Part shown: positions 1 through 64,000 of the stretch, piece after piece | Position numbering within the stretch: position 1 is the stretch's first letter | Layout: every line of letters starts with the position of its first letter | Assembly (NCBI RefSeq): GCF_000153205.1 | Contig: NZ_CH672427.1 | Coordinates: 3,402,596-3,466,595 of the forward strand | Direction: 5' to 3' | Source of the DNA: Nitrococcus mobilis Nb-231 | GTDB lineage: Bacteria > Pseudomonadota > Gammaproteobacteria > Nitrococcales > Nitrococcaceae | DNA length: 64,000 bases | The notes under the pieces: generated by a model | What the model was told of the DNA's origin: nothing | The model's database searches: none | Seen by the model: the letters and a program-made list of their open reading frames with translations, nothing else | Position numbers and translations under genes: made by a program

Positions 1-1429
1 GCATGATCGGGGTAACGGTTATCAATCGCTCGGATCCCACGGCCGTGCGTAAGGCATCCAAGAAATCCATAAAATCCAGCAGCGGCGGTTCCCATGATTT
101 CACCGCCACGAGAATCGGCGGATTGTGCGCGGCGCTCGACACTTCATCGATCGTCCGCTCATCCTCGTCGATCGAGTCCATCCGGCCCGCATAGAGCATC
201 CGCTCAACTGCAACCCCCATCGTCCGCCTAAAGAGGTTATCGAATTGCTCTTCCTCCGCATTGATTCCGGCCCAGTTGATAAGGTAGGCATTCGTTCTGT
301 TTCTATCCAAGCCGTGGGCGGGGAACGGCACTTCTTGTATTGCACCGGATTTCATGCGCACTTCGGGCTCCGTAGCCGCGGTTTCGACAAGCGCGCGATT
401 CATCCGATCGAGAATTTGCAGGGCGCCCGGTGCATGGACCAGCGCCGTTTTCAACGCCGCATCCAGCCGCCACTGGGACAGCACGAAAAGGCCCAGTCTG
501 GGCAGGAGGCCGTAGCAGGCAATCGCCATGAGCAAAAACGGCCACCATTGACCAAGGGCGGCGACATCGGTGGAACCGTCCGGGGCGTTGGGTAGGATGC
601 CGTGGTCGAAGCGGAAATAGCGGGTGGCATCGATGACCTCTATGGAGGGAACCGCACCGGGCAGCCAGCTCCGCCAAGGCCAGGCCAGCTGAGTGATCAG
701 CGAATGAAAGCTTTGGGAATCCACGGTCAAGGTGGTGCTCCAACCGAAAGCCAGGTCGGAGACGGTGACCAAATAGAGACAGCCGGCCAAGGCGCCGATA
801 TTGAATGCGATGGCGAGGATTTGTGAAAACCGCAGGATCAGCCATTTCTGAACCTGGCCATAGGCCATATGACTCGCTTTGTGGCGTCCCAGCGCGGCCT
901 CCAGCGCAAGGCGATGCTCCGCAGGTAAATAACGCGCTGCAACGGGCACGAGCCGTCCGGGACTGAGCCACCCGAGGAGATCTTGGACCGGCCGGGCGCC
1001 CGGCAGCCGCTGCAGTAGGTTTCTCGGTAAGGCCACGATGGCGGTCAAAAGCAAAAGAAGCAGCTGAACCCCGACGAATGCGGCGAGGACATTCACGACA
1101 TTGACCGGCCGGGTGCCATCGTATGCAAAGATGGCCAGTGCGGCGCCCCAGCCGATGATAAGCCCTACTGCGGAGAGAATCAGGGCCATTCGGTGCAGCG
1201 TTTTGACGGCGGTCGCACCGGCTTGGCTCGGTCTGTTCTGGCTGATCTCGCGCAACCACTGCCGAAGCTGGCCTTGTGGCTTGCCGGTGAGATGCGCGAG
1301 CTTCTGGCCGATCGGGCGATCACGGCGGCGCAGCTCCGAAGGAGTCAACCCCGCGTCCCGGTCCACTTGCACGCTGAGATCCACGAGGTCAGCGAGGATC
1401 GGGCGATCGGCATCGTTGCTTGAATTCAT
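1..1429 (-). CDS. DUF2868 domain membrane protein (3' end outside window)
   Basis: A leftward frame opens at ATG 1429 (MNSSNDADRP) and has no stop before the window edge, so about 476 residues are visible and the C-terminus is missing. The polar N-terminus has the usual DUF2868 features, including GQKLAHLTGKP and QLRQWLREI. About four hydrophobic segments follow, near residues 81-101, 109-133, 204-225 and 276-293. A soluble C-terminal part begins near residue 320. DUF2868 proteins have no established biochemical role and are often encoded beside a DUF3482 GTPase-like protein. That partner would lie to the left and cannot be checked. The divergent aldo/keto reductase starts 219 bp away. The family call is by recognition. 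A large ORF in another frame of the same strand (303-1259) is a shadow of this gene. Confidence 0.75.
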   Translation of the reverse strand, partial: MNSSNDADRPILADLVDLSVQVDRDAGLTPSELRRRDRPIGQKLAHLTGKPQGQLRQWLREISQNRPSQAGATAVKTLHRMALILSAVGLIIGWGAALAIFAYDGTRPVNVVNVLAAFVGVQLLLLLLTAIVALPRNLLQRLPGARPVQDLLGWLSPGRLVPVAARYLPAEHRLALEAALGRHKASHMAYGQVQKWLILRFSQILAIAFNIGALAGCLYLVTVSDLAFGWSTTLTVDSQSFHSLITQLAWPWRSWLPGAVPSIEVIDATRYFRFDHGILPNAPDGSTDVAALGQWWPFLLMAIACYGLLPRLGLFVLSQWRLDAALKTALVHAPGALQILDRMNRALVETAATEPEVRMKSGAIQEVPFPAHGLDRNRTNAYLINWAGINAEEEQFDNLFRRTMGVAVERMLYAGRMDSIDEDERTIDEVSSAAHNPPILVAVKSWEPPLLDFMDFLDALRTAVGSERLITVTPIM

Positions 1430-1647
1430 GGTGATGCTCTTTAGCTCAGGCGGCGTTGCGCCCGGAGTTCGTTCGATTCGTTGTATCAGCGTTGCAGTGC
1501 GAAGCTGGAGCTTGCCTTGGCCAATGGGCCAGCGCAGTGGCCGATAGCGTCATTGCCGTGCAAAGCATTGTACCCGTCTTGGTTCGCGGTGGGTGGCGGC
1601 GTAAGGTGAAAGCCGCGCTGCGTACCCGTTTTTCTCGGAGGCTTGTC

Positions 1648-2631
1648 ATGGAATATTGCCGTCTCGGCCGTACCGGTCTCAAGGTGTCGCGCCTTTGCTT
1701 AGGGACTATGACCTATGGCTCGCCGACGTGGGGCGAGTGGATCCTCGATGAGGAGCACAGCCGCCCCTTCATCTGCCGGGCTCTGGAGCTGGGCATCAAT
1801 TTTTTCGACACCGCCGATATGTACTCCGATGGCCGCTCCGAAGAGATATTGGGACATGCTCTGCACGACTTCGCAAGTCGCGAAGAGGTCGTCATCGCCA
1901 CCAAAGTCTTCATGCCGATGGGCGCGGGCCCCAACCAGCGCGGGCTCTCGCGCAAGCACATTATGCATGCCATCGATGCCTCGCTCGCCCGCCTGCGCAC
2001 GGACTATGTGGATCTCTATCAGATTCACCGTTGGGACTACGACACCCCCATCGAGGAGACCATGGAGGCCTTGCACGACATCGTGAAGACCGGCAAGGCC
2101 CGGTATATCGGCGCCTCCAGCATGTTCGCCTGGCAATTCGCCAAGGCGCAGCATATCGCCGATCGCCACGGCTGGACCCGCTTCGCGAGCATGCAACCGA
2201 TGTATAACCTGATCTATCGCGAGGAAGAACGGGAGATGTTGCCGCTGTGCGTGGACCAGGGTATCGGCGTGATTCCTTGGAGCCCGCTTGCCCGCGGGGT
2301 GCTCGCCGGCACCCGTCCACCCGCCAGCGAGGGTCGGACGCTGCGCGCACGCGCGGACACCAAGATCAAGCTGTGGAGTCTGGGGCAACAGATGGATTAC
2401 CCGGTTATAAGTGCGACCCATGCGGTCGCCGCCGAGCGTGGCCTCAGTTCGGCGCAAATTGCGCTCGCTTGGCTGCTCTCGAAGCCGGTCGTGACGGCAC
2501 CGATCATCGGTGCGAGCAAGCTCAAGCATTTGGAGGAAGCGGTAGCGGCGCTCGAGATCACGCTCGATGAGGCCGAGATCGAGCGCCTGGAAGACTTTTA
2601 CGTGCCCCACAATGTGGTCGGTTGCCGTTGA
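1648..2631 (+). CDS. Aldo/keto reductase
   Basis: A cytosolic NADP(H)-dependent oxidoreductase of 327 residues, within the normal range for the TIM-barrel AKR superfamily. I start it at ATG 1648 (MEYCRLGRTGLKVSRL) because a CGGAG Shine-Dalgarno lies just upstream and this is the standard AKR N-terminus. The frame is open back to 1456, but that 64-residue extension has no AKR character. The catalytic tetrad is visible: Asp and Tyr in FFDTADMYSDGRSE, Lys in VVIATKVF, and His in DLYQIHRWD. The cofactor-end motif APIIGASKLKHLEEAV is near the C-terminus. The sequence is closest to the YajO/Gpr-like branch. The substrate cannot be inferred, and no neighbour suggests a pathway. Confidence 0.9.
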   Translation: MEYCRLGRTGLKVSRLCLGTMTYGSPTWGEWILDEEHSRPFICRALELGINFFDTADMYSDGRSEEILGHALHDFASREEVVIATKVFMPMGAGPNQRGLSRKHIMHAIDASLARLRTDYVDLYQIHRWDYDTPIEETMEALHDIVKTGKARYIGASSMFAWQFAKAQHIADRHGWTRFASMQPMYNLIYREEEREMLPLCVDQGIGVIPWSPLARGVLAGTRPPASEGRTLRARADTKIKLWSLGQQMDYPVISATHAVAAERGLSSAQIALAWLLSKPVVTAPIIGASKLKHLEEAVAALEITLDEAEIERLEDFYVPHNVVGCR

Positions 2632-2684
2632 TTAGATCGCGCTGAGCGGAAATGGCGGAGAGAAATGTCATCAGCCTGCCCTCT

Positions 2685-2732
2685 GTTAGCAACAAATAGA
2701 TTTGTCCGGTTTTGTAGCAAATGGATTGTCCG
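2685..2732. repeat. IS-end-like sequence, left copy
   Basis: The stretch begins GTTAG and contains TGTCCGG at 2703-2709, TTGTAGCA at 2712-2719 and TGTCCG at 2727-2732. The reverse complement of 5481-5527 has the same elements in the same order: GTTAG, then TGTCCGG, two bases, TTGTAGCA, seven bases, TGTCCG. Since it lies beyond the 3' end of an ISNCY/IS1202-type transposase remnant, it is best read as that element's outer end. Confidence 0.6.
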
Positions 2733-2743
2733 CCTTTGCTGTC

Positions 2744-2790
2744 CGTGGTCCCGGCCCTGGAGGGCGTGGCCCGAAGGGGCCGGGACCACG
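2744..2790. terminator. Perfect 14-bp inverted repeat downstream of the transposase remnant
   Basis: CGTGGTCCCGGCCC at 2744-2757 is exactly complementary to GGGCCGGGACCACG at 2777-2790, with a 19-nt loop. It lies between the IS end and the leftward transposase fragment. It could end transposase transcription or block read-through into the element, but there is no U-tract, so the terminator label is tentative. Confidence 0.4.
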
Positions 2791-2810
2791 GCGCCGCGCT
2801 GCGGGCGGGC

Positions 2811-3155
2811 CTACGCCGCGGCCTGGATTTTGGGTTGATCACGCCCTGGCTCAGCCTCGTATTCGGCCAACTTCCGGGGGCCATGGAAGACCGCTAGCGA
2901 GCCGTCGCCGTAGCGGTGCACCCGGACCTTAACCTTTACGTAGTGCATGCGGTGGCCGCTGGCCGGGATCTGGAGCTTGCGGCTCTCGAAGGCCACACAG
3001 TTGTCGGCGCCGACGGTGCGCTCGAACTGCTCGCAGAGCACCTCATCGAGCGCCACGCCCATCAAAGGGACGAAGGCCGAACCGGATTCCTGCGCCTCGA
3101 CCCTGAACTCCTCGTTGAAGGCACTCCGGTAGGTCTCGGACACTCTGCGGCTCAT
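2811..3155 (-). pseudogene. ISNCY/IS1202-type transposase, C-terminal fragment
   Basis: A 114-residue leftward frame matches the C-terminal end of an integrase-core IS transposase. It contains FNEEFRVEAQE, SAFVPLMGVALDEVLC, ERTVGADNCV, LQIPASGHRMHYVKVKVRV and the typical ending GSLAVFHGPRKLAEYE. Full-length relatives have several hundred residues including an N-terminal HTH and a DDE core, neither of which is present. The fragment's 5' side abuts a RES-toxin remnant, so the element was truncated. The left IS end at 2685-2732 lies just beyond its stop. The exact IS family is my assignment by recall. Confidence 0.65.
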
Positions 3156-3180
3156 CGAGGCGGAGCCTCCCGACTTCGGC

Positions 3181-3411
3181 GTGTCAACGAATGATTACCA
3201 CAGTGTAAATTACCGACGCACTCAGGAGATTGGAGCGGCTGTTGCGTTTTTGGGATGCGACGGCCTACTCGTGCCCTCGGCTCGCTGGAACGCCGAAAAT
3301 CTGGTCTTGTTCTCGGAAAACCATGGCGTGGAGGAACATCTGATTGTAACTGAGACGCAGGAGTTCGATTGGAAGGTTTGGGCTCGTCGCCATGGGTTTT
3401 TGAGCGATTAG
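3181..3411 (+). pseudogene. RES-domain toxin, C-terminal fragment
   Basis: The 76-residue frame carries the end of a RES domain: IGAAVAFLGCDGLLVPSARW followed by ENLVLFSE. This pattern (GLLVPSAR, NLVLF) is typical of RES toxins, which degrade NAD+ and normally have about 150-230 residues plus an Xre/ParS-like antitoxin gene upstream. Here the N-terminal half with the catalytic Arg and the first part of the fold is missing, as is any antitoxin. Truncated transposase sequence is found instead. The fragment is almost certainly inactive. Confidence 0.6.
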
Positions 3412-3676
3412 GTGTTGTCGTATTGCCGCGCGCCATCAGGTGGTACAGCGCACCGCAGAATTCGATTTGCAGTGGTCGAGACAGGGTGGGATGGTTACCG
3501 TACGCGCGGCGCTGCCGCCGCGGTCATCGGCACCGGTGGCCCATCGTCAATCGTGAAAATCAGTCGATCAAATTAGCGGACCGCTCTCACTACGGCGGCT
3601 ACCGAGTAATAAGAGACAGAGTGGGTTGTGGTGAGTTTTCCACCGTAATCAACGCGCGAGCATCACGCTTAAATGC
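3412..3676. other. Intergenic stretch with no recognised content
   Basis: About 265 bp between the RES remnant and the leftward vapC. Frames on either strand have no recognisable domain. It may hold decayed sequence from the truncated IS. Confidence 0.4.
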
Positions 3677-4084
3677 CTAAAAAGGGTTCCATACAAGGAG
3701 CCCTTCATACCGGCTGTCATGTTGCATATCTTCGCTAAGCAACCGGTCGCAATCGCCCGTGACGGCTGTCTGAATGATCAGTGCATCCCAAAAAGACAGT
3801 GAGTATGCTCGGTGCAGGGCAATGCCAGCGAGTATTATCTCCACCGAGACTTCTATGACCTCGTTGCGGGCGAATTCGCGCACGCAGCGTTCCGCCACGT
3901 TGCTCGCAAGGCCTATTTTGCGCAGGGCTATATTGTAGAACTCCTTGAGCACCTGCGTGCTGGTAACTATTTCACCGGTGCGTGCCAACTCTAGGAGTAT
4001 TCTCCGCGAGGCGTCACGCTTGCTGGGCTCGCTGGGGTCTACCGAATAGACCAGCACGTTGGTATCAACGAAAACGCGCGTCAT
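3677..4084 (-). CDS. vapC: VapC-type PIN-domain toxin
   Basis: A 135-residue PIN-domain ribonuclease, the toxin of a type II module. I start it at ATG 4084 (MTRVFVDTNVLVYSVD), which puts the first catalytic Asp in the usual place and gives a 20-bp overlap with the antitoxin gene. Longer starts add non-conserved residues. PIN acidic residues are visible in VFVDTNVLVY, LKEFYNIALRK, SFWDALIIQTA and CDRLLSEDM. The C-terminal LLVWNPF is typical of this family. The toxin is expected to cleave RNA and to be neutralised by the product of the upstream gene at 4065-4313. All motifs are intact, so it is likely functional. Confidence 0.9.
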   Translation of the reverse strand: MTRVFVDTNVLVYSVDPSEPSKRDASRRILLELARTGEIVTSTQVLKEFYNIALRKIGLASNVAERCVREFARNEVIEVSVEIILAGIALHRAYSLSFWDALIIQTAVTGDCDRLLSEDMQHDSRYEGLLVWNPF

Positions 4085-4313
4085 CGTATGCGTCCTCGCG
4101 CCGCCAGTTGCGCCCACCTAAGCGCTCCCGGTCGGCCAGACTGGCATCGACATCCTGGAATAAATCGTGCAGCGCGCCGCTGCGCTGTTGGCCGACGTCG
4201 GCGTAACGGGTCAAAAACTGGCGAAGCACTTCGTTTACCGATGTGCCCTGCTCCAACGCACGCATACGGGCTGCCTTGACGATATCGTCACTGACACTGA
4301 TGGTTAAATTCAT
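4065..4313 (-). CDS. vapB: VapB-type antitoxin (ribbon-helix-helix / DUF6364-like)
   Basis: An 82-residue protein starting MNLTISVSDDIVKAARMRA. The N-terminus has the ribbon-helix-helix pattern: a beta strand (NLTISV) followed by DDIVKAARMRALEQGTSVNEVLRQFLTRYA. The C-terminal half is polar and disordered-looking and should wrap around the PIN toxin. It is translated first and overlaps vapC by 20 bp, giving the usual antitoxin-toxin coupling. A 19-bp palindrome 16 bp upstream of the start codon is a plausible autorepression operator. Confidence 0.85.
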   Translation of the reverse strand: MNLTISVSDDIVKAARMRALEQGTSVNEVLRQFLTRYADVGQQRSGALHDLFQDVDASLADRERLGGRNWRREDAYDDARFR

Positions 4314-4328
4314 TGCAGTTATCTCGTG

Positions 4329-4347
4329 CTACACTGAATCAGTGTAG
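4329..4347. promoter_or_regulatory. Palindromic operator upstream of vapBC
   Basis: CTACACTGA, one A, then TCAGTGTAG: perfect 9-bp arms around a single base, ending 16 bp before the vapB start. Its place and symmetry match operators bound by ribbon-helix-helix antitoxins. Binding is inferred, not shown. Confidence 0.6.
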
Positions 4348-4393
4348 TCAGTTTCTCGCGCAGCAGCAATCCGCAAGTAAGCTTGCGGCTCAA

Positions 4394-4414
4394 AACGGGT
4401 CAGGCGTTGTATTT
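4394..4414. repeat. Left 21-bp inverted repeat flanking the RAYT gene
   Basis: AACGGGTCAGG, two variable bases, then TTGTATTT. The reverse complement recurs at 5389-5409 with only the two central bases different. It lies 28 bp before the RAYT start codon. See the matching finding. Confidence 0.7.
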
Positions 4415-4442
4415 ATAAAACTATGCTGCTAGCTTTTTCTGT

Positions 4443-5411
4443 ATGCCTCGCCCGCTACGCATAGAGTTGGAAGATGGCTTCTACCATGTCATGAATCGCG
4501 GCCGCGGGCGGGCGCCAATCTTTCATAGGCCCGCCTACTACCAAACCTTCCTGGATACGCTGGAAGAAGCCCATCGACGCTTCGGCCTGGAGGTCCACGC
4601 CTACTGCCTGATGGGGAATCATTACCACCTGTTGGTGCGCACCCCGCGAGGCAATCTCAGCCGGTGCATGCGTCATGTCAACGGGGTCTATACGCAGCGC
4701 CACAATCGGCTGCGCAGGACCGACGGGCCGTTGTTCCGGGGCCGATTCAAGGCGATTTTGGTGGAGGCGGACGCCTACCTTCTGCAATTGACACGCTACG
4801 TACATCGAAACCCGATTGAGGCGCGGCGAGCGCTGGTGAATGAGCTGGCGGCGTACCCTTGGTCGAGCTACCCGGCTTACTTGGGCCAGGCTACGGCGCC
4901 GGAGTGGCTGTATCAGGAGTTTACCTACCGGTTGTTGAACAGCCGCGAGCGATATAGCGGTTACCGGCGATACGTAGAGGCGGGCGTTGATGAGGAGACG
5001 CAAGCGTTCTATCGGCGAGGCCGCTTATCTCCGGTGTATGGGAGCGACGCCTTCAAGGCGCGGATGCTTGCCTCGGGGGGTTGGGAGAACGCCAGCCCAG
5101 AGCGGCTACGGCGGCAGGTGTACAGACCGCCGGAGTTGAAGAACATTTTAAGCGTAGTTGCCGCACACCACGGCCTGCGGCAGGCGGAGCTGACTGAGGG
5201 CGGCCGCGGGAAGCGGAATCAGCCGCGAGTCGTGGCGATGTACTTATGCCAGGAAGTGGGTGGCCTATCCCTGCAAGTCATTGCAAAGGCATTTGGGGTG
5301 CGTAGCGAGAGCGGGGTGAGCCACCAAATTGGGAAGCTGCGGCGGGAGTTGGCAGACAATCCAGATCTTAGAAATGATCTAGAAATGCAAATACAATACC
5401 TGACCCGTTAG
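4443..5411 (+). CDS. REP-associated tyrosine transposase (RAYT, Y1 family)
   Basis: A 322-residue, apparently intact RAYT. The Y1/HUH transposase core spans roughly residues 1-150, with the HUH motif in AYCLMGNHYHLLVRTPRGNL. GPLFRGRFKA, LQLTRYVHRNPIEARRA and AYPWSSYPAYLG follow, all typical of TnpA-REP proteins. The C-terminal third looks like a DnaA/helix-turn-helix-type DNA-binding domain (VVAMYLCQEVGG, LQVIAKAFGVRSESGVSHQI, then GKLRREL), which marks the long-RAYT subgroup. Such enzymes nick single-stranded DNA at REP-type sequences. The gene is stand-alone, flanked by a near-identical inverted repeat whose right copy overlaps the last codons. It lies inside the island bracketed by IS ends. 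Confidence 0.9.
   Translation: MPRPLRIELEDGFYHVMNRGRGRAPIFHRPAYYQTFLDTLEEAHRRFGLEVHAYCLMGNHYHLLVRTPRGNLSRCMRHVNGVYTQRHNRLRRTDGPLFRGRFKAILVEADAYLLQLTRYVHRNPIEARRALVNELAAYPWSSYPAYLGQATAPEWLYQEFTYRLLNSRERYSGYRRYVEAGVDEETQAFYRRGRLSPVYGSDAFKARMLASGGWENASPERLRRQVYRPPELKNILSVVAAHHGLRQAELTEGGRGKRNQPRVVAMYLCQEVGGLSLQVIAKAFGVRSESGVSHQIGKLRRELADNPDLRNDLEMQIQYLTR
5389..5409. repeat. Right 21-bp inverted repeat flanking the RAYT gene
   Basis: AAATACAA, two variable bases, CCTGACCCGTT: the inverted partner of 4394-4414 with 19 of 21 positions matching. It overlaps the 3' end of the RAYT frame and so encodes its final residues (IQYLTR). Confidence 0.7.
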
Positions 5412-5480
5412 TTCGTTATTCAACTGTAGCAGCTCTGTCGCTCTCATCGCGCTCCCTCCAGCAAGAGGGACAATGAGAAC

Positions 5481-5527
5481 CGGACAGATTGTGTGCTACA
5501 ACTCCGGACAGTTTATCTGCTCCTAAC
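5481..5527. repeat. IS-end-like sequence, right (inverted) copy
   Basis: CGGACA at 5481-5486, TGCTACAA (complement of TTGTAGCA) just after it, CCGGACA at 5504-5510 and CTAAC at 5523-5527. Read on the minus strand this has the same order and nearly the same spacing as the IS end at 2685-2732. It has no transposase next to it. Confidence 0.55.
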
Positions 5528-5570
5528 ACGCATCTTGACAGCAACAGGATCGAGCATCATGATGCGTAGT

Positions 5571-5837
5571 ATGCGAACCACAGTCACACTTGAGCCAGAC
5601 GTCGCGGCCAAGCTCAAAGAGCTGGCGCATCGGCGGCGTGCGTCGTTCAAGGAGACGCTTAACGACGTCCTCCGCAAGGGGTTGACGTCACAAGCAAAGG
5701 CCGGGCGGTCGGAACCCTTCGTGGTCAAACCTCACTCCGGCGGGTTTCGCCCTGGCATCGATCCGGATAAGCTCAACCAACTCCTCGACCAGCTCGAAGT
5801 CGAAGATTTTTCCGGTGAGGCTCGCTCGGCGGAATGA
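5571..5837 (+). CDS. vapB: VapB-type antitoxin
   Basis: An antitoxin of 88 residues from ATG 5571 (MRTTVTLEPDVAAKLKELAH). Nearby in-frame ATGs at 5559 and 5562 are also possible, and AGGAT at 5546-5550 suits 5559 better. I prefer 5571 because homologues begin MRTTVTL. The N-terminus is a CopG/ribbon-helix-helix segment (TVTLEPDVAAKLKELAHRRR, then ASFKETLNDVLRKGL). The Pro/Gly-rich C-terminus (KPHSGGFRPGIDPDKLNQLL) should contact the toxin. Its stop overlaps the vapC start by 4 bp (ATGA), which implies translational coupling. The promoter probably lies within or next to the IS-end sequence at 5481-5527. Confidence 0.85.
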   Translation: MRTTVTLEPDVAAKLKELAHRRRASFKETLNDVLRKGLTSQAKAGRSEPFVVKPHSGGFRPGIDPDKLNQLLDQLEVEDFSGEARSAE

Positions 5838-6268
5838 TCGTTCCGGACGTCAATCTTCTAATTTACGCCTACAACACTGACGCGCCGCACCACTCCGACG
5901 CTAAAGCGTGGTGGGAGGGTCTACTGAGCTCGGAGGAGCCAGTGGGACTACCTTGGGCGAGCGCTCTCGGATTCATTCGCCTAATGACGCATCGCGCGGT
6001 GCTCGTGATGCCGGTGGAGCCGAGTCGTGCAGTCGAATACGTTCGCTCCTGGCATAGCCGGTCCAATGTGAGCGCCTTGGAGCCGGGACCGCGGCACCTG
6101 GAACTACTCGATGGCTTGTTCGCTGCGCTCGGCACGGCAGGTAAGCTCACGACTGATACGCACCTAGCCGCTCTCGCGATCGAGCACCAGTGCGTGCTCT
6201 GCTCCAACGACGGCGACTTCGCTCGCTTTCCGGGCTTGCGCTGGCGCAATCCGCTCAAAGCCGAATAG
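5834..6268 (+). CDS. vapC: VapC-type PIN-domain toxin
   Basis: A 144-residue PIN-domain ribonuclease toxin that overlaps its antitoxin gene by 4 bp (ATGA). Catalytic acidic positions are in MIVPDVNLLIYAYN, PWASALGFIRLMTHR, TTDTHLAALAIEH and SNDGDFARFPGLRW, which belongs to the VapC subgroup with a central GFIRL segment and a TDxHLAALA helix. All elements and the length are normal, so the module is likely functional. It is distinct in sequence from the vapC at 3677-4084. Confidence 0.9.
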   Translation: MIVPDVNLLIYAYNTDAPHHSDAKAWWEGLLSSEEPVGLPWASALGFIRLMTHRAVLVMPVEPSRAVEYVRSWHSRSNVSALEPGPRHLELLDGLFAALGTAGKLTTDTHLAALAIEHQCVLCSNDGDFARFPGLRWRNPLKAE

Positions 6269-6338
6269 CGATGAGGATAGGTCAGGTAGGTTAGGGGCAC
6301 CCATTAGGCCAGCCTCCTGGCCATCGTAGCGCGCCCGA

Positions 6339-6470
6339 CTACACCTCAGGCGCTTTGGTCGCGCGCCGTCTTTTCTCCACGGTCTTCTGGGCAATACGGG
6401 TTCTGAACAGCAGTCGGTAGGCTGCTTGGCGCTTTTCATCCGTTTTGCCCAGTTCTGTGGTATTTGTCAT
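6339..6470 (-). pseudogene. RAYT transposase remnant
   Basis: A 43-codon leftward frame reading ELGKTDEKRQAAYRLLFRTR then IAQKTVEKRRRATK. This matches the C-terminal region of longer RAYT proteins, where LGKTDEKRQAAYRALF and ...EEIREATNK are typical. An out-of-frame stretch just upstream (reading YRHTRPWGKPAR) looks like the preceding RAYT segment. The stop codon follows where the family would continue. It is a decayed fragment between vapC and the glycogen/trehalose operon. The rest of 6269-6554 shows nothing else. Confidence 0.5.
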
Positions 6471-6554
6471 GCGTGCTCAGCATCTAGCCGGCTTGCCCCA
6501 AGGCCGTGTGTGCCGGTAACTATACCTGTTTAATGCCGGGGGCGTGCGGCCGTC

Positions 6555-9500
6555 TCAACCCTCCTGTCGTAATAGCAAGGCCACCGGTAGGCACCGGAAA
6601 AGCTCGGTCGCGGCGAAGCAAGCACCGCTCTCTGCTTCATCGGCAGCGATGTACTCGCCGGTCAGCGCATTGAGATAGCGCCCGCCAGTCGGGGCTTCGA
6701 CCCAGGTATCTGCCCAAGGCGATTCGCCGCTTGCAAGTCCCTCGCTTGCGGCCGCAAGGCGGGCGAACCAGCGGCCGGTGGCGACCACGGCCACTTCCTC
6801 AGCATGCCCTCGTGCGAAGGCACAAATATGCGCGGCCCGCTGTCCTTGCGTGTCGAGCGCCTGATAATCGCCGTGCTGAAACAGCGCCCGATGGCGCTGC
6901 CGCAATAGCAAAGTTTGCCGGGTGAGGTAGAGCTTCAAGCGGCCGTCTTCGAGATTTTCCAACAGGCTCGCTAGCCGCTCGAGGGTATCGGCTGCGCCGA
7001 TTGTTATGGTGCGCACCTCGCCGAGCAGCCGCTCGCGGTATGCGTAGTCCACGCTTCGGCGATTATCGGGGTCCACCAGGCTGAAATCCCAGAGCTCGTT
7101 GCCCTGGTAGATATCCGGCACACCCGGCGAGGTCAGTTTGAGCAATGTCTGGGCGAGGCTATTGAGTAGCCCGTAGCGGGTAATCGGCTTGATGAAGGTA
7201 CGCAAGTCGCTGAGAAACGGATTGTCCTGCAGCGAGGACAGAACTGCGCGCACGAAGTGCACGGCCGCCTCCTCATAGGCCGGGTTCGGATTCAGCCATG
7301 AACTGTGCATCTTGGCTTCCCGGATAGCTTTCAGCAGGAAGGCTTCGATGCGCTCGCGAAACACCTCGAGCTCGGCATCGGTGCGCAGATCGAGTGGCCA
7401 GGCCCCGGCCAGCGTCTGGTAAAACAGGTATTGGTCATTGCGCGACGGTGCCGGCGCCGTATCAATCGTACGCCGCTTGGTTCGGTTCATGCGCCGCCAG
7501 CGCGCAAGCCGTCCGCGCCAAGCCGCCGGCAGCTCGGTGAGTACGTTGATGCGGGCGCGCACGTCCTCGCTGCGCTTGTTATCGTGTGTGGAGGTGGCGA
7601 GCAGGGCGTGAGGCCAGCGCCGGCCGTGCTCTTGATTGAAATGGTGAAAGGCGGCGACCGACACGCCGAAGCGGCGTGGATCGCCGCCTACCTCATTGAG
7701 CGAGATCAGGCGGTTGTAGATGTAGAACGCGGTATCCTCGAGCCCTTTGGCCATGACCGGCGCCGTGTACTGCTGGAGTTTAAGCGTGAACTGCAAGGCT
7801 TGTTGCCGTAGCGCCGTGGGCCACGACGACTCGCCTTCGAGCAGCATGAGCGCGCGAATGAAATCGAAGACTTCGGCACCGGTCGCAGGACTGCGTTTTT
7901 TTGCCTGGGCGATCGCCCAGTCGACATAGCGCCGATCCTCGTTGCTTACACCCGTTTCGCTGACATACGTTCGATAAACCGGGAAGCAGGCGACGATCTC
8001 GGTAAGCGCATCGCGCAGGCCGTTCAGAGTGTAGTCGCGGGTGCGCCAGTTGGCCTGAGCGATACGATCGAGCCGATTGGCCAACACGGTGAGTTCGCTT
8101 GAAAGATGAACTCGGATGATGAGTTTTTTGCAGTCATAGAGCAGCTCGTCGAACTCGAGCCGCTTGCCGATGAAGCGTTGATAAATGCGCTCGAAGGCCT
8201 GTTCGGCCGGTGCATACACGAACAAGGCGTTGACGGTCTGGGCGAAATCGTAGCCGGTGGTGCCGGCGACCGGCCAGTGCTCGGGCAGATGCTCGTAACC
8301 GGCCAGGATTTTCTCCACTACCAAGTAGGGCTGCAGCGTCCGTTGGTCAGTTTCGCCAAGTAGTGGTATTGCCTTTGTCTGCAGCCGTTGCGCGAGCGCC
8401 TGGCAGTAGCACAGCGGATCATAGAGGCCGTCCGGGTGGTCGATGCGCAGGCCGTTGACCTGGCCATTTTCGATCCACTCGAAGATGCGCTGGTGCGTGG
8501 CTTCGAATACTTCCGAGTTTTCCATGCGCAGAGCCGCCAAATCATTCACGTCGAAAAAGCGCCGGTAATTGATCTCATCGGCCGCCACCTGCCAATGGGC
8601 CAGTCGATAGGCCTGGCGCTCGAGCAAGCCATGCAGCGGCGCAAAGCTTTCCGGCTCGCCGCTGCGGCCGCAGAAAAACGCCACATTGCCAGCCAAGAAT
8701 TCGCCCACTGCGGGCGCATGCTGGCAAAGCCATGCGAGACGGCGTTTGCAGACCTCCTTTTCGCGTAGCCGTTCCTCCCGTGCTGCAGCATCCGTTGTCT
8801 CTCGCGAGGGCAGATGGCCGAAAGCGGTGATGATGCTCTGTAGCTCTGTGAGGCTCGCCTGGTCATCGCCGAGGCGCTGTGCCAAGCGCTCGAGGTGTAA
8901 TCCGAGGACATCAGGGTAGGCCGTGGGATCGATGGGGAAACGGTGTTCGTGGTAGGAGATGCTGAGCTCGCCCTGTTCGACTAGAAGTTGCAGACGCAGA
9001 TCACCCGCTTCGAGCGCGTCTCCGTAAGGCGCGCCGAGCACGGGCAGCAGCACCTTGCCGCGCAACTCCTCCTTGACTGGCCGCCAGTCGATGTCGAAGT
9101 ACTCGGCGTAGGGCGAAGCCCGGCCATTCTCCAGCACGTCCAGCCACCAGCGATTGTCGCTGCCCATCACGCCCATGTGATTCGGGACGATGTCGAGGAT
9201 CTGACCCATCCCGTGCCCGTGCAACGCCCCGACGAAGCGCTCGAAGTCTTGATCGTCGCCGAGCTCGGGATTGAGCGCCGTGTGGTCGATGATGTCGTAG
9301 CCGTGGGCGCTGCCCGAACGGGCCTTGAGGTAGGGTGAGGCGTAGCAATGGCTGATTCCGAGGTCGTGTAGGTAGGCCACCAATTGGGTGGCTTGGGCGA
9401 AGGTGAAATCACGATTGAACTGTAGACGGTAAGTGGCGGTCGGTACGGCCGAAGCCGCGTCCTTGCCGAGTGCCGCAGCCGATTGCGGCGCGGATGGGCG

Positions 9501-11690
9501 TTCGCCGCGCAGCGCTGCGCACAGCGCCACGAAGCGGGTATCTTGCGACCAGGCCTCGAGCGGAACCGGGAGCCGGCGGCGCCAGTTCGGATGCGCGTCG
9601 ACGGTACCGGGCAGATTGACCTGTTCCACGCAATCGAATACATCCTCGGGTTGCACCGCCATGAGACGGGCGGGCGTTCGCGCCATGAAGCGATGGATTG
9701 CGCGTATGAGCGGGTCGGTCATCTCCGGGAGTAGCACCGGGTCCACGTCGAGCCCCTCGGGGAGCAGATTTTCCCGCTGCAGCGCGAGCAGCAGCCGGGC
9801 CCGGTCTTGGGCGCGGCCGACGATCTGTTCCTCGCGGTGCTGCTCGGTTGGGAATAGGTTGAAGTGCTGGCGCAAGGCGAGGTCATGGCCGAGCCAGAAG
9901 CCGGCGAGTGTGGGAAGGTCGTGCGTGGTGATCGCCGCCAGAGCCTGCTCGGGGTAGTGCTCCGGGCGTTTGAACTCGCCATTGTCGTCGCGCTCGAAAT
10001 ATAAGATCCGGTAGGAGAGCACACCGAGCGGGCCGAGCGTGTCACGCAGGGTCTCCGGCAGAGTGCCCAAATCCTCGCCGATGACCAGGCAGCGGTTGCG
10101 TTGACTCTCGAGCGCCAGGATCCCGAGCAGATCGTCGACCGGATAATGCACGTAGGCACCCTCGGCCGAAGTGGCTCCCGGCGGCACCCAAAACAAGCGC
10201 ATGAGCGCCATTACATGATCGATGCGCAGTGCGCCGGCGTGGCGCATGTTCTGCCGGAGTAGCGCGATGAAGGACGCATAGGCCTGTTCGCGCAGGCGCT
10301 CGGGCACCAGGGGGGGGAGCCCCCAGTCCTGGCCCTTTAGATTGAAATCGTCCGGTGGCGCGCCGATACTGACGTCAGTCGCATACAAGGCCTGCTCGGA
10401 CCAGACGTCGGCGCCCGCCCGATCGACGCTGACCGCGAGGTCCTGATACAGCCCTACGCCCAGTCCCAACTCATCGGCACGCCGGCTGACCGCCGCCAAT
10501 TGGCGATCGGCTTGCCACTGCAAATATTGGAAAAACTCCACCCGCTCGCGTTGATCGAGGGCGAATTCGGCGACCGCGGGGGCGTTCGGGTCTCGATACG
10601 CTGCGGGCCAGGCGGGCCAGCCCCAGATGGCCGTATCCTGTTGTTGGAAGTGCGCCTGCAACGCCTGGTAGCGAGCGAAGTGTTCCAGAGTTTCGCCGCC
10701 GGCGGCTTGAAAGCTCCGAAAGGCTTGCCCACGTGTGCTCTCATGCAGCAAATGCCGGCGGCGGAAATCGGCATAGAGCCGCTCCAGAACCGCCACTTTG
10801 AGTGCCCAGATCGCCGGATAGTCGACGAGCGGGGCATTTTGTAACGCCGCGAGCTGAGCCTGGTATTCGGGCGCGGCGATGAGTTCGCGGGCGGCGGCGC
10901 ATTCGTCGAGTTCGGGAATGACTTCGATATCGAGATAGAGTACATTGTGGAACAGCCGGCTCGACGGGCTGTAGGGGCTGGCGTGAGCCGGATTGTGCGG
11001 AAAGAGACTGTGCAGCGGATTAACTCCGACGAAATCTGCTCCCACCGTGTGGCACAGCTCGATCATATGCCGTAGGTCAGTGAAATCGCCGATCCCAGCG
11101 TTACGGTGTGAGTGCACGGCATAGAGCTGTACGGCCAGTCCCCACCAGCGGTTTTCGGCGTCGAGCGCAGGCGGTCGGTAGCAAGTGGCCGGCGCGCTGA
11201 TCAGCGCCATTTCGGCCCGGTCCAACTCGTCTGCACGGGTGAGGTGCAAGCGATGGTAGCCGGGCTGTGGGGTCAGATCCGGGGCGAAGGCGTAGCGACG
11301 GCAGTGCTTGCCATCGACCTCGCGCTCGGCGAGCACCGCCAACGTTTCGGTACGAAGCTCGCCGCGGTGTTCTGAACCACCCTCAGTCTGCAGCCGCCAG
11401 TGCAAAGCAATTCCTTGCGGTTCGGCCGCGAGTGTAATGGGAATTTGCAGCGGTTGCGGGCCTAGGCGGTGAACCCAGACCGGCGGCAGCAGCCGGCGCC
11501 AGGGGCCGAGTTCGCAATCGGCAAGCGCCGCATGCAGCTGTGCCGGGTCCGCAATTGCAAGCCCCATGGCTGTGAGCAAGGCGCGTTTGGTTGCAGCCGA
11601 GATCGAGTGTGTTTGCCCCCACACATCAGTGTAGTCAGACGCGATGCCGCAGAGCTCCGCCAGCCGATCGAGTGCCTCTTGTTCGTGCAT
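6555..11690 (-). CDS. Fused 4-alpha-glucanotransferase / maltooligosyltrehalose synthase (MalQ-TreY)
   Basis: A 1711-residue fusion. Residues 1 to about 735 are a GH77 amylomaltase that disproportionates maltodextrins: nucleophile in ALRIDHVMAL (near 489), acid/base in VIGEDLGTL (near 538) and TTHDLPTLAGFW (near 588). From about residue 746 (VPTATYRLQFNRDFTF) it is a GH13 maltooligosyltrehalose synthase, which turns the reducing-end glucose into a trehalose unit: LRIDHPDGLYDP (near 1078), VVEKIL (near 1126) and STHDNKRSED (near 1368). A short Ala-rich linker (SAAALGKDAASA) joins them. Both active sites look complete. It is the last gene of the leftward operon and starts 9 bp after treZ with a GGAG site. 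In most bacteria malQ and treY are separate genes. Confidence 0.95.
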   Translation of the reverse strand: MHEQEALDRLAELCGIASDYTDVWGQTHSISAATKRALLTAMGLAIADPAQLHAALADCELGPWRRLLPPVWVHRLGPQPLQIPITLAAEPQGIALHWRLQTEGGSEHRGELRTETLAVLAEREVDGKHCRRYAFAPDLTPQPGYHRLHLTRADELDRAEMALISAPATCYRPPALDAENRWWGLAVQLYAVHSHRNAGIGDFTDLRHMIELCHTVGADFVGVNPLHSLFPHNPAHASPYSPSSRLFHNVLYLDIEVIPELDECAAARELIAAPEYQAQLAALQNAPLVDYPAIWALKVAVLERLYADFRRRHLLHESTRGQAFRSFQAAGGETLEHFARYQALQAHFQQQDTAIWGWPAWPAAYRDPNAPAVAEFALDQRERVEFFQYLQWQADRQLAAVSRRADELGLGVGLYQDLAVSVDRAGADVWSEQALYATDVSIGAPPDDFNLKGQDWGLPPLVPERLREQAYASFIALLRQNMRHAGALRIDHVMALMRLFWVPPGATSAEGAYVHYPVDDLLGILALESQRNRCLVIGEDLGTLPETLRDTLGPLGVLSYRILYFERDDNGEFKRPEHYPEQALAAITTHDLPTLAGFWLGHDLALRQHFNLFPTEQHREEQIVGRAQDRARLLLALQRENLLPEGLDVDPVLLPEMTDPLIRAIHRFMARTPARLMAVQPEDVFDCVEQVNLPGTVDAHPNWRRRLPVPLEAWSQDTRFVALCAALRGERPSAPQSAAALGKDAASAVPTATYRLQFNRDFTFAQATQLVAYLHDLGISHCYASPYLKARSGSAHGYDIIDHTALNPELGDDQDFERFVGALHGHGMGQILDIVPNHMGVMGSDNRWWLDVLENGRASPYAEYFDIDWRPVKEELRGKVLLPVLGAPYGDALEAGDLRLQLLVEQGELSISYHEHRFPIDPTAYPDVLGLHLERLAQRLGDDQASLTELQSIITAFGHLPSRETTDAAAREERLREKEVCKRRLAWLCQHAPAVGEFLAGNVAFFCGRSGEPESFAPLHGLLERQAYRLAHWQVAADEINYRRFFDVNDLAALRMENSEVFEATHQRIFEWIENGQVNGLRIDHPDGLYDPLCYCQALAQRLQTKAIPLLGETDQRTLQPYLVVEKILAGYEHLPEHWPVAGTTGYDFAQTVNALFVYAPAEQAFERIYQRFIGKRLEFDELLYDCKKLIIRVHLSSELTVLANRLDRIAQANWRTRDYTLNGLRDALTEIVACFPVYRTYVSETGVSNEDRRYVDWAIAQAKKRSPATGAEVFDFIRALMLLEGESSWPTALRQQALQFTLKLQQYTAPVMAKGLEDTAFYIYNRLISLNEVGGDPRRFGVSVAAFHHFNQEHGRRWPHALLATSTHDNKRSEDVRARINVLTELPAAWRGRLARWRRMNRTKRRTIDTAPAPSRNDQYLFYQTLAGAWPLDLRTDAELEVFRERIEAFLLKAIREAKMHSSWLNPNPAYEEAAVHFVRAVLSSLQDNPFLSDLRTFIKPITRYGLLNSLAQTLLKLTSPGVPDIYQGNELWDFSLVDPDNRRSVDYAYRERLLGEVRTITIGAADTLERLASLLENLEDGRLKLYLTRQTLLLRQRHRALFQHGDYQALDTQGQRAAHICAFARGHAEEVAVVATGRWFARLAAASEGLASGESPWADTWVEAPTGGRYLNALTGEYIAADEAESGACFAATELFRCLPVALLLRQEG

Positions 11691-11699
11691 ACGGCGCTC

Positions 11700-13532
11700 C
11701 TATGCGCCAGTCGGCGCGAACAGCCAAACGACTGACCAACCGGGAAGCTCGCTGCGTTGCAGCAACTCCTCGAGCCCGGCCTCACTGGCGTACAGCAGCT
11801 CACCGCCCGGAGTGTCGGCGAGCGCAACGCCTGCCTGCCCTAGATTGGCGAGCAATCCGAGTAAGGCGCCATCCGTTAATTGCCATTCGATACGCAGCGC
11901 GTGCTCGGCCAGCCGTTCGCTGCGGCGGGTGCGGGCGGGCAGCCGCGGCGCGATGATCTGTCGGCGTAGCGCGAGCAGTTCACGGTGTAACGCCAACGCG
12001 CCCGCATGGATGGGGTGAGTGAGCTCCGACCAATCGAGCTGTGCCAGCGCGAAAGTCGCGGCATCGTTCGGGTCGGGAATGCGCTCACGCGCGCCGGGGG
12101 CGCTGAACTCGGGGAAATGCGCGAATTCCCGGCGCCGCCCGTCGCGAACGGCTCCTGCCAGCTCCGCGCCGAAGTCGCAGAAAAACGGGAAAGGCGTTTG
12201 GCTATCCCATTCCTCTCCCATGAACAGCAACGGCGGCGCGGGAGCGAGCAGGAGCAGGATATGCGCCGCGCGCACGGCGCGGGGGCTTGCAAGCTGCGTG
12301 ATGCGTTCGCCGAGCGCCCGGTTGCCGATTTGGTCGTGATTTTGCAGAAAATTGACGAATGCGGTGGAAGGCAACCCGGCGCTCGGTTCGCCGCGCGCCG
12401 CGCCGCCCCGATAGGGCGAGGGCTCGCCCTGAAAGGCGAAGCCTTCGCTGAGGCAACGGACCAGCAACCGGATCGGGTACTGCGCATAATCGGCGTAATA
12501 GCCTTGCGATTCGCCGGTGAGTAGCGTATGCAGCGCATGGTGGCAATCATCGTTCCACTGCGCCGTATACCAGTGTGGGTGTTGCGCTTCACGCGCCAGA
12601 TAGCGTGTCGCGTTGTCATCGTTCTCGAGCACGAGATGCCGCGGGCGCTCGCGTGCCGGTCCGGCGCGGACGGCCTCGGCAAGCTCGATTAGGATATCCG
12701 GTTGGCCATCATCGTAGATAGCGTGCACGGCGTCGAGCCGCAGCCCATCCAGATTGAACTCCTCGAGCCAATAGAGCGCATTGTCGATGAAAAAGCGTCG
12801 AACCGCTTGGCTGTGCTCGCCGTCGAAATTGATTGCAGCACCCCACGGTGTGGTATGGCGGTGCGTAAAAAACGTCGGTGCGTAAGTATGCAGATAATTA
12901 CCCTCGGGGCCGAAGTGGTTGTAGACGACATCGAGCAGCACCATAAGCCCGTGCTGGTGCGCCGCCTGCACGAGCCGCTTGAGCGCTTCGGGCCGTCCGT
13001 ACCGGCTGTCGGGAGCAAAGGGCAACACCCCGTCGTAGCCCCAGTTGCGCGCGCCCGGGAAATCCGCTACCGGCATGAGCTCGAGTGCGGTGACGCCGAG
13101 CGCCGCCAGGTGATCGAGCCGCTCCCGCACGCCATCGAAGGTGCCGCTGGGGCTGAACGCGCCCACATGCAGCTCGTAAATCACCGCCTCCTGCCAGGGG
13201 CGTCCATGCCAATCGGCATCCTCCCAACAAAACGCGGTAGGATCGATCACTTCGCTTGGGCCGTGCACATCCTCGGGATTGAACCGCGCAGCGGGGTCGG
13301 GAACACGCTGGCCATCCGGCGCCACGAAACGATAGCGACTGCCCGCACGAGCCGCTGCGCTGGTGAGCTCGAACCAGCCACCCGCCCGGGGCTCCATTTC
13401 CAAAAGCTGTTCCTCGCCCGGGCCCTCGAGCGCCAAGCTGAGTCGCGTGAGCGCCGGCGCCCAAAGGCGGAAACGCACCCGGCCGTCAGTTTGGAGCTCG
13501 GCTCCAAACGGCATTGAATAGTGGCGATTCAT
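11700..13532 (-). CDS. treZ: Malto-oligosyltrehalose trehalohydrolase
   Basis: A 610-residue GH13 enzyme that releases trehalose from the maltooligosyltrehalose made by TreY. It begins [20 protein letters not shown] with a CBM48-like N-terminal domain ([19 protein letters not shown]). The catalytic barrel follows with [28 protein letters not shown], nucleophile [11 protein letters not shown] (near 264), acid/base LVLENDDN (near 302) and transition-state stabiliser NHDQIGN (near 399). Length is normal. It overlaps the glgX stop by 4 bp (ATGA) and precedes malQ-treY by 9 bp, so TreY and TreZ activities are co-expressed. Confidence 0.95.
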
Positions 13533-15664
13533 GCGTGTTTCCCCGGGTTGCGGGCGGTCAAAAGCACCAGTGCGCGAGCCTTGAGCGGATACGTCGAGGC
13601 GGCTTCATAATGGGGTATTGCAGCGCCGGATGTCGGGTCGGCAGTATCGATCAGCCGCTCCCAGGGGGCATCCCAAGCCGCAGCGGGAAGAGTAAATGGG
13701 ATAGGCCCGTGATGGGCATTGATGAGCAGGGCGAAGTCATCGTCGGTCAGACGCCGTCCCTGGGCGTCCTGCTCATCGAGTGCGCCGCCGGCGAGATAAA
13801 CACCCAGGCAGCGGGCAAACGTATGGTGCCATTCATGCTCGCTCATCTCGCAGCCGTTTGGGTTGAGCCAGGCGATGTCCCGTTTCCCAACGAAGAAGCT
13901 GCGCCGCCGGAACAGGGGATGGGCTCTGCGGATGCGGATAAGGTGCGCTGCGAAAGCGAGCAACTCCTCGTCCTCGCGGCGCAGCACCCAGTTCATCCAG
14001 GAGATCTCGTTGTCCTGGCAGTAGGCATTGTTGTTGCCGCGTTGAGTGCGTCCCATCTCGTCGCCGGCCAGCAGCATGGGCACACCCTGGGACAGCAGCA
14101 GCGTGGCCAGTAAGTTGCGCTTCTGACGGGCACGCAATGCTTTGATTACCGGGTCATCGCTCGGGCCTTCGGCGCCGCAGTTCCAGGACAGGTTGTGGTT
14201 TTCGCCGTCACGGTTGCCCTCGCCATTCGCCTCGTTGTGTTTTTCATTGTAGGAGACGAGATCTTCGAGCGTGAAGCCATCGTGTGCCGTGACGAAGTTG
14301 ATGCTGGCATACGGCCGGCGTCCGCTGCGCTGGTAGAGATCGCTCGAGCCGGTGAGCCGATAGGCGAGTTCGCCGATCAGCCCGCCTTCGCCTTTCCAAT
14401 AGGAGCGCACGGCATCGCGGTATTTGCCGTTCCACTCGGTCCAGCCGATCGGGAAGTTACCGACCTGGTAACCGCCTTCGCCGAGATCCCAAGGCTCGGC
14501 GATGAGCTTCACCTGAGAGAGCACGGGGTCTTGATGAATGATGTCGAAGAAGGCGCCGAGGAGGTCCACCTCGTGGAGCTCGCGGGCCAGGGCCGAGGCC
14601 AGATCGAAGCGGAAGCCATCGACGTGCATCTCCAGTACCCAGTAACGCAGACTGTCCATGATGAGCTGCAGCACCCGCGGGTGCATCATGTTCAGCGTAT
14701 TGCCGCAACCGGTGTAATCGATGTAATAGCGCGGATCCTCCGCCAGCCGATAATAGGCGACGTTGTCGATACCGCGAAAGCACAGCGTCGGCCCCAAATG
14801 GTTGCCCTCGGCGGTATGGTTGTAGACGACATCGAGAATGACCTCGATGCCCGCCGAGTGCAGGGTTTTGACCATGGTCTTAAATTCGCTCACCCCGCCG
14901 TTGGCCACGTAGCGCATGTCGGGGGCGAAGTAGCCGATCGAGTTGTAGCCCCAGTAGTTGTGCAGGCCTTGTTGGGCGAGATGGCGATCGTTGACGGCCG
15001 TGTGCACCGGCATGAGCTCTATCGCCGTTACTCCGAGACGTTGCAGATGCTCAATTACCGGCGCGGTGGCGAGCCCGGCGTAGGTGCCCCGCAGCCAGGG
15101 CGGCAGTTTCGGGTGGCGCGCCGTAAACCCCTTGACATGCAGCTCGTAGATAACCGTGTCATGCCAGGGGATCATTGGACGGTGGTCATCCTCCCAGGTG
15201 AAAGCCTGGTCGATCACCTGCGATTTAGGCATTCCATAGGCATTGTCTCGGCGGTCGTAGGAGAGATCCTCGCGGCTGCTCGTGATCCGGTAGCCGAAGT
15301 GGGCGTCGCTCCAACGCAAGGGGCCTACGATCGATTTGGCGTAGGGATCGAGCAGCAGCTTGTGGGGGTTGAATCGAGCGCCGCGCTGGGGATCGTAGGG
15401 TCCATGCACCCGATAACCGTAGAGCAGCCCGGGGCGCGCCTCCGGCAAGTAGCCGTGCCAGACCAAATCGGTCTGCTCCTTGAGGTCGACGCGCGCTACT
15501 TCGCGCCGTCCCTTTGCGTCGAACAGACACAGTTCGACCTTCTCGGCATGCTCGGAGAACAGGGCGAAGTTTACCCCTTCTCCATCCCAGGTTGCACCGA
15601 GTGGGTAGGATTTACCTGGCCAGACGCTGTTTATCAGTTTGTTCATCGAGGCGCTGCTATCCAT
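13529..15664 (-). CDS. glgX: Glycogen debranching enzyme GlgX
   Basis: A 711-residue isoamylase-type GH13 enzyme that hydrolyses alpha-1,6 branches and yields linear maltodextrins for MalQ-TreY. I start it at ATG 15664 ([20 protein letters not shown]) because GGAGA lies 6-7 nt upstream. The frame is open to ATG 15781, which would overlap treS by ATGA, but those 39 extra residues are not GlgX-like. CBM48 ([20 protein letters not shown]) is followed by the barrel: [39 protein letters not shown] (nucleophile, near 353), [16 protein letters not shown] (acid/base, near 390) and [15 protein letters not shown] (near 460). Normal length and complete motifs. Confidence 0.94.
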
Positions 15665-15777
15665 GAATTCTCCGCTTGCCGCGGCGTAAGTAAGACCGAC
15701 ATCAGTGTACGCCAACGGTTCCACATTGGACGTGCGGCGAGGGCGTGCAGGAAATAAGCAGGATGCCGCGTTCTTGT

Positions 15778-18700
15778 TCATCCACCGAAGTCGGCTTCAG
15801 GCTGATCCAGCAGCGCGCGGAGCCCGGCAACAGGAATCCCGACCCAGGCGGGTCGGTTGTCCAACTCATAGCGCAGTTCATAGAGCGCTTTTTCTATTGT
15901 AAACAAAGCAATGAGCGGCCAGGCGGCCGCGATCGACTCGGGGTGGATGCCGGCCTCCTGGCTGCCCTCGGCATATCCCGCGAGAAACGCCGTCGTGGCG
16001 CGACGTTCCCAATCCCGCGCGAAAGGCACCAACCGTTCACGGTCCGCCGGGCGTTCAGCCGTGACATGCTGTAGCGCCGAGTGCAGCGCATAGCTGAAAG
16101 AGCGCAACATGCCGGCCACGTCTTTCAGCGGTGAGTGTTTCTGGCGGCGTTCGGCAAGCGGACGAGCCGGTTCACCCTCGAAGTCGATGATGATGAAATC
16201 GTTTTCGACGACAAGCACCTGGCCGAGATGGTAATCACCGTGCAAGCGTGTCTTCAGGCCAGTGAACGCCGCCGGCGTGCTGCGCTCGATGCACTCGAGC
16301 AAGCGCTGCCGTGCGGCAATGAGTTGCTCGGCGGCGGTGCGCACCCCCTCAGGGAGGCGTTCGACTTCGTGCTCGAGTCGCTGCAACGTAGCCCGCGCTT
16401 GCGCGCGCACTGTTGTGCGCCAGTCGCCGAGGTCGCTGGGATGCACGGGTTCGGGATCGAAGGCGGGATCACCGGTGTGTCGGGCGAGGGCGCGATGCAA
16501 CTCACCGGTGCGCCGCCCGAGTGTGTGCAGCAGGGTCAGGTTGGCGGCGTGTAAGGCTTCAAGCTCAAGCTCTACTTCGGCGCTTGGTCGCAGCAGGGCG
16601 TCTTCGAGGAAGCGCTGCAGGTAGTCAACCCAATACGACCAGGCATCTCCTTGAGCAGGGACGTATTTCTGCAACAGGGCGAGCGTCGTCACAGTGCCGT
16701 CGTGGTTTTCGTGCTCGAGCGCGCCCAGCAAGGGCACGACGTTCGCGAACGGTGAGCGTTCGGTGAGGAAGCGACCCATCTCGAGCTCCGGATTGACGCC
16801 CGATTCGAGCCGTCGATAAGCCTTGAGGAAGAGTTCCGTTCCCAAAATGATGGCCGTATTACTCCCCTCGCTGGTCGGGCGCTCGATGGCGGCGTCGGGT
16901 GCAAGCTTGGCCAGTAGTTCCGGATACACGGCCGTCGAGGTGAACCGCAGCGTCATCCCGTTAGCTCGATGGCTCTGGTTGCGGCCCATTGCGCGGACCA
17001 CGGTTTGGCAGAAATGTCCATCGCGCAGCGCATCGTGGAGGATGCCCACACGGGATTGATGCCTGACACGCGCTAATGCGTAGGGTGATAGCTCACGCAG
17101 GTGTTCGTCGAGGGGGCCACCCCAAGCTGTTGCGAGCGGCAGGAAATACGTCTGCGCGGCTTGACCCGCCAAGTCGACCTGGATCCAGCTCAGCAGATAG
17201 TCCCGGCCACCTTCAGACCACGGCAGGTGCGCGACGAGTCCGACGCGTTCGAGGCGCTGGCCTTTCGCCGCAAACCAGCGCCGTACCGGAAGAAACGCCG
17301 GCAAAGCTTCGGTCAAAAAACGCTCGCGCATGCGCTCGGCTATGCTCTGGTGCGATGCGGCGACCTCGGCCGGGAAGAAGCTCTTCCAGCCTTCGAACAT
17401 CACCAGCACCGGCAACTCGTTTGGTGGCGGGCTGGCTTGATGCCAGGATGGGGCCTCGCCTGCAGCGGCGAGATGAAACCAGTAGAAGCCGTGGCCTGTG
17501 AGCGTGAGCAGATACGGCAGTTCGCCAATCGGTGGAAACGCTGTGCGACCCATCAATTCCACGGGAACACGACCCTTGAAGCGGGCGAGATCAAGCTCCA
17601 CCGGCTGGGCCGAGCGCGCCAGATTGGCTACGCAGAGGATGACTGAATCCTGATACGTACGTAGGTAGGCGATAATCTTGCGATTGCCGGGCTTGATGAA
17701 CTCCAGTCGCCCACGCCCGAACGCCTGGTACGCCTTGCGTACGGCAATGAGGCGCTTGGTCCAGTTGAGTAGCGAGCTGGGAGCGCGGCTCTGCGCCTCG
17801 ACATTGACCGCCTCGTAGCCGTACATGGGGTCCATGACGGGCGGCAAATAAAGCCGCTGCGGGTCGGCTTTGGAAAAACCGGCATTGCGATCGGGCGACC
17901 ACTGCATGGGTGTGCGCACGGCGTTGCGGTCACCGAGAAAAATGTTATCCCCCATGCCGATCTCATCGCCGTAGTAGATGATCGGCGAGCCCGGCATCGA
18001 CATGAGTAGGCTGTTCATCAGCTTGATCTTGTCGTTGTCGTTGTCCATAAGCGGTGCCAGGCGGCGCCGGATCCCCACATTCACGCGCATGCGCGGATCG
18101 CTTGCATACGCTTGGTACATGTAGTCGCGCTCCTCGTCGGTCACCATCTCGAGGGTGAGCTCATCGTGGTTACGCAGGAATATGGCCCATTGGCAGGTCT
18201 CAGGAATGCTTGGGGTTTGATCCATGATCTCGACGATGGGATGGCGATCCTCCTGGGCGATGGCCATGTACATCCGGGGCATCAGCGGGAAGTGGTAGGC
18301 CATGTGGCACTCGTCGCCGGCGCCGAAATAATCGCGCACGTCCTCGGGCCATTGATTGGCCTCGGCCAAAAATAGGCGGTTGCGGTAATGGGCATCGACG
18401 ACTGCGCGCATTTGCTTGACCACCGCGTGCGTCTCGGCCAAGTTCTCGTTATGGGAACCCTCGCGCACGCAGAGGTAGGGGATTGCGTCGAGGCGCACGC
18501 CGTCCACGCCCATATCGAGCCAGAAGCGCATCACTCGGGTAACCGCTCGGACTACCTGGGGGTTGTTGTGGTTCAAATCCGGCTGATGCGAGAAGAAGCG
18601 GTGCCAATAATAAGCCTGTGCCAGCGGATCCCAAGCCCAGTTCGAGCTCTCCGTGTCGGTGAAAATGATGCGCGTTTCGGGAAAGCGTTGATCGGTTTCG

Positions 18701-19122
18701 CTCCACAGATAGAAATCTCGCTTGGGCGAGTTAGGCGGCGCGCGCCGGGCGGCCTGGAACCAGGGGTGCTGATCGGAGGTGTGATTGATCACGAGCTCGG
18801 TGATGATGCGGATGCCGCGCCGGTGCGCCTCGCGCACGAAGTTTCGGAAATCGCGTCGACTCCCGTAGGCTGAATGAATATTGTGGTAGTCGGCGATATC
18901 GTAGCCATCGTCGCGCATGGGCGAGGGGTAGAAGGGCAGCAGCCAGATCGTGTTGGCGCCGAGATCTTGGATGTAGTCGAGCTTTGTGGTCAGACCTTGG
19001 AAATCGCCGACGCCGTCGTTGTTGCTGTCGAAGAAGGTTTTGACATGCAGATGGTAGATGATGGCGTCCTTGTACCAGACCGGATCATCTTCCAGCGAGG
19101 CGTTGCCCTTGCGTGCACTCAT
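15778..19122 (-). CDS. treS: Trehalose synthase fused to maltokinase (TreS-Mak/Pep2)
   Basis: A 1114-residue two-domain enzyme. Residues 1 to about 560 are TreS (GH13), interconverting trehalose and maltose: [20 protein letters not shown], nucleophile [11 protein letters not shown] (near 209), acid/base [11 protein letters not shown] (near 253) and [12 protein letters not shown] (near 318). Residues from about 610 form a maltokinase that makes maltose-1-phosphate. The kinase catalytic signature is [20 protein letters not shown] followed by [10 protein letters not shown] (near 965-985). I chose ATG 19122 ([19 protein letters not shown]), preceded by GGAGG. A GTG at 19167 overlaps the glgE stop (GTGA) and is also possible. 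The product feeds GlgE, encoded just upstream. TreS-maltokinase fusions are known in this pathway. Confidence 0.94.
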
Positions 19123-19163
19123 GCCGGTGCCACCTCCGTTCTGCTCGTCCTGCTGACTTGGGT

Positions 19164-21164
19164 TCACATGAAGTAGTCGAAATCATGTTCGGTGCGCACA
19201 TGTCGGCGTACTCGAAAGATATGGGCCGGCGCGCTGTGCGGGTCGAGCTCGACGTAGTTACGCGCGCCTTGCCAGAGGTAGCGGGCGTCGCTCAGCAGAT
19301 CGTGCACTTGATAAGGATGCTCGGGGAGGAGTTGCAGTGCTTCGAGCGGGAGCTCCACCCAGCCGGCTTGGGTATGATGCGGATCGACATTGACCACCAC
19401 TAAGATCACGTTATCCAGCGCATCGCAGTGCTTGCTGTAACAGACCAATGCCTCATTGTCGACGGGATGAAAGCGCAGACTCCAATCTTGTTGTAGCGCA
19501 GGGTTTTCACGCCGAATTTGGTTCACCCGCGTGATGAAGTGGGCAAGGCTGTCGGGACGCTCGAGCTCCCAGGCCCGGATTTCGTATTTCTCCGAGTCCA
19601 AATACTCTTCGCTACCGGGTTCGCGCGGTCGCGCTTCGCAGAGCTCGAAGGCCGGACCATAGATTCCGTAATTCGCTCCCAGCGTGGCGGCGAGTACGAG
19701 TCGGGTCATAAAAGCAGGTCGCCCGCCGACCTGCAGGTATTCGTTTAGAATGTCAGGCGTATTCGGCCACAGATTGGGCCGGAAGTATTCGCGCGAGGGT
19801 GTTTGCGTGAGCTCGGTGAAGTACTCCATGAGCTCCCATTTGTTGTTGCGCCAGGTGAAATACGTGTAGGACTGGGTGAAGCCGAGTTTTGCGAGCCGGT
19901 GCATCACTTTGGGGCGGGTAAACGCCTCCGCGAGAAAAATCACCTCGGGGTGTTGTGCTTTGACGTGCGTGATCAGCCACTCCCAGAACGGAAAAGGTTT
20001 AGTGTGGGGATTGTCGACCCGGAAAATCCGCACGCCTTGCTCGATCCAGAATAGGAACACGTCTTCGAGTTCATCCCAAAGTCCTTGCCAGTCTTCGCTT
20101 TCGAAGTTGAACGGGTAGATGTCCTGATATTTCTTGGGTGGGTTCTCCGCATATTGCACGGTGCCATCCGGACGCCACCGAAACCATTGTGGGGCCTGCT
20201 TGACATAGGGGTGATCCGGCGAGCATTGAAAGGCGATATCAAGCGCCACCTCGAGCCCCTGCTCCCGGGCGCGGCGTACCAAGTGACGGAAATCCTCCAG
20301 CGTGCCAAGCTGCGGATGCACGGCCTTGTGTCCGCCGGCCTCGGAGCCGATGGCCCAGGGGCTGCCGGGATCCTCGGCGCTGGCGTTCAGGGTGTTGTTA
20401 CGACCTTTGCGTGCGGTGGTACCGATCGGATGGATGGGTGGCAGGTAGAGCACGTCAAAGCCCATGGCCGCGATGTAGGGCAGGCGCTCGGCACAGCTGC
20501 GCAAGCTGCCGTGGGTGCCCGGCTCCTGCACACACGAGCGTGGAAAAAGTTCATACCAAGTGCTGAAGCGGGCATGGGCGACGTCGACTACGACCATAAG
20601 CTCGCGCTCATAGGTCGTTGCAAACATGCGATCGGGGGATTGCGCCATCAGTTGGGCGAGAGCGGGGTCAAGTGCCTGCGAGCGGCGCGTGAGCGGATCG
20701 CCTGCGGTGCGCAGTGCCTTTGCATAACGGTGCAGTTCTGCGGCATCCGGCGGCTCGTTTGCGCGGGCCGCCGCGGCCTCGATGAGTTCGGCGCCAATCA
20801 TTAGGGCGCTGGCAATATCCTCCGCTTTGGTGCGCTTTTTCAGCTCGGCGCACCAGGTACGAAAATGATCCACCCAGGCGGTGACGGTGTAACCGTACCG
20901 CCCGAGCTCGTCCACCGCAAACTCCCCGCTCCAGCGATCGTTGCCGAGCGGGCGCATCGCCACTTCCGTCCATGTTTCGGTGGCCGCTTTGCGGTAGCAG
21001 AGCACGCAGGCGAGCTGATCGTGGCCGTCGACGAAGGCGTCCGCCTCCACCACAACTTTCTCGCCGAGCGTGCGTTTGATCGGGAAACGACCCGCGTCTA
21101 CCGCCGGTGCAACGCCTTCGATCACAACGCGTTTGCGGCCGTCGCTCTGCGACGATGCAGCCAT
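19164..21164 (-). CDS. glgE: Alpha-1,4-glucan:maltose-1-phosphate maltosyltransferase GlgE
   Basis: A 666-residue GH13_3 enzyme that adds maltose from alpha-maltose-1-phosphate to growing alpha-1,4-glucan. The N-terminal domain contains RVVIEGVAPAVDAGRFPIKR. The barrel contains YELFPRS, DVLYLPPIHPIGTTARKGRN, DIAFQCSPDHPYV, nucleophile IFRVDNPHTKPFPFWEWLI (Asp near 382), acid/base VIFLAEAFTRPKVM (Glu near 409) and TPDILNEYLQVGG. The TARKG(R/K)NN motif separates GlgE from ordinary amylases. An AGAGGGGGATC ribosome site precedes ATG 21164. The stop overlaps the alternative GTG start of treS. No glgA or glgC is present nearby, so this may be the local route to glucan polymer. Confidence 0.95.
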   Translation of the reverse strand: MAASSQSDGRKRVVIEGVAPAVDAGRFPIKRTLGEKVVVEADAFVDGHDQLACVLCYRKAATETWTEVAMRPLGNDRWSGEFAVDELGRYGYTVTAWVDHFRTWCAELKKRTKAEDIASALMIGAELIEAAAARANEPPDAAELHRYAKALRTAGDPLTRRSQALDPALAQLMAQSPDRMFATTYERELMVVVDVAHARFSTWYELFPRSCVQEPGTHGSLRSCAERLPYIAAMGFDVLYLPPIHPIGTTARKGRNNTLNASAEDPGSPWAIGSEAGGHKAVHPQLGTLEDFRHLVRRAREQGLEVALDIAFQCSPDHPYVKQAPQWFRWRPDGTVQYAENPPKKYQDIYPFNFESEDWQGLWDELEDVFLFWIEQGVRIFRVDNPHTKPFPFWEWLITHVKAQHPEVIFLAEAFTRPKVMHRLAKLGFTQSYTYFTWRNNKWELMEYFTELTQTPSREYFRPNLWPNTPDILNEYLQVGGRPAFMTRLVLAATLGANYGIYGPAFELCEARPREPGSEEYLDSEKYEIRAWELERPDSLAHFITRVNQIRRENPALQQDWSLRFHPVDNEALVCYSKHCDALDNVILVVVNVDPHHTQAGWVELPLEALQLLPEHPYQVHDLLSDARYLWQGARNYVELDPHSAPAHIFRVRRHVRTEHDFDYFM

Positions 21165-21218
21165 AGACAGATCCCCCTCTGTGCGATAGCTGTGGCGTCT
21201 GCGCCTTTGGCTAACCGG

Positions 21219-23162
21219 TTAGCGATCGACTGGCTTCAGGTAAAGCACACCGAGCGGCGGCAGAGTCAACGCCAACGAGTGATAGCGGCCATGCTGCGGT
21301 ATGGGAGCGGCCTCGAGGCGACCGAAGTTACCTTGCCCACTGCCGGCATAGAGTTCGGCGTCGCTGTTGAGCAGCTCCTGCCAGGCGCCACCGCACGGCA
21401 CGCCTATGCGATAGTTGGTCCGCTCCACGGGAGTGAAGTTGCAAACCACCAGCAGGACTTGCTCAGGGTCGCGGCCGCGGCGCAAGAAACTGATGATGCT
21501 CTTCTCCCAATCGTGGGCATCGACCCATTCGAACCCATCGGCGGCGAAGTCGATTTCATGCAACGCGCGCTCTGCCCGATAGCAGCGGTTCAAATCCTGT
21601 AACCAGCGTTGCAGCCCCTGTGGAAATGCGTGTTCGAGTCGATGCCAGTCGAGGCTTGCATCGTGGTTCCACTCGCCCCATTGACCGAGCTCGCCCCCCA
21701 TGAACAAGAGCTTTTTGCCAGGATGGGCCCACATATAACCATAGAGCAAGCGCAGATTAGCGAACTTTTGCCACTCGTCACCCGGCATCCTGTCGAGCAG
21801 TGAGCCCTTGCCGTGTACGACCTCGTCATGGGAGAAAGGAAGCACGAAGTTCTCGTTGAACGCGTACCACAGGCTGAAGGTGAGCTCGTTATGATGGTGT
21901 TTGCGGTAAACGGGGTCTTGCGTGAAATAACGCAAGGTGTCGTGCATCCAGCCCATGTTCCACTTCATGCCGAAGCCGAGCCCGCCCAGGTAGATAGGCC
22001 GTGAGACCATGGGCCAGGCCGTGGATTCCTCGGCGATGATCTGCACATCGGGGTGATCCCGATAGGCGGCTTCATTGAGGCTGCGCAGCATGGCGATGGC
22101 GTCCAGGTTCTCGTTGCCGCCGTGCTCGTTTGGAATCCACTCGCCGGGCTTGCGTCCATAGTCGAGGTAGAGCATGGAGGCAACCGCATCCACTCGCAGC
22201 CCGTCGAGATGGTAGCGCTCGAGCCAGTGCAGCGCGCTGCTGACGAGGAATGAGCGCACCTCATGCCGACCGTAGTTGAAAATGTAGCTCTTCCACTCTG
22301 GGTGAAAGCCTTTTTTTGGATCGGCATGCTCGAATAGATAGGTGCCGTCGAAGTAAGCCAGGCCGTGGCCGTCACCGGGAAAATGAGAGGGTACCCAGTC
22401 GAGGATAACGCCGATGCCGTTGCGATGGAGGTAATCGACGAAGTACATGAAGTCTTCGGGCGTGCCGTAACGCGCCGTCGGTGCGAAATAGCCGACGACT
22501 TGATAGCCCCAGGAGCCGTAGAAAGGGTGCTCCATGATCGGCAGGATCTCGACGTGAGTAAAGCCCGTCTCCAGGACGTGAGCGGCGAGCGCTGGTGCGA
22601 TTTCGCGGTAGTTGAGCGGGCGGTTGTCTTCTTCCGGCACCCGGCGCCAGGAGCCGAGATGTACTTCATAGATGGAGATCGGCGCATCAAGGGCGTTGGC
22701 ACGCTGGCGCCGCTTCATCCACTCCGCGTCTTGCCAAGCATAACGTGGCTGCCAGATTCGCGAGGAAGTCCCAGGCGGCATTTCCCAGTAGCACGCGAAG
22801 GGGTCACCTTTGTCGGCTCGATAACGATGCCAACCGGATTCGATGTGATATTTATACAACGCGCCTTGGCCGACGCCGGCGATGAAGCCTTCCCAGATCC
22901 CGGATTGATCGTCCCGCGGGGCGAGTTCATGGACATCGGGCTGCCAGCCGTTGAACTCGCCGATGACGGAGACCTGTTCGGCATTGGGCGCCCAGACAGC
23001 GAAGTAGGTTCCTTCGGTGCCCTCCGAGGTCATGGGATGGGCACCCAGCTTCTCGTGCAGCCTGAAGTGTGTGCCTTGCTTGAAGAGATAGACGTCGTGG
23101 TCGGTCAGCCGGCTGACGTCATGGCGAATCGGCGCGCTGTCACTGCAAATGAATGAAGTCAT
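21219..23162 (-). CDS. glgB: 1,4-alpha-glucan branching enzyme GlgB
   Basis: A 647-residue GH13 enzyme that introduces alpha-1,6 branches, first gene of the leftward operon. I start it at ATG 23162 (MTSFICSDSAPIRHDVSRL), with AAGAGG upstream. The CBM48 module (GTYFAVWAPNAEQVSVIGEF) begins near residue 60, so this is the short form without the N1 domain found in E. coli GlgB. Catalytic motifs: DGLRVDAVASMLYLDYGR (near 323), IIAEESTAWPMVSRP (near 376) and LPFSHDEVVHGKGSLL (near 449), with HFPGDGHGLAYFDGTYLFEH ahead of them. A 54-bp gap containing the palindrome GCTAACCGGTTAGC separates its stop from glgE. Confidence 0.95.
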   Translation of the reverse strand: MTSFICSDSAPIRHDVSRLTDHDVYLFKQGTHFRLHEKLGAHPMTSEGTEGTYFAVWAPNAEQVSVIGEFNGWQPDVHELAPRDDQSGIWEGFIAGVGQGALYKYHIESGWHRYRADKGDPFACYWEMPPGTSSRIWQPRYAWQDAEWMKRRQRANALDAPISIYEVHLGSWRRVPEEDNRPLNYREIAPALAAHVLETGFTHVEILPIMEHPFYGSWGYQVVGYFAPTARYGTPEDFMYFVDYLHRNGIGVILDWVPSHFPGDGHGLAYFDGTYLFEHADPKKGFHPEWKSYIFNYGRHEVRSFLVSSALHWLERYHLDGLRVDAVASMLYLDYGRKPGEWIPNEHGGNENLDAIAMLRSLNEAAYRDHPDVQIIAEESTAWPMVSRPIYLGGLGFGMKWNMGWMHDTLRYFTQDPVYRKHHHNELTFSLWYAFNENFVLPFSHDEVVHGKGSLLDRMPGDEWQKFANLRLLYGYMWAHPGKKLLFMGGELGQWGEWNHDASLDWHRLEHAFPQGLQRWLQDLNRCYRAERALHEIDFAADGFEWVDAHDWEKSIISFLRRGRDPEQVLLVVCNFTPVERTNYRIGVPCGGAWQELLNSDAELYAGSGQGNFGRLEAAPIPQHGRYHSLALTLPPLGVLYLKPVDR

Positions 23163-23443
23163 AATGAAAACGTGTAACGCCTCTTTTGTTACTGTCAAGC
23201 CAAAGCGCGACGCCGTGTGGACCGGCTCTAGTTTTTTCCGTCAATTCATGGCCGCGCCTGCGCTGGAAACTACGATTAGCCGCTTTCTTGTCCTTCCGGC
23301 GCAGGCCGGAATCCAGTTGAACAAGATGGACCTTAGTATGCGCCGGGATGGATGAATAGATCAGACTTCCGGAGTAGGGCCAGCCAGGCTGGATAACAGG
23401 ACTCGACTCAAGCGCGCCCGACGATTGAACAGCAGATCTTAGC
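23163..23443. promoter_or_regulatory. Divergent control region with a REP-like hairpin
   Basis: 280 bp between glgB (leftward) and a methyltransferase gene (rightward). It must hold the promoter of the seven-activity glucan operon, but I cannot pick convincing -35/-10 boxes. Around 23295-23315, TTCCGGCGCAGGCCGGAA forms a short hairpin. It resembles the widespread extragenic family whose members read CCGGCG...GCCGGAATCCAG. Confidence 0.45.
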
Positions 23444-24076
23444 ATGCGGCAGATTGCACCTGACCCAATCCGAGCCGAATACGCCCGGCTATCACATCAG
23501 TATGACCATCGTTGGTCGTTCTATGTTTCACAAAGTGTCGAGGAAACGTTGCGGCGCGTACCGGTCCAGCCGAGTGACCGGGTGCTCGACATTGGCTGTG
23601 GCACCGGCACCTTGCTGCAGGCGCTGCGCCAGCGCTACCCGTATATTGCTCTGACCGGTATCGATGCCTCCGCCGAGATGCTGGCGGTCGCCGCCGCGAA
23701 GCTGGGGCCGAGCGCCCGGCTTTGTCTGGCCAGCGCGCAGCGTTTACCCCTTCGTGGCGAGGCTTTCGATTTGGTGGTTTCCACCAGCGCGCTGCACTAC
23801 TTCCGCGATCCCGCGCGCGCCGTGGCCGAGATGAGGCGGGTGGTTCGCCCGCAGGGGCGCATTGCCGTCACCGACTGGTGCCGTGATTTTTGGACCTGCC
23901 GGTTGTTGGATCAGGCACTGCGCCGGTTCAACGCCGCCCATTATCGGACCTACACGCTGGCCCAATGCGCGGGGATGCTGCAGCAGGCTGGGTTGCGGCT
24001 AGAGCGTGTGGAGCGCTACAAGATCGATTGGCTATGGGGGCTGATGACCGTGGTCGCGGTCAAGACGTCCGCCTGA
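23444..24076 (+). CDS. Class I SAM-dependent methyltransferase
   Basis: A 210-residue cytosolic methyltransferase with a Methyltransf_11 fold. Motif I is VLDIGCGTGTLLQALRQRYP (near 46-65), followed by the acidic residue after strand 2 (LTGIDASAEML), motif II-like AFDLVVSTSALHYFRDPARA and motif III RVVRPQGRIAVTDW. The substrate is unknown. Placement 288 bp before bioD raises the possibility of a BioC-like malonyl-ACP methyltransferase. It is shorter than typical BioC (about 250 residues), and its YFRDPARAVAEMRRVVRPQG style is closer to UbiE/generic enzymes. I therefore leave it unnamed. Confidence 0.85.
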   Translation: MRQIAPDPIRAEYARLSHQYDHRWSFYVSQSVEETLRRVPVQPSDRVLDIGCGTGTLLQALRQRYPYIALTGIDASAEMLAVAAAKLGPSARLCLASAQRLPLRGEAFDLVVSTSALHYFRDPARAVAEMRRVVRPQGRIAVTDWCRDFWTCRLLDQALRRFNAAHYRTYTLAQCAGMLQQAGLRLERVERYKIDWLWGLMTVVAVKTSA

Positions 24077-24364
24077 GCGGCAAGCTGTTGAGCCGAGCAA
24101 AATCGTCATCGATGCCAGGGTTGCCGTTACAATAGGCGGTTGAAGAAAATGGCACGCCCGATGCTCTGGCTCTTCTGAGCGCTGCCAGCCTCGCCGCGTC
24201 TGCTCCCTGACGGCGGAGTGCACCAACTCAGTCAGGTCTGAACCGGCCATTTGGCACAGACAGAAGCTCTATCGTGCTCGATGTGTTGAAACAAGACGTG
24301 ACTCTGAACCACGAAGCCATGAAGTGGTGAGATATTACAGCCTTATCGAAGGAGGCGAGGAGTA
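24077..24364. other. Intergenic region upstream of bioD
   Basis: 288 bp with no recognisable gene. A strong ribosome site (GAAGGAGGCGAGGAG) precedes bioD at its right end. I do not see a clear biotin operator. Confidence 0.4.
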
Positions 24365-25015
24365 ATGCTTGGCGATCGGAGCGGCGCGAACATCCATTTA
24401 CCGAAAGGTCTTTTTGTCACCGGCACGGACACCGGGGTCGGGAAAACCGTGGTAGCAGCCATGCTGGCGCTGGGTTTGCGAGCGCGCTATTGGAAACCCA
24501 TCCAATCCGGGCTCGACGAGGAGACGGATACGCAGTTCGTAAAACGCGTAACGGGCCTGAGCGACGCCTACTTCGCCGAGGAACGCTTTCGTTTGACCGC
24601 GCCCTTATCACCCCATGCCTCGGCGGCACTGGATGGCCTCGATATTCGTGTGCGTGATTTTGCGCTGCCTGCGGCCCTCCCCGAGGGAAAAATCGTAGTC
24701 GAAGGCGCCGGCGGTTTGCTGGTGCCGCTCAATTCCACGCAGTTGCTAATCGATCTGATCGATCATCTCGGGCTTCCCGTTATTTTGGTCACACGCACGA
24801 GCCTTGGTACAATCAATCACACGTTATTATCCATCGAACAGCTTCGACAGCGTTCCATACCAATCGTCGGCGTTATCATGAACGGCCTGGAGAATAAAAT
24901 AAATCATGAGGCAATCGAGCATTACGGAAAAGTTTCGGTACTCGGAGTGGTTGATCGGGTCGACCCGATCGATTCGGATGCGTTGCAAGCTATGTTCGAT
25001 AAAATTTTTAGTTAA
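24365..25015 (+). CDS. bioD: Dethiobiotin synthase
   Basis: A 216-residue ATP-dependent carboxylase that closes the ureido ring of dethiobiotin from 7,8-diaminopelargonate. The P-loop is GLFVTGTDTGVGKTVVAAML. Substrate-binding motifs are YWKPIQSGLDEETDT, RLTAPLSPHASA and VVEGAGGLLVPLN. The C-terminal LVTRTSLGTINHTLLSIEQL and VGVIMNGLE are typical. An excellent Shine-Dalgarno (AGGAGGCGAGGAG) precedes ATG 24365. bioA follows after 20 bp. This gene and bioA are visibly less GC-rich than the operon to their left and resemble the Bacteroidetes-like BioD/BioA pair, so acquisition by transfer is possible. Confidence 0.95.
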   Translation: MLGDRSGANIHLPKGLFVTGTDTGVGKTVVAAMLALGLRARYWKPIQSGLDEETDTQFVKRVTGLSDAYFAEERFRLTAPLSPHASAALDGLDIRVRDFALPAALPEGKIVVEGAGGLLVPLNSTQLLIDLIDHLGLPVILVTRTSLGTINHTLLSIEQLRQRSIPIVGVIMNGLENKINHEAIEHYGKVSVLGVVDRVDPIDSDALQAMFDKIFS

Positions 25016-25035
25016 ATTTTAGAGCCGTTTTGGCT

Positions 25036-26334
25036 ATGCAGGAAAAATATTCAGGTTCTCATCCCAATATTTGGTACCCATTCACGCCAATCAAAGGGGC
25101 ACCGACGCCGCTTAAGGTTACATCCGGTAACGGGGCTTGGATCGAGCTGGCGGGAGGAAAACAGCTGCTGGATCTGATATCGAGCTGGTGGGTCAATGTG
25201 CTCGGTCACGCAAGACCCGAAATCGCCGATGCGATTCATGGGCAAGCGAAATGTCTAGAGCATGTCATTTTTGCCGGTTTCACCCATGAGCCAGCAGAGA
25301 AATTAGCAGAAACGCTCGCTGGGAAATTGCCCGGTCGATTGAATCGTGTTTTCTATTCGGATAATGGCTCCAGCGCCGTGGAAATCGCCATCAAACAGGC
25401 TTGGCAATATTGGGCCAATCTCGGCGAAAAACGTGAATCTTTCATCTGCTTCGATCATGGCTATCATGGCGATACTTTCGGCGCCATGTCGGTCAGTGCC
25501 CGTTCGCTCTTTACCGATGTATACAAAGAGTTATTGTTCCCGGTCGAATCTGTGCCGTATCCGGTGACCTGGCGTGGAGACGACGAAATTCAGGAAAAAG
25601 AAGCCGCGGCGCTTGGCCGGCTTACCCAACTTCTCGAGCAAAACCCCAAGCGCTATGCGGCGATCATCATCGAGCCTCTGGTGCAAGGCGCGGGCGGGAT
25701 GCGCATGTGCCGGCCGGAATTTCTGCAGGCGCTGCGCCGTCTGTCGCACGAGCACGATACGCTGCTCATCTTCGATGAAGTGATGACTGGCTTCGGTCGG
25801 ACGGGGGCTTGGTTTGCTTGCGAGCGCGCCGGGATCGAGCCGGACGTGATCGCCCTTGCCAAAGGGCTGACCGGCGGATTTTTGCCGCTGGCGGCGACGG
25901 TCTGCTCCGATTCCGTCTATGAGGCATTCGCAAGCGCGGATCCGGCCAAGACCCTGTTCCATGGCCACAGCTATACCGCGAATCCGCTCGGCTGTGCCGC
26001 CGCCAATGCGACGCTGAAGTTGCTCGAGCAAAACGAATACGCCTTCAAAAACCTGGAGCAGGAACATATCGAGCATCTGGCGAAGCTGGAGGATCATCCC
26101 AAGCTCGATAAAATCCGCGTGACCGGAACCATCGCCGCCATGGATATCAAAACGGCCGACCGGCCGGGCTATCTGAATCAAGTTTCCGCCATTATCAAAC
26201 GCAAGGCTTTCGAGCAGGGCTTGCTGCTGCGCCCGCTCGGCAACGTGCTGTATTTGATGCCGCCGTACTGCATCACTAGAGACGAGCTTGCGCAGGCCTA
26301 TCGGGGCATCGCCGCTATTCTCGACGAGCTGTGA
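25036..26334 (+). CDS. bioA: Adenosylmethionine-8-amino-7-oxononanoate aminotransferase
   Basis: A 432-residue PLP-dependent class III aminotransferase that converts KAPA to DAPA, the step before BioD. I start it at ATG 25036 (MQEKYSGSHPNIWYPFTPIK). A TTG two codons earlier (25030) is less likely. Visible signatures are ELAGGKQLLDLISSWWVNVL, VFYSDNGSSAVEIAIKQA, FDHGYHGDTFGAMS, LLIFDEVMTGFGRTG and the PLP-lysine motif VIALAKGLTGGFLPLA. FHGHSYTANPLGCAAANATL follows. It lies 20 bp downstream of bioD. No bioB, bioF, bioC or bioH is in the window. Confidence 0.95.
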   Translation: MQEKYSGSHPNIWYPFTPIKGAPTPLKVTSGNGAWIELAGGKQLLDLISSWWVNVLGHARPEIADAIHGQAKCLEHVIFAGFTHEPAEKLAETLAGKLPGRLNRVFYSDNGSSAVEIAIKQAWQYWANLGEKRESFICFDHGYHGDTFGAMSVSARSLFTDVYKELLFPVESVPYPVTWRGDDEIQEKEAAALGRLTQLLEQNPKRYAAIIIEPLVQGAGGMRMCRPEFLQALRRLSHEHDTLLIFDEVMTGFGRTGAWFACERAGIEPDVIALAKGLTGGFLPLAATVCSDSVYEAFASADPAKTLFHGHSYTANPLGCAAANATLKLLEQNEYAFKNLEQEHIEHLAKLEDHPKLDKIRVTGTIAAMDIKTADRPGYLNQVSAIIKRKAFEQGLLLRPLGNVLYLMPPYCITRDELAQAYRGIAAILDEL

Positions 26335-26435
26335 TCGCTTGAGCTTGCCGGCGTGTCGTCAGAGGTAGCCGGGATGCGGCGACCGCGAAGCTGACGATGT
26401 TCCTGGAGCAATGCGCTATGTGTGAATTCGCCTGC

Positions 26436-26644
26436 TGGGATCGCCGAGCTGCACTCGGCAAACTTCTCCACTGTGGCAGCGCGACTATTGGGACCGGTTC
26501 ATCCGCAACGAGCGGCATCTTTTGACGACTATCCGATACATCGAAAACAATCCAGTCGCAGCCGGCCTGGTCCTCACCCCGGATGACTGGCAGTGGGGCA
26601 GCGCTGGATGCAGCAACCATGCCGAGTATAACTCGGCGATCCCA
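26436..26644 (+). pseudogene. RAYT transposase C-terminal remnant between inverted REP hairpins
   Basis: From about 26471 the plus strand reads LWQRDYWDRFIRNERHLLTT then IRYIENNPVAAGLVLTPDDW, the unmistakable C-terminal part of a short RAYT (DYWDRFIR, IENNPVAAGL). Nothing of the HUH domain remains. The fragment is enclosed by two inverted REP hairpins at 26436-26460 (each half CCGAG...CTCGG within TGGGATCGCCGAG) and 26620-26644. They are complementary over 25 bp with three mismatches, all in the hairpin loop. The rest of 26335-27086 shows no other recognisable gene. Confidence 0.7.
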
Positions 26645-27086
26645 GGACGGTTCTCGGGGAAGCAAGCGTATTTGAATATCTCCACTTCGAAAAGCCGTTC
26701 GTTGACCAGTTCGCAGCGCTGAACTGACAGGCCAACGCGGTAGCCGGTGTATCGAATTCCTGAAAGTCGCGGTCGTCGTCTCTCGGACCCCCTTAACAAG
26801 CCTGCGGCCATTACAGGGACGGGCAAGGAAGCCAAGCGCTGAAACGCCACCAAGAACTTCTCCCGGCCTCCATGTCCGCATCGAGCGGGTCGCGACATGC
26901 GGCAAGTTGATGAAGACCGAGGCTGGCGCTTGGCCTTCGGCACTCGGTGAACCCCAGTTCTTGGACAGGAAGGGAACTCGCGGAAGAACGTGGGGTTCTT
27001 ATTGTTATGGTCCGCCAATAAGGCCATGCTTATAGAGCAGGCCGAGCGGCGAAGGCACAAAATCCCATAGCGGAGCAGGTAAGCCG

Positions 27087-28169
27087 ATGTCATTTTTCAG
27101 ATGGCTGATCAATACTTGGAAAGGCCGTGCCGTACTAACGCTTATCGTGCTGCTTGTCGCAGTGCGGATAGCGCTGCCCTCGCTGGTTTTGAACTACGTC
27201 AATGATACGCTCGATAATATTCCTGGCTACCAGGGCCGTATTGCAGATATCGATATCCACCTATGGCGGGGCGCTTATAAAATACAGAATATAGAACTCG
27301 TCAAGACCGACAGTCCCGTTCCCAAACCGTTATTCGCTGCCGATACCATCGACCTTTCTGTGTTGTGGAGCGCGCTTTTTCGTGGCGCCGTCGTTGCCGA
27401 AGTCTATATGACTAAGCCGCAGGTCAATTTTGTCGCCGGCAAAAAAGGGCAGGAAGCACAAACGGGCGAGGATAAGGAGTGGACCGAGGTTGCGCAAGAA
27501 CTGGTCCCGATCAACATCGACCGTTTCCAAGCCGTCAATGGTAGCATTCATTATTATGATTTCAATAGCGACCCGCAGGTCGATGTTTATATAAATAACG
27601 TCGATGCCGTCCTTCGCAACCTGAACAACAGCCGCGGCAAAGGCAAAGAACGTCTAGCCAAGCTTAAGGTCCATGCGCTCGCTATGAACCATGCCGATGT
27701 CAATCTGAATTTGAACATCGACCCATTCGCCGCAAAGCCGGACTTCAATTTCGATTTTCGTCTGCTTCATCTGCAGATGACTCGAATCAGGGAATACCTT
27801 AAAGCTTACGCACCGTTCGACGCCAACAGCGGCACGCTCGACCTGGTCGTCGAGATGGCCGCAAAGGACGGCGCTGTCGATGGCTATATCAAACCGATTT
27901 TAAAGAATCTCGATATCTTGAGTTGGAACAAAGACGTGGAACAGGATGAGGATAATCCTTTCCGCGTGATCCTTGAAGCTACGTCAGGCTTTTTTACCGA
28001 TTTGTTGCAGAATCAACCGAAAGATCAATTCGCTACGCGGGTGCCGATCTCTGGGCGGCTAGACGATCCAAGTGTCGGCGTCTTACCAGCTATTGGTAAT
28101 ATCCTAAAGAATGGGTTTGTCAAGGCGTTTCGCCCCACCTTAGAGCATTCGGTGACGCCACCCAAGTAA
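27087..28169 (+). CDS. DUF748 / AsmA-like envelope protein
   Basis: A 360-residue protein with one N-terminal transmembrane anchor (GRAVLTLIVLLVAVRIALPS, residues 14-33) and a periplasmic beta-rich body. DUF748 motifs are GRIADIDIHLWRGAYKIQNI, DLSVLWSALFRGAVVAEVYM, IHYYDFNSDPQVDVYI and YLKAYAPFDANSGTLDLVVE. AsmA-like and DUF748 proteins are thought to help move or order lipids between the membranes, but the exact job of this family is not established. It is shorter than the about 1000-residue DUF748 proteins and looks like a complete short form. It is convergent with the next gene, with no clear terminator between them. Confidence 0.8.
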   Translation: MSFFRWLINTWKGRAVLTLIVLLVAVRIALPSLVLNYVNDTLDNIPGYQGRIADIDIHLWRGAYKIQNIELVKTDSPVPKPLFAADTIDLSVLWSALFRGAVVAEVYMTKPQVNFVAGKKGQEAQTGEDKEWTEVAQELVPINIDRFQAVNGSIHYYDFNSDPQVDVYINNVDAVLRNLNNSRGKGKERLAKLKVHALAMNHADVNLNLNIDPFAAKPDFNFDFRLLHLQMTRIREYLKAYAPFDANSGTLDLVVEMAAKDGAVDGYIKPILKNLDILSWNKDVEQDEDNPFRVILEATSGFFTDLLQNQPKDQFATRVPISGRLDDPSVGVLPAIGNILKNGFVKAFRPTLEHSVTPPK

Positions 28170-28300
28170 ATAAAAAAGTGGTCGAGCCCCACTCCGATAA
28201 TACGGTGCTCAAATGGACGATTTTGCCTTACGGATTGGATCGGGCGGTTTGTCACGGATTCTGACCCGAATGAGCAAGAATCTATATCTCCGCAGGGGTG

Positions 28301-29608
28301 TCATCGGTATAAATAAGAACAAATCGCCACGGCCGCGCAGATGCCGGTGAGATCGGCGGTGAGGGCGGCCGCCAGCGCGTGGCGGATGCGCCGAATCTGA
28401 ACGGCGCCAAAGTAGACGGCCAGAACGTAGAAAGTGGTCTCGGTCGAGCCCTGCAGGGTCGATACCAGATAGCCGGTGTAGCTGTCCGGGCCGATCGCCG
28501 GATCCTGGATGATGGAGGCCAAGATGCCGTAGGCGCCCGACCCGGACAGCGGCCGCAGCAAGGCCATGGGCAGCGCCTGCGCCGGCAGTCCGACCGTCTC
28601 CGTTAAAGGCCCGAGCAGGTGGACCAGGGCAGCGAGCGCACCACTGGCGCGGAGCATACCGAGCGCCGCCAGGATGGCCACTAAGTAAGGGATGATCCGC
28701 ACCGCTACCCAGAACCCGTCTTTCGCCCCCTCGACGAATGCCTCGTAGACGGCGACTCGTCGGAGCCAGCCGAAAGTCAGAAAGCCGACAAACAGCAGTG
28801 GGATGATCCACGGCGAAAGTGCCTGGCCGAAAAAGATCGTCAGCGGGATCAAGCCGGCCAGTGTCCCGAGCGCGAGCATCGATACCCACAACGGGTAGGG
28901 TTCGCCCGTATTCGGCACCGGCGCATTGATTCGATCCGCTGACTTGGAGTCCGGGGTAGGGGTGTTGTGGGTGGTTTCGGGCAAAGCCGGCGTCGCCGCA
29001 AACGGTGTGAACGATCGATATAACTTGGCCGCTAGGATGGCCGCCGCAGTCGCAGCCATGGTCGCGACCAAGGTGGTTGGGAGAATCCCCGCGGGATCCT
29101 GGGAGCCGGCGGAGGCGCGCAGTGCGATGACGCCGGTCGGCAGCAGGGTCACGCTGGAGGTGTTGATGGCGAGGAACAAGACCATGGGATCCGTGGCAAC
29201 CCCCGGCTTGGTGTTCAGGCGATCCAATTCCTGCATGGCCCGAATTCCGAATGGGGTGGCGGCGTTGCCAAGCCCCAAGGCATTGGCGGAGAGGTTGAGG
29301 ATCATCGCCCCCATCGCCGGATGGTCCGGGGGAACCTCCGGAAACAGCCGGCTCATCAAGGGACTGATGAGCCGCGCGATGATGGTGAGCAGGCCCCCGG
29401 CTTCGGCCACCTTCATCAAGCCCAGGAACAAGGCCATAACTCCGATGAGGCCGACCGCCAGCTCGACCGCACCGGCGGCTGAGTCGATCATGGCCTGGCT
29501 CAGCGCCTGCATGCCGGCACCGTTGCCGGTGAGTTGCCCCCAAGTGGCGAACCCGAAGGAGACGATGACAAGCGCGAAGAAAACCGCATTCAATACAGCG
29601 TTCCCCAA
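28301..29608 (-). CDS. SpmA/SpmB-type nucleoside-recognition (Gate) domain membrane protein
   Basis: A 435-residue polytopic inner-membrane protein that joins SpmA-like and SpmB-like halves. The first Gate domain spans about residues 40-190 (VMALFLGLMKVAEAGGLL, NLSANALGLGNAATPFGIRA, LAINTSSVTLLPTGVIALRA). The second is near 270-420 (VAVRIIPYLVAILAALGMLR, LRPLSGSGAYGI, GSTETTFYVLAVYFGAVQ). SpmA/SpmB are spore maturation proteins in Firmicutes. In proteobacteria the fused homologue is common and its substrate is unknown. The start is uncertain: TTG 29608 gives MGNAVLNAVFF, and another TTG lies at 29593. Its 5' end and upstream region are duplicated at 30553-30833. Confidence 0.85.
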   Translation of the reverse strand: MGNAVLNAVFFALVIVSFGFATWGQLTGNGAGMQALSQAMIDSAAGAVELAVGLIGVMALFLGLMKVAEAGGLLTIIARLISPLMSRLFPEVPPDHPAMGAMILNLSANALGLGNAATPFGIRAMQELDRLNTKPGVATDPMVLFLAINTSSVTLLPTGVIALRASAGSQDPAGILPTTLVATMAATAAAILAAKLYRSFTPFAATPALPETTHNTPTPDSKSADRINAPVPNTGEPYPLWVSMLALGTLAGLIPLTIFFGQALSPWIIPLLFVGFLTFGWLRRVAVYEAFVEGAKDGFWVAVRIIPYLVAILAALGMLRASGALAALVHLLGPLTETVGLPAQALPMALLRPLSGSGAYGILASIIQDPAIGPDSYTGYLVSTLQGSTETTFYVLAVYFGAVQIRRIRHALAAALTADLTGICAAVAICSYLYR

Positions 29609-29729
29609 AAGCCGGCGGTGTTGGTGCTTCCCGCCGAATCGGTGTCCCGAGCGGGTTGTTAGCCAGGACCCGTTGCTGGCGCTTTGGCTACAACCACCAT
29701 TGCCAGAACCGGGTTACGGTTTTCTTGAA
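29447..29729. repeat. Duplicated segment, copy A
   Basis: About 283 bp covering the first codons of the SpmA/SpmB gene, its upstream region and a vestige of the cls 3' end (29690-29729, reading like the VARFWQWWL end). Clearly similar to 30553-30833 in direct orientation; by eye roughly 85-90 percent of positions agree. MazEF lies between the copies. Confidence 0.75.
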
Positions 29730-29753
29730 TAGACCTTTGGCTTCGAGAGCCCG

Positions 29754-30119
29754 TTACCGTTCCACCTCGTCACGCCGGTATGCCAATAGGGGCGCGATCT
29801 TCGCGAGCACCTCGCAGACTACCTCAGCGTCGGCTTTCGCTTTGTAAGTGGCTCGCCGCGCACGCCAATCCAGCGTGTGTATCTGGTCGGCGAGCACGAC
29901 ACCGCTCACACCCGGTAAGCCGGAGATGGCGACCTCAAAGGGGTAGCCTTTGACTTGGTTGGTGATCGGACAGACGAGCGCCATACCCGCGCGGCCGTTG
30001 TAGGCGCCGGGACTGAGAACCAACGCCGGACGGTGGCCCGCTTGCTCGTGGCCGGCTTGGGGCGTGAGGTTCAGCCACACCACATCCCCTTGTTTCGGCA
30101 CGTACGCTCGCCGAGGCAT
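29754..30119 (-). CDS. mazF: MazF/PemK-type endoribonuclease toxin
   Basis: A 121-residue toxin that cleaves mRNA, with the complete PemK/MazF fold. Motifs are AYVPKQGDVVWLNLTPQAGH, EQAGHRPALVLSPGAYN, ALVCPITNQVKGYPFEV, GVVLADQIHTLDW and the C-terminal helix ...VVCEVLAKIAPLL. RPALVLSP and LADQI(H/K)(T/S)LDW are characteristic. It starts directly after the mazE stop codon with no gap, so the two are coupled. It sits between the two copies of a 282-bp duplication, suggesting insertion into a duplicated locus or insertion together with the duplication. Confidence 0.93.
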   Translation of the reverse strand: MPRRAYVPKQGDVVWLNLTPQAGHEQAGHRPALVLSPGAYNGRAGMALVCPITNQVKGYPFEVAISGLPGVSGVVLADQIHTLDWRARRATYKAKADAEVVCEVLAKIAPLLAYRRDEVER

Positions 30120-30380
30120 CTACTCCGTTTCCTCGCCTTCCGGTTGCCCCCATGAAACCTCCGCATGGCGGTTGTCCTCCGTGATTCTCTCAACCAGCTT
30201 GGCAAGGTCGTAAGCTGGAGCGGGTCGTACACGACGGATCAACAGCCCATCGCCGCTCTGCTCGATCTCGACTTCATCGTTGATGGCGAGCCCACCGCGC
30301 TCGAGCAAGTCGCGCGGTAGACGAACGGCCGCGCTATTGCCCCATTTGCTGACTGTCGTACGCATCTTCGTGTTACTCAT
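30120..30380 (-). CDS. mazE: MazE-type antitoxin (AbrB/SpoVT swapped-hairpin)
   Basis: An 86-residue antitoxin. The N-terminus has the AbrB/MazE DNA-binding pattern MRTTVSKWGNSAAVRLPRDL then LERGGLAINDEVEIE. The acidic C-terminal tail (RITEDNRHAEVSWGQPEGEE) should bind MazF. ATG 30380 is used; ATG 30365 (MRTTVSKWGN) is also plausible. It abuts mazF. Upstream, a small inverted repeat (TCTAC, three bases, GTAGA) at 30437-30449 could be part of an operator, but this is weak. Confidence 0.92.
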   Translation of the reverse strand: MSNTKMRTTVSKWGNSAAVRLPRDLLERGGLAINDEVEIEQSGDGLLIRRVRPAPAYDLAKLVERITEDNRHAEVSWGQPEGEETE

Positions 30381-30552
30381 GAGCGGTTGCTCACCGATGT
30401 AGTTATTCTATAAACGTTGACATAATGGAGGTGACGTGTCTACAGCGTAGATACTTGGTAACAGCCGAGCTAAGCAAACGTTCGCCCGCCGACCCAACAC
30501 ATTGGCAAAATAGCAAGGATATCTTTGATCTTATTGGAGATGTGCCGCTTCA

Positions 30553-30833
30553 GAGGCCGATCGCCAGCTCGACCGCACCGGCGGCCGAGTCGATCATGCC
30601 TTGGCTCGGCGCCTGCATGCCGGCACTGTTTCCGTTGATCTGCCCCCAAACGGCGAATCCGAAAGAGGCGACGACAAGCGCGAAGAAAACCGTATTCAAG
30701 GCAGCGATCCCCCAGAAAGCCAGCGGTGATTCCCGCCGAGCCGGTGCCCCCCGATAGGGTTGTTAGCCAGGATCCGTTGCTGGTGCTTTGGTTACAACCA
30801 CCATTGCCAAAATCGAGCTACGGATTCCTTGAA
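30553..30833 (-). pseudogene. Duplicated segment, copy B: 5' fragment of SpmA/SpmB gene and cls 3' end
   Basis: About 281 bp in direct orientation with 29447-29729. In its left part the minus strand encodes a diverged copy of the first ~53 codons of the SpmA/SpmB gene (NTVFFALVVASFGFAVWGQI then NGNSAGMQAPSQGMIDSAAG). It then breaks off at 30553. Its right end (30792-30833) is the genuine 3' end of the cls-like gene. The ancestral order was therefore cls followed by the SpmA/SpmB gene. The stretch between this copy and mazE (30381-30552) has no recognised gene. Confidence 0.7.
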
Positions 30834-32177
30834 GCGTGTCCACAATGAGCGATGGCGCCACTGCGCCAAGGTGATTCGGTTCGAATGAGCCAGATCATGA
30901 GTGAAGAGCGTCTCCATTTGCTCGGCGAAGTCACGCCCCAGGATAACGGCGTTGATCTCGTCATTGTGCCGAAAGCTGCGCCAATCGAGGTTGCTGGATC
31001 CGATGGTCGACCAAACACCATCGATCACGATGGTTTTGGCATGTAGCACGCGATCCCGCCGCTCATAGATTGTAATTCCCGCTTCGAGCAGGCTCGTATA
31101 ATGCGAGTGCCCGGCGGCAAGTGCTAGCCACGAATCGCTGTGCTTCGGAAGGATCAGGATTACCGAGACTCCGCGCCGAGCGGCTTCCTTCAGTGCATCC
31201 AAAAAATGCTGATTAGGAACGAAATAGGCGTTTGTAATATGAATGGTTCGGCTGGCGCTGCGTATAGCCGAGATCAAGGTGGCGTAGATCAGCGGAACGG
31301 GCGCGTCCGCACTGCTCGCGATCGCTCGGACGATGTGTTTCCCTGCGGGGCGGATGTCGGGGAAATAGCTGCTTGGTGTCAGCGGAGGCCCTGCCTGGCT
31401 TTTCCAGTGTTGGATAAAGGCCTTTTGAAACTCGGCGGCCGCAGGTCCTTCGATTCGCACATCGGTATCCCGCCATGAATACCCCACTTTTCCTCCCTGC
31501 TGGGTGTCGGAGCCTGAGCCGCTGAGCTCCGCTCCCAGGTTGATTCCGCCTATGAATACAACCTCACCGTCGACGATGAGTAGCTTGCGGTGATCGCGGT
31601 TATTGATCGTGGTGAGCGTGTCGATCGCCAAAGGATCGATTGGATTAAATTCCAGCAGCCGGATGCCCGCTTTTCGCAGGCGCTCGAAAAATACCGGTGA
31701 TGTGTCTAGGGAGCCGTAAGAGTCGTAAATCAGATTAATCTCCAATCCCTTTCGGTGTTTCTGTGCCAGTAGATCGACGAGTGTTCGAGTGAGTGGATTG
31801 TCTTCGAGAATGAAGGTCTCGATGTTGACGTTGTGTTTAGCCTTGCTGATCGCCTCGTACATAGCCGCATAAGTGGCCGGCCCGTTCACCAGCAAGGTGA
31901 CTTTGTTGCCGAGTATCAGCGAGTTTCCGCTGATCGCCCGCTCAATCGCGAGGTGTTGTTGCAGAATGCCATCGTCTCCCGGTGTGGCGTGCTCAAGTCG
32001 GTCAAGGATGGCCTCGCTTTGCTTGATGCTGAGAGGACCATGAGCGCCGTAAAAATCCGGGCTAGGATCGATATGATATGAATGTGGGTAACGCCCGACA
32101 TCCGGCAGCGTCGAGCAGGAGGCGAGTAGCGCGGTGCTCGTCAAAAACAGCAATCGATACAGGAGCTCTTGCAACAC
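30792..32177 (-). CDS. Cardiolipin-synthase-like phospholipase D lipoprotein
   Basis: A 461-residue PLD-superfamily enzyme with two HKD motifs: DHRKLLIVDGEVVFIGG (near residues 196-212) and HAKTIVIDGVWSTIGSSN (near 378-395). The N-terminus is a lipoprotein signal (LLFLTSTALLASCS), unlike classical Cls with two transmembrane helices, so the protein is probably anchored in the envelope by lipid. The layout resembles ClsC/YmdC-type enzymes that transfer phosphatidyl groups. The start overlaps the end of the Uma2 frame by 37 bp. Its last codons fall in the duplicated segment, and a vestigial copy of this 3' end lies at 29690-29729. Confidence 0.88.
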   Translation of the reverse strand: MLQELLYRLLFLTSTALLASCSTLPDVGRYPHSYHIDPSPDFYGAHGPLSIKQSEAILDRLEHATPGDDGILQQHLAIERAISGNSLILGNKVTLLVNGPATYAAMYEAISKAKHNVNIETFILEDNPLTRTLVDLLAQKHRKGLEINLIYDSYGSLDTSPVFFERLRKAGIRLLEFNPIDPLAIDTLTTINNRDHRKLLIVDGEVVFIGGINLGAELSGSGSDTQQGGKVGYSWRDTDVRIEGPAAAEFQKAFIQHWKSQAGPPLTPSSYFPDIRPAGKHIVRAIASSADAPVPLIYATLISAIRSASRTIHITNAYFVPNQHFLDALKEAARRGVSVILILPKHSDSWLALAAGHSHYTSLLEAGITIYERRDRVLHAKTIVIDGVWSTIGSSNLDWRSFRHNDEINAVILGRDFAEQMETLFTHDLAHSNRITLAQWRHRSLWTRFKESVARFWQWWL

Positions 32178-32893
32178 AATTCGAAGTCGATTCGCGCCAG
32201 AGGATGGCAGGGTAAACGGCTTGTATCACGTGATGGTACGAGGGTTTTGGTGATTTGAACATAAAGGCGCAAGACCGCTGGCCTTTGCGCACGGGGTCGG
32301 TATGGCCGTACGCGCTCGTCATACCCCTTGGCGCTAGCGCCAAGGGGTATCCAGAGAAATGGCCTCGAACGGTGGCGCACACAAATGGGTTCTCCATCCC
32401 CGAAGCTTGCGACGGCGCTCCACTGCCCGTTCTCAAGCGCAAAAACCTCCAACCGACGCGCCATGGGATCAATAAGCCACGCCTGCCGGACGCCGTATCG
32501 AGCGTACATCGGTAGCTTTACCTCGCGATCCTTGCTGGCCGTGGAAGGGGACAAAACCTCGCAGATCCAGTCCGGAACAACAGTAAACCGTTGATTATGG
32601 GGTAGGCGCGGCATGCGCTCGCGCCGCCATCCGGCAATGTCGGGAACGGTCACCTCGGCATCGCGCACCAGATGCACTTCGGGTTCGTCAATAATCCACC
32701 AGCCTCCCGGCCCGCCACGCCCGCGACTGAACGGGTTTACCAGGTCGGCGCCCAGATTTGAGGCAGTCAACGCATGGAGACCCGATGGACGGGGCTGCGT
32801 ATGCAACTGCCCGTTGATCAGTTCACCGACGACCCCAGCGGGGAGCGCCTCGATGGCCTCGTAGAGCGAGCGCAAGTGGGCGACGTTCGGCAT
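32141..32893 (-). CDS. Uma2-family (DUF820) PD-(D/E)XK nuclease-like protein with altered C-terminus
   Basis: A 250-residue frame. Residues 1 to about 170 are a Uma2/DUF820 domain: EALPAGVVGELINGQLHTQP, HALTASNLGADL, GGWWIIDEPEVHL, VTVPDIAGWRRERMP, PDWICEVLSPSTASKDREVK and YARYGVRQAWLIDP. The D...E-x-L/S pattern (VTVPDIAGW, CEVLSPST) is the PD-(D/E)XK core. After VASFGDGEPICV the usual ending is missing and about 75 unrelated residues follow, partly encoded by a perfect 30-bp palindrome. The last 37 bp overlap cls. The C-terminus looks replaced by inserted repeat sequence, so the protein may still fold. Uma2 proteins have unknown function and are abundant in mobile-rich genomes. Confidence 0.75.
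   Translation of the reverse strand: MPNVAHLRSLYEAIEALPAGVVGELINGQLHTQPRPSGLHALTASNLGADLVNPFSRGRGGPGGWWIIDEPEVHLVRDAEVTVPDIAGWRRERMPRLPHNQRFTVVPDWICEVLSPSTASKDREVKLPMYARYGVRQAWLIDPMARRLEVFALENGQWSAVASFGDGEPICVRHRSRPFLWIPLGASAKGYDERVRPYRPRAQRPAVLRLYVQITKTLVPSRDTSRLPCHPLARIDFELCCKSSCIDCCF
32321..32350. repeat. Perfect 30-bp palindrome inside the Uma2 3' end
   Basis: Each 15-base arm reads ATACCCCTTGGCGCT in one direction, and the sequence is identical to its own reverse complement, centred at 32335/32336. It would form a very stable cruciform or RNA hairpin. It lies exactly where the Uma2 homology ends and cls-proximal sequence begins. Confidence 0.85.
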
Positions 32894-32998
32894 TGGTTCG
32901 ACTCCATGGCTGGTTAGCAGAGCATCCGGCCGCCAGCCACCATTACACTAGCAATACTATCAGCGTCTGTTAGCTCCCGTATTGGAAGCCTCGAATTC

Positions 32999-33026
32999 AA
33001 AAAAGCTGCCGATCAAGCTCGGCAGC
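32999..33026 (-). terminator. Rho-independent terminator of the aldehyde dehydrogenase gene
   Basis: On the minus strand GCTGCCGA, six bases, TCGGCAGC forms an 8-bp stem (33005-33026) followed by a run of six T (32999-33004), 24 bp after the dehydrogenase stop. Confidence 0.85.
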
Positions 33027-33049
33027 CAAAGATCTCTGTAAAAAGACGC

Positions 33050-34570
33050 TCAGACGTCGCTGGGATAGGCCAGGCACACCGATTTGTGTTCCGTGTAGTT
33101 ATTCAACACCTCATGGCCCATCTCCCGGCCCCAACCGGATTGCTTGTAGCCGCCGAAGGGCAGGGCGGCGTCGAAGATGTTGTAGCAGTTGATCCATACG
33201 GTGCCGGCGCGCAGCTTGTTGGCAAGCGCGTGGGCCTTGCCCACATCCTTGGTCCAGATGCCTGCGGCCAGGCCGTACACCGTGTCGTTGGCGCGTCGGA
33301 TCAGCTCGTCGTCCATTTCCTTGAAGGGGATGGCAGTGACCACCGGGCCGAAGATCTCCTCCTTGTAGACCTTGGTGTCTTCGCCGGCGTCGAGTAGCAC
33401 CGTCGGTTCGAGAAAATAGCCCTTATCCCCCCGGCGCGCGCCACCGGTGGCGGTCGTAACGCCCTGCTCGCGGCCAGATTCCAGGTAGCCGGTGACGCGC
33501 CGCAGCTGATTTTGGGAGACCAACGGCCCCATCTGGGTGTCGGGGCTGAGGCCCGGTCCGAGTTTGATCTGCTTGGCCTGCGCGGAGACGCCCTCCACCA
33601 CCTGATCGAAATACTTCTCCTGGACGAACAGCCGCGAGCCGGCGGCGCAGCACTGGCCGTGATTGAAGAAAATGGCGTTGGCGGCGCCGGGCACGGCCGT
33701 CTCCAGATCGGCGTCGGAGAGCACGATATTGGGCGATTTACCGCCGAGTTCGAGGGTGAGCTTCTTCAGATCGTGCGCCGCCGCCTGCACGATCAACCGT
33801 CCGACTTCCGTGGAGCCGGTAAACGCGATCTTGTTTACCGCGGGGTGGGCCGCGAGCGGCGCACCGGCGCCTTCGCCGAAGCCGGTGACCACGTTCACCA
33901 CGCCCTTGGGCAGGCCGGCTTCCAGGCACAGTTCGCCCAAGCGCAAGGCCGACAGCGGCGTCTCCTCTGCGGGTTTGAGTACGATGCAGTTGCCCGCGGC
34001 CAGCGCCGGACCCAGCTTCCAGGCCGCCATCAGCAGTGGGAAGTTCCACGGAATGATCTGGCCCACCACGCCCACTGGCTCGCGCAGCGTGTAAGCGTGA
34101 TAGGCGGTACCCGGTGTGTAGGGTACCGAGAGCGCGATGGTGTTGCCCTCGATCTTAGTGGCCCAGCCGGCCATGTAATGGAAAAGATCGGCCGCGAGCG
34201 GCACGTCCGCGGCACGCGCCACCGTAATGGGTTTACCGTTGTCCAGCGATTCCAGCTGCGCGAGCTCCTCCCGATTGTCCAGCAGCAAATCGCCGATCTT
34301 CCAGATGATGCGACCGCGCTCGGAAGGCGACATGCGCGGCCAGGGACCGTTGTCGAACGCCCGTCGCGCGGCTTTGACGGCGCGGTCGATGTCCTCCTTG
34401 GCGCCTTCGGCCACCTGGGCGATCACCTCTTCGGTGGCCGGATTGTAGACGGGAAAGGTTTTGCCGGAGGCGGCTTCGGTCCACTGACCATCGATCAGCA
34501 GCTTACGCCTATCGGCGATGAACTGATTGACCTTGCGGTCAAGCTGAATGGTCTCCGCAGGTGCGATCAT
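33050..34570 (-). CDS. NAD(P)-dependent aldehyde dehydrogenase (betaine/phenylacetaldehyde dehydrogenase-like)
   Basis: A 506-residue cytosolic ALDH. I start it at ATG 34570 (MIAPAETIQLDRKVNQFIAD), preceded by AAGGAG. The frame is open to 34780 but the extension is not conserved. Motifs are VVGQIIPWNFPLLMAAWKLG (NAD fold), FTGSTEVGRLI, the catalytic Glu in LELGGKSPNIV, the catalytic Cys in FNHGQCCAAGSRLF, and EEIFGPVVTAIPFKEMDDEL. The ending GGYKQSGWGREMGHEVLNNY then TEHKSVCL is typical of ALDH1/2 and the betaine aldehyde group. It is monocistronic with a strong terminator. The substrate cannot be fixed. Confidence 0.93.
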   Translation of the reverse strand: MIAPAETIQLDRKVNQFIADRRKLLIDGQWTEAASGKTFPVYNPATEEVIAQVAEGAKEDIDRAVKAARRAFDNGPWPRMSPSERGRIIWKIGDLLLDNREELAQLESLDNGKPITVARAADVPLAADLFHYMAGWATKIEGNTIALSVPYTPGTAYHAYTLREPVGVVGQIIPWNFPLLMAAWKLGPALAAGNCIVLKPAEETPLSALRLGELCLEAGLPKGVVNVVTGFGEGAGAPLAAHPAVNKIAFTGSTEVGRLIVQAAAHDLKKLTLELGGKSPNIVLSDADLETAVPGAANAIFFNHGQCCAAGSRLFVQEKYFDQVVEGVSAQAKQIKLGPGLSPDTQMGPLVSQNQLRRVTGYLESGREQGVTTATGGARRGDKGYFLEPTVLLDAGEDTKVYKEEIFGPVVTAIPFKEMDDELIRRANDTVYGLAAGIWTKDVGKAHALANKLRAGTVWINCYNIFDAALPFGGYKQSGWGREMGHEVLNNYTEHKSVCLAYPSDV

Positions 34571-34839
34571 GGTCGAATCTCCTTGTTGGATGAAAAAGGT
34601 GCGCTTGCGGCGCCTTCCAACCGCCCGTGATAGCGGCGAATGAGAGACGAAGCCTGGTCGTAATAATGGGCGATGTATATGTGGGAATACCGCTTCGTGA
34701 GATAAACGGCAATGGTCTACATTCCCAGATCGAATGGGTTGTGCCAAGGGGGTTTGGCAAGGCAGCGACCGGGAATTCACTTGCGATGCGCCTGTGGTAT
34801 GTTACAGCCATCGTCTGGCGATGCCCCGTGGGATAATCC
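34571..34839. promoter_or_regulatory. Divergent control region, dehydrogenase and Cus operon
   Basis: 269 bp between the leftward dehydrogenase and the rightward Cus operon. A small hairpin, TGCCAA, six bases, TTGGCA (34742-34759), lies about 80 bp before the first Cus-operon start. No CusR or MerR-type operator is clear to me. Confidence 0.35.
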
Positions 34840-35259
34840 TTGCGACGTCTACGCTCCATTTGGATTCTAATCTTCCTTGCCGGCCTGCTTGGCGTGCGTG
34901 CGCTGCAGGCCTGCGAGTGGATGGGCGCCGGGCACCAGCTCCAGGTAAATTGCTGCTGTGAAGGCATGGTTGATGAGGCGGCGAGTGAGCCGTCGCTTAC
35001 CTGCCCACATGAGCGAAGCAGCCATCTGAACCCCTGTTGCACACTGGCATTCGGGAATTCGGCGGCGCTCGGCACGACGACACTCGACGCCGAACGACAA
35101 CCCGCGATCAAGCTCACGCCGCAACATCCGGCGCTAGCGGTTGCCACCGGGGCGCTATCGAGTCCGGGCACGCGGCGGGTACACCGGTTAGCGACCGGCC
35201 TATACGGTCCACCGCGCAGTTCTTCACTTTATCTCACCACACGACGTCTCCGCATTTGA
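34840..35259 (+). CDS. Small Cys-rich exported protein ahead of the Cus operon
   Basis: A 139-residue frame starting at TTG 34840 (MRRLRSIWILIFLAGLLGVR) with a clear Sec signal peptide ending near ALQAC. The mature part is Cys/His-rich (QVNCCCEGM, TCPHERSSHLNPCC), which suggests metal binding in the periplasm, followed by a Pro/Thr-rich tail. I do not recognise a named family, though unnamed Cys-rich proteins in the same place before TolC-CusB-CusA operons are common in proteobacteria. It ends 90 bp before cusC. The TTG start is the only in-frame start that keeps the signal peptide. A role as a metal-binding accessory of the pump is an inference. Confidence 0.6.
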   Translation: MRRLRSIWILIFLAGLLGVRALQACEWMGAGHQLQVNCCCEGMVDEAASEPSLTCPHERSSHLNPCCTLAFGNSAALGTTTLDAERQPAIKLTPQHPALAVATGALSSPGTRRVHRLATGLYGPPRSSSLYLTTRRLRI

Positions 35260-35348
35260 TCGGCACCTCCCCGCTTTGACCATCGGCGGCGCCTGTTCGG
35301 CGCCCGCCACGGGGCTGTTTGCCATGCCGATCAAACGGAGGCTGTTCC

Positions 35349-36692
35349 ATGACCGCTCGATTGGTCCAGGTGTTTACCGTGGGCGCGATTTTGCTCGCAG
35401 CGCTCTCAGGCGCCACGCGTGCATCGCCAACGGATTTCAGACGTTTCGCCGAGCCGGCCGATCAGGTTCTGACGGCGGATGACTTGGTCGAACGCGTGCT
35501 GGTTGAAAATGCCGGCCTGGCGAGCCTGCGCGCCGCGGTGGACGCCGCCCAGGCGCGGGTTGTGCCGGCGGGCGCGCTGCCCGATCCGCAGGTCGCGGTC
35601 GACGTGGCACCGCGGACCGTGGGCGGCTTCGATGCGCCGCCCGGTGTCGACAACAATGCGCGGATCAGCTGGTCGGTCAGTCAGGCTTTCCCCTGGCCGG
35701 GCACGCTCGGCCTGCGTGCCGCCGCGGCCCGCAAGGAGGTAGCCGCCGCCACCGAGGGCGTTGCCGACTTGCGTTTGCGCCTAGTCGCGGCCACCCAGTC
35801 CGCTTACGCCGAATGGCGCTATGTCCACCGGGCCTTGGCCATCAACGCCACCAGCCAAGACTTAGTGGACGAGTTGCGGCGGGTGGCCGAGCAGCATTAC
35901 GCCGCCGGGGTGGCGCAGCAACAGGATGTGTTGCAGGCCGAGGTCGAACTGCAACGCCTCAAGCGCCAGGCGCTCGCACTCGAGCGCTTCAAGCGTGTGC
36001 TGCGGGCGAAGATCAATGCCTTGCTCAACCGTGATGCGAACGATGTCTTGCCGCCGCCGCAAGCGTTGCCGGCGCCGCAAGCGCTACCGGCCTACTCGAC
36101 GTTACGGGGCTTATCGCTTGCTTCGCATCCCGAGCTCGCGCAAGTACAGCGTCGCATCGCCGCCAACAAGGACCGCGAGGCGCTGGCACGCAAGGGCTTC
36201 TATCCGGACTTCAAGGTCTACGGCGGTTCCAGAGGGGTCATGGACCCGGCCGAAAAACGCTTGTACGTCGGTGTCGGCCTCAGCCTACCGCTGAACCGGA
36301 GTAAGTACCGTGCTCGCCTGGACGAGGCCAAGGCCGACACTCTGCGGCTCGAATCCGAGCTTGCCGAGCGGCGCGCGCAACTGCTCAGCCAATTGGAGCA
36401 GGCCTATGCCGCGGTCGAGGAGGCGCGCCACAGCATCGCTCTGTATGAGAACGAGCTCCTGCCACTGGCGCGCGAGAATCTGAGCGCGGCGCGTGCCGAA
36501 TACGGCGCCGGCGGCGGCTCGTTTCTGGACGTGATCGATGCGGAGCAAAGCGAGCTCGACGCCAAGCTGAATCTGGCGCGTGTGCGCGCCGATTATTTCA
36601 CCGCTCGCGCCGAGTTGACGCGTTGGATCGGCGGTTCTCTGCCCGAGCCTGCCACGGCTGCCCCAAGCAACGAGGGTTCGAGCGATGAATAA
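35349..36692 (+). CDS. TolC-family outer membrane channel of a heavy-metal efflux pump (CusC-type)
   Basis: A 447-residue outer-membrane efflux protein. I start it at ATG 35349 (MTARLVQVFTVGAILLAALS), with GGAGG upstream. A signal peptide precedes ATRASPTDF. The two tandem OEP repeats show long coiled-coil segments: LADDLVERVLVENAGLASLR-like near residue 45, LRRVAEQHYAAGVAQQQDVL near 180, and LENEL-type helices (ENELLPLARENLSAARAEYG) near 380. The coding end overlaps the adaptor gene by 8 bp. Together with the next two genes it should form a three-part envelope-spanning pump. Confidence 0.88.
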   Translation: MTARLVQVFTVGAILLAALSGATRASPTDFRRFAEPADQVLTADDLVERVLVENAGLASLRAAVDAAQARVVPAGALPDPQVAVDVAPRTVGGFDAPPGVDNNARISWSVSQAFPWPGTLGLRAAAARKEVAAATEGVADLRLRLVAATQSAYAEWRYVHRALAINATSQDLVDELRRVAEQHYAAGVAQQQDVLQAEVELQRLKRQALALERFKRVLRAKINALLNRDANDVLPPPQALPAPQALPAYSTLRGLSLASHPELAQVQRRIAANKDREALARKGFYPDFKVYGGSRGVMDPAEKRLYVGVGLSLPLNRSKYRARLDEAKADTLRLESELAERRAQLLSQLEQAYAAVEEARHSIALYENELLPLARENLSAARAEYGAGGGSFLDVIDAEQSELDAKLNLARVRADYFTARAELTRWIGGSLPEPATAAPSNEGSSDE

Positions 36693-38187
36693 AATCCACC
36701 GGATCGTCATCGGTGCGGCCGTCCTACTGGCTGCGACCGGCGGTCTCAGCGGCTGGTACCTGCTGCGGGACACGGGTGCCGGTGCCGGACCGCTGTCTCA
36801 GATGTCGGCCCCGATCTACGCTTCCGGACCGTTTCGCTTGTCCGTGGCGATCTCGCCCGACCCGCCCGTGCTGGGTAAGAATCGACTAACTATCCGCCTG
36901 CAGGACGCCGACGCCAAACCCGTCTCCGACGCGCAGATCGACGCGGCGGCCACTATGCCGGCGATGGGTAATATGGCCGCCATGCGCGCGCCGGCCGATC
37001 TCAGGGAAACCGCACCGGGTCACTACGCAGGCGAGCTGGAGCTGCCCATGAGCGGCAGTTGGCCGCTGACCGTCAAGATCGACAAACCCGGACTGGGTCG
37101 AACCGAGCTCGGCTTCGATCTGGCCACCGGCCGGCCGGGCCTGCGGTTGGCCACCGGTGGGCACCGCCTCGGTGGCAGCGAGCCAACGCCGGCCGGCGGC
37201 ACACAGCCAAATACACCTGTCATCAGCCTGGACAACCGCCGGCGTCAGCTCATCGGTCTGGAGACCGACCATGTCGAGCGCCGCCCGCTCACACGCACCA
37301 TCCGGGCGGTGGGCGAGGTGGTCGTCGACGAGACCCAGGTCACCGACGTCACACTGAAATATGACGGCTGGGTCGGCGACCTCAAGGCCGATTACGTCGG
37401 CGCGCCGGTCAAGCGCGGCCAGACATTGTTCGGTATCTACAGCCCGGCGCTGTTCTCGGCTCAGCAGGAATACCTGGAGGCCCGGCAGCGCTTAGCCCGC
37501 CGCGGCTCCAACGACAGCCTGATCCAGGCCGCGCGCCAGCGTCTGATGCTCTGGGACATCGCCGCCGCCCAGGTGCGTGCCCTTGAGCGGCGCGGTAGCC
37601 CCATCAAATATCTGCCGATCCATGCGCCGGCGACCGGCACGGTGGTGGAGAAAAACGTGGTCGAAGGCTCGGCGGTAAAAAGCGGCCAGTTCCTGATGCG
37701 CATCGCCGACCTGTCTGCAGTCTGGATCGATGCCGAGGTCTACGACAGCGAGCTGCCGCTGGTCCATGCGGGCATGACCGCCGAGGTCACCCTGGCGTAT
37801 CTACCGCGGGCCCGCTATGAGGCCAAGGTGGATTATGTCTATCCCTATCTCCAGGGCCAGACCCGCACCGGCCGCATCCGCCTGTCGCTGCCTAACCCAG
37901 ACGGCCACCTCAAGCCGGACATGTACGCCGAGGTCAAACTCAAGGCCGATCTCGGCGAGCGCCTCGTGGTACCCGAATCGGCGGTGCTGTTCTCCGGCGA
38001 GACGCGCGTGGTGTTTGTGGATCTGGGCGACGGGCGCCTGCAGGCACGCTATATCCAGACGGGGCAGCGCAACAAGGACTATATCGAAGTCACCTCGGGC
38101 TTAACGGCCGGCGAGCGCGTGGTGACATCGGGTAACTTCCTGCTCGATGCCGAGACGCGCCTGAAGACGGGGATCAAGCAATGGTAA
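36685..38187 (+). CDS. cusB: Periplasmic adaptor subunit of heavy-metal RND efflux (CusB-type)
   Basis: A 500-residue membrane-fusion protein with an N-terminal membrane anchor (VIGAAVLLAATGGLSGWYLL). An extra N-terminal FixH/YtkA-like beta-domain spans about residues 45-150 (FRLSVAISPDPPVLGKNRLT) and contains a Met-rich patch (MPAMGNMAAM) that could bind Cu(I)/Ag(I). The lipoyl/barrel and membrane-proximal domains include DNRRRQLIGLETDHVERRPL, KYDGWVGDLKADYVGAPVKR, YLPIHAPATGTVVEKNVVEG and GRIRLSLPNPDGHLKPDMYA. It overlaps the channel gene by 8 bp and the pump gene by 7 bp, so all three are translated together. Confidence 0.9.
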   Translation: MNKIHRIVIGAAVLLAATGGLSGWYLLRDTGAGAGPLSQMSAPIYASGPFRLSVAISPDPPVLGKNRLTIRLQDADAKPVSDAQIDAAATMPAMGNMAAMRAPADLRETAPGHYAGELELPMSGSWPLTVKIDKPGLGRTELGFDLATGRPGLRLATGGHRLGGSEPTPAGGTQPNTPVISLDNRRRQLIGLETDHVERRPLTRTIRAVGEVVVDETQVTDVTLKYDGWVGDLKADYVGAPVKRGQTLFGIYSPALFSAQQEYLEARQRLARRGSNDSLIQAARQRLMLWDIAAAQVRALERRGSPIKYLPIHAPATGTVVEKNVVEGSAVKSGQFLMRIADLSAVWIDAEVYDSELPLVHAGMTAEVTLAYLPRARYEAKVDYVYPYLQGQTRTGRIRLSLPNPDGHLKPDMYAEVKLKADLGERLVVPESAVLFSGETRVVFVDLGDGRLQARYIQTGQRNKDYIEVTSGLTAGERVVTSGNFLLDAETRLKTGIKQW

Positions 38188-41100
38188 GTGAGAAGACGGA
38201 TGGCATCGCCCACCGTCCGGACTGGATTCAGCGGCTGATCGGCTATTGCGCGCGCAACTGGCTATTGACTCTGATTCTGGTGGCGGCGGCCACGGCCTGG
38301 GGTTGGCGCTCGTTGGCTGGCGTGCCGCTGGATGCAATCCCGGATCTCTCCGACGTGCAGGTGATCGTGTTCACCGAATGGCCGGGGCGCAGCCCGGACC
38401 TGGTGGAAGACCAGATCACCTACCCATTGGTCACCACCTTGCTGGCCGCGCCCAATGTGGATTTCGTGCGCGGCCAGAGCTTCATGGGATTGTCTTTCGT
38501 GTACGCCATCTTCGAGGACGGCACCGACCTCTATTGGGCGCGCTCGCGGGTGCTGGAGTATCTCAACTCGGCGGCCAAGGACCTGCCCGAAGGCGTCAAC
38601 CCAACGCTCGGCCCGGACGCGACCGGCGTCGGCTGGGTCTACCAGTATGCGCTGGTGGACAAATCCGGCCGCCATAGCCTGGCGGACCTGCGCAGCCTGC
38701 AGGATTTCAACCTGCGCTACGCCCTGGAGGCGGTGGTCGGCGTTGCCGAGGTGGCCACGGTGGGCGGCTATGAGAAGGAATATCAGGTCAACGTGGATCC
38801 CAACAAGCTGGCATCCTACGGTTTCTCGCTGAGCCGGGTGATCCAGGCCGTGCGCGAGTCCAACAACGATGTCGGCGGTCGGGTGTTGGAAGTCGCCGGC
38901 CACGAGCACTTCATCCGCGGCCGCGGCTACGTGCAATCAACGGCTGACCTGGAACAGGTGGCGCTCGGCGTTGGCCCCGGCGGTACGCCGGTGACACTCG
39001 CTCAGGTCGCCGATGTCCAGCTCGGCCCCGCCATGCGCCGCGGCCAGGCCGATTTGGATGGCGAGGGGTTGACCGTAGGCGGCATCGTGGTGATGCGCTA
39101 CGGCGAGCACGCCCTGGATGTGATCGCCCGGGTCGAGCAGCGCCTGGACGAGGTTCGGGCCTCGTTACCTGAGGGTGTGGAGATCGTGCCGGTCTATGAC
39201 CGCTCGTCGCTGATCGAGCGCGCCATCGCCACCCTAAAACGCATTCTCACCGAGGAGATGGTCATCGTCTCCCTGGTGATCCTCGTCTTCCTGCTGCACC
39301 TGCGCTCGGCGCTGGTGGCCGTGATCACTCTGCCGATCGCGGTGTTGCTGGCCTTCATCCCGATGTACTACCAGGGCCTGACCGCCAATATCATGTCGCT
39401 GGGCGGCCTTGCGGTGGCGATCGGCGCCATGGTGGACGCGGCGATCGTGCTCATCGACAACATCCACAAGCGCCTGACCGCCTGGCAAGCCGGCGAGTCT
39501 TCCGCAGAGGAGCAGGCTAAATCACGCACCGCCGTGATCATCGAGGCGATGCAGGAGGTGGGCCCGTCGATCTTCTTCTCGCTGCTGATCATCGCGGTGT
39601 CGTTTCTGCCGGTATTCGCGCTGCAGGGCAGCGAGGGTCGGCTGTTCAAGCCGCTGGCCTTCACCAAGACCTATTCCATGGCCTTCGCCGCGGTGCTCGC
39701 AGTGACTCTGGTGCCGGCGCTGGCGGTGCTGCTGATCCGCGGCAAGATCCGCGGCGACAAGGGTCGGCTGAACCGCGCCCTGCAATGGGCCTACCGGCCG
39801 GTGGTGCGGACAGCCGTGCGCGGCCGTTGGCTGGTCATCAGTCTGGCCGTGGCGGTGCTGGTGGCTACCGTGCCGATCTACTGGCAGCTCGGCAGCGAGT
39901 TCATGCCGCCGCTCAACGAGGGCAGCATCCTGTACATGCCCACGGCGTTGCCCGGCCTACCGATCGAGCAAGCGACGCGGACGTTACAGACGATGGATCG
40001 CGAGCTGAAAAAATTTCCTGAGGTCAAACGAGTGTTCGGCAAACTCGGCCGTTCCACCTCGGCCACCGATCCGGCGCCGCTGTCCATGTTCGAGATCAAC
40101 ATCATGCTCGAGCCGCGGGAGGCCTGGCGCGCGGACATGACCTGGGACAAGCTGATCGCCGAGATGGACCACGCGATGGACTTCGCCGGTATGCCCAATA
40201 TGTGGTGGATGCCAATCCAGACTCGCACCGAGATGCTGGCCACCGGCATCCGCTCGTCGCTGGGCATCAAAGTGCTCGGTCCCGACCTGAAACAGATCGA
40301 AGTCACGGGGATTGCCATCGAGCAGGCGCTGCAGGAAGATCCGCGCACTGCACCGTACACCCGCAGCGCCTTCGCCGAGCGCACCACCGGTGGCTACTTT
40401 CTGGATTTCACGGTGGATCGGGCGGCCGCCGCCCGCTTCGGGCTGACCGTCGGCGCTATCCAGGACGTGATCGTCGCCGCCATGGGCGGACGGGTGGTCT
40501 CGCAGACGGTGGAAGGTCGCGAGCGCTACGATATCCTGGTGCGTTATGCCCGTGCCTTCCGTGACGACATCCAGTCGCTGGAGCGCACCCTGGTCACCAC
40601 CGCCGACGGCGCCCAGATCCCGATCACCCAGGTGGCCGACATCACCTTCACCACCGGGCCACCCAGTATCCGCGACGAGGACGGCCAGCTCGCCGGCTTC
40701 GTGTTCGTGGACACCCAACCCGGCATCGGCATCGTCGACTACGTGAATCAGGCCAAGGCGGTGGTCGCCGACAAGGTCGATATCCCGACCGGCTACCGTC
40801 TCGCTTGGGCCGGCCAATTCAAGTATTACCAGCGCGCCAAGGCGCGTTTGCAGGTGCTGGTGCCGCTGACCATCGGCCTGATCTTCTTCATGCTGTTCCT
40901 ACACCGGGGTTCGCTGATCGAGACCGTTATCGTTATGCTCAGCCTACCGTTCTCGCTGGTCGGCAGCATCTGGCTGCTGTGGCTGCTCGGCTACAAGCTC
41001 TCCGTTGCCGTGGCCGTGGGTATCATCGCCATGGCCGGCTTGGCGGTGGAGTTGGGGCTGCTGATGATGGTCTATCTGGATCTCGCTTGGCGACGCCATC

Positions 41101-41417
41101 GCGACGCCGGGGTGATCCGCGGGCGTGACGAGTTGACCGCCGCCATCACGGACGGTGCGGTCCAGCGTATACGTCCCATGCTGATGACCGGCTTGTCTCT
41201 TCTGCTGGGTCTGATTCCGATCATGCTCAGCCACGGCTCCGGCGCCGACATGATGAAGCGCATTGCCGCGCCCATGGTGGGTGGCGTGGTTTCGGCGCTG
41301 GCCATGGTACTGATCGTGTTTCCGGTCATCTATTCGTTCTGGCGCGGGCGCGGGTTGCCGCCAATGACCGACGCGGAGTCGGAGACGGCCAGACCAGGAG
41401 GTCATCGCGACGCTTGA
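38181..41417 (+). CDS. cusA: CusA/CzcA-type heavy-metal RND efflux pump
   Basis: A 1078-residue inner-membrane proton-driven transporter of the HME-RND family. Recognisable segments are VPLDAIPDLSDVQVIVFTEW, PGRSPDLVEDQITYPLVTTL, the proton-relay helix GGLAVAIGAMVDAAIVLIDN, and EVGPSIFFSLLIIAVSFLPV. Met-rich segments around PNMWWMPIQTRTEMLATGIR match the CusA metal-relay region more than CzcA, so monovalent copper or silver is the likely substrate. Twelve TM helices are expected. It is the last gene of the operon. A regulator (CusRS) is not in the window. Confidence 0.93.
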   Translation: MVSEKTDGIAHRPDWIQRLIGYCARNWLLTLILVAAATAWGWRSLAGVPLDAIPDLSDVQVIVFTEWPGRSPDLVEDQITYPLVTTLLAAPNVDFVRGQSFMGLSFVYAIFEDGTDLYWARSRVLEYLNSAAKDLPEGVNPTLGPDATGVGWVYQYALVDKSGRHSLADLRSLQDFNLRYALEAVVGVAEVATVGGYEKEYQVNVDPNKLASYGFSLSRVIQAVRESNNDVGGRVLEVAGHEHFIRGRGYVQSTADLEQVALGVGPGGTPVTLAQVADVQLGPAMRRGQADLDGEGLTVGGIVVMRYGEHALDVIARVEQRLDEVRASLPEGVEIVPVYDRSSLIERAIATLKRILTEEMVIVSLVILVFLLHLRSALVAVITLPIAVLLAFIPMYYQGLTANIMSLGGLAVAIGAMVDAAIVLIDNIHKRLTAWQAGESSAEEQAKSRTAVIIEAMQEVGPSIFFSLLIIAVSFLPVFALQGSEGRLFKPLAFTKTYSMAFAAVLAVTLVPALAVLLIRGKIRGDKGRLNRALQWAYRPVVRTAVRGRWLVISLAVAVLVATVPIYWQLGSEFMPPLNEGSILYMPTALPGLPIEQATRTLQTMDRELKKFPEVKRVFGKLGRSTSATDPAPLSMFEINIMLEPREAWRADMTWDKLIAEMDHAMDFAGMPNMWWMPIQTRTEMLATGIRSSLGIKVLGPDLKQIEVTGIAIEQALQEDPRTAPYTRSAFAERTTGGYFLDFTVDRAAAARFGLTVGAIQDVIVAAMGGRVVSQTVEGRERYDILVRYARAFRDDIQSLERTLVTTADGAQIPITQVADITFTTGPPSIRDEDGQLAGFVFVDTQPGIGIVDYVNQAKAVVADKVDIPTGYRLAWAGQFKYYQRAKARLQVLVPLTIGLIFFMLFLHRGSLIETVIVMLSLPFSLVGSIWLLWLLGYKLSVAVAVGIIAMAGLAVELGLLMMVYLDLAWRRHRDAGVIRGRDELTAAITDGAVQRIRPMLMTGLSLLLGLIPIMLSHGSGADMMKRIAAPMVGGVVSALAMVLIVFPVIYSFWRGRGLPPMTDAESETARPGGHRDA

Positions 41418-41555
41418 CCGCCACCGACGGCCATCTGGCCAAAGCCGGGCACAAGCCGGTCGCGCGGCGAAAAGCGAGGCTGTGACCATCCTTGCCTGCA
41501 GATCTGGAGCAGCCGTGACCGCCAACGATGGTCAAAATCTCTTTGCGTAGCCGCA

Positions 41556-41587
41556 GTAGGGCACAATAGCGAAGCGCATTGCGCCGG
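41556..41587. repeat. Small dispersed hairpin repeat, copy 1
   Basis: GTAGGGCACAAT, AGCGAAGCGC, ATTGCGCC: the outer parts can pair (GGCACAAT with ATTGCGCC, allowing mismatches). A diverged copy is at 45846-45876. It resembles the GTAGGGYGCAATA...TATTGCGCC repeats scattered between genes of many proteobacteria. The remainder of 41418-41612 contains nothing recognisable. Confidence 0.5.
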
Positions 41588-41612
41588 GCTCGTGAGCTTG
41601 CGTCGTTACCAA

Positions 41613-42023
41613 TCAGCTCGGCTCATACAGCGCAATTCCCGCCTCGAGGCAAGCCTGGCGCATTCCACCGTCCAGCGTCGCCAGCGGTAGCCGGTCGCGC
41701 AGCGCCAGATCCAGATACAAGGCGTCATAGGCCGTCCTCTGGTGCGCACGGCAGAGTGCGAGCAGGTGCGGCGGGCTGGGTACGGCGGCGTTCACGTCCA
41801 CTGGCAGCGCCGCCAGCAACCTCAGCGCAACATCTACTTTGGCTGCGCTGATTCGTCCCCGTCGTTCGGCAACCGCCAGGGCATTGGTCGTCTCAACCGG
41901 CCAGGGCCATGGAGCAACCGGCCGTTGCCTCTTCAGTGCGGCACGGACGCCACGGGCGTAGTCGTTGAATTCGTCCTCGAAGAACCAAGCCAGCGCAACC
42001 GAAGCGTCGAGGACGAAGCTCAA
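41613..42023 (-). CDS. vapC: VapC-type PIN-domain toxin
   Basis: A 136-residue PIN protein starting at TTG 42023 (reading LSFVLDASVALAWFFEDE) with GAGGAGGG just upstream. The frame extends further upstream but that part overlaps the antitoxin remnant. Acidic positions are in FVLDASVALAWFFEDE, PWPVETTNALAVAERRG, TAYDALYLDLALRDRLPLAT and the following LDGGMRQAC. The set is complete. Its partner antitoxin gene is visibly shortened, and the two overlap by 4 bp (TTGA). If the antitoxin fragment is not functional, the toxin must be silent or weak, or controlled in trans by another VapB. Confidence 0.85.
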   Translation of the reverse strand: MSFVLDASVALAWFFEDEFNDYARGVRAALKRQRPVAPWPWPVETTNALAVAERRGRISAAKVDVALRLLAALPVDVNAAVPSPPHLLALCRAHQRTAYDALYLDLALRDRLPLATLDGGMRQACLEAGIALYEPS

Positions 42024-42139
42024 CGCCGACCCTCCTCGATTAGCTCGCGAAGGCTCAGGCCGTCGAGCCGATTTCCGCTGCGCAGCCGGTCGATCTCCTC
42101 GAACACCGCATCGAGGTCCGGCCTGCCAGCCGGTGTCAC
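42020..42139 (-). pseudogene. Antitoxin remnant of the vapC at 41613
   Basis: A 39-residue frame from GTG 42139 ending RPDLDAVFEEIDRLRSGNRL then DGLSLRELIEEGRR and stop. The ending GLS(I/L)RELIEEGRR is typical of the toxin-binding tail of VapB-like antitoxins. An in-frame TAA lies a few codons before the GTG, so the DNA-binding half is absent. It may still be made and bind the toxin, but it could not act as an ordinary autorepressor. Confidence 0.5.
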
Positions 42140-42175
42140 GGGTACAAGCCGACCGCCGCGTTATGCGAGGCACCG

Positions 42176-42574
42176 ATGGATCATAAAACCCTCCTCGATA
42201 CACTCAAGCAGGCTATCTCGGGGCTGCGCGCCGTTTATCTCTTCGGCTCACAGGCGCGCGCTGATGCCACCCGGAAGAGCGATATCGATATTGCGATACT
42301 GGCGGATCGCCCATTGGCAACAGTGGAGCGCTACGATCTTGCCCAGACTCTGGCGGCGGCGCTTAACCGTGATGTCGATCTCTTGGATCTGCGCACAGCA
42401 AGCACCGTGATGCGTATGCAGGTGATCGGCTCGGGGCAGTGTCTCTATCGGTGTGGGGAGAAGGAGGTGGGAATTTTCGAGGATTTTGTGTTTGCTGACT
42501 ATACACGGCTCAATGAGGAGCGTGCCGGTATTTTGGCGGATATCCGCGAACGAGGGACGATCCATGGCCGATGA
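42176..42574 (+). CDS. mntA: MntA-type nucleotidyltransferase (type VII antitoxin)
   Basis: A 132-residue minimal nucleotidyltransferase. The active-site motif is LFGSQARADATRKSDIDIAI (GSxAR...SDxDxxI), followed by VDLLDLRTASTVMRMQVIGS, in which DLLDL supplies the third carboxylate. MntA proteins protect the cell by AMPylating a Tyr of the HepT RNase toxin. The gene overlaps the next start by 11 bp, the normal MntA-HepT arrangement. All motifs are intact, but the HepT partner is frameshifted and lacks the target Tyr. Confidence 0.9.
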   Translation: MDHKTLLDTLKQAISGLRAVYLFGSQARADATRKSDIDIAILADRPLATVERYDLAQTLAAALNRDVDLLDLRTASTVMRMQVIGSGQCLYRCGEKEVGIFEDFVFADYTRLNEERAGILADIRERGTIHGR

Positions 42575-42884
42575 CATTATCCTCAACAAGGCCGCCAACA
42601 TCGAGCGATGTCTAGCCAGGGTGAGCGAGGAATATGTGGGCCATGCGGCCGAGTTGGAGACTAACTTTACCCGACAAGACGCCATCGTACTGAATTTGTT
42701 GCGGGCTTGTGAGACGAGGATGGATTTGGCGATGCATGTGGTTCGTATAAAGCGCCTCGGTATTCCGCAGACCAGCCGAGATGCCTTCGATCTACTGTAT
42801 CGGGCAACTGTAATCGACCAGCCTCTGGCCGAGCGCATGAAAAGAATGGATGGATTTCACAATCGCTGTCCTGATCCGCGCTGA
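42564..42884 (+). pseudogene. hepT: HepT-type toxin, frameshifted before its RNase motif
   Basis: ATG 42564 (MADDIILNKAANIERCLARV) opens a typical HepT/DUF86: EEYVGHAAELETNFTRQDAI, LNLLRACETRMDLAMHVVRI, RDAFDLLYRATVIDQPLAER. After AERMKRMDGF the family continues RNIAVHDY, the R-x4-6-H-x-Y RNase motif modified by MntA. Here the Arg codon reads His, and small deletions shift the frame, giving HNRCPDPR and a stop at 42884. In the shifted frame IAVLI remains visible. The toxin cannot be catalytic as encoded. Length is 106 residues against about 140. Confidence 0.8.
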
Positions 42885-43136
42885 GCGACTGCCGCCGCTG
42901 AACCTAAAGTTTTGGTCACTCAACTCCGCACGCCTTTATGGCGCAGCATGCTCGATAAGCAGAGTCGCAAGCGCCGATGGTGCTCTGCTCGGATCGCCAG
43001 AACTTTGGGCCGCAACAGGCAAGCGGGCAGCAAGCATGTCGAAGGGGTCTTGCCCGCACGTCTATGATAATGCGCAATTACTCGAACGAACGGAGAATTC
43101 CGAGGGTATGACTCTATTTGCAAAGGGGTCTTGATT
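42885..43136. other. Intergenic region upstream of the O-antigen-ligase-like gene
   Basis: 252 bp. The first part is decayed hepT tail in another frame (LPPLNLKF). The rest shows no recognisable gene. An AAAGGGG ribosome site ends the region. Confidence 0.35.
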
Positions 43137-44468
43137 ATGTCGTCCATCCTCCGCGACGCGCAGGGTGGTGCCTGGAGCAGAGCCGTTGTTGCAGGGAGGT
43201 CTACCCGCGATTTCTTGGCGGGCGCCGCGCTGCTGGTGCTCGGGCTCGGCGCTCTGCACGGCGTTGCGCTTGGGCATGTGGCGCTCGGCACGCTGCTTCT
43301 GCTTCTAGTCGCCGATTCAAGGCGCGCCGGGCCGTTGCTAGGGCGCGCTTGGTTTTTTTGGGTGACGTTGGCCTACCTGACCTTTCTCTTGCTGGAATAC
43401 CTGTTGGCATGGTTCAACCCCGGTCCGTGGCACTTCGAGCCAGGCGAGGCATTTCTGAGCTACGTCGAGATCGGGTTCCTGGCTGCGCTGGTAACCGGGT
43501 ACTGGCTGTTTCGGTTTCCCCGACTGGCCCTCGCCGTTTTTCTTCTGATCCCAGCGGGTTTGATAACGCGGGTCATTTTCGAGTGGGACATGGTTTCGTT
43601 CCATCGCGTAGTGGACGGTTGGGGACGGTTCACCTTCGGGGATTCCGCGGTCAAGTTTGGGCTGTGGGCGTTGCTTTCGACGGTAGTGGGAATTGCCCTG
43701 CTGCGCAGCGTTGTCACGCTAACCCGCACGCATTGGCGATGGGCGTTGCTGGGTTATCTGTTGGTGGTGATCGTGCTCGGCGGCTTCGGGGTTTTGTTCT
43801 CAAAGACCCGATCGGTCTGGGCGATCTCCGTCATCGCCATCCCAGCGGTTGCCATGCTTACGGCCTGGCCATATACCCCGCGGCGGCGGTTATCGGTGGT
43901 GATGGTCGCGGCCGCTTGTATAGCGGGCATTTTTGTATTGGGGATTGGTTGGGCGTTTGAAGGTGTGGTGTCGAAGCGTTGGGTCGCCACCGAGGCGACG
44001 TTTTGGATGCTGATTCAGGGCGACTGGAGCCAGCTACCGTTCAACTCGGTCAGTGCTCGACTGCAAATGGCGCGAGAGGGCCTGCAAGTATGGTTGGAGC
44101 GGCCGTTCCTCGGTCATGGTTTCGGCAGCGCCCCCTACTTTCTCGAGCACTCCACGTTCAAGGAAGTAGCGGTGCGCCATTTTGAGCATTTCCACAATAC
44201 CCCCGTGAATCTCCTGGCGGAGTTCGGTTTGGTCGGGCTCGCCTTCTTCGTGGTGCTGTTTTGGGCTTCCGTGTTCTTTCTGAGGGGGGCGTTGGTCGGA
44301 GATCGGAGTGGTGTATCGATTGCCTCGGCCATGGGGCTGTTCGTCATGGGCGTTCAGTCGTTTTTCGATCACGTCATTGTGAGCCACAGGGGTCCTTTCA
44401 TGATTGCGCTGTTTTGCGGTGTGGCGGTGGCTTCTCATCTGGAGCGCCTGCGCCCGAGAGCCCCATGA
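43137..44468 (+). CDS. O-antigen ligase / Wzy-like polymerase family membrane protein
   Basis: A 443-residue polytopic inner-membrane protein with about 11 hydrophobic helices. It starts at ATG 43137 (MSSILRDAQG) after AAAGGGG. The Wzy_C region shows GVLFSKTRSVWAISVIAIPA (a Thr-Arg-Ser pattern typical of WaaL/Wzy), a long periplasmic loop with SARLQMAREGLQVWLERPFL and GHGFGSAPYF, and FEHFHNTPVNLLAEFGLVGL. The H..H.N.....E.G motif is characteristic. Such enzymes join or polymerise glycan units on undecaprenyl carriers. Together with the convergent glycosyltransferase it suggests a surface polysaccharide function. The 3' ends of the two genes overlap by 71 bp. Confidence 0.85.
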   Translation: MSSILRDAQGGAWSRAVVAGRSTRDFLAGAALLVLGLGALHGVALGHVALGTLLLLLVADSRRAGPLLGRAWFFWVTLAYLTFLLLEYLLAWFNPGPWHFEPGEAFLSYVEIGFLAALVTGYWLFRFPRLALAVFLLIPAGLITRVIFEWDMVSFHRVVDGWGRFTFGDSAVKFGLWALLSTVVGIALLRSVVTLTRTHWRWALLGYLLVVIVLGGFGVLFSKTRSVWAISVIAIPAVAMLTAWPYTPRRRLSVVMVAAACIAGIFVLGIGWAFEGVVSKRWVATEATFWMLIQGDWSQLPFNSVSARLQMAREGLQVWLERPFLGHGFGSAPYFLEHSTFKEVAVRHFEHFHNTPVNLLAEFGLVGLAFFVVLFWASVFFLRGALVGDRSGVSIASAMGLFVMGVQSFFDHVIVSHRGPFMIALFCGVAVASHLERLRPRAP

Positions 44469-45603
44469 GTTCCAGGTAACGATCGACGATCAACGAAGTC
44501 TTGAACCGTTCGGCGCCGTTTCGCTGATGGGCGGCAGAGGGCGGCGAGTCGAGTACCGCCGCCATAGCGCCCGCCACTGCGTTCGCATCGCCCACCGGCA
44601 CCAATGGGCCGTAGCGGCCGCCGGCCAGGATTTCGGCGGGACCCGACGGACAGTCGGTGCTGACTGCGGGTATTCCGAGTGCCAAGGCTTCCGCGAGGAC
44701 GTTGCCAAAGCCTTCCCAGAGTGAGGTTAGGGCGAACAAGTTCGCTCGGGCGAGATAGGCATAAGGATTGGGCACGAATCCAGGCATCGCGCAGTCGCTG
44801 GCAATGTTGAGGTCGGCGGCGAGCTGGGTCAGCGCGGCGCGTTCCTCGCCTTCACCAAGGATCAGCAAGCGCGCCTGGCGGCTGTTGCGCAGTAGGGCAA
44901 AGGCACGCAGCAGCGTCGGATAGTCTTTCTCCCGTGCCAGACGCCCGATGGATAGGATCAACGGAACCATCGGCTCCGTGGGCCATGGGAGCTCGACCGA
45001 TGCGGTGGCCTGAGTGTGCAGCGTATCGTCGACAATCGGATTATAGACAGCGAATATATTGTCCAGCTCTATGCCCAGCGTTGTCGCATAATCGTGTGCA
45101 AGCCCCTGCGAAACCGCGATCACGCCGGCGGTCCGGGCATGAACCCTCCGCAGTTGCTGCACACGGCGGGCCGTTCTTGCCGGGGACCAACCATTCATCT
45201 GAGCGGCGATGGCGTTTTTTGGCGAAATCCACAGCCTTGTGCGGACACCCGGCACTGCCATCGTTCTCGCTGCGAGCAGCGCCGCGCGCTGGTCGAATGC
45301 GAGCAGCACGCTCGGTCCATTTCGAACTAGACGCCAAACCAGCGTCAGCCACAGGTCGGCGCGCCGGAGTCGTCGCAGCGGCGTCACCACGATGCGCGGA
45401 TCAATGCCTTCGAGCCAGTCCGGCCTGCACGCGGATTCGGCAACCATCATCTCCACCCGTACTCCGCGTTGTGCCATTCCGTTGGCGAGCCGGCGCATGC
45501 TGATGGAAACGCCGCCGCGGTTTTGGCCTGCATGGCGGCCGAGCAGACCGAGCAGAATAATGTCGAACGGTTGTCCCGGTTGAGTCGTGTCTCGAATCGG
45601 CAT
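44398..45603 (-). CDS. Family 4 glycosyltransferase
   Basis: A 401-residue GT-B enzyme. The N-terminal acceptor domain contains GLLGRHAGQNRGGVSISMRR. The C-terminal Glycos_transf_1 domain contains LILSIGRLAREKDYPTLLRA, LLILGEGEERAALTQLAADL, CAMPGFVPNPYAYLARANLF and the E-x7-E donor motif TSLWEGFGNVLAEALALGIP, followed by AVSTDCPSGPAEIL. It is expected at the inner membrane, building a lipopolysaccharide or exopolysaccharide. Its 3' end overlaps the convergent O-antigen-ligase-like gene. Start codon ATG 45603 has only a weak ribosome site (TAAAG). Confidence 0.9.
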   Translation of the reverse strand: MPIRDTTQPGQPFDIILLGLLGRHAGQNRGGVSISMRRLANGMAQRGVRVEMMVAESACRPDWLEGIDPRIVVTPLRRLRRADLWLTLVWRLVRNGPSVLLAFDQRAALLAARTMAVPGVRTRLWISPKNAIAAQMNGWSPARTARRVQQLRRVHARTAGVIAVSQGLAHDYATTLGIELDNIFAVYNPIVDDTLHTQATASVELPWPTEPMVPLILSIGRLAREKDYPTLLRAFALLRNSRQARLLILGEGEERAALTQLAADLNIASDCAMPGFVPNPYAYLARANLFALTSLWEGFGNVLAEALALGIPAVSTDCPSGPAEILAGGRYGPLVPVGDANAVAGAMAAVLDSPPSAAHQRNGAERFKTSLIVDRYLELMGLSGAGAPDEKPPPHRKTAQS

Positions 45604-45954
45604 CTTTACGGCGCAACAACAGTGTCGACGGGGCGGATGGCCTGGGGGCTACGCCTTACAGTCCTGCGGACACTTACTATTTTGGGTTGCATGCTACTGG
45701 CGGCCATTTTCGTCCGTCCCGTGGAAAGTGGAGATTGTAATGCAGTGTAATATTGTGTCTCGGCTTGATTGCAGTTCGGATTGCGCGTCGGCGTATACAT
45801 AAAGTGCTGCCGCTGACCCACTGGAGCACCCATTCGCAAGCGAGCGTAGGGCACAATGGCGAAGCGTGTTCTGCCGGACAAACCGCCTTCGGCCTGCCGA
45901 TTCCATCGCACTTTCGCTACAGACCTCTTGTTTTTTCGCTCGGGAGGGCCGCCT
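45604..45954. other. Intergenic region with dispersed repeat copy 2
   Basis: 351 bp without a recognisable gene. At 45846-45876 it holds GTAGGGCACAATGGCGAAGC, a copy of the repeat at 41556-41587. The GGGAGGG ribosome site of the next gene is at its right end. Confidence 0.45.
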
Positions 45955-46356
45955 GTGAGCTATGACCAGAATTTCAAAAATCTCATCCTGGACTATCCGC
46001 ACCAGGCGCGGCGGGGTCTGCTGAGCCTGGAGTCGGACCCGGAGCGTCAGGCCAAGTACCTGGATTTCAGCGACGTTTACACTGCCCTGGATGATAATGA
46101 ACGCGGTGTGTTGCAGGCGTGCTACCCCGACGAGGTAGAAGCTATGAGCTCATTTGCCGAGCGTTTCACGGAGCGCGGTTTGAAGCAGGGTCTTCAGCAG
46201 GGCGAGGCTGCTGTCCTGATCCGTCAGATGGAGCGCAAATTCGGCGCGCTTACTGAAGCTCAGCGCCGGCGCATCGAGACGGCGGATGTCGAGACGCTGC
46301 TTACCTGGTCCGAGCGCATCCTCGTGGTTCAAAGCCCGGAAGAGGTGCTGCGCTGA
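45955..46356 (+). pseudogene. Rpn/DUF4351-type nuclease relic with internal deletion
   Basis: Opens at GTG 45955 after GGGAGGG and reads SYDQNFKNLILDYPHQARRG then LLSLESDPERQAKYLDFSDV. Full-length relatives (roughly 300 residues) begin (M)SYDQNFKNLILDYP(H/R)QAL and then carry a PD-(D/E)XK nuclease core before this C-terminal part. Here 18 N-terminal residues are joined straight to the C-terminal region, which contains ERGLKQGLQQGEAAVLIRQM, ERKFGALTEAQRRRIE and LTWSERILVVQSPEEVL (DUF4351). The frame is preserved across the deletion, leaving a 133-residue protein without catalytic residues. It may be made, but cannot be a nuclease. Confidence 0.7.
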
Positions 46357-46399
46357 TTCTTTGGCGTCAATTATTAACGAGGCAGCTGGCGCATCGCTA

Positions 46400-46690
46400 T
46401 CCACAACTTGGCTCTTGCATGGCACGTGTAGCTTCGAGCGCGAGCACAAAATCGCGACCGCGTTGCAGCCCGAGTTCAGGATGCGAAAATAAATCTCCAC
46501 TTACCTGCGACAAAGCTAACATTGCAGCAGTTCGCTGGCCTGCTCGGCCGTGTCCACCGGTAAACGGCTCAGTAACAGCCACTCGATGGGCTCAGCTCCG
46601 GCGGGCGGATCCCCAGCAGCCGGCTCATCGATGAACGACCACCAACCCATCGTTATCATCGGTGCGCCCCGCTTGGGCACCAACAGGCTG
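46400..46690 (-). pseudogene. IS4-family (Tn5-like) transposase remnant
   Basis: The minus strand reads DPPAGAEPIEWLLLSRLPVD then TAEQASELLQC, stop, LCRR, stop, VEIYFRILNSGC, all in one frame. Intact relatives have PIEWLLLTSLPV...VQWYLCRWQVEIYFRILKSGC, so TGG-TAT and TGG-CAA have decayed to a missense and a stop each. The segment holds the catalytic Glu region (WQ(V/I)E). No IS ends are visible. Confidence 0.65.
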
Positions 46691-46696
46691 CGTTTT

Positions 46697-46905
46697 GTGC
46701 GCCGGGTGCGCAAGCGTCTCGGTTTGAGTCAGGCGGGCTTGGCTGAGCGGAGCGTATTGGCGTCTCGATCAACACGATTCGTAACTGGGAACAGGGCAAA
46801 CATTGCCCCACAGGGGCGGCAAAGGCGGTTCTCACCGTCCTGGATAAGGCGTCGAGGCGGCGCTGGCCGTGCTCGATCGAACACTATCGATAGCCACAAT
46901 GGCCA
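46697..46905 (+). pseudogene. XRE-type helix-turn-helix antitoxin remnant with two frameshifts
   Basis: The plus strand reads VRKRLGLSQAGLAER, shifts frame, continues GVSINTIRNWEQGKHCPTGA then AKAVLTVLDKA, and shifts again to EAALAVLDRTL. Joined, this is the HTH of a HigA/NadS-type antitoxin (LGLSQ...FGVS..TIRNWEQG...P.GAA..LL.VLD). No toxin gene is adjacent. It is inactive as encoded. Confidence 0.6.
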
Positions 46906-46967
46906 ATTACTCTTTCTCTCGGCAGAGCCGCGCCTCTTTGCCTTCCGCTCGAATAGATCAGATGTTT

Positions 46968-47008
46968 CGTAGTAGCCGCGATTCGTGCCGATTGTGGCTA
47001 CTACGTAT
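46968..47008. promoter_or_regulatory. 10-bp inverted repeat and FixJ-like box upstream of the PiT gene
   Basis: CGTAGTAGCC (46968-46977) and GGCTACTACG (46996-47005) are exactly complementary with 18 bp between them. The right arm runs into CTACGTAT (47001-47008), complement of the ATACGTAG box found near 56.5 and 58.6 kb. It ends 83 bp before the transporter start. Confidence 0.45.
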
Positions 47009-47090
47009 TGGCTTACAGTGGCGTGGGCTTGAGACTGGAGCGTAACGCATCCGCTCCGGAGATGCGCAACCCGCCGCCACAAGGGCTGTT

Positions 47091-48215
47091 ATGGAGCATT
47101 TGAGCATCATCTGCGTTGCGCTGCTGCTGGCCTACGCCAATGGCGCGAACGATAATGCGAAGGGCGTGGCTTCACTGCTGGGCAGTGGCATTACCACCTA
47201 CGGGCGCGCCATAAGCTGGGCCACCGGGGCCACTCTGCTGGGTTCCTTAGCGGCCTTCCTGCTAGCCAGTGGCTTGCTGGCGACCTTCAGCGGCAAGGGC
47301 CTGGTGCCCGATGCGGTGGTGGCCATGCCGGCCTTTACCGGTGCCGTTGCGCTGGGTGCGGGCTTGACGGTGCTGCTGGCGACCCGCCTCGGTTTGCCCA
47401 TCTCCACCACCCATGCCTTGGTGGGCGGCCTGGCGGGGGCCGGCTACTTTGCCTCGCCTGCGGGTTTGAATCTCGGCCGGCTGGGCGGGGTGGTTTTGCT
47501 GCCGCTGATCGCGGGGCCAATGCTCGCGATGTTGAGCACATGGCTCCTGTATCCGCTGGCGCATCGGCTGCGGCAACGGCTGGGAGTCGAGCGGCAGACC
47601 TGCGTTTGTATCGGTGCTGAGGTGGTTGCGCGGCTGCCGGAGGGCGCCACGGCTGCGGTGGCCTTCGATCGCACACTACCCGTCATCAACGTGGGCGAGG
47701 AGCCCCGCTGCCGGACCGGCTACGCCGGCCGGGTGTTGGGTTTCGACATGGCCCGTGCCTTGGACAGTGTCCACTACCTCAGCGGCGGGGCGGTGAGCTT
47801 CGCCCGGGGACTGAACGACACGCCGAAGATCGCGGCGCTGCTGCTGGTGGGCGAGAGCCTGCGGCCGAGCCTGGGCATCATTGCGGTGGCCATCGTGATG
47901 GCGATCGGCGGGCTGCTCGGTGCCCACCGGGTCGCCGAGACCATGGCCCATCGGGTGACCGCGATGAATCCCGGTCAAGGCCTGGTTGCGAACCTGGTCA
48001 CCGCCGCGCTGGTGGTCAATGCCTCCCGCTGGGGGCTGCCGGTGTCCACCACTCACGTCTCGGTGGGCTCGCTGTTCGGCATCGGCACCAGTACCGGGAG
48101 CGCCCGCTGGCGCATGATTTCGACCATCGCGTTGGCTTGGCTGATCACCTTACCCGTAGCGGCGCTGTTCGGCGCAGCCGGCTTCTTCCTCCTGCAGGCC
48201 CTCGGCAATGCTTGA
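47091..48215 (+). CDS. pit: PiT-family inorganic phosphate (anion) transporter
   Basis: A 374-residue inner-membrane transporter with about ten helices. The duplicated PiT signature is complete: ANGANDNAKGVASLLGSG with LPISTTHALVGGLAG in the first half, and FARGLNDTPKIAALLL with LPVSTTHVSVGSLFG in the second. PiT proteins import metal-phosphate with protons or sodium. The short cytosolic loop around residues 160-230 contains Cys residues (QTCVCIG). It is monocistronic between two tracts of pseudogenes, so it is probably the only selected gene between 45.9 and 53.7 kb. Short PiT homologues may also carry sulfate or other oxyanions. Confidence 0.9.
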   Translation: MEHLSIICVALLLAYANGANDNAKGVASLLGSGITTYGRAISWATGATLLGSLAAFLLASGLLATFSGKGLVPDAVVAMPAFTGAVALGAGLTVLLATRLGLPISTTHALVGGLAGAGYFASPAGLNLGRLGGVVLLPLIAGPMLAMLSTWLLYPLAHRLRQRLGVERQTCVCIGAEVVARLPEGATAAVAFDRTLPVINVGEEPRCRTGYAGRVLGFDMARALDSVHYLSGGAVSFARGLNDTPKIAALLLVGESLRPSLGIIAVAIVMAIGGLLGAHRVAETMAHRVTAMNPGQGLVANLVTAALVVNASRWGLPVSTTHVSVGSLFGIGTSTGSARWRMISTIALAWLITLPVAALFGAAGFFLLQALGNA

Positions 48216-48321
48216 GCACGGCACTCGAGGCGCGCGGCGGACGAAATACAGACGCCGTAAATGCCGCTCCGAGTGCATCCGGTAGTAGCGAATCGTCAAA
48301 TCTGGGGGCGCAGCGGCGCGT

Positions 48322-48468
48322 CACATCGCCATTATCGGCAGCGGGGGCGGTGCCTTTGCGGCGGTCATCCGTGCCGCTGAGGCCGGTGCCCGCGTCACGA
48401 CGATCGAAATCGGCAGGCAGGCTGCGACCAATATGACCGGTGGCGCCGACGGAGTGGTGCCATGAGGC
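48322..48468 (+). pseudogene. Mercuric reductase-like (MerA) FAD-domain remnant
   Basis: The plus strand reads HIAIIGSGGGAFAAVIRAAE then AGARVTTIE: the N-terminal dinucleotide-binding strand of MerA-type flavoprotein disulfide reductases (IAIIGSG.GAFAAAI.A.E.GA.VT.IE). The GGTCVNVGC redox-Cys motif that should follow is missing and the frame stops. No other mer genes remain. The flanks 48216-48321 and 48469-48650 show nothing else. Confidence 0.6.
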
Positions 48469-48650
48469 GTCCCGCTGTCTGGGTTTGCTGCAGACAAAAA
48501 GTCTCTGCCGGCGGAGTAGAGTTCTAAAGCATTTCTAGAGTATTGGATTTGGAAGGCATGACAAAGCGAAAGTGTTGCCTTGATCAAAACGAATCAGGTT
48601 GGCCGGTCTGTCGGCTAGAACTTGGCGGATCCGGAAAGGCGAGCCGCCGG

Positions 48651-48738
48651 TCAACGGGCGCGGGACTCGCGCAGGGTGCCCAGAATATCCTGGGTTGTCA
48701 CCTGGGTCTTGATGTCGGGTACGTCGAAAGGCGATTTT
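48651..48738 (-). pseudogene. Possible AbrB-type antitoxin C-terminal remnant
   Basis: The minus strand reads SPFDVPDIKTQVTTQDILGT then LRESRAR and stop. (D)PFDVPG...V...ILA.(I/L)RE.R.R is a common end of AbrB/VapB-type antitoxins. A stop upstream in the same frame leaves no DNA-binding domain. This is a weak call from a short match. Confidence 0.3.
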
Positions 48739-48799
48739 GAGCTTTCTTTTCCCGCTCATAAGATAAAAACGAAGCCGTCTTTTCGCTTAAGGCAGCATC

Positions 48800-49111
48800 A
48801 TGGCACTGAAAAAATCCCAACTCTACTCCTCCCTCTGGCAGTCCTGCGACGAGCTGCGCGGCGGCATGGCCACCTCGCAGTACAAGGACTATGTCCTGAC
48901 GCTGCTGTTCATGAAGTACATCTCCGACAAGCGGGATTCGCTGATCGAGGTGCCGAGGGGCAGCCGTTTCGCCGACATGGTCGCGCTGCGGGGCGACAAG
49001 GAGATCGGTGACGACCTGCTGGGCGATGCCTACGAATACCTGATGCGTCACTTCGCCACGGAGTCGGACAAGAGCAAGGGGCAGTTCTATACGCCGGCGG
49101 AGGCCTCGCGC
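48800..49111 (+). pseudogene. hsdM: HsdM (type I methyltransferase) N-terminal remnant
   Basis: ATG 48800 begins MALKKSQLYSSLWQSCDELR, then MATSQYKDYVLTLLFMKYIS, the canonical HsdM N-terminus. After FADMVALRGDKEIG it jumps directly to DDLLGDAYEYLMRHFATESD and SKGQFYTPAE. In normal HsdM about 60 residues lie between these points, so there is an in-frame internal deletion. After TPAEASR the sequence leaves the family and enters a REP cluster. The catalytic NPPF motif and the rest of the methyltransferase are absent, and no hsdS is present. Confidence 0.85.
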
Positions 49112-49166
49112 CATGATGCAGCGGTTGCTGACCGGCCGGGCGCGGTTGATATAAGCGGGATGCCCC

Positions 49167-49219
49167 GGGAACGCCGAGCCCCAGCTCGGCTGGTGAGATC
49201 TGCCAAGCTGGGGCTTGGC
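49167..49219. repeat. REP/REPIN cluster upstream of the broken RAYT
   Basis: Hairpin 1: GCCGAGCCCCAGCTCGGC (49173-49190) with flanking GGGAAC (49167-49172). Hairpin 2, inverted, 11 bp on: GCCAAGCTGGGGCTTGGC (49202-49219). The first is repeated exactly, inverted, at 49709-49732. This is the standard paired-REP layout. Confidence 0.8.
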
Positions 49220-49251
49220 CTTCGCTGTGGCGGCGTTGCGGGGGCGATTAC

Positions 49252-49909
49252 ATGAAACGGCAGGTGGGCAACGCCGGGCGTCAACTCGGCGACACGGCCA
49301 CAGACGGAGCTTCCAAGGGCTGGCACAGCCGCGGCTATCTGCCGCACCTGGATGCACCCGGCACACTCCAGGCCATAACGTTCAGGTTGGCCGATTCGCT
49401 GCCGCAGGAGAAGCTGCGTGAGTTGGTGCAGGAGGTCGAGAGTCTGCCCGAAAAGCGGCGGAATGCCGCGCGCCGGCGCGCCATCGACGCCTGGCTGGGC
49501 GGGTATCGGCTGCTGCGCGCTACAGCACCCGGAGGTGGCCGCACTGGTAGAGCAGACCCTGCTGAGGTTCGACGGGAGCCGCTACCGGTTACTGGCCTGG
49601 TGCGTGATGCCGAATCATGTGCATGTGCTCATCGATCCGTTGATTCGGCTCTCGCGTATTGTGCAGTCGTAGAAGTCGTATACGGGGCGTGCGGCATTGG
49701 CCCGCAATGCCGAGCTGGGGCTCGGCGTTCCCGGCAAGCGGTTTTGGATGCGTGACTACTGGAATCGTTTTGTTCGTGACCAAGAGCACCTCGATGCCGT
49801 CATTGCCTATATCCACGCTAACCCGGTAGCCGCCGGCCTCTGTCCCCGGCCCGATGACTGGCCCTGGTCGAGCGCGCGCTTTTCGGGCCGGTCAGGGAAG
49901 GCCGAATGA
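49252..49909 (+). pseudogene. RAYT transposase, broken by a frameshift and a stop
   Basis: Begins at about ATG 49252 and reads WHSRGYLPHLDAPGTLQAIT, FRLADSLPQEKLRELVQEVE. A frameshift near 49520 follows, then HPEVAALVEQTLLRFDGSRY, LLAWCVMPNHVHVLIDPL with the HUH motif, IVQS and an in-frame TAG at 49671-49673 where the family has Trp (QSWKSF). It resumes as FWMRDYWNRFVRDQEHLDAV and IHANPVAAGLCPRPDDW to the stop at 49909. The REP at 49709-49732 is inside the frame and encodes NAELGLGVP. It sits exactly between the hsdM and hsdR remnants. Confidence 0.85.
49709..49732. repeat. REP hairpin inside the RAYT frame, inverted copy
   Basis: GCCGAGCTGGGGCTCGGC plus GTTCCC: an exact 24-bp inverted copy of 49167-49190. 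The two would pair across 519 bp, a REPIN-like pair around the transposase coding region. Confidence 0.8.
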
Positions 49910-49919
49910 TTGCTGATGG

Positions 49920-51011
49920 CCATCGACGACCCCTTGCTACGCAGTCTCGATCAGCTCTGCCGCAAGGGGTGGTTGCTGGAGATTCTGCGCGACTCCATCG
50001 TTTGCGACGCCGGTATCAAGAAAACCTGCCGTCACAATCAGTATTTCGGCGTGCGCCGCCGCCAGTGTGGGGTCATCTGGCACACCCAGGGCAGCGGACG
50101 TCGCTGACCATGGTGTGGCTGGCGAACTGGATTCGAGAAAACGTGCCCGATTCCCGGGTACTGGTGATCACCGGCCGCACCGGGCTGGATGCGCAGATCG
50201 AGAAGGTATTCAAGGGGGTGGACGAGCACATCCACCGCACCCAGTCCGGCAAGCTGCACAAGGCGATGAAGACCCTGTTGCCCGAGGCCGTACTGATCGG
50301 CTTTACCGGCACGCCGCTGCTGAAAAAAAGACAAGCGCAAGAGCATCGGGTGCTCGGCCCTTACATTCATACCTATAAGTACGACCAGGCGGTCAATGAT
50401 GGCGTGGTGCTGGACCTGCGCTACCAGGCCCGCGATATCGACCAGCAGGTGACCAACCAGCAAAAGATCGATCAGTGGTTCGAGCTGAAGACCCAGGGCC
50501 TGAACGACTATGCCCGGGCCCAGCTCAAACGGCGCTGGGGTACCCCGCAAAAGGTGCTCAGCTCGCGCGACCGGCTGGAGAAGATCGTCGCCGATATGCT
50601 CTGGGACATGGCCACCGGCGCGGGCGAGACGGAGCAATTGCACCAGTACGACATCTACCGACGCATGTTGGTGGGGCACTTCGACGAGCCGGGGCGGATG
50701 ACGCTGATGGAGTTGATCGTCGAGCTGACCCGTCAGGCGGCGCGCCAGAACCGGGGATCGGCCTATCCGGCCGACATCGACAACTTAGCGCTCCAGGCCC
50801 TGTACGACAATCTGGGCGAGGACGCCAATCTGGCCATCCGGTTGGATGAGCGCATCCGCGCCGTGAAGCGGGTGGATTGGCGCGGCAACAGGTTCAAGGA
50901 ACGGGAACTGCACAGGGCCATTGAGTCCGTGCTGGAGACCCAGATTGGTGAGACCCGCAGCGTGGATGTGACGCGGTGTTCAAGTTGGTGAAGAACCAGA
51001 ATGGCTACTGA
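49920..51011 (+). pseudogene. hsdR: HsdR (type I restriction subunit) remnant with internal deletions
   Basis: Reads DPLLRSLDQLCRKGWLLEIL, CDAGIKKTCRHNQYFGVR, VIWHTQGSG (Walker A region, with the following Lys-Ser spoiled). A 1-nt shift near 50100 follows, then SLTMVWLANWIRENVPDSRV and so on to LVKNQNGY, stop 51011. Compared with the family it lacks several long blocks in frame. GVDEHIHRTQSGKLHKAMK fuses two distant HRT.SG sites, removing the DEAD-like Mg site. MLVGHFDEPGRMTLMELIVE fuses another pair, removing the second RecA domain's end. A further shift precedes the C-terminus. It is inactive. The ending matches hsdR genes that overlap a YgjP-like metallopeptidase gene. Confidence 0.8.
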
Positions 51012-51055
51012 GCAATTCCAGATCACGGTGAGCGACATCCCGGTGCTTGTGCACC
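51001..51055 (+). pseudogene. YgjP-like (DUF45/M48-type) metallopeptidase, 5' fragment
   Basis: ATG 51001 overlaps the end of hsdR by 11 bp and reads MATEQFQITVSDIPVLVH, the normal N-terminus of the YgjP-type metal-dependent hydrolase that often follows hsdR ((I)TVSGIPVEVVRK). After about 18 codons it is interrupted by the IS1634-family element. Its continuation begins near 53172. Confidence 0.65.
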
Positions 51056-53169
51056 CTAACCCAAGTTTAACGTCCCCAAAAATAACTTCCCGATACTCAG
51101 AGAGTTAAGATCGGCCGCGGCGGCGAGTGGCACTACATTACGTTCATTTTATAAATCAGCGGGCTCACACGATTGTTTTCTGCACGCCGCCCGGGGCGGG
51201 ATCGGCCCCGAGGGCCTGATAGATTCGCGCCTGATCGGGCTCGGCGCGGGTGGCCTTGCGCACGTGCAGGGTGCGGCCATCGCCGCGGTTGAACGTGGCG
51301 GTGACCCGGCACTGGCCGGCGAGGGTATCGCGTAGCGTGCTCCAACGCTCGCAGATGCCGTGGGCGGCGAGGCGGTGGCGGATGAGCTGGACGAACTGAT
51401 AGGCGAGCACGGTGATGAACAGGTGCCCCTCGGCGCGCTCTTCCTTGTGATGGAAGATCGGGCGCAGGCCGAGCTCCGATTTCAGGCTTCGGAAGACCGC
51501 CTCAAGGTCGGTGAGCATGATGTAGGTGCGCCACATTGTCTTCTCGTCCCAGCCGGTCTCGTTGCTGCGCAGGCAATAGACGCCCGGCTCGGTGACCAGA
51601 GAGCCTTTCACGGGCAGGCGCTGCCAGTGGATCGCACGGGCGCGCTCGCCGCTGTCACCGGCGATCACTTCAATGTGGTAGTGCTGGCCGAGGCCGCGGC
51701 TTTTCTCCTTGAGCCGCCCGATGCGCTCCCAGAGCTTGTCGATGCGCTTGGTGGTGCCCCGCCGGCTGAGTCCGGTCGCAAGCTTGTCGAGCCCAGCCTC
51801 GAAGCGGTCCATCAGGCGTCCGGCGATCGCTTGCTCCTTGCGCACGCGGCCCTCGGAGCGACAATACAGGCGCACCTCCTGGCCATCGGCCGAGGGCACT
51901 TTGAGTAGCTCCACGGCCTGCCCGCCGGCGTTGTCGAGGGTGATGGCCTCTTTAAAATCGACCGCGCGGCGGCGCTCGCGGCTGACCACCAGATAGCGGT
52001 AGCCCTGCTCGGCCAGCCAGGCGAGGTTGGCCTCGGTGGCCACCCCGCGGTCCATGACCACAAGCGCGCCGGCGGGCGCCGCGAGGCCGGTGAGCATCCC
52101 CTGGAGGGTCTGCCCCTCGGCCGCATTGCCAGCGAAGAACCCGCGAGCGGCGCACAAGCCGCGGCTCGAGCGACACAGCGCCAGGGTGAGCAGCGGGCAG
52201 TCGCTGCGCCGCTCCTTGGAGTGGCCGTGGCGCGCGGCCGGATTGACCGGTGCCTCGCCCTCGAAGTAAGTGTTGGTCAGATCGTAGAGCGTGATTGTCG
52301 GGGCGAGCGCGAACAGATCGCTCACCCGGGCGAACAGATGCCCTTCGAGGGCCGCGCGGTGGCGCAGCAGGATATCGGAGGTACGGTAGAGCTGCATCGG
52401 GCTCATCGCCTCGAAGTCCACCTCCAGCAGCTCGCCGAGGCCGCTGCGCCGGGCGAGCCACTAATACGTCGCCCGCTCCGAGCCCGGGGCGGCCATGCGG
52501 GCAACGATCAGCCCCAGCGCCGCCGCACGTTGCGGGCCGGTCAGCCCCAGCGCTTGGAGCTGCTCCTCCAAGCCCGCCTGGCGCAGCGCCCACAGGGCGA
52601 GCTGCTCGACGCCCACCGAGCGCGGGCGCACCAGTGAGAGCGAGTCCACGTCCACCGACTGCACGTCACCCCCACCGCCGGGTACACCGCCAGCATCGGC
52701 CGGTGCCGGCGTACCGCCCTGCTCGGCGAGCAGCCGCGCCGCAATACGCTCGGCCTGGCGCTCGACGGCGAGCGGGAGGCCCTTCCCCTCCTCGTCGAAC
52801 AGCGCCGCCTGGCCGCTGAGCCGTTGCTCGATGCGCGCACACAACGCCGACCAGTGTGCCTGCGCCACTGGGAAGTGCCGCCCCAGGTTCAACAGGGTGC
52901 GCTGGCGGACCTTACCGGCGCGCTGCTCGGAGCGCACCAGACGATACGTGACATACGACTCGCCGGTGGCCGTGCTGCGGGTCTGGGTGCGGCGGATGAA
53001 CATGCCCGCGAGGCTAGCGTGGGCGGGCGCTCCGCACAAGGGATAACAACAAATATTATGGCACTACATCCAGCGCGCCACCCTCACCACTATACGAATC
53101 AATAACTTCTCTTCGCATACACGCCCAAATCAGCCCGAAATCAGGCAGAGAGCGTTAAAGATGGGCTAA
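51056..53169 (-). mobile_element. IS1634-family insertion sequence
   Basis: About 2.1 kb between imperfect inverted ends: CCTAACCCAAGTTTAACG at 51056-51073 and, on the other strand, CCTTAGCCCATCTTTAACG at 53151-53169 (roughly 15 of 19 agree, with one gap). It carries one transposase frame. The flanks are the two halves of a YgjP-like gene. I see no obvious target duplication, so the exact ends may be off by a few bases. Confidence 0.7.
51165..53003 (-). pseudogene. IS1634-family transposase with one internal amber codon
   Basis: The frame runs from ATG 53003 (MFIRRTQTRSTATGESYVTY) to 51165 and would encode 612 residues. It is interrupted by a single TAG at 52461-52463, about residue 181, in ERATY-stop-WLARRSGLG. 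Both sides stay in the same frame. The upstream part has RLVRSEQRAGKVRQRTLLNL. The downstream part has the DDE-type core: LYDLTNTYFEG, ALVVMDRGVATEANLAWLAE, GYRYLVVSRERRRA, MWRTYIMLTDLEAVFRSLKS. Relatives carry an amino acid such as Arg, His or Gln at the stop. Apart from this the gene looks fresh, so the element may have been active until recently. An internal ATG (52421) could yield the C-terminal part alone. Confidence 0.85.
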
Positions 53170-53171
53170 GG

Positions 53172-53634
53172 CGATCAAGAACCTGCATGTCGGCGTCTAT
53201 CCGGCTAACGGCCGAGTTGCGGGTAGCCGCTCCGCTGCACCTGGAAGATGAAGCCGTCTGGTTGGCCGTCGTCGCTCGGCTGCCGTGGATCCGCCGCCAA
53301 CAGCAGGCTTTTTCCGGACAGGTTGGTCAGGGCCGGCGCGATCGGCTCGACGTAATCGAGCACGATGGCCCGCCGGTGGTGTGCTTGCCGAACAATACGG
53401 CGATGCAAGTACGTGTCCGTCCGGGGACGGATTCGGACAAGAGCGAGGCCGTGCTACAGCAGTGGTATTGAGACCGACCCGGCTGCAACTCCCGGTGCAT
53501 CTGGCTGAATTCGGAGCTGGCCAAGAAATCGCTCTCGTGCCTCGAATACATTCGGGTGCACGAGATGGTTCAGCTTTTTGAACGTCACCACAATGAGCGG
53601 TTTCGACGGCTGCTGGCAATACTGAGCGGTTGAC
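53172..53634 (+). pseudogene. YgjP-like metallopeptidase, 3' fragment
   Basis: Continuation of the gene starting at 51001: IKNLHVGVYPANGRV, a 1-nt shift, VAAPLHLEDEAVWLAVVARL then PWIRRQQQAFSGQV. The frame continues to EAVLQQWY, then stop and shift, then CIWLNSELAKKSLSCLEYIR and VHEMVQLFERHHNERFRRLL. A block is missing between QQWY and the next part. The metal-binding HExxH of the family (VHEMVHL) reads VHEMVQL, so the second metal His is lost. Together with the IS insertion, the gene is dead. Confidence 0.7.
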
Positions 53635-53747
53635 TTCACGAACGCTCCGAATGGAAGGTGTATCGCCGCGGCGCCTGGCGGCGGGTTTCCTTGCGGGCGA
53701 AATCGCCCGCGGCGACAATTTAGCGCTGAATCGGGGGTTAGTCTGTT

Positions 53748-54092
53748 GTGGTGCACGCCTTCGCCCCAAGCCTGCTTGCCTACGTCGGTGCCGCTTTCGC
53801 CGAGATCAGCGGCTGCTTTGCATTCTGGGCGTGGCTACGGCTCGGCAAGAGTCCCTGGTGGCTGCTGCCCGGGATGCTGAGCCTTGCTGTGTTCGCGTTT
53901 CTGCTCACCCTGGTGGACGTCGATTTCGCTGGGCGTGCCTATGCCGCCTACGGCGGCATTTACATCGCGGCGTCACTGACCTGGCTGTGGCTCGTAGAAG
54001 GACAGGTGCCGGAACGTGGGGATGTCATCGGCGTAGCGGTGTGTCTGGTTGGCGTTTGCATCATCTTGTTCGGCGCCCGGGGTGCAGCCTGA
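53748..54092 (+). CDS. YnfA/UPF0060 family small membrane protein
   Basis: A 114-residue inner-membrane protein with four predicted helices: [80 protein letters not shown](G/S)GC...W.WLR..(K/S)..W(W/L)L, GR.YAAYGG(I/V)Y and GD..G....L.G..II are the UPF0060 signature. E. coli YnfA resembles SMR transporters and some homologues export drugs. The start is GTG 53748 or 53751. It is convergent with the CDF gene, 8 bp apart, and adjoins a metal/metalloid-flavoured cluster. Confidence 0.9.
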
Positions 54093-54100
54093 AGGATCCG

Positions 54101-54745
54101 TTAGCCATGCCTCGCGCTACTCCATGCGTTCGGCGCTGCGCGATAGGTCCGGCGCGCATCGTCGAGTACACCGAGCGACGAGCGCAGGAAAAGTACGGCG
54201 ATTGCTACGCCTACGAGGATATCCGGCCAGGCGCTGCCCGTCAGGGCGACGGCCGCGGCCGCCAACAGCACGCCCGCGTTCGCGACAAGGTCGTTGCGCG
54301 AGCAGATCCAGGCGGAGCGCATGTTGACGTCATCGCCGCGGTGCCGTGTCAGCAGCGCCAGGCACACCGAATTTGCCGCCAGCGCCACGCCCCCGACCAA
54401 GGCCATGAGTAGGGCCTGCGGTTCGCTGCCCCAGAGGATCTTGCCGGTTGCTTCAAGCAGGACGATGATGCCGAAGACAGCCATGATGCTGCCCTTAAAG
54501 CCCGCGGAGATCGCCTTCCAGCGGGTGCTGCGGGCCACTACGAGCAGGCTGAAGCCGTAGACCAGCGCATCGCCGAGCATATCCAGCGAGTCGCCCAGCA
54601 GCGCCGTTGAGGAGGCGAGCCAGCCGGCACCGAACTCCACCACGAACATGACGGCGTTGATCGCGAGCACCGCCCACAGCATGCGCGCCTGCCGGTCGCG
54701 CAGCTCGATGATGCCGCGGTCGTTTTCGTGACAGCAACCCGCCAT
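54101..54745 (-). CDS. Cation diffusion facilitator (CDF) family transporter
   Basis: A 214-residue CDF membrane domain without the usual C-terminal cytosolic domain. It starts at ATG 54745 (MAGCCHENDRGII), with four codons to an alternative start at 54757. The N-terminal CC...H could bind a soft metal. Helices show AVLAINAVMFVVEFGAGWLA, TALLGDSLDMLGDALVYGFS (the zinc-site xxxxD pattern HxxxD reads DSLDMLGDA), IMAVFGIIVLLEATGKILW, NSVCLALLTRH, DDVNMRSAWICSRNDLVANA and AWPDILVGVAIAVLFL. This short type is found next to heavy-metal genes. It lies downstream of the DUF3179 pair in the same orientation (86-bp gap). Confidence 0.87.
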   Translation of the reverse strand: MAGCCHENDRGIIELRDRQARMLWAVLAINAVMFVVEFGAGWLASSTALLGDSLDMLGDALVYGFSLLVVARSTRWKAISAGFKGSIMAVFGIIVLLEATGKILWGSEPQALLMALVGGVALAANSVCLALLTRHRGDDVNMRSAWICSRNDLVANAGVLLAAAAVALTGSAWPDILVGVAIAVLFLRSSLGVLDDARRTYRAAPNAWSSARHG

Positions 54746-54830
54746 GCAATCTCCCAACCACAGGCTCGACCGACGAGCATAAACATTAAGCTATTATAAG
54801 TGCCAAGCTCTGCGTCATGGTATGTCCTCC

Positions 54831-55397
54831 TTATGCGAGGGCCGACTGCGCGTCCACGCGCCGCAGGTTGAACAGTAGCGCCAGCACCAGGAGCACCACC
54901 GCCGCCGGTACGAGCATCCCGAACAAGCCGATCACCGATGCGCTGATCGGCAGCCCCAGCACGATGAACAGAACGGGCCCGCAGCAGGCGGAGCCGGCGA
55001 GCAGTCCCGGCAGGGCTGCCAGTATGCCCGCCGCCGGTCGGGCGCGGCAGGCTCGAGGCCGGGAGACGGCCAGCCAGGCAAGGGAAATATTGAGGCCGAC
55101 CAACGCCGCCAATACCGCTCCGGTCGCCGCGTTCAGTGGGGCAAACGTCCAGGTCAGGAACGGCAGCTGCAGCAGCGCGATCGGCTCGAAGTGAAAGGGG
55201 CCGCGGGGTTGGAACATCAGCTCCCAAGCTCGGTCGGCGAGCGTAAGAGCGACCGGTCCGACCCGCGCATGCACCGTGAGATCCTGAATTGCGAATAGAA
55301 AGGCCAGCCAATAGGCGAGGGCGGAGAGCACCGCGATCCAGCGGAACCGCCGCAGCCGCCACAGCGTGCCCAGCGATTTAATCGACGACGGTACCAT
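54831..55397 (-). CDS. Small polytopic membrane protein of unknown function
   Basis: A 188-residue protein starting at ATG 55397 (MVPSSIKSLGTLWRLRRFRW), overlapping the DUF3179 stop by 20 bp. About five helices: IAVLSALAYWLAFLFAIQDL, FLTWTFAPLNAATGAVLAAL, NISLAWLAVSRPR, AAGILAALPGLLAGSACCGP then VLFIVLGLPIS, and LFGMLVPAAVVLLVLALLFN. The GSACCGP motif at a membrane edge recalls the vicinal Cys pairs of MerT-like proteins. I do not recognise a family. Tight coupling to DUF3179 suggests a joint function. The frame is open further upstream but that part is antisense of the DUF3179 gene's 3' end. Confidence 0.75.
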   Translation of the reverse strand: MVPSSIKSLGTLWRLRRFRWIAVLSALAYWLAFLFAIQDLTVHARVGPVALTLADRAWELMFQPRGPFHFEPIALLQLPFLTWTFAPLNAATGAVLAALVGLNISLAWLAVSRPRACRARPAAGILAALPGLLAGSACCGPVLFIVLGLPISASVIGLFGMLVPAAVVLLVLALLFNLRRVDAQSALA

Positions 55398-56433
55398 TCG
55401 GATAGAAAGCGGCATAGGCGAACCACATGGCATCGAAGCTGGCGACAGGTTCCAGCGCCCGGCTGGGCTCCTTCCATTTGATGCCACTGCGGCCGAAGGT
55501 GAGTTCATTGGCTGCCACGGGTACACCCTTGGGGTTGTGGAAAACCCGCCCCGCAGCTAGCTCCGGATCATAGACAGCCGTAAAACGGCCACCCCCGGTT
55601 TCGCCGTGCAGGACGCGCCGCTCGCGAAGGGAATCCTTGCGAAAGGCGATTGCCCCTGTTTCCGTTCGGGCAACGAGGAATACGGATTTCGGCGCGTAGC
55701 GCTCGCTCTCGCTCATGACCGGAAACAGGCGGCGCGCCGTCCTACGGTAGTAGCCGCCGATAGGATTGTAGCTACCGTAAGGGTCACGCTTATAGTTGCG
55801 GATGTAACCCGTATGTGTAGAGAGTACGCGGGTTTCGGGATGGCGTGCCCGCCACCGCTTCCAGGTGGTCCATACCACCGGGATTTGGCGCAAGGACTTA
55901 CCGGCCAGGGGGCCGTCGATCGCCGTCGCCAGCACCTGCGGCCACCAGCTGTCCGTCGCCCGGTCGTACATAATGAGGTTACTGTTGACCAGCCGCCCGC
56001 TGACGCCGAGCGTCGTAGCGCCGCGCAGGAAGCCGAGCGCCGTGCCCGTTAAGGGGCAATAGGTAATGCTGACCGGCGTCTGGCCAATGACATCGTTGAC
56101 GATTTCGTGCCAGACCAGGATGCGCTGCGGATACGCCTTGGCCTCACCTTTATGATAAACGCCGAAGACCACGTCGCCGTCGCCGAGGTGGCGGTCCGCC
56201 TGCCGCACGTTCCAGAAGCGCGGCGCGTCGATGGCAGGGATACCGTCCTTCGGCGGCCCGCCGGACAGGCTGCTGTCCACATAGCGCTCCAGCGGAGCAT
56301 GCTGGGTTAGCGGGACGGCGCGGATAGGCGGGCCGTCGGTGGCGAGGGCGCCGCCACCGGGCGAGCTCATCAGAACGGCGCAGAGCAGGCCACGGTCGGA
56401 CCATCGGAGAACTCGCTGCAGCCATGTCATCAC
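55378..56433 (-). CDS. DUF3179 domain-containing exported protein
   Basis: A 351-residue protein with a signal peptide (LLCAVLMSSPGGGALA) and a DUF3179 domain from about residue 55. Motifs are DGIPAIDAPRFWNVRQADRH, GDGDVVFGVYHKGEAKAYPQ, ILVWHEIVNDVIGQTPVSIT, YCPLTGTALGFLRGATTLGV and DRATDSWWPQVLATAIDGPL. The conserved HEIVND...YCPLTGT segment with its Cys could bind a metal or react with thiols. The biochemical role of DUF3179 is not established. It leads a short operon (DUF3179, membrane protein, possibly CDF). An inverted FixJ-like box is about 80 bp upstream of its start. Confidence 0.88.
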   Translation of the reverse strand: MMTWLQRVLRWSDRGLLCAVLMSSPGGGALATDGPPIRAVPLTQHAPLERYVDSSLSGGPPKDGIPAIDAPRFWNVRQADRHLGDGDVVFGVYHKGEAKAYPQRILVWHEIVNDVIGQTPVSITYCPLTGTALGFLRGATTLGVSGRLVNSNLIMYDRATDSWWPQVLATAIDGPLAGKSLRQIPVVWTTWKRWRARHPETRVLSTHTGYIRNYKRDPYGSYNPIGGYYRRTARRLFPVMSESERYAPKSVFLVARTETGAIAFRKDSLRERRVLHGETGGGRFTAVYDPELAAGRVFHNPKGVPVAANELTFGRSGIKWKEPSRALEPVASFDAMWFAYAAFYPNGTVVD

Positions 56434-56510
56434 ACTGACTCCCCCTATAAAAGGAGCATCGAGTTAACAAAGCATGGCGATTAATCTGACGAACAGCGCC
56501 TTCCGCCACA

Positions 56511-56528
56511 ATACGTAGCTCTACGTAA
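56511..56528. promoter_or_regulatory. Inverted FixJ-like boxes upstream of DUF3179
   Basis: ATACGTAG, CT, CTACGTAA: two opposed half-sites that form a near-perfect 16-bp palindrome (TACGTAGCTCTACGTA). FixJ-type regulators bind sequences like GTAMGTAG. A further ATACGTAG is at 56639-56646, toward cytochrome P460. Confidence 0.45.
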
Positions 56529-56810
56529 GACGCTCTTAGGCGGCAAGCCGGGCTGCGCCCGCGTCTTCGTCCACGTTGCGGTCTTCTTTGCGAGGATTTC
56601 TTACGCATTCGGATCATACCGCCGCTGAGAGCTGGCGGATACGTAGTTAAATGTACTCCGGTAGTGCCGTTCGACTGCTAAGGTTTTTTGGTAGCCGTAA
56701 GAAATCCTGATGCGAATTCGGCGGTGTGCCGGGTTGGACGGAACGTGGACAAGGAATGACGCTGACATTTGGCCTGCCGTTCTCTCTGGCCTTAAATAAG
56801 TAGAAAGAAC
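56529..56810. promoter_or_regulatory. Remaining control region between DUF3179 and cytochrome P460
   Basis: No gene recognised. It contains ATACGTAG at 56639-56646 and a 12-bp inverted pair, GGATTTCTTACG near 56594-56605 and CGTAAGAAATCC near 56698-56709, about 90 bp apart. Its right end leads to a TAGAAAGAAC sequence before ATG 56811. Confidence 0.4.
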
Positions 56811-56842
56811 ATGAAGCTACATTATACGCCGTTGCTATCTCC

Positions 56843-57397
56843 TTGGTCGGGACTATGGCCATCGCCGGGTGCACGCTGCAGTCGGACAGTGGAGCGGGCA
56901 GCAGCGCGGCCACGGGCCAGCCGCTGCCCTTCAGCGGCAAGGACAGCATGGCGTATGCCGCTAAGCTGTGGCGCGGGATGCAGCAGGCCAATCTGGTCGG
57001 AAGCAACCGGATCATGTCGACACCTTATACCGGCCAGCATCCGCACGGTGCCATTCTCGACACCATCGATCGGCCGTTCACCCTCGATGGCCACACAGGC
57101 TATTTGATCATCAAGCGTAATTACGGTGGCGAAGGTGTCAGCAAGCAGGCCGTGGCCAATGATCCAGATAAATGGCTCGCTGCGATTACGGTCATGTACC
57201 GCCGGGAGGCCGGCTACGACCCCGAGAACCGGAACTGGTTCTGGGCGAAGTACCTCCCCGACGGCCACCTGGCCAAAAACCCGCAGGGGATGGCGCTTGC
57301 CGGTCGGGTTGCCAAGGGAGCCAATCAGGGCTGCATCGCCTGTCATCAATCGGCCCCCGGCGGTGATTATGTATTCAATCACGACCGCTATCGGTAG
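56843..57397 (+). CDS. Cytochrome P460-family c-type cytochrome (lipoprotein)
   Basis: A 184-residue frame from TTG 56843 (reading LVGTMAIAGCTLQSDSG). AIAGC is a lipoprotein lipobox. The P460 domain covers most of the rest: LWRGMQQANLVGSNRIMSTP, GQHPHGAILDTIDRPFTLDG, YLIIKRNYGGEGVSKQAVAN, TVMYRREAGYDPENRNWFWA, KYLPDG. The CxxCH heme site is near the end (ANQGCIACHQSAPGGDYVF). P460 cytochromes oxidise hydroxylamine or bind NO. Related cytochrome c'-beta proteins bind NO only, and I cannot tell which. ATG 56811 (MKLHYTPLLS) has a better ribosome site but is one base out of frame, so the gene either uses TTG or has a recent frameshift. Confidence 0.83.
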   Translation: MVGTMAIAGCTLQSDSGAGSSAATGQPLPFSGKDSMAYAAKLWRGMQQANLVGSNRIMSTPYTGQHPHGAILDTIDRPFTLDGHTGYLIIKRNYGGEGVSKQAVANDPDKWLAAITVMYRREAGYDPENRNWFWAKYLPDGHLAKNPQGMALAGRVAKGANQGCIACHQSAPGGDYVFNHDRYR

Positions 57398-57490
57398 TTT
57401 GGAGGAATGTATTGGCGCACTATCCCGCTGCCACCCGCGGGTCGTTGATGAATGCCCCCCTGGGTTGACCACCGATCGATCAGGGCAGTG

Positions 57491-58546
57491 TCAGCAACAA
57501 CCCCCGGGTTGCGGCGCGCTGCCCGTGTCCGCCGGATCAAACGGAATCCCGACGCCGCAGCCCTTAAAAATGCCATAGTGGGTCTGCCCCTCGCCGATGA
57601 ACTCGAAATGGGGTGCGAGGCGGCTCTCGCGTAGCATTCGGTAGGTGTTGCCGCAGACCGGGAACACCCGTCCGGCCTCCATGACATGATGCTTGTCCAG
57701 CCTGAAGCGCCGCGGCTGCTCGGCTACCGTGCCCTTATAGATCACAGCTTGGCCGTAGTCTTCGCAGGCCGGTTCCAGGTCGTCGATGCGAAAGAGCCGG
57801 TAAGTGGCTGCATAGAAAGCAATATGGCCGATCTTCGCTTGGATACCCGGGTTGTTCAACTGCAACGGTCGATCTTCCACCAGCCGCGGGTCGGAGAAGC
57901 CGGCCTTCTTGGCCAGGGAAAGAAAATCGTTCCAGTAGAGGGCGCCACTCAGGCATTCCCCGTAGAGTACCGGATCATGGCTGAGCGCTTGCGGTACGCG
58001 ACGGTCCGCGTAGACATCGGAGAAATACATCTCGCCACCCGGCTTGAGCAGCCGGTAAGCCTCCCTCAGAACCGCGGCCTTATCGGGCGATAGATTCAAA
58101 ACGCAGTTGGAGACGATCAAATCGAAGCGGCTGTCGGCGAGTTCGAGCTCATCCAGCCGTTCGATATACCCATGCAGAAACTCCACGTTCGGCTTCGCGT
58201 AGCCGTAGCGTTGCGTGTGGAAGTCCAGATGCCGATGCGCGACGGCGAGCTGCTCTTCGGTCATGTCCACGCCCACCACCCGGCCGTGTTCGCCCACCAG
58301 CCGCGAGAGGGCGTAACAGTCACGCCCGGATCCGCAACCCAGATCCAGGACACTGACACCTTCCAGCGCTTCGGGGATTACCAGCCCGCAGCCATAGTAG
58401 CGGCCGAGAATTTCCGGATGAATATCGGCGAGCACGCCTTTCAAGAACGCAGGCAAAGCGTCAGGCGTACAACACGCATCGGTCTGCAAATCCGCTGATC
58501 CGGTCAACACTTGACCGTAGTAGTGCTTGACGTCTTCCTGGCTCAT
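57491..58546 (-). CDS. arsM: Arsenite S-adenosylmethionine methyltransferase
   Basis: A 351-residue ArsM that methylates As(III). I start it at ATG 58546 (MSQEDVKHYYGQVL), eight bases after GGAGA. An ATG two codons earlier is also possible. SAM motif I is VLDLGCGSGRDCYALSRLVG, followed by VVGVDMTEEQLAVAHRHLDF. The conserved As-binding cysteines are in TDACCTPDAL, IVSNCVLNLSPDK and LYGECLSGALYWNDF. The C-terminal part (VFPVCGNTYRMLRESRLAPH) and the GGCC ending match long bacterial ArsM. It is convergent with P460. A FixJ-like box is 64 bp upstream and a palindrome 22 bp upstream. No arsR, arsB or arsC is nearby, so control may be by the adjacent two-component system. Confidence 0.95.
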   Translation of the reverse strand: MSQEDVKHYYGQVLTGSADLQTDACCTPDALPAFLKGVLADIHPEILGRYYGCGLVIPEALEGVSVLDLGCGSGRDCYALSRLVGEHGRVVGVDMTEEQLAVAHRHLDFHTQRYGYAKPNVEFLHGYIERLDELELADSRFDLIVSNCVLNLSPDKAAVLREAYRLLKPGGEMYFSDVYADRRVPQALSHDPVLYGECLSGALYWNDFLSLAKKAGFSDPRLVEDRPLQLNNPGIQAKIGHIAFYAATYRLFRIDDLEPACEDYGQAVIYKGTVAEQPRRFRLDKHHVMEAGRVFPVCGNTYRMLRESRLAPHFEFIGEGQTHYGIFKGCGVGIPFDPADTGSAPQPGGCC

Positions 58547-58573
58547 CCACATTCTCCACTGCTCGCTAAGTGC

Positions 58574-58623
58574 TCGTACCTTGGTACGAAATCAAGTGAC
58601 TTCGAATCCGTAATGCTACGTAT
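58574..58623 (-). promoter_or_regulatory. arsM control region: palindrome and FixJ-like box
   Basis: TCGTACC, TT, GGTACGA (58574-58589) forms a 16-bp palindrome. CTACGTAT (58616-58623) is the complement of ATACGTAG. Both lie between the response-regulator stop and arsM, read toward arsM. Confidence 0.45.
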
Positions 58624-58684
58624 TGGCCCGGTTGTACCCCAGCTCGCGCTATGGTTCAGCTGCGAGAAGGTCGCCTTTGGACCC

Positions 58685-59338
58685 TCAGTCAGCGGTGAAT
58701 CGCTCGCGATAGCGCTCGGTGGAGAACACCAGACGCACCAGTTGGGATACATTACCCACCCCCATTTTGTGCAGGACGCGCGCGCGATGGATTTCCACCG
58801 TGCGCGTGCTCACATCCAGCTCACGGGCGATGATTTTGTTTACCTTGCCCTCGATTAGCCGTTCCATGACTTCGCACTCCCGGGGGGTCAGCGTTTGCAG
58901 GCGGCACGCTATGTCCGCTTCGGCGGCGGCATGCATCCGGTTCTCTGCATCGATCTCAAGGGCCTTGTGCACGCGATCGAGCAGGGCTTGATCATTGAAC
59001 GGCTTCTCCAGGAAATCCAGCGCTCCGGCCTGCACGGCCCGCACGGCCATGGCGATGTCGCCGTGTCCCGATATGAAGATGACCGGCAGAGTGATGCCCC
59101 GTTTGAGGAGCTGTTGCTGGGCGGCCAGCCCGTTCAGGCCAGGCATTCGCACATCCAGCACTACGCAGCCGGGGCGTTCTCGGTCGCAGGCGTGTAGAAA
59201 TTCATCGGCGGTGGCGAAGGTCTCCACAGCGAGCCCGGTGGAGCGGACCAGTAGACCGACGGAATCCCGCACGTCGGCCTCGTCGTCCACGATGAAGACC
59301 GTGGGGGAATCCGCGGCTGAATGCTTTACGCGGTTCAT
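58685..59338 (-). CDS. FixJ-family response regulator
   Basis: A 217-residue regulator. The receiver domain spans residues 12-130: TVFIVDDEADVRDSVGLLVR, phosphoacceptor Asp in CVVLDVRMPGLNG (near 61), Ser/Thr in VIFISGHGDIAM and Lys in LDFLEKPFNDQ. The LuxR/FixJ-type HTH is at residues 145-205: LTPRECEVMERLIEGKVNKI, IARELDVSTRTVEIHRARVL. It starts 6 bp after the kinase stop, so the pair is one operon. Typical targets have GTAMGTAG-like sites, and matching boxes occur at 56.5 and 58.6 kb. Confidence 0.93.
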   Translation of the reverse strand: MNRVKHSAADSPTVFIVDDEADVRDSVGLLVRSTGLAVETFATADEFLHACDRERPGCVVLDVRMPGLNGLAAQQQLLKRGITLPVIFISGHGDIAMAVRAVQAGALDFLEKPFNDQALLDRVHKALEIDAENRMHAAAEADIACRLQTLTPRECEVMERLIEGKVNKIIARELDVSTRTVEIHRARVLHKMGVGNVSQLVRLVFSTERYRERFTAD

Positions 59339-59344
59339 GCGCCG

Positions 59345-61369
59345 CTACCCTGCCTTGGCCTGATCCTGTGAGAAGACGGGAAGGGAGAAGTGGAACTCCG
59401 CTCCGCCTCCCGGGCGATTTCCTGCGAGCAAGCGTCCGCCGTGATTTTCGACAATCGAGCGGCTGATCGACAACCCGAGACCTAGGCCTTCGGTCTTGCC
59501 GGTCACGAACGGCTCGAAGATGTTATCCAGCAAATCCACCGGTAAACCGGGACCCGTGTCCGCGACGATCACCGCCACGCTGTCGTTCCGCTCGGCGGTC
59601 GTTCTAATGAGCAGGCGGCGCGCGCCCTCGGCGCCGGTGTCCATCGCCTCGAGAGCGTTGCGGATAAGGTTGACGAGGACCTGATGAACCTGGACCCGGG
59701 CCGCCGCCACCGCCGGGAGATCACGACCGAGCCTCATCTCGACTTTGATCCGGCTACGGTGCAGTTCGGCGGAGGTCAGCTCTAGAACGTCTTTTATCAG
59801 TGCATTGATATCGGCCGGGCCGACGCTCGGATCGTCCTTGCGCACGAAGCTGCGCATATGGCGGATGATCTCGCCGGCCCGTTGGGCATTGGCTGCAACG
59901 CGTTCCATGGCGCCCACGAGTTCTGGTTCGGCATTGGCGCCCAGCAACCGGCGACAGGCTTGGGAGTAGGTCGTGATGGCGCATAGGGGCTGGTTCAGCT
60001 CATGGGCCAGTCCGGCCGCCATTTCCCCCATGGCACTGACCCGCCCGACATGAGCCAGCTCCTCTAGGTACTGACGGGACTCGTCCTCGGCACGCCGTCG
60101 CTCCGTGACATCACGGCCCACGGCGACCACCGCGCCGGGTTCCCCGTTCTCCTCCCTGACCGCCTTGGCCGCCCAGGCGAGCCACCGCTGGCCGTTGGGT
60201 GTCTGCACGGGTTGCTCCAAATAGCAGCACCACGGTGGTGCGAAGAGCTGGCTCCAGGGGCTGTCGGGATGGTCTTTATCCGCCGCTCGGACCAGCAGAC
60301 GAAACGGTTTCCCGAGCAGGCGCTCCGGCGTTGCGCCGAAGGTCTCGCCCACGGTCGGACTGGCGAAGAGCACGTAGCCGTCCCGATCCGTCTTCACCAC
60401 CAGGTCGGTCTGATTCTCTACCATCAGCCGGTATTTGGCTTCGCTTTCCCGCACCGCTTGCTCTGCCGCTCGGCGCTCGGCCATCGCGCTCGCGAGCAGG
60501 AGTGTGGTGAGGCTCAGCATGCCGAGGTGGGCGTGCAGCGAAAGAAAATCCTCCTGCAGCACCGCTCCGGCAAACGGGCCATGCCCGGTATTCGTGTAGG
60601 CGACGGCAATCGCTGCGTAGACGAGGATCAATAGCGCAGTCTCCTTCGGCCGACAGCGCACGGCCGCCCAGATCATCAACGGAAAGATACAATAGGAAAG
60701 GGGCTTGGACATGGCTAGGCTCGAAGGCAGAACATCGCTGTAGACGACCCAGCCGGCCAGGATCACACTGGCGAGCAACGTCCCTTGCTCCAGGCGCAGC
60801 CGGCCGCTAGCCGCAAGCCCAGGATCCGCTGCCCAGGCCGTCAGAACCGGCCCCACCAGAAGAATTCCCATCATGTCGGCCACCCAGCACATCCACCACA
60901 GCGAAGTAAAACCCTGCCACGGCGCCATGCCGGCGGAATACATGACGGCGGAGCCGATCAGCGAGCTCACCGCGCTGCTCGCTAGAGCACCGAAGAGCAC
61001 GAAGCGCAGCACATCGCCCACTTGCTCGAAGCGTGGCTGAAACCCGCTGCGACGTAATAACCACGCCCCGAGGGCTGCGGCCACTCCGACCCCCAAGCCA
61101 ACGGCTACGGCCACCAGCGCGATGTGCTCCAGCATGAGGTGAACGGTGGCGGCGGCCAGCGCCACCGTCACCACGAAGCGCCTGCCCAGCAGGTAAACGA
61201 CAGCCAGCGCGAGACCTGTTACCGGCCACACCAAGCTGAGCTCGGTCTGCGGCAGAGCAAAATACCGACCGATTTGCACGGCCAGAAAATACGCGCCGAA
61301 CACCCCGAGGTGCGCAATGATCTCTGCAGCGTTGGTGCGCAATGTCACTGTAGGTATGGCGGCTTGCAT
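59345..61369 (-). CDS. MASE1-PAS sensor histidine kinase
   Basis: A 674-residue membrane kinase. Residues 1-300 form a MASE1-type sensor region with about eight helices (AAEIIAHLGVFGAYFLAVQI, LSLVWPVTGLALAVVYLLG, WWMCWVADMMGILLVGPVLT). A PAS domain spans about 315-440 (YRLMVENQTDLVVKTDRDGY, VAVGRDVTERRRAED). The HisKA phosphoacceptor is in GEMAAGLAHELNQPLCAITT, and the ATPase N, G1 and G2 boxes are VHQVLVNLIRNALEAM, VIVADTGPGLP and GLGLGLSISRSIVENHGGRL. This is the FixL/DctB-like kinase class. The ligand of MASE1 is unknown. The likely partner is the FixJ-type regulator 6 bp downstream. Confidence 0.93.
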   Translation of the reverse strand: MQAAIPTVTLRTNAAEIIAHLGVFGAYFLAVQIGRYFALPQTELSLVWPVTGLALAVVYLLGRRFVVTVALAAATVHLMLEHIALVAVAVGLGVGVAAALGAWLLRRSGFQPRFEQVGDVLRFVLFGALASSAVSSLIGSAVMYSAGMAPWQGFTSLWWMCWVADMMGILLVGPVLTAWAADPGLAASGRLRLEQGTLLASVILAGWVVYSDVLPSSLAMSKPLSYCIFPLMIWAAVRCRPKETALLILVYAAIAVAYTNTGHGPFAGAVLQEDFLSLHAHLGMLSLTTLLLASAMAERRAAEQAVRESEAKYRLMVENQTDLVVKTDRDGYVLFASPTVGETFGATPERLLGKPFRLLVRAADKDHPDSPWSQLFAPPWCCYLEQPVQTPNGQRWLAWAAKAVREENGEPGAVVAVGRDVTERRRAEDESRQYLEELAHVGRVSAMGEMAAGLAHELNQPLCAITTYSQACRRLLGANAEPELVGAMERVAANAQRAGEIIRHMRSFVRKDDPSVGPADINALIKDVLELTSAELHRSRIKVEMRLGRDLPAVAAARVQVHQVLVNLIRNALEAMDTGAEGARRLLIRTTAERNDSVAVIVADTGPGLPVDLLDNIFEPFVTGKTEGLGLGLSISRSIVENHGGRLLAGNRPGGGAEFHFSLPVFSQDQAKAG

Positions 61370-61562
61370 TTTCCCTCTGAGATATCAGGCTCCTGGTAAA
61401 TAATATAGAACTTTTAGCGCTACGGCCCGCCCCGGCCGGCCGCGTCTTTGCGGGCGCATTTATTCGTGACCGTGGGCAATGGGTGGCCTGATCGGTATGA
61501 TGCGAAGCGGCCGGCTCGGCCCCGGGTCGGGGCGTTTGTGTCGATGCGGCGGAGGTAAGTGG

Positions 61563-63740
61563 ATGCTGAATGCGGCGATGCGGGGACTTTACGCCGCAAT
61601 GCTGGTGTTTGTGTTGGTCGGTTGCGGTGACTCCACGCCCTGGAACGATCCCTATCCGGCGAGTCAGACGGGCGCGAACATCCTCTATTCGGCCTTCCAG
61701 GAACAGCCCAAGCACCTGGACCCGGCCCGCTCGTACAATGTCAACGAGGCGCTGTTCATCGCTCAGATTTACGAGCCGCCCTTACAGTATCACTACCTCA
61801 AGCGACCCTATCGGCTCGTTCCGCTTGCTGCTACGGAAGTCCCTGAGCCGCGCTACCTGGATGCCGAGTTCCGAGAGTTGCCCGCAAGTGCCCCGGCTAG
61901 GGGTATCGCTTACAGTGTCTACGACATTCATATTCGGTCGGATATTCGCTATCAGCCGCATCCGGCTTTCGCACGTAATGCCGAAGGCGCCTATCGCTAT
62001 CATGCGTTGAGCCGCGCGGATCTCGAGGGCATCCATGAGCTGAGCGATTTCCGCCACACCGGGTCTCGGTTGCTTACGACCGCCGATTTTGTCTACCAAA
62101 TCAAACGCCTCGCTCATCCGGGTCTGAACTCACCCATTTTCGGGCTTATGAGTGAGTATATCCTCGGCCTCGATCAGTACGCGAAGCGGCTGCGCCCGAT
62201 CTACGACGAGCTCAAACGGGAGCAGGGCACGAGCGCTTTCCTCGACCTCCGCGAATACCCGCTCGAGGGGGCCCAGGTGGTGGATCGCACCACCTACCGG
62301 ATTACGATCAAAGGCAAATATCCGCAGTTTCGCTATTGGCTGGCGATGGCGTTCTTCGCTGCGGTGCCGTGGGAGGCCGACCGATTCTATTCGCAGCCCG
62401 GGATGGCGGAACGCAACCTCACCCTGGATTGGTATCCTGTGGGGAGCGGTCCTTTCATGCTCACGCAGAACAATCCCAATCTGCGGATGGTGTTAACGCG
62501 CAACCCGAATTTCCATGGCGAGCGTTATCCGCACGCGGGAGTTCCGGCTGATGCGCGCGCGGGGCTGCTGGCGGATGCCGGCCGACCGCTACCGTTCGTC
62601 GACAAAGTGATATTCAGTCTCGAGAAGGAATCCATCCCCTATTGGAGCAAATTCCTCCAAGGTTATTACGATGCCTCAGGGGTGAGTTCGGATAGCTTCG
62701 ATCAAGCCATCCAGTTCTCTGGCCAGGGCAGTCCGGAAGTGACTCCGGTGATGCGCCGCAAGGGCATCGAACTCGAGACCGCCGTCACGACATCCATCTA
62801 TTACATGGGCTTCAATATGCTCGACGAGGTGGTGGGCGGCCGCAGCGAGCGCGCGCGCAAGCTGCGCCGCGCGATCTCCATCGCCGTCGATTATGAAGAG
62901 TACATTTCCATCTTCGCTAATGGCCGCGGCATGCCAGCACAGGGCCCGATTCCGCCTGGAATCTTCGGCCATCGTAAGGGGCAGGCGGGTATCAATCGCT
63001 ACGTCTATGACTGGGTGGACGGGCAACCGCGGCGCAAGCCCATCGCGGAGGCGCGCCGGCTGATGGCTCAGGCGGGTTACCCGGGTGGCCGTGACGCGAA
63101 CACGGGAGAACCGCTGGTACTGTATTTCGACACCGCGGCCGCCGGCCCCGACAGCAAGTCCCGACTGGATTGGTTTCGCAAGCAATTCGCAAAACTCGGT
63201 ATCCAACTCGTGGTGCGGGCGACGGACTATAACCGCTTCCAAGACAAGATGCTCAAGGGAACGGAGCAACTTTTCGAATGGGGGTGGGTCGCCGATTATC
63301 CAGATCCGGAGAACTTCCTGTTCCTGCTCTATGGACCCAATAAGAAGGTGAACGGGAACGGCGAGAACGCCGCGAATTATTCCAATCCGGAGTTCGACCG
63401 GCTGTTCCGGCGCACGAAGAACATGGACAATAACGCTGAGCGTCGGCGGCTCACCGCCCGCATGGTGGATATTGTCCAGCGCGACGCGCCCTGGATCTGG
63501 GGATTCCACCCCGAGCTGTTCGTGCTTCACCATGTTTGGTATCACAACCTGAAGCCGAACACCATGGCGAACAATACCGTCAAGTACATTCGCATCGACC
63601 CGGCGCTGCGGGCTGAGCAACGCCGCGCGTGGAACCAGCCGGTCATATGGCCTCTGATCGTCGTGGCTGCGCTCGTGCTGGCGAGTTTGGTGCCGGGTGT
63701 CGTGGCCTATCGGCGCCGAGAGCGTGCGGCGGCCTTATGA
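61563..63740 (+). CDS. ABC transporter substrate-binding lipoprotein, peptide/nickel (family 5)
   Basis: A 725-residue periplasmic binding protein. I start it at ATG 61563 (MLNAAMRGLYAAMLVFVLVG) after GGAGG. The frame is open to 61479, but that part lacks a signal. The lipobox is LVGCG. The SBP_bac_5 fold is seen in AFQEQPKHLDPARSYNVNEA, DFVYQIKRLAHPGLNSP, FFAAVPWEADRFYSQPGMAE, WYPVGSGPFMLTQNNPNLRM, LRRAISIAVDYEEYISIFAN and EWGWVADYPDPENFLFLLYG. It is longer than OppA/DppA (about 530) and carries a C-terminal hydrophobic helix (VIWPLIVVAALVLASLVPGV), an unusual second membrane anchor. The permease follows with a 4-bp overlap. Confidence 0.9.
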   Translation: MLNAAMRGLYAAMLVFVLVGCGDSTPWNDPYPASQTGANILYSAFQEQPKHLDPARSYNVNEALFIAQIYEPPLQYHYLKRPYRLVPLAATEVPEPRYLDAEFRELPASAPARGIAYSVYDIHIRSDIRYQPHPAFARNAEGAYRYHALSRADLEGIHELSDFRHTGSRLLTTADFVYQIKRLAHPGLNSPIFGLMSEYILGLDQYAKRLRPIYDELKREQGTSAFLDLREYPLEGAQVVDRTTYRITIKGKYPQFRYWLAMAFFAAVPWEADRFYSQPGMAERNLTLDWYPVGSGPFMLTQNNPNLRMVLTRNPNFHGERYPHAGVPADARAGLLADAGRPLPFVDKVIFSLEKESIPYWSKFLQGYYDASGVSSDSFDQAIQFSGQGSPEVTPVMRRKGIELETAVTTSIYYMGFNMLDEVVGGRSERARKLRRAISIAVDYEEYISIFANGRGMPAQGPIPPGIFGHRKGQAGINRYVYDWVDGQPRRKPIAEARRLMAQAGYPGGRDANTGEPLVLYFDTAAAGPDSKSRLDWFRKQFAKLGIQLVVRATDYNRFQDKMLKGTEQLFEWGWVADYPDPENFLFLLYGPNKKVNGNGENAANYSNPEFDRLFRRTKNMDNNAERRRLTARMVDIVQRDAPWIWGFHPELFVLHHVWYHNLKPNTMANNTVKYIRIDPALRAEQRRAWNQPVIWPLIVVAALVLASLVPGVVAYRRRERAAAL

Positions 63741-64000
63741 TTGCCTACATCATCCGCCGGACGCTCTATGCCGTGCCGATCCTCATCGGAGTGAATCTGC
63801 TCACGTTTTTTCTGTTCTTCGTCGTTAACAGTCCGGATGATATGGCACGCATGCACCTTGGCATGAAACGCGTCACACCGGCGGCGGTGGAGCAATGGAA
63901 GCACGCACACGGCTACGACCAGCCTTTGCTTTGGAACGCAGCGGCGGGAGGGGCCGCAAAGCTGACCGATACCATCTTCTATGCGAAGTCCGTACGGCTG
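63737..64000 (+). CDS. ABC transporter permease, OppB/DppB type (3' end outside window)
   Basis: ATG 63737 overlaps the preceding stop (ATGA). The visible 88 codons read MIAYIIRRTLYAVPILIGVN, LLTFFLFFVVNSPDDMARMH, then VEQWKHAHGYDQPLLWN, the standard beginning of a family-5 permease (first helix, then the cytoplasmic/periplasmic segment ending in the YDQP motif). The rest lies beyond the window. It forms an operon with the binding protein. Confidence 0.92.
   Translation, partial: MIAYIIRRTLYAVPILIGVNLLTFFLFFVVNSPDDMARMHLGMKRVTPAAVEQWKHAHGYDQPLLWNAAAGGAAKLTDTIFYAKSVRL

Follow-up and report, generated by a model that had tools for sequence, protein, structure and literature searches.

The element and its gene

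The window, that is the whole 64,000-nt stretch of the Nitrococcus mobilis Nb-231 genome analysed here, carries at 4394–5411 a single gene set between a pair of inverted repeats (Table 1). A sequence-only reading had described an intact long RAYT between two 21-nt inverted copies, the right one lying inside the coding end, and this description holds: the coordinates of the arms are exact and they match at 19 of 21 positions, the Y1/HUH gene is intact and ends in a DnaA-domain-IV-like C-terminus, and its stop codon overlaps the right arm, with the last two bases of the TAG falling beyond it.

Table 1. Features of the element, in window coordinates
Feature	Position	Strand	Evidence and remarks
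TIRYT gene, 322 aa, Y1/HUH nuclease with DnaA-like C-terminal HTH	4443..5411	+	Intact ORF, Pfam, fold
Y1_Tnp domain, residues 14–122, HUH and catalytic Tyr119	4482..4808	+	Pfam PF01797, E 2.1e-10
Bac_DnaA_C domain, residues 233–298	5139..5336	+	Pfam PF08299, E 1.2e-11; residues 281–305 track end sequence
Left terminal inverted repeat AACGGGTCAGGCGTTGTATTT	4394..4414	+	G run 4397–4399; begins 49 nt before ATG
Right terminal inverted repeat, reverse complement AACGGGTCAGGTATTGTATTT	5389..5409	-	Codes for the last protein residues
9 nt outside left G run, GCTCAAAAC	4388..4396	+	Overlaps outer AAC of left arm; matches position of relatives' A/purine-rich leader; putative function
9 nt outside right C run, CGAACTAAC read inward	5407..5415	-	Overlaps outer AAC of right arm; includes stop TAG 5409–5411

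Both domains score above their Pfam cut-offs (44.9 bits against 31.5 for Bac_DnaA_C). The AlphaFold model, built on 46 aligned sequences, has a mean pLDDT of 91, and its best match among solved structures (E 3.5e-6) is 4er8, in which a RAYT holds a REP hairpin, followed by the IS608 and ISDra2 transposases and, lower, by DnaA domain IV on DNA (3pvp and 1j1v, TM-score by target 0.86–0.89). The HxH motif (H60-Y-H62 in the window protein) and Y119 are present in all 46 aligned proteins, the window's included, and Pfam recognises Y1_Tnp in 46 and Bac_DnaA_C in 44 of them. On the window protein the NCBIfam models REP_Tyr_transpos (66.3 bits, cut-off 80) and transpos_IS200 (13.4 bits, cut-off 55) both remain below cut-off.

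In its own genome the element stands alone. Searching the whole genome for GGGTCAGGNNTTGTATTT with up to three mismatches returned 25 matches, of which two were perfect (the end pair itself), none had one mismatch, three had two and 20 had three, against nine for the reversed control; at this tolerance the arms occur at the 4394–5409 locus only and no solo ends were found. The DNA of the gene likewise occurs in one place only, with no second copy in the genome, and the word GGGGTCA[AG]G or its reverse occurs 27 times in the 1.99 Mb examined outside the window, about the number that we estimate for chance (~30). A distant second Y1-like protein stretch is present in the same genome (L363:7034-7465, at about 647 kb of G000:C1), with 38.6% identity to the protein of another Nitrococcus locus, L123.

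Conservation of the ends among relatives

The ends were compared across 80 loci in GTDB contigs, the best among 421 related ones; by title most of them come from Gammaproteobacteria and the others from Nitrospirota, Deltaproteobacteria, Acidobacteria, Planctomycetota and further groups. With the window included, 78 of 81 loci have an end that bears a G run, giving 134 ends, and 56 loci have both; the three loci without a usable end were left out. Seven of the 80 were too short for the inverted-repeat scan, and 11 ends whose G run is only 2 long were dropped from later counts. The run is four G long in 92 of the 134 ends, the window having CGGG rather than GGGG. Among 69 left ends it begins 45–49 nt upstream of the ATG in 47, and in 19 of 56 right ends, including the window's, the stop codon ends no more than 6 nt outside the C run.

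In the 50 loci where both ends have G runs of 3–5, the left and right ends of one element are 0.80 identical at nt 6–20 after the run, compared with 0.44 for ends of different elements (highest of 2000 permutations, 0.532), and the agreement drops near background about 25 nt in. As the ends of an element match each other far better than they match those of other elements, the repeats belong to the element; relatives carry element-specific inverted ends of ~25 nt, and the window pair, with an identity of 0.68 across the 25 nt that follow the G run, is more than chance. Within the window, the ungapped score (+1/−2) of the pair is 15; in 1000 dinucleotide shuffles of the 220 nt surrounding each end, the score averaged 7.7 and never exceeded 12. 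When 4143–5711 is aligned with its own reverse complement, the top score of 16 belongs to a single palindrome, CTACACTGAATCAGTGTAG at 4329–4347, and the end pair is the best among separated arms, 40 shuffles of the stretch reaching at most 14. That one palindrome can outscore the pair by a point is what speaks for a chance likeness of the two arms; set against the shuffles, and refuted by an inverted arrangement that is kept in relatives, such a coincidence has a practically negligible likelihood.

Relatives of the protein are patchily distributed, with matches in 49 of 398 phylum-wide genomes, 16 of 95 relatives and 6 of 22 genomes of one genus, counts in which the query genome is included each time and many matches cover the Y1 part alone. 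No stretch matching the patterns of the protein's relatives was found in viral contigs, and plasmids yielded one partial match to the protein at E 1e-30, in Legionella. Two further Nitrococcus loci, L283 (G398) and L123 (from a MAG), have identical flanks and an end of the type TCTAGTA, unlike the window's, which means that the units differ even within the genus. They are flanked by the end of a gene that we take to be rng and the start of one that is presumably yhdP, a pair without a counterpart in the 1.99 Mb of the N. mobilis Nb-231 genome examined. Together, these patterns indicate that the units are patchy and probably spread horizontally, and that the window unit was probably acquired in this way.

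Copies, solo ends and empty sites

The proposal that the window holds a transposable unit of about 1.0 kb gains its support from the family, through copies, solo ends and one empty site, whereas the host of the window unit has a single copy and the solo copies sought there with the arms were not found. In a Thiotrichaceae MAG (G461), three copies of 1006 bp are 99.5–99.7% identical and have different left flanks; two of them (L158 and L161) have their right flank in common, so recombination or strain mixture contributes to these near-identical copies. The pattern GGGGTCAARTCN{0,2}TTG, searched for in the genomes from which 30 of the 80 loci come, gave 148 matches in 20 of them against three for the reversed pattern, a sum over rows made by us that includes the gene-flanking ends. 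Of these, 31 fall in a Coxiellaceae MAG (G476), where many are end doublets without a gene, in the form of GGGG...CCCC doublets of 58–64 bp, units of ~127–197 bp and minimal palindromes of 20–21 nt. The repeat is thus kept with the gene and also occurs in solo copies among relatives, contrary to the refuting case in which neither would be seen.

One of the doublets, the 60-bp L151 of G476, can be compared with an empty site common to two relatives. The empty site reads GTATATCTAAAATCGTTA; G476 has GTATATCTA, then 76 nt (AATTT, the doublet and GTAAATTTTTT) and then AAATCGTTA. Any target duplication therefore measures at most 2 nt (AA, within an A run), and 5 and 11 extra nt lie between the host sequence and the G runs. 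When six G476 sites were set against G505, G506 or both, L151 alone was clean; at L149, L154, L156, L139 and L148 the intergenic DNA is replaced in the relatives, and the remaining sites of the flank query, in which L150 was represented by 267 of 380 nt and L155 was left out, gave matches that were too far apart or one-sided. Empty-site comparison, as suggested by the sequence-only reading, accordingly worked in one case, a relative's solo doublet. Among the sites compared, none was an empty site of a full-length element, and a search with the left flank of the window element (3677–4393) gave no empty site for it, only short matches in five of 58 other genomes. Near-identical copies at differing places, solo end-doublets and one empty site together suggest that units of this family move.

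Three further candidates were set aside. The left flank of L085/L206 recurs uninterrupted elsewhere in its genome, the match ending 9 nt short of the G run, and the right side does not match; L076 appeared to be inserted inside a phosphatase-kinase gene, and its left flank reads as another gene (identities by reading); and the direct repeats flanking L216 and L217, which resemble short target duplications, were not used because both ends lie beside putative integron-type repeats. L216 and L217 (G495) are themselves solo truncated ends next to those repeats, and L217 interrupts, at GGCTACAA, a gene that we assume to encode an IS91-type transposase.

Relation to known systems

Elements of this kind were named TIRYT or TIRtrons by Di Nocera et al. 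(2013; PMC3733652), being RAYT-like genes between terminal inverted repeats. The inverted repeats that had seemed odd around a RAYT-like gene are consequently the feature for which the subgroup is named (PMC3733652; PMC6006769), and the window unit belongs to this already described kind, as a TIRYT/TIRtron and a probable member of TnpA_Y1 subclass 2.1.2. As described in PMC3733652, TIRtrons share with it a Y1 RAYT-like gene and long terminal inverted repeats that are unrelated to GTAG REPs; some of these repeats keep about the same spacing to the gene, others overlap it, and certain genomes also have them solo, as dimers or in groups. The paper gives the motif GGGGWSAS for some TIRs only, and the window has CGGGTCAG in its place, identical at 7 of 8 positions. 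Quentin et al. (2018; PMC6006769) assigned 20 of 26 of the Di Nocera examples to subclass 2.1, with a DnaA-like or other HTH, and tentatively equated this subclass with TIRYT; their subclass 2.1.2 has, like the window unit, a long RAYT-like protein, a DnaA-like C-terminal HTH and no REPs nearby. The role of the DnaA-like domain in this large subclass was left open in the same paper, which suggests that the HTH either may have no part in target recognition or has acquired a new recognition sequence. PMC3733652 does not contain the terms 'empty' and 'target site', and the consulted portions of both papers mention neither host-flank copies, in clusters or otherwise, nor a link between the repeat and the HTH or another protein segment. 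These were the only two papers found for the term TIRYT, and among the titles listed in further literature searches none dealt with DnaA-type RAYTs.

Other Y1 systems are less close. The RAYT/REPtron (TnpA_REP) has the same Y1 fold, as the match to 4er8 indicates; the window gene differs in its extra DnaA-like domain, in arms that are unrepeated in the genome and in having no GTAG-footed hairpin beside it, a scan limited to perfect stems having found none with a GT[AG]G foot and at least six pairs within 300 nt of either side of the gene. The IS200/IS605 elements IS608 and ISDra2 also have the Y1/HUH fold, and the target duplication of no more than 2 nt at L151 resembles theirs, whereas the window ends are inverted repeats rather than two subterminal hairpins on one strand (see also PMC6006769), and the extra nucleotides at L151 are a further difference. 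The shorter G476 doublets have the architecture of a REPIN, an inverted REP doublet, but are TIRtron ends bounded by GGGG...CCCC and not by GTAG.

Which domain reads the ends

Distances between ends (nt 1–22 after the G run) were compared with distances between protein segments for the 39 of 46 proteins with a usable left end, residues encoded by the right repeat being excluded. By Mantel tests, which correct only partly for shared ancestry, the left ends correlate with HTH residues 276–300 at r 0.50, with residues 232–275 at 0.25 and with the Y1 domain at 0.20. The partial correlation is 0.36 (p 0.001) for the DnaA-like domain (232–300) given Y1, and −0.03 for Y1 given the DnaA-like domain, and the bootstrap 95% range of the whole-domain difference is 0.09 to 0.31. 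For right ends the values are 0.58 (HTH) and 0.20 (Y1). Once proteins more than 65% identical are removed (32 elements), the HTH gives 0.38 and Y1 0.15 with a difference range of −0.05 to 0.28, so that this reduced set is only suggestive of an advantage for the HTH.

A 25-residue sliding window peaks at 281–305 (0.50), spanning the helix 289–305, which we read as the putative recognition helix, with secondary values of 0.30 at 49–73, around the HUH motif, and 0.33 at 201–233. At the peak, control DNA gives 0.02 (leader), 0.05 (outside) and 0.22 (inside). The link with the left end cannot arise from shared sequence, because that end lies ~1 kb from the HTH codons. Classes can also be distinguished by eye: ends with TCAARTCTTGA go with HYST[VI]SQTI, those with TCAAGTxxCTTG with H[AVI]GSVSFITHQ, and those with TCAAGTCTAGTA with SYASA. 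In the window, TCAGGxxTTGTATTT is paired with the helix RSESGVSHQI, without the commonest HY and with no close companion in the compared set.

Because end sequence tracks the HTH more than the Y1 domain, these data suggest that the DnaA-like HTH reads the ends, and the notion of a recognition site for a RAYT subgroup with a DnaA/HTH-like domain finds support, at the level of the family, in this covariation. Between the two options offered by Quentin et al., the covariation favours an HTH that has evolved to recognise a new sequence over one without a role in targeting. The natural pairing of distinct end sequences with distinct recognition helices opens the role to direct study through domain swaps and binding assays, and would provide a natural specificity table for a DnaA-type HTH.

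Sequence outside the ends

Among the 120 ends with 100 nt of flank, the purine fraction outside the G run is 0.50–0.56, rising to 0.66–0.67 in the last 9 nt, where A exceeds T (skew 0.44–0.46). The 77 ends without outer copies have similar values in these 9 nt (purine 0.64–0.68, skew 0.32–0.47), and the last flank bases common to the left and right of one element average 1.44 nt against 0.99 (permutation, 0.0005).

Further out, the flanks of many ends contain truncated copies of the end. The outer 100 nt of the 134 ends hold 64 GGGTC words, spread over 48 of them, compared with 12.3 after shuffling (maximum 18); 60 remain, in 44 of 123 ends, once the 11 whose G run is 2 long are set aside, in which the word may be the end itself. 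The bases before an outer GGGTC agree with the flank of their own G run for 5.2 nt on average, compared with 0.8 nt for other elements. If a copy is counted when at least 4 nt of flank are in common, 43 of 73 adjacent copies, in 30 of the 123 ends and 26 loci, are tandem repetitions of flank plus truncated end; the other 30 fall below this threshold and were left out. Their common flank measures 4–13 nt (median 7). The truncated ends stop 2–5 nt past the G run in 27 of the 43, the other 16 running from 6 to at least 56 nt, in a tally that requires GGGTC and to which shorter stubs are invisible by construction. At L171 (G462:C10), a RAYT-like gene has an array of many such units on either side; each array repeats the flank of its own side, so the copies arose in place. 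The window element has no flank copy with GGGTC, and the TAACG/TAAC repeat of its right flank is too short to claim as one. These duplications are a footprint of events at TIRtron ends in nature, and either enzyme-primed copying or host slippage could make them.

Proposed mechanism and alternatives

Taken together, we consider it likely that 4394–5411 is a ~1.0-kb one-gene TIRtron whose HTH reads the repeats and whose Y1 domain cuts near the GGGG. Its protein combines a Y1/HUH single-strand nuclease with a DnaA-domain-IV-like HTH, and terminal inverted repeats of ~25 nt bound the unit. On the strength of the covariation, the DnaA-like recognition helix would read nt 5–22 of the repeat at both ends; the Y1 domain would cut a single strand near the GGGG end, which would yield a 5'-phosphotyrosine and a 3'-OH, and would join the cut end to an A/purine-rich site. 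Less surely, the 3'-OH may sometimes be extended along the end and rejoined, yielding the tandem copies of flank and truncated end. In its own genome the unit is single and intact.

Two alternatives concern the function of the repeat. It could be mainly an operator through which the DnaA-like domain represses its own gene, the gene being domesticated rather than mobile: the left repeat begins 49 nt before the ATG and the corresponding spacing of relatives is narrow (45–49 nt in 47 of 69), the window genome has a single copy, and Quentin et al. (PMC6006769) describe most Y1 subclasses as lacking typical IS features. An operator would account poorly for a repeat that is also kept at the other end of the gene, where it co-varies with the left one, for gene-less doublets, one of them with an empty site, and for near-identical whole units at differing places, and as the main function it is quite improbable; autoregulation may nevertheless exist in addition to mobility. 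Alternatively the repeat could be a degenerate REP: on single-stranded DNA, Y1 would recognise a small hairpin, GTCAA-loop-TTGAC, that follows a GGGG guide, and the HTH would be accessory, a model likened to REPtrons and IS608. Here the hairpin test, on 66 left and 56 right ends, is relevant: of 59 non-redundant left ends, 44% can form a stem of at least four pairs, compared with 11% after shuffling (maximum 24%), which ignores shared ancestry, with loops of 3 (18 ends), 5 (3), 8 (4) and 11 nt (1). The guide logic is known for REPs (PMC8266576), the best fold match is a RAYT–REP complex, and the small target duplication at L151 fits single-strand chemistry. The window's own ends, however, form no more than three pairs, one of them G–T, the correlation of end sequence with the Y1 domain vanishes when the HTH is taken into account, and no perfect GT[AG]G-footed hairpin of six or more pairs was found within 300 nt of the gene; a degenerate REP is unlikely.

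Two others concern the tandem copies. Tandem duplication by replication slippage is general, and the host could make the copies without a transposase if replication stalls at a bound or folded end and slips back; the stopping point of 27 of the 43 copies, 2–5 nt after the G run and at the foot of a possible hairpin, agrees with this. Slippage sits less easily with a common flank that stays at 4–13 nt however far the truncated end runs (2 to at least 56 nt), with the filler bases present, and with the A/purine-rich 9-nt zone that marks a similar distance. We give it somewhat less than an even chance, and as it covers the duplications alone, it is compatible with the TIRtron explanation. The enzyme-driven counterpart, nick-primed end copying, is doubtful and put forward tentatively: the HTH would dock on the repeat, Y1 would nick ~9 nt outside the GGGG, and the 3'-OH would be extended for a variable length and rejoined. 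Extension would often stop at GGGGTCA, and each round would add one unit of flank and truncated end and seed solo ends elsewhere. The 3'-OH released by HUH enzymes can prime replication or attack the phosphotyrosine, and PMC8266576 names both as possible routes of REP spread. If true, end copying would be a copy-out amplification of ends, unlike the single-strand cut-and-paste of IS200/IS605 and unlike REP dispersal, with the target chosen by an HTH of the replication-initiator type.

Neighbourhood of the element

The element lies between two toxin–antitoxin-like pairs, at 3680–4313 (−) and 5562–6268 (+), and a PIN-domain protein is encoded on each side (PF01850, E 2.2e-14 and 9.1e-11); the left pair includes a ribbon-helix-helix antitoxin match below cut-off, and the partner in the right pair has no Pfam match. 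The palindrome at 4329–4347, which is near-perfect, perhaps serves the left pair as an operator. A 7-bp hairpin, CCGCAAG-TAAG-CTTGCGG (4371–4388), lies just outside the left repeat, with no second copy in the 1.99 Mb of genome examined. The outer 9 nt of the repeat, AACGGGTCA, recur at 4205–4213 inside the neighbouring antitoxin-like gene, which may be chance. Similar stretches of the form (T/G)TGCTACAA..CCGGACA... at 2677–2721 (−) and 5492–5536 (+) are possibly the remains of another insertion sequence, and 6555–11690 (−) is a single gene of 1711 aa in which a 4-alpha-glucanotransferase (GH77) is fused to an alpha-amylase-type domain.

Follow-up and report, generated by a model that had tools for sequence, protein, structure and literature searches.

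The locus considered here, in a window of 64,000 nucleotides analyzed at full length, appears to encode a 4-alpha-glucanotransferase (MalQ) and a maltooligosyltrehalose synthase (TreY) as a single chain, and thus raises the question of whether the two enzymes are truly joined and, if so, what the fusion does. The gene, malQ-treY (positions 6555 to 11690), is one open frame of 1711 amino acids on the minus strand, running from an ATG start codon at 11690 to a stop codon at 6555-6557 without an internal stop; a preliminary description had reported a single-chain fusion of this length without giving the strand, and both modules are indeed found by Pfam and NCBIfam. The product matches the NCBIfam model NF011077 (PRK14507.1) with 2282.6 bits against a cut-off of 2148, residues 3-1710 of the protein aligning with positions 4-1692 of the 1693 in the model. 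Membership in the GlgX-MalQ family PRK14510 was also considered and rejected, as that model gives 516.8 bits against a cut-off of 2511 and aligns with the MalQ part alone. That a sequencing or assembly error fused two genes is vanishingly improbable and is excluded by the independent relatives: two close ones (G002 and G004) have the identical single-frame layout at 88-93% protein identity, dN/dS in close-relative comparisons is 0.10-0.18 in both the MalQ and the TreY half, and one frame is found not only in these independent assemblies but in 42 distinct loci. The nearest named relatives, among them a metagenome-assembled genome (MAG) labelled Nitrococcus mobilis, are 88-92% identical in both halves. 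The window therefore probably derives from a nitrite oxidiser resembling Nitrococcus. Purifying selection acts on the two halves alike, and the protein is, as judged by its sequence, genuine and intact, and belongs to a known fusion family.

The MalQ module (residues 1-731; positions 9498 to 11690, minus strand) is of the E. coli type, with a MalQ_N beta-sandwich (Pfam, residues 68-167) followed by Glyco_hydro_77 (PF02446, residues 187-708; E=1e-121, 407 bits, above the Pfam cut-off), and TIGR00217 (malQ) scores 504.6 bits on the product against a cut-off of 205.65. Residues 3-727 match E. coli MalQ (4s3p) in phmmer, and D491 (RIDHVMAL), E539 (GEDLG) and D591 (THDLPT) align with 4s3p residues 448, 496 and 548, which we take to be catalytic; the half therefore belongs to GH77 both by its score over the Pfam cut-off and by its Asp/Glu/Asp triad. 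The match to E. coli MalQ (4s3p/4s3q/4s3r) is full-length with the catalytic residues conserved, although the E. coli enzyme stands alone, with no TreY attached. The TreY module (residues 749-1711; positions 6558 to 9446, minus strand), in which the Pfam Alpha-amylase/GH13 domain begins at residue 769, scores 1013.4 bits with TIGR02401 (treY; cut-off 498.65), and its D1084 (RIDHPDG), E1126 (VVEKIL) and D1370 (STHDNK) align by phmmer with residues 228, 255 and 443 of the solved TreY 1iv8, presumably the catalytic residues of that enzyme; it is accordingly a GH13 TreY by score and by its own Asp/Glu/Asp triad. The solved TreY (MTSase) structures 1iv8, 6lcu and 5zcr match this half throughout, including the conserved triad, but they are stand-alone proteins of about 700-770 aa, whereas the TreY module in the window is longer (963 aa). 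All six catalytic residues thus align with 4s3p and 1iv8, which agrees with the preliminary description of both catalytic modules as complete, and each motif that it quoted is present once, in its proper module; by sequence, both modules are catalytically competent.

Between the modules lies the short Ala-rich linker described earlier (residues 732-748, ~17 residues; positions 9447 to 9497, minus strand), which comparison of fused proteins shows to be Ala/Ser/Gly-rich and unconserved. Its length in other fused proteins ranges from roughly a dozen to more than 80 residues, its sequence differs as well, and mean conservation is 0.27 in the linker vs 0.58 in GH77 and 0.55 in TreY. Because the linker varies in length and is unconserved in sequence, it would suit a tether, presumably a flexible one, better than a shaped conduit.

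The fused gene is the last of a tight operon, glgB-glgE-treS/mak-glgX-treZ-malQ/treY, with five pathway genes upstream on the same (minus) strand. Nearest is treZ, for maltooligosyltrehalose trehalohydrolase (11700 to 13532; TIGR02402, 713 bits, cut-off 538.8), which ends 9 bases before the malQ-treY start and overlaps by 4 bases with glgX, for glycogen debranching (13529 to 15781; TIGR02100, 1078 bits, cut-off 640.9). Further 4-base overlaps join glgX to a treS-mak fusion for trehalose synthase and maltokinase (15778 to 19167; TIGR02456 and TIGR02457 over cut-off) and treS-mak to glgE, for maltose-1-phosphate maltosyltransferase (19164 to 21164; Pfam GlgE_dom_N_S and GLGE_C over cut-off). A gap of 54 bases separates glgE from the gene for a probable branching enzyme, glgB (21219 to 23198, start codon uncertain), so named for its position and its domain architecture (Pfam CBM_48, alpha-amylase and alpha-amylase C-terminal domain). 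Elsewhere in the genome are one glycogen phosphorylase (glgP), a glycogen synthase-type protein (glgA) and two OtsA-type (GT20) genes; the MalQ half of the fusion is the only GH77 in the genome, so any MalQ activity that the cell needs depends on malQ-treY. The window also holds, at 4443-5411 on the plus strand, a 322-aa open reading frame whose product has IS200-like (Y1) transposase and DnaA C-terminal helix-turn-helix domains. Pseudomonas aeruginosa PAO1 encodes the same enzymes in the same order as treZ-malQ-treY (PA2164-PA2162), and they have been studied there by deletion and in part biochemically (PMC8084333); in that species, however, malQ is not fused to treY, the genes of the GlgE route lie in a second operon and glgA is placed elsewhere, whereas in the window the GlgE-pathway genes and malQ-treY make up one run.

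Separate, adjacent genes had been supposed to be the norm for these enzymes, and the fusion, by implication, rare. Both suppositions are contradicted by the family model and by genome surveys. NF011077 (PRK14507.1) is a curated equivalog of 1693 positions with exactly the MalQ-TreY architecture, having the same two modules, order and length as the window protein and no notable difference from it; its name, malto-oligosyltrehalose synthase, covers the TreY function alone and so hides the MalQ half. Searches of relatives, of the class, of 84,980 species genomes and then of one methanotroph family gave fusions of the same order in 42 distinct loci (39 one-frame loci, two of them near-duplicates, plus five added from the methanotroph family), carried by nitrite and ammonia oxidisers, Acidithiobacillus, Thiobacillus, Burkholderiales, 'delta'-proteobacteria and methanotrophs. 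In an evenly drawn sample of the class, 32 genomes have a TreY, which is fused in ~10 of them (in one the locus is truncated at a contig end) and unfused in 22, with malQ immediately beside treY in 5 of the latter; TreY was called here at E <= 1e-100, a threshold that more divergent TreYs would escape. The MalQ-TreY fusion is therefore common in proteobacteria. Fusions of the same order are thus already described as far as databases go (NF011077), but no experimental description of the MalQ-TreY fusion or of its purpose was found in a search of open-licence PMC papers.

A single fusion origin followed by simple inheritance is not supported by the TreY trees. On a tree of 109 rows the fused state has to change 14 times, well-supported branches imposing 8 of these changes, and on a smaller maximum-likelihood tree it has to change 10 times, of which 4 are forced. 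Because fused and unfused TreYs are interleaved on both trees, fusion, splitting or transfer took place repeatedly; the separate adjacent malQ-treY pairs with short overlaps that occur in other genomes are likely precursors or split forms. GlgX-MalQ (PRK14510), MalQ-GlgB (Neisseria suica, PMC11046441) and TreS-Mak are likewise fusions, with different partners, and show that the fusing of neighbouring enzymes is common in glycogen operons. Another kind of TreY fusion also turned up within the class, a 1597-aa frame at L206 (2445-7238, minus strand) that joins a CBM48/isoamylase-type (GlgX-like) module to TreY and lies beside a TreZ-like gene. A 1376-aa frame at L207 (1649-5779, minus strand) links a GH77 domain to a branching enzyme resembling GlgB, an arrangement already reported for N. 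suica. Directly after fused malQ-treY, at L208 (3800-6028, minus strand) and L067 (15136-17199, plus strand), lies the gene for a GH77-like but divergent protein of about 690-740 aa, in which RIDH, CEVLST and GNHD are kept where the catalytic positions align.

Of the 37 fusions aligned, 34 have an intact GH77 triad. Degeneracy was first seen in three methanotroph proteins, and a survey of their family gave eight fused proteins (L165-L172; also L081, L084, L089), all of which lack an intact GH77 triad. In the alignment all eight have His, Arg or Gln in place of the nucleophile Asp, and Thr, Gly, Ser or Asp in place of the acid Glu, and the THDLPT motif is altered throughout. At the third position L165, L166, L168 and L169 still align an Asp (GIDEPP or AADEPP), and the remaining four have Ser, Tyr or Gly there, so that two of three residues are lost in four proteins and all three in four. 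Every one of the eight has an intact TreY triad. The eight MalQ halves group in a single clade (support 100) that lies within the fused MalQs, and catalysis was therefore most likely lost after fusion, once. The degenerate GH77 domain is constrained, though less so than TreY: its dN/dS in Methylocaldum-like pairs (0.15-0.19) is roughly double the TreY value, and two further pairs of the clade give 0.27 and 0.38. The predicted structure of one such domain (pLDDT 91.7) has a TM-score of 0.88-0.89 to 4s3q/4s3r. All eight genomes encode a separate GH77 of about 500-590 aa, and the RIDH and AE[DN]LG motifs are kept in all four stand-alone GH77s that were inspected individually, three of which belong to these genomes. 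By comparison, of the 22 genomes whose fused GH77 is intact, 7 have a second GH77 and 15 lack one; as the methanotrophs are one clade, this contrast amounts to one event and not to a statistic. The genome of L081 is titled Methyloversatilis universalis, and the TreY of its fusion is 88% identical to that of Methylocaldum sp. 14B; the name or binning of this MAG may be wrong.

These observations bear on what the fusion does. Very probably the window protein acts on alpha-glucans with both of its halves, as a bifunctional member of the NF011077/PRK14507 family, and arose when adjacent malQ and treY in a treZ-malQ-treY operon merged into one frame. Linear chains would come from GlgX; the MalQ half would move glucose units among these maltodextrins, and the TreY half would convert the reducing-end bond of the longer chains to an alpha,alpha-1,1 bond, after which TreZ, encoded just upstream, would free trehalose. 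TreS/Mak, GlgE and GlgB would then pass trehalose or maltose to branched glucan. We infer both enzyme activities and any kinetic benefit of fusion; the loose linker would most likely provide equal amounts of the two enzymes and hold both on one glucan pool, rather than form a tunnel. A stronger version, in which MalQ extends short leftovers such as maltotriose and passes its products straight to TreY, giving more trehalose than the free enzymes, fits the chemistry, as TreY-TreZ leaves short leftovers that MalQ is able to re-elongate, and it fits the many genomes in which the two modules are fused or adjacent. Maltodextrins diffuse freely, however, and the linker is unconserved. Moreover, when malQ was deleted in P. 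aeruginosa, a species with separate malQ and treY genes, trehalose went up (0.13 to 0.32%) and maltose-1-phosphate went down (0.30 to 0.22%), from which the authors concluded that MalQ diverts glucan to maltose (PMC8084333); a GlgE route able to use such maltose is also encoded in the window. This result runs counter to the simple view of MalQ as a feeder of TreY, although the balance may shift with conditions and with the fusion itself. Channelling and maltotriose rescue are thus plausible, but the P. aeruginosa deletion and the eight methanotroph fusions whose GH77 halves have lost catalytic residues weaken them as a general rule, and direct transfer with a gain in trehalose is quite unlikely to be what the fusion is for.

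Since the methanotroph members keep a MalQ half without its catalytic residues, the fusion can be retained without MalQ catalysis as the reason. The half could then serve chiefly as a glucan-binding or stabilising domain for TreY, its own catalysis being secondary and losable where another MalQ exists; the MalQ-like predicted fold, the low dN/dS of the Methylocaldum-like pairs and the stand-alone GH77 of every methanotroph genome point this way. Such a role seems rather doubtful as the main one, because the triad is intact in the window protein and in most other fusions, which argues for catalysis, because the fused GH77 is often the only one in its genome, because the methanotroph loss is one event in one clade, and because the higher dN/dS of the other degenerate pairs would permit slow decay. 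The bifunctional reading is accordingly kept for the window protein; to it may be added, tentatively, a second and non-catalytic role of the MalQ half (glucan binding, or stabilising and positioning TreY), possibly sufficient to preserve the half after catalysis was lost, as in the one methanotroph family, with both roles coexisting in the window protein.

The fusion in the window is therefore real, intact and ordinary for its kind, and belongs to a widespread family for which the search of open-licence PMC papers found no experimental study. The most interesting result, though it lies outside the window, is the degenerate MalQ half of the methanotrophs. TIGR00217 still gives 328.5 bits on such a domain, above its cut-off of 205.65, and automatic annotation thus labels as 4-alpha-glucanotransferase a domain that is probably inactive. 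These variants offer a natural test of the role of a fused partner after its catalysis is gone.
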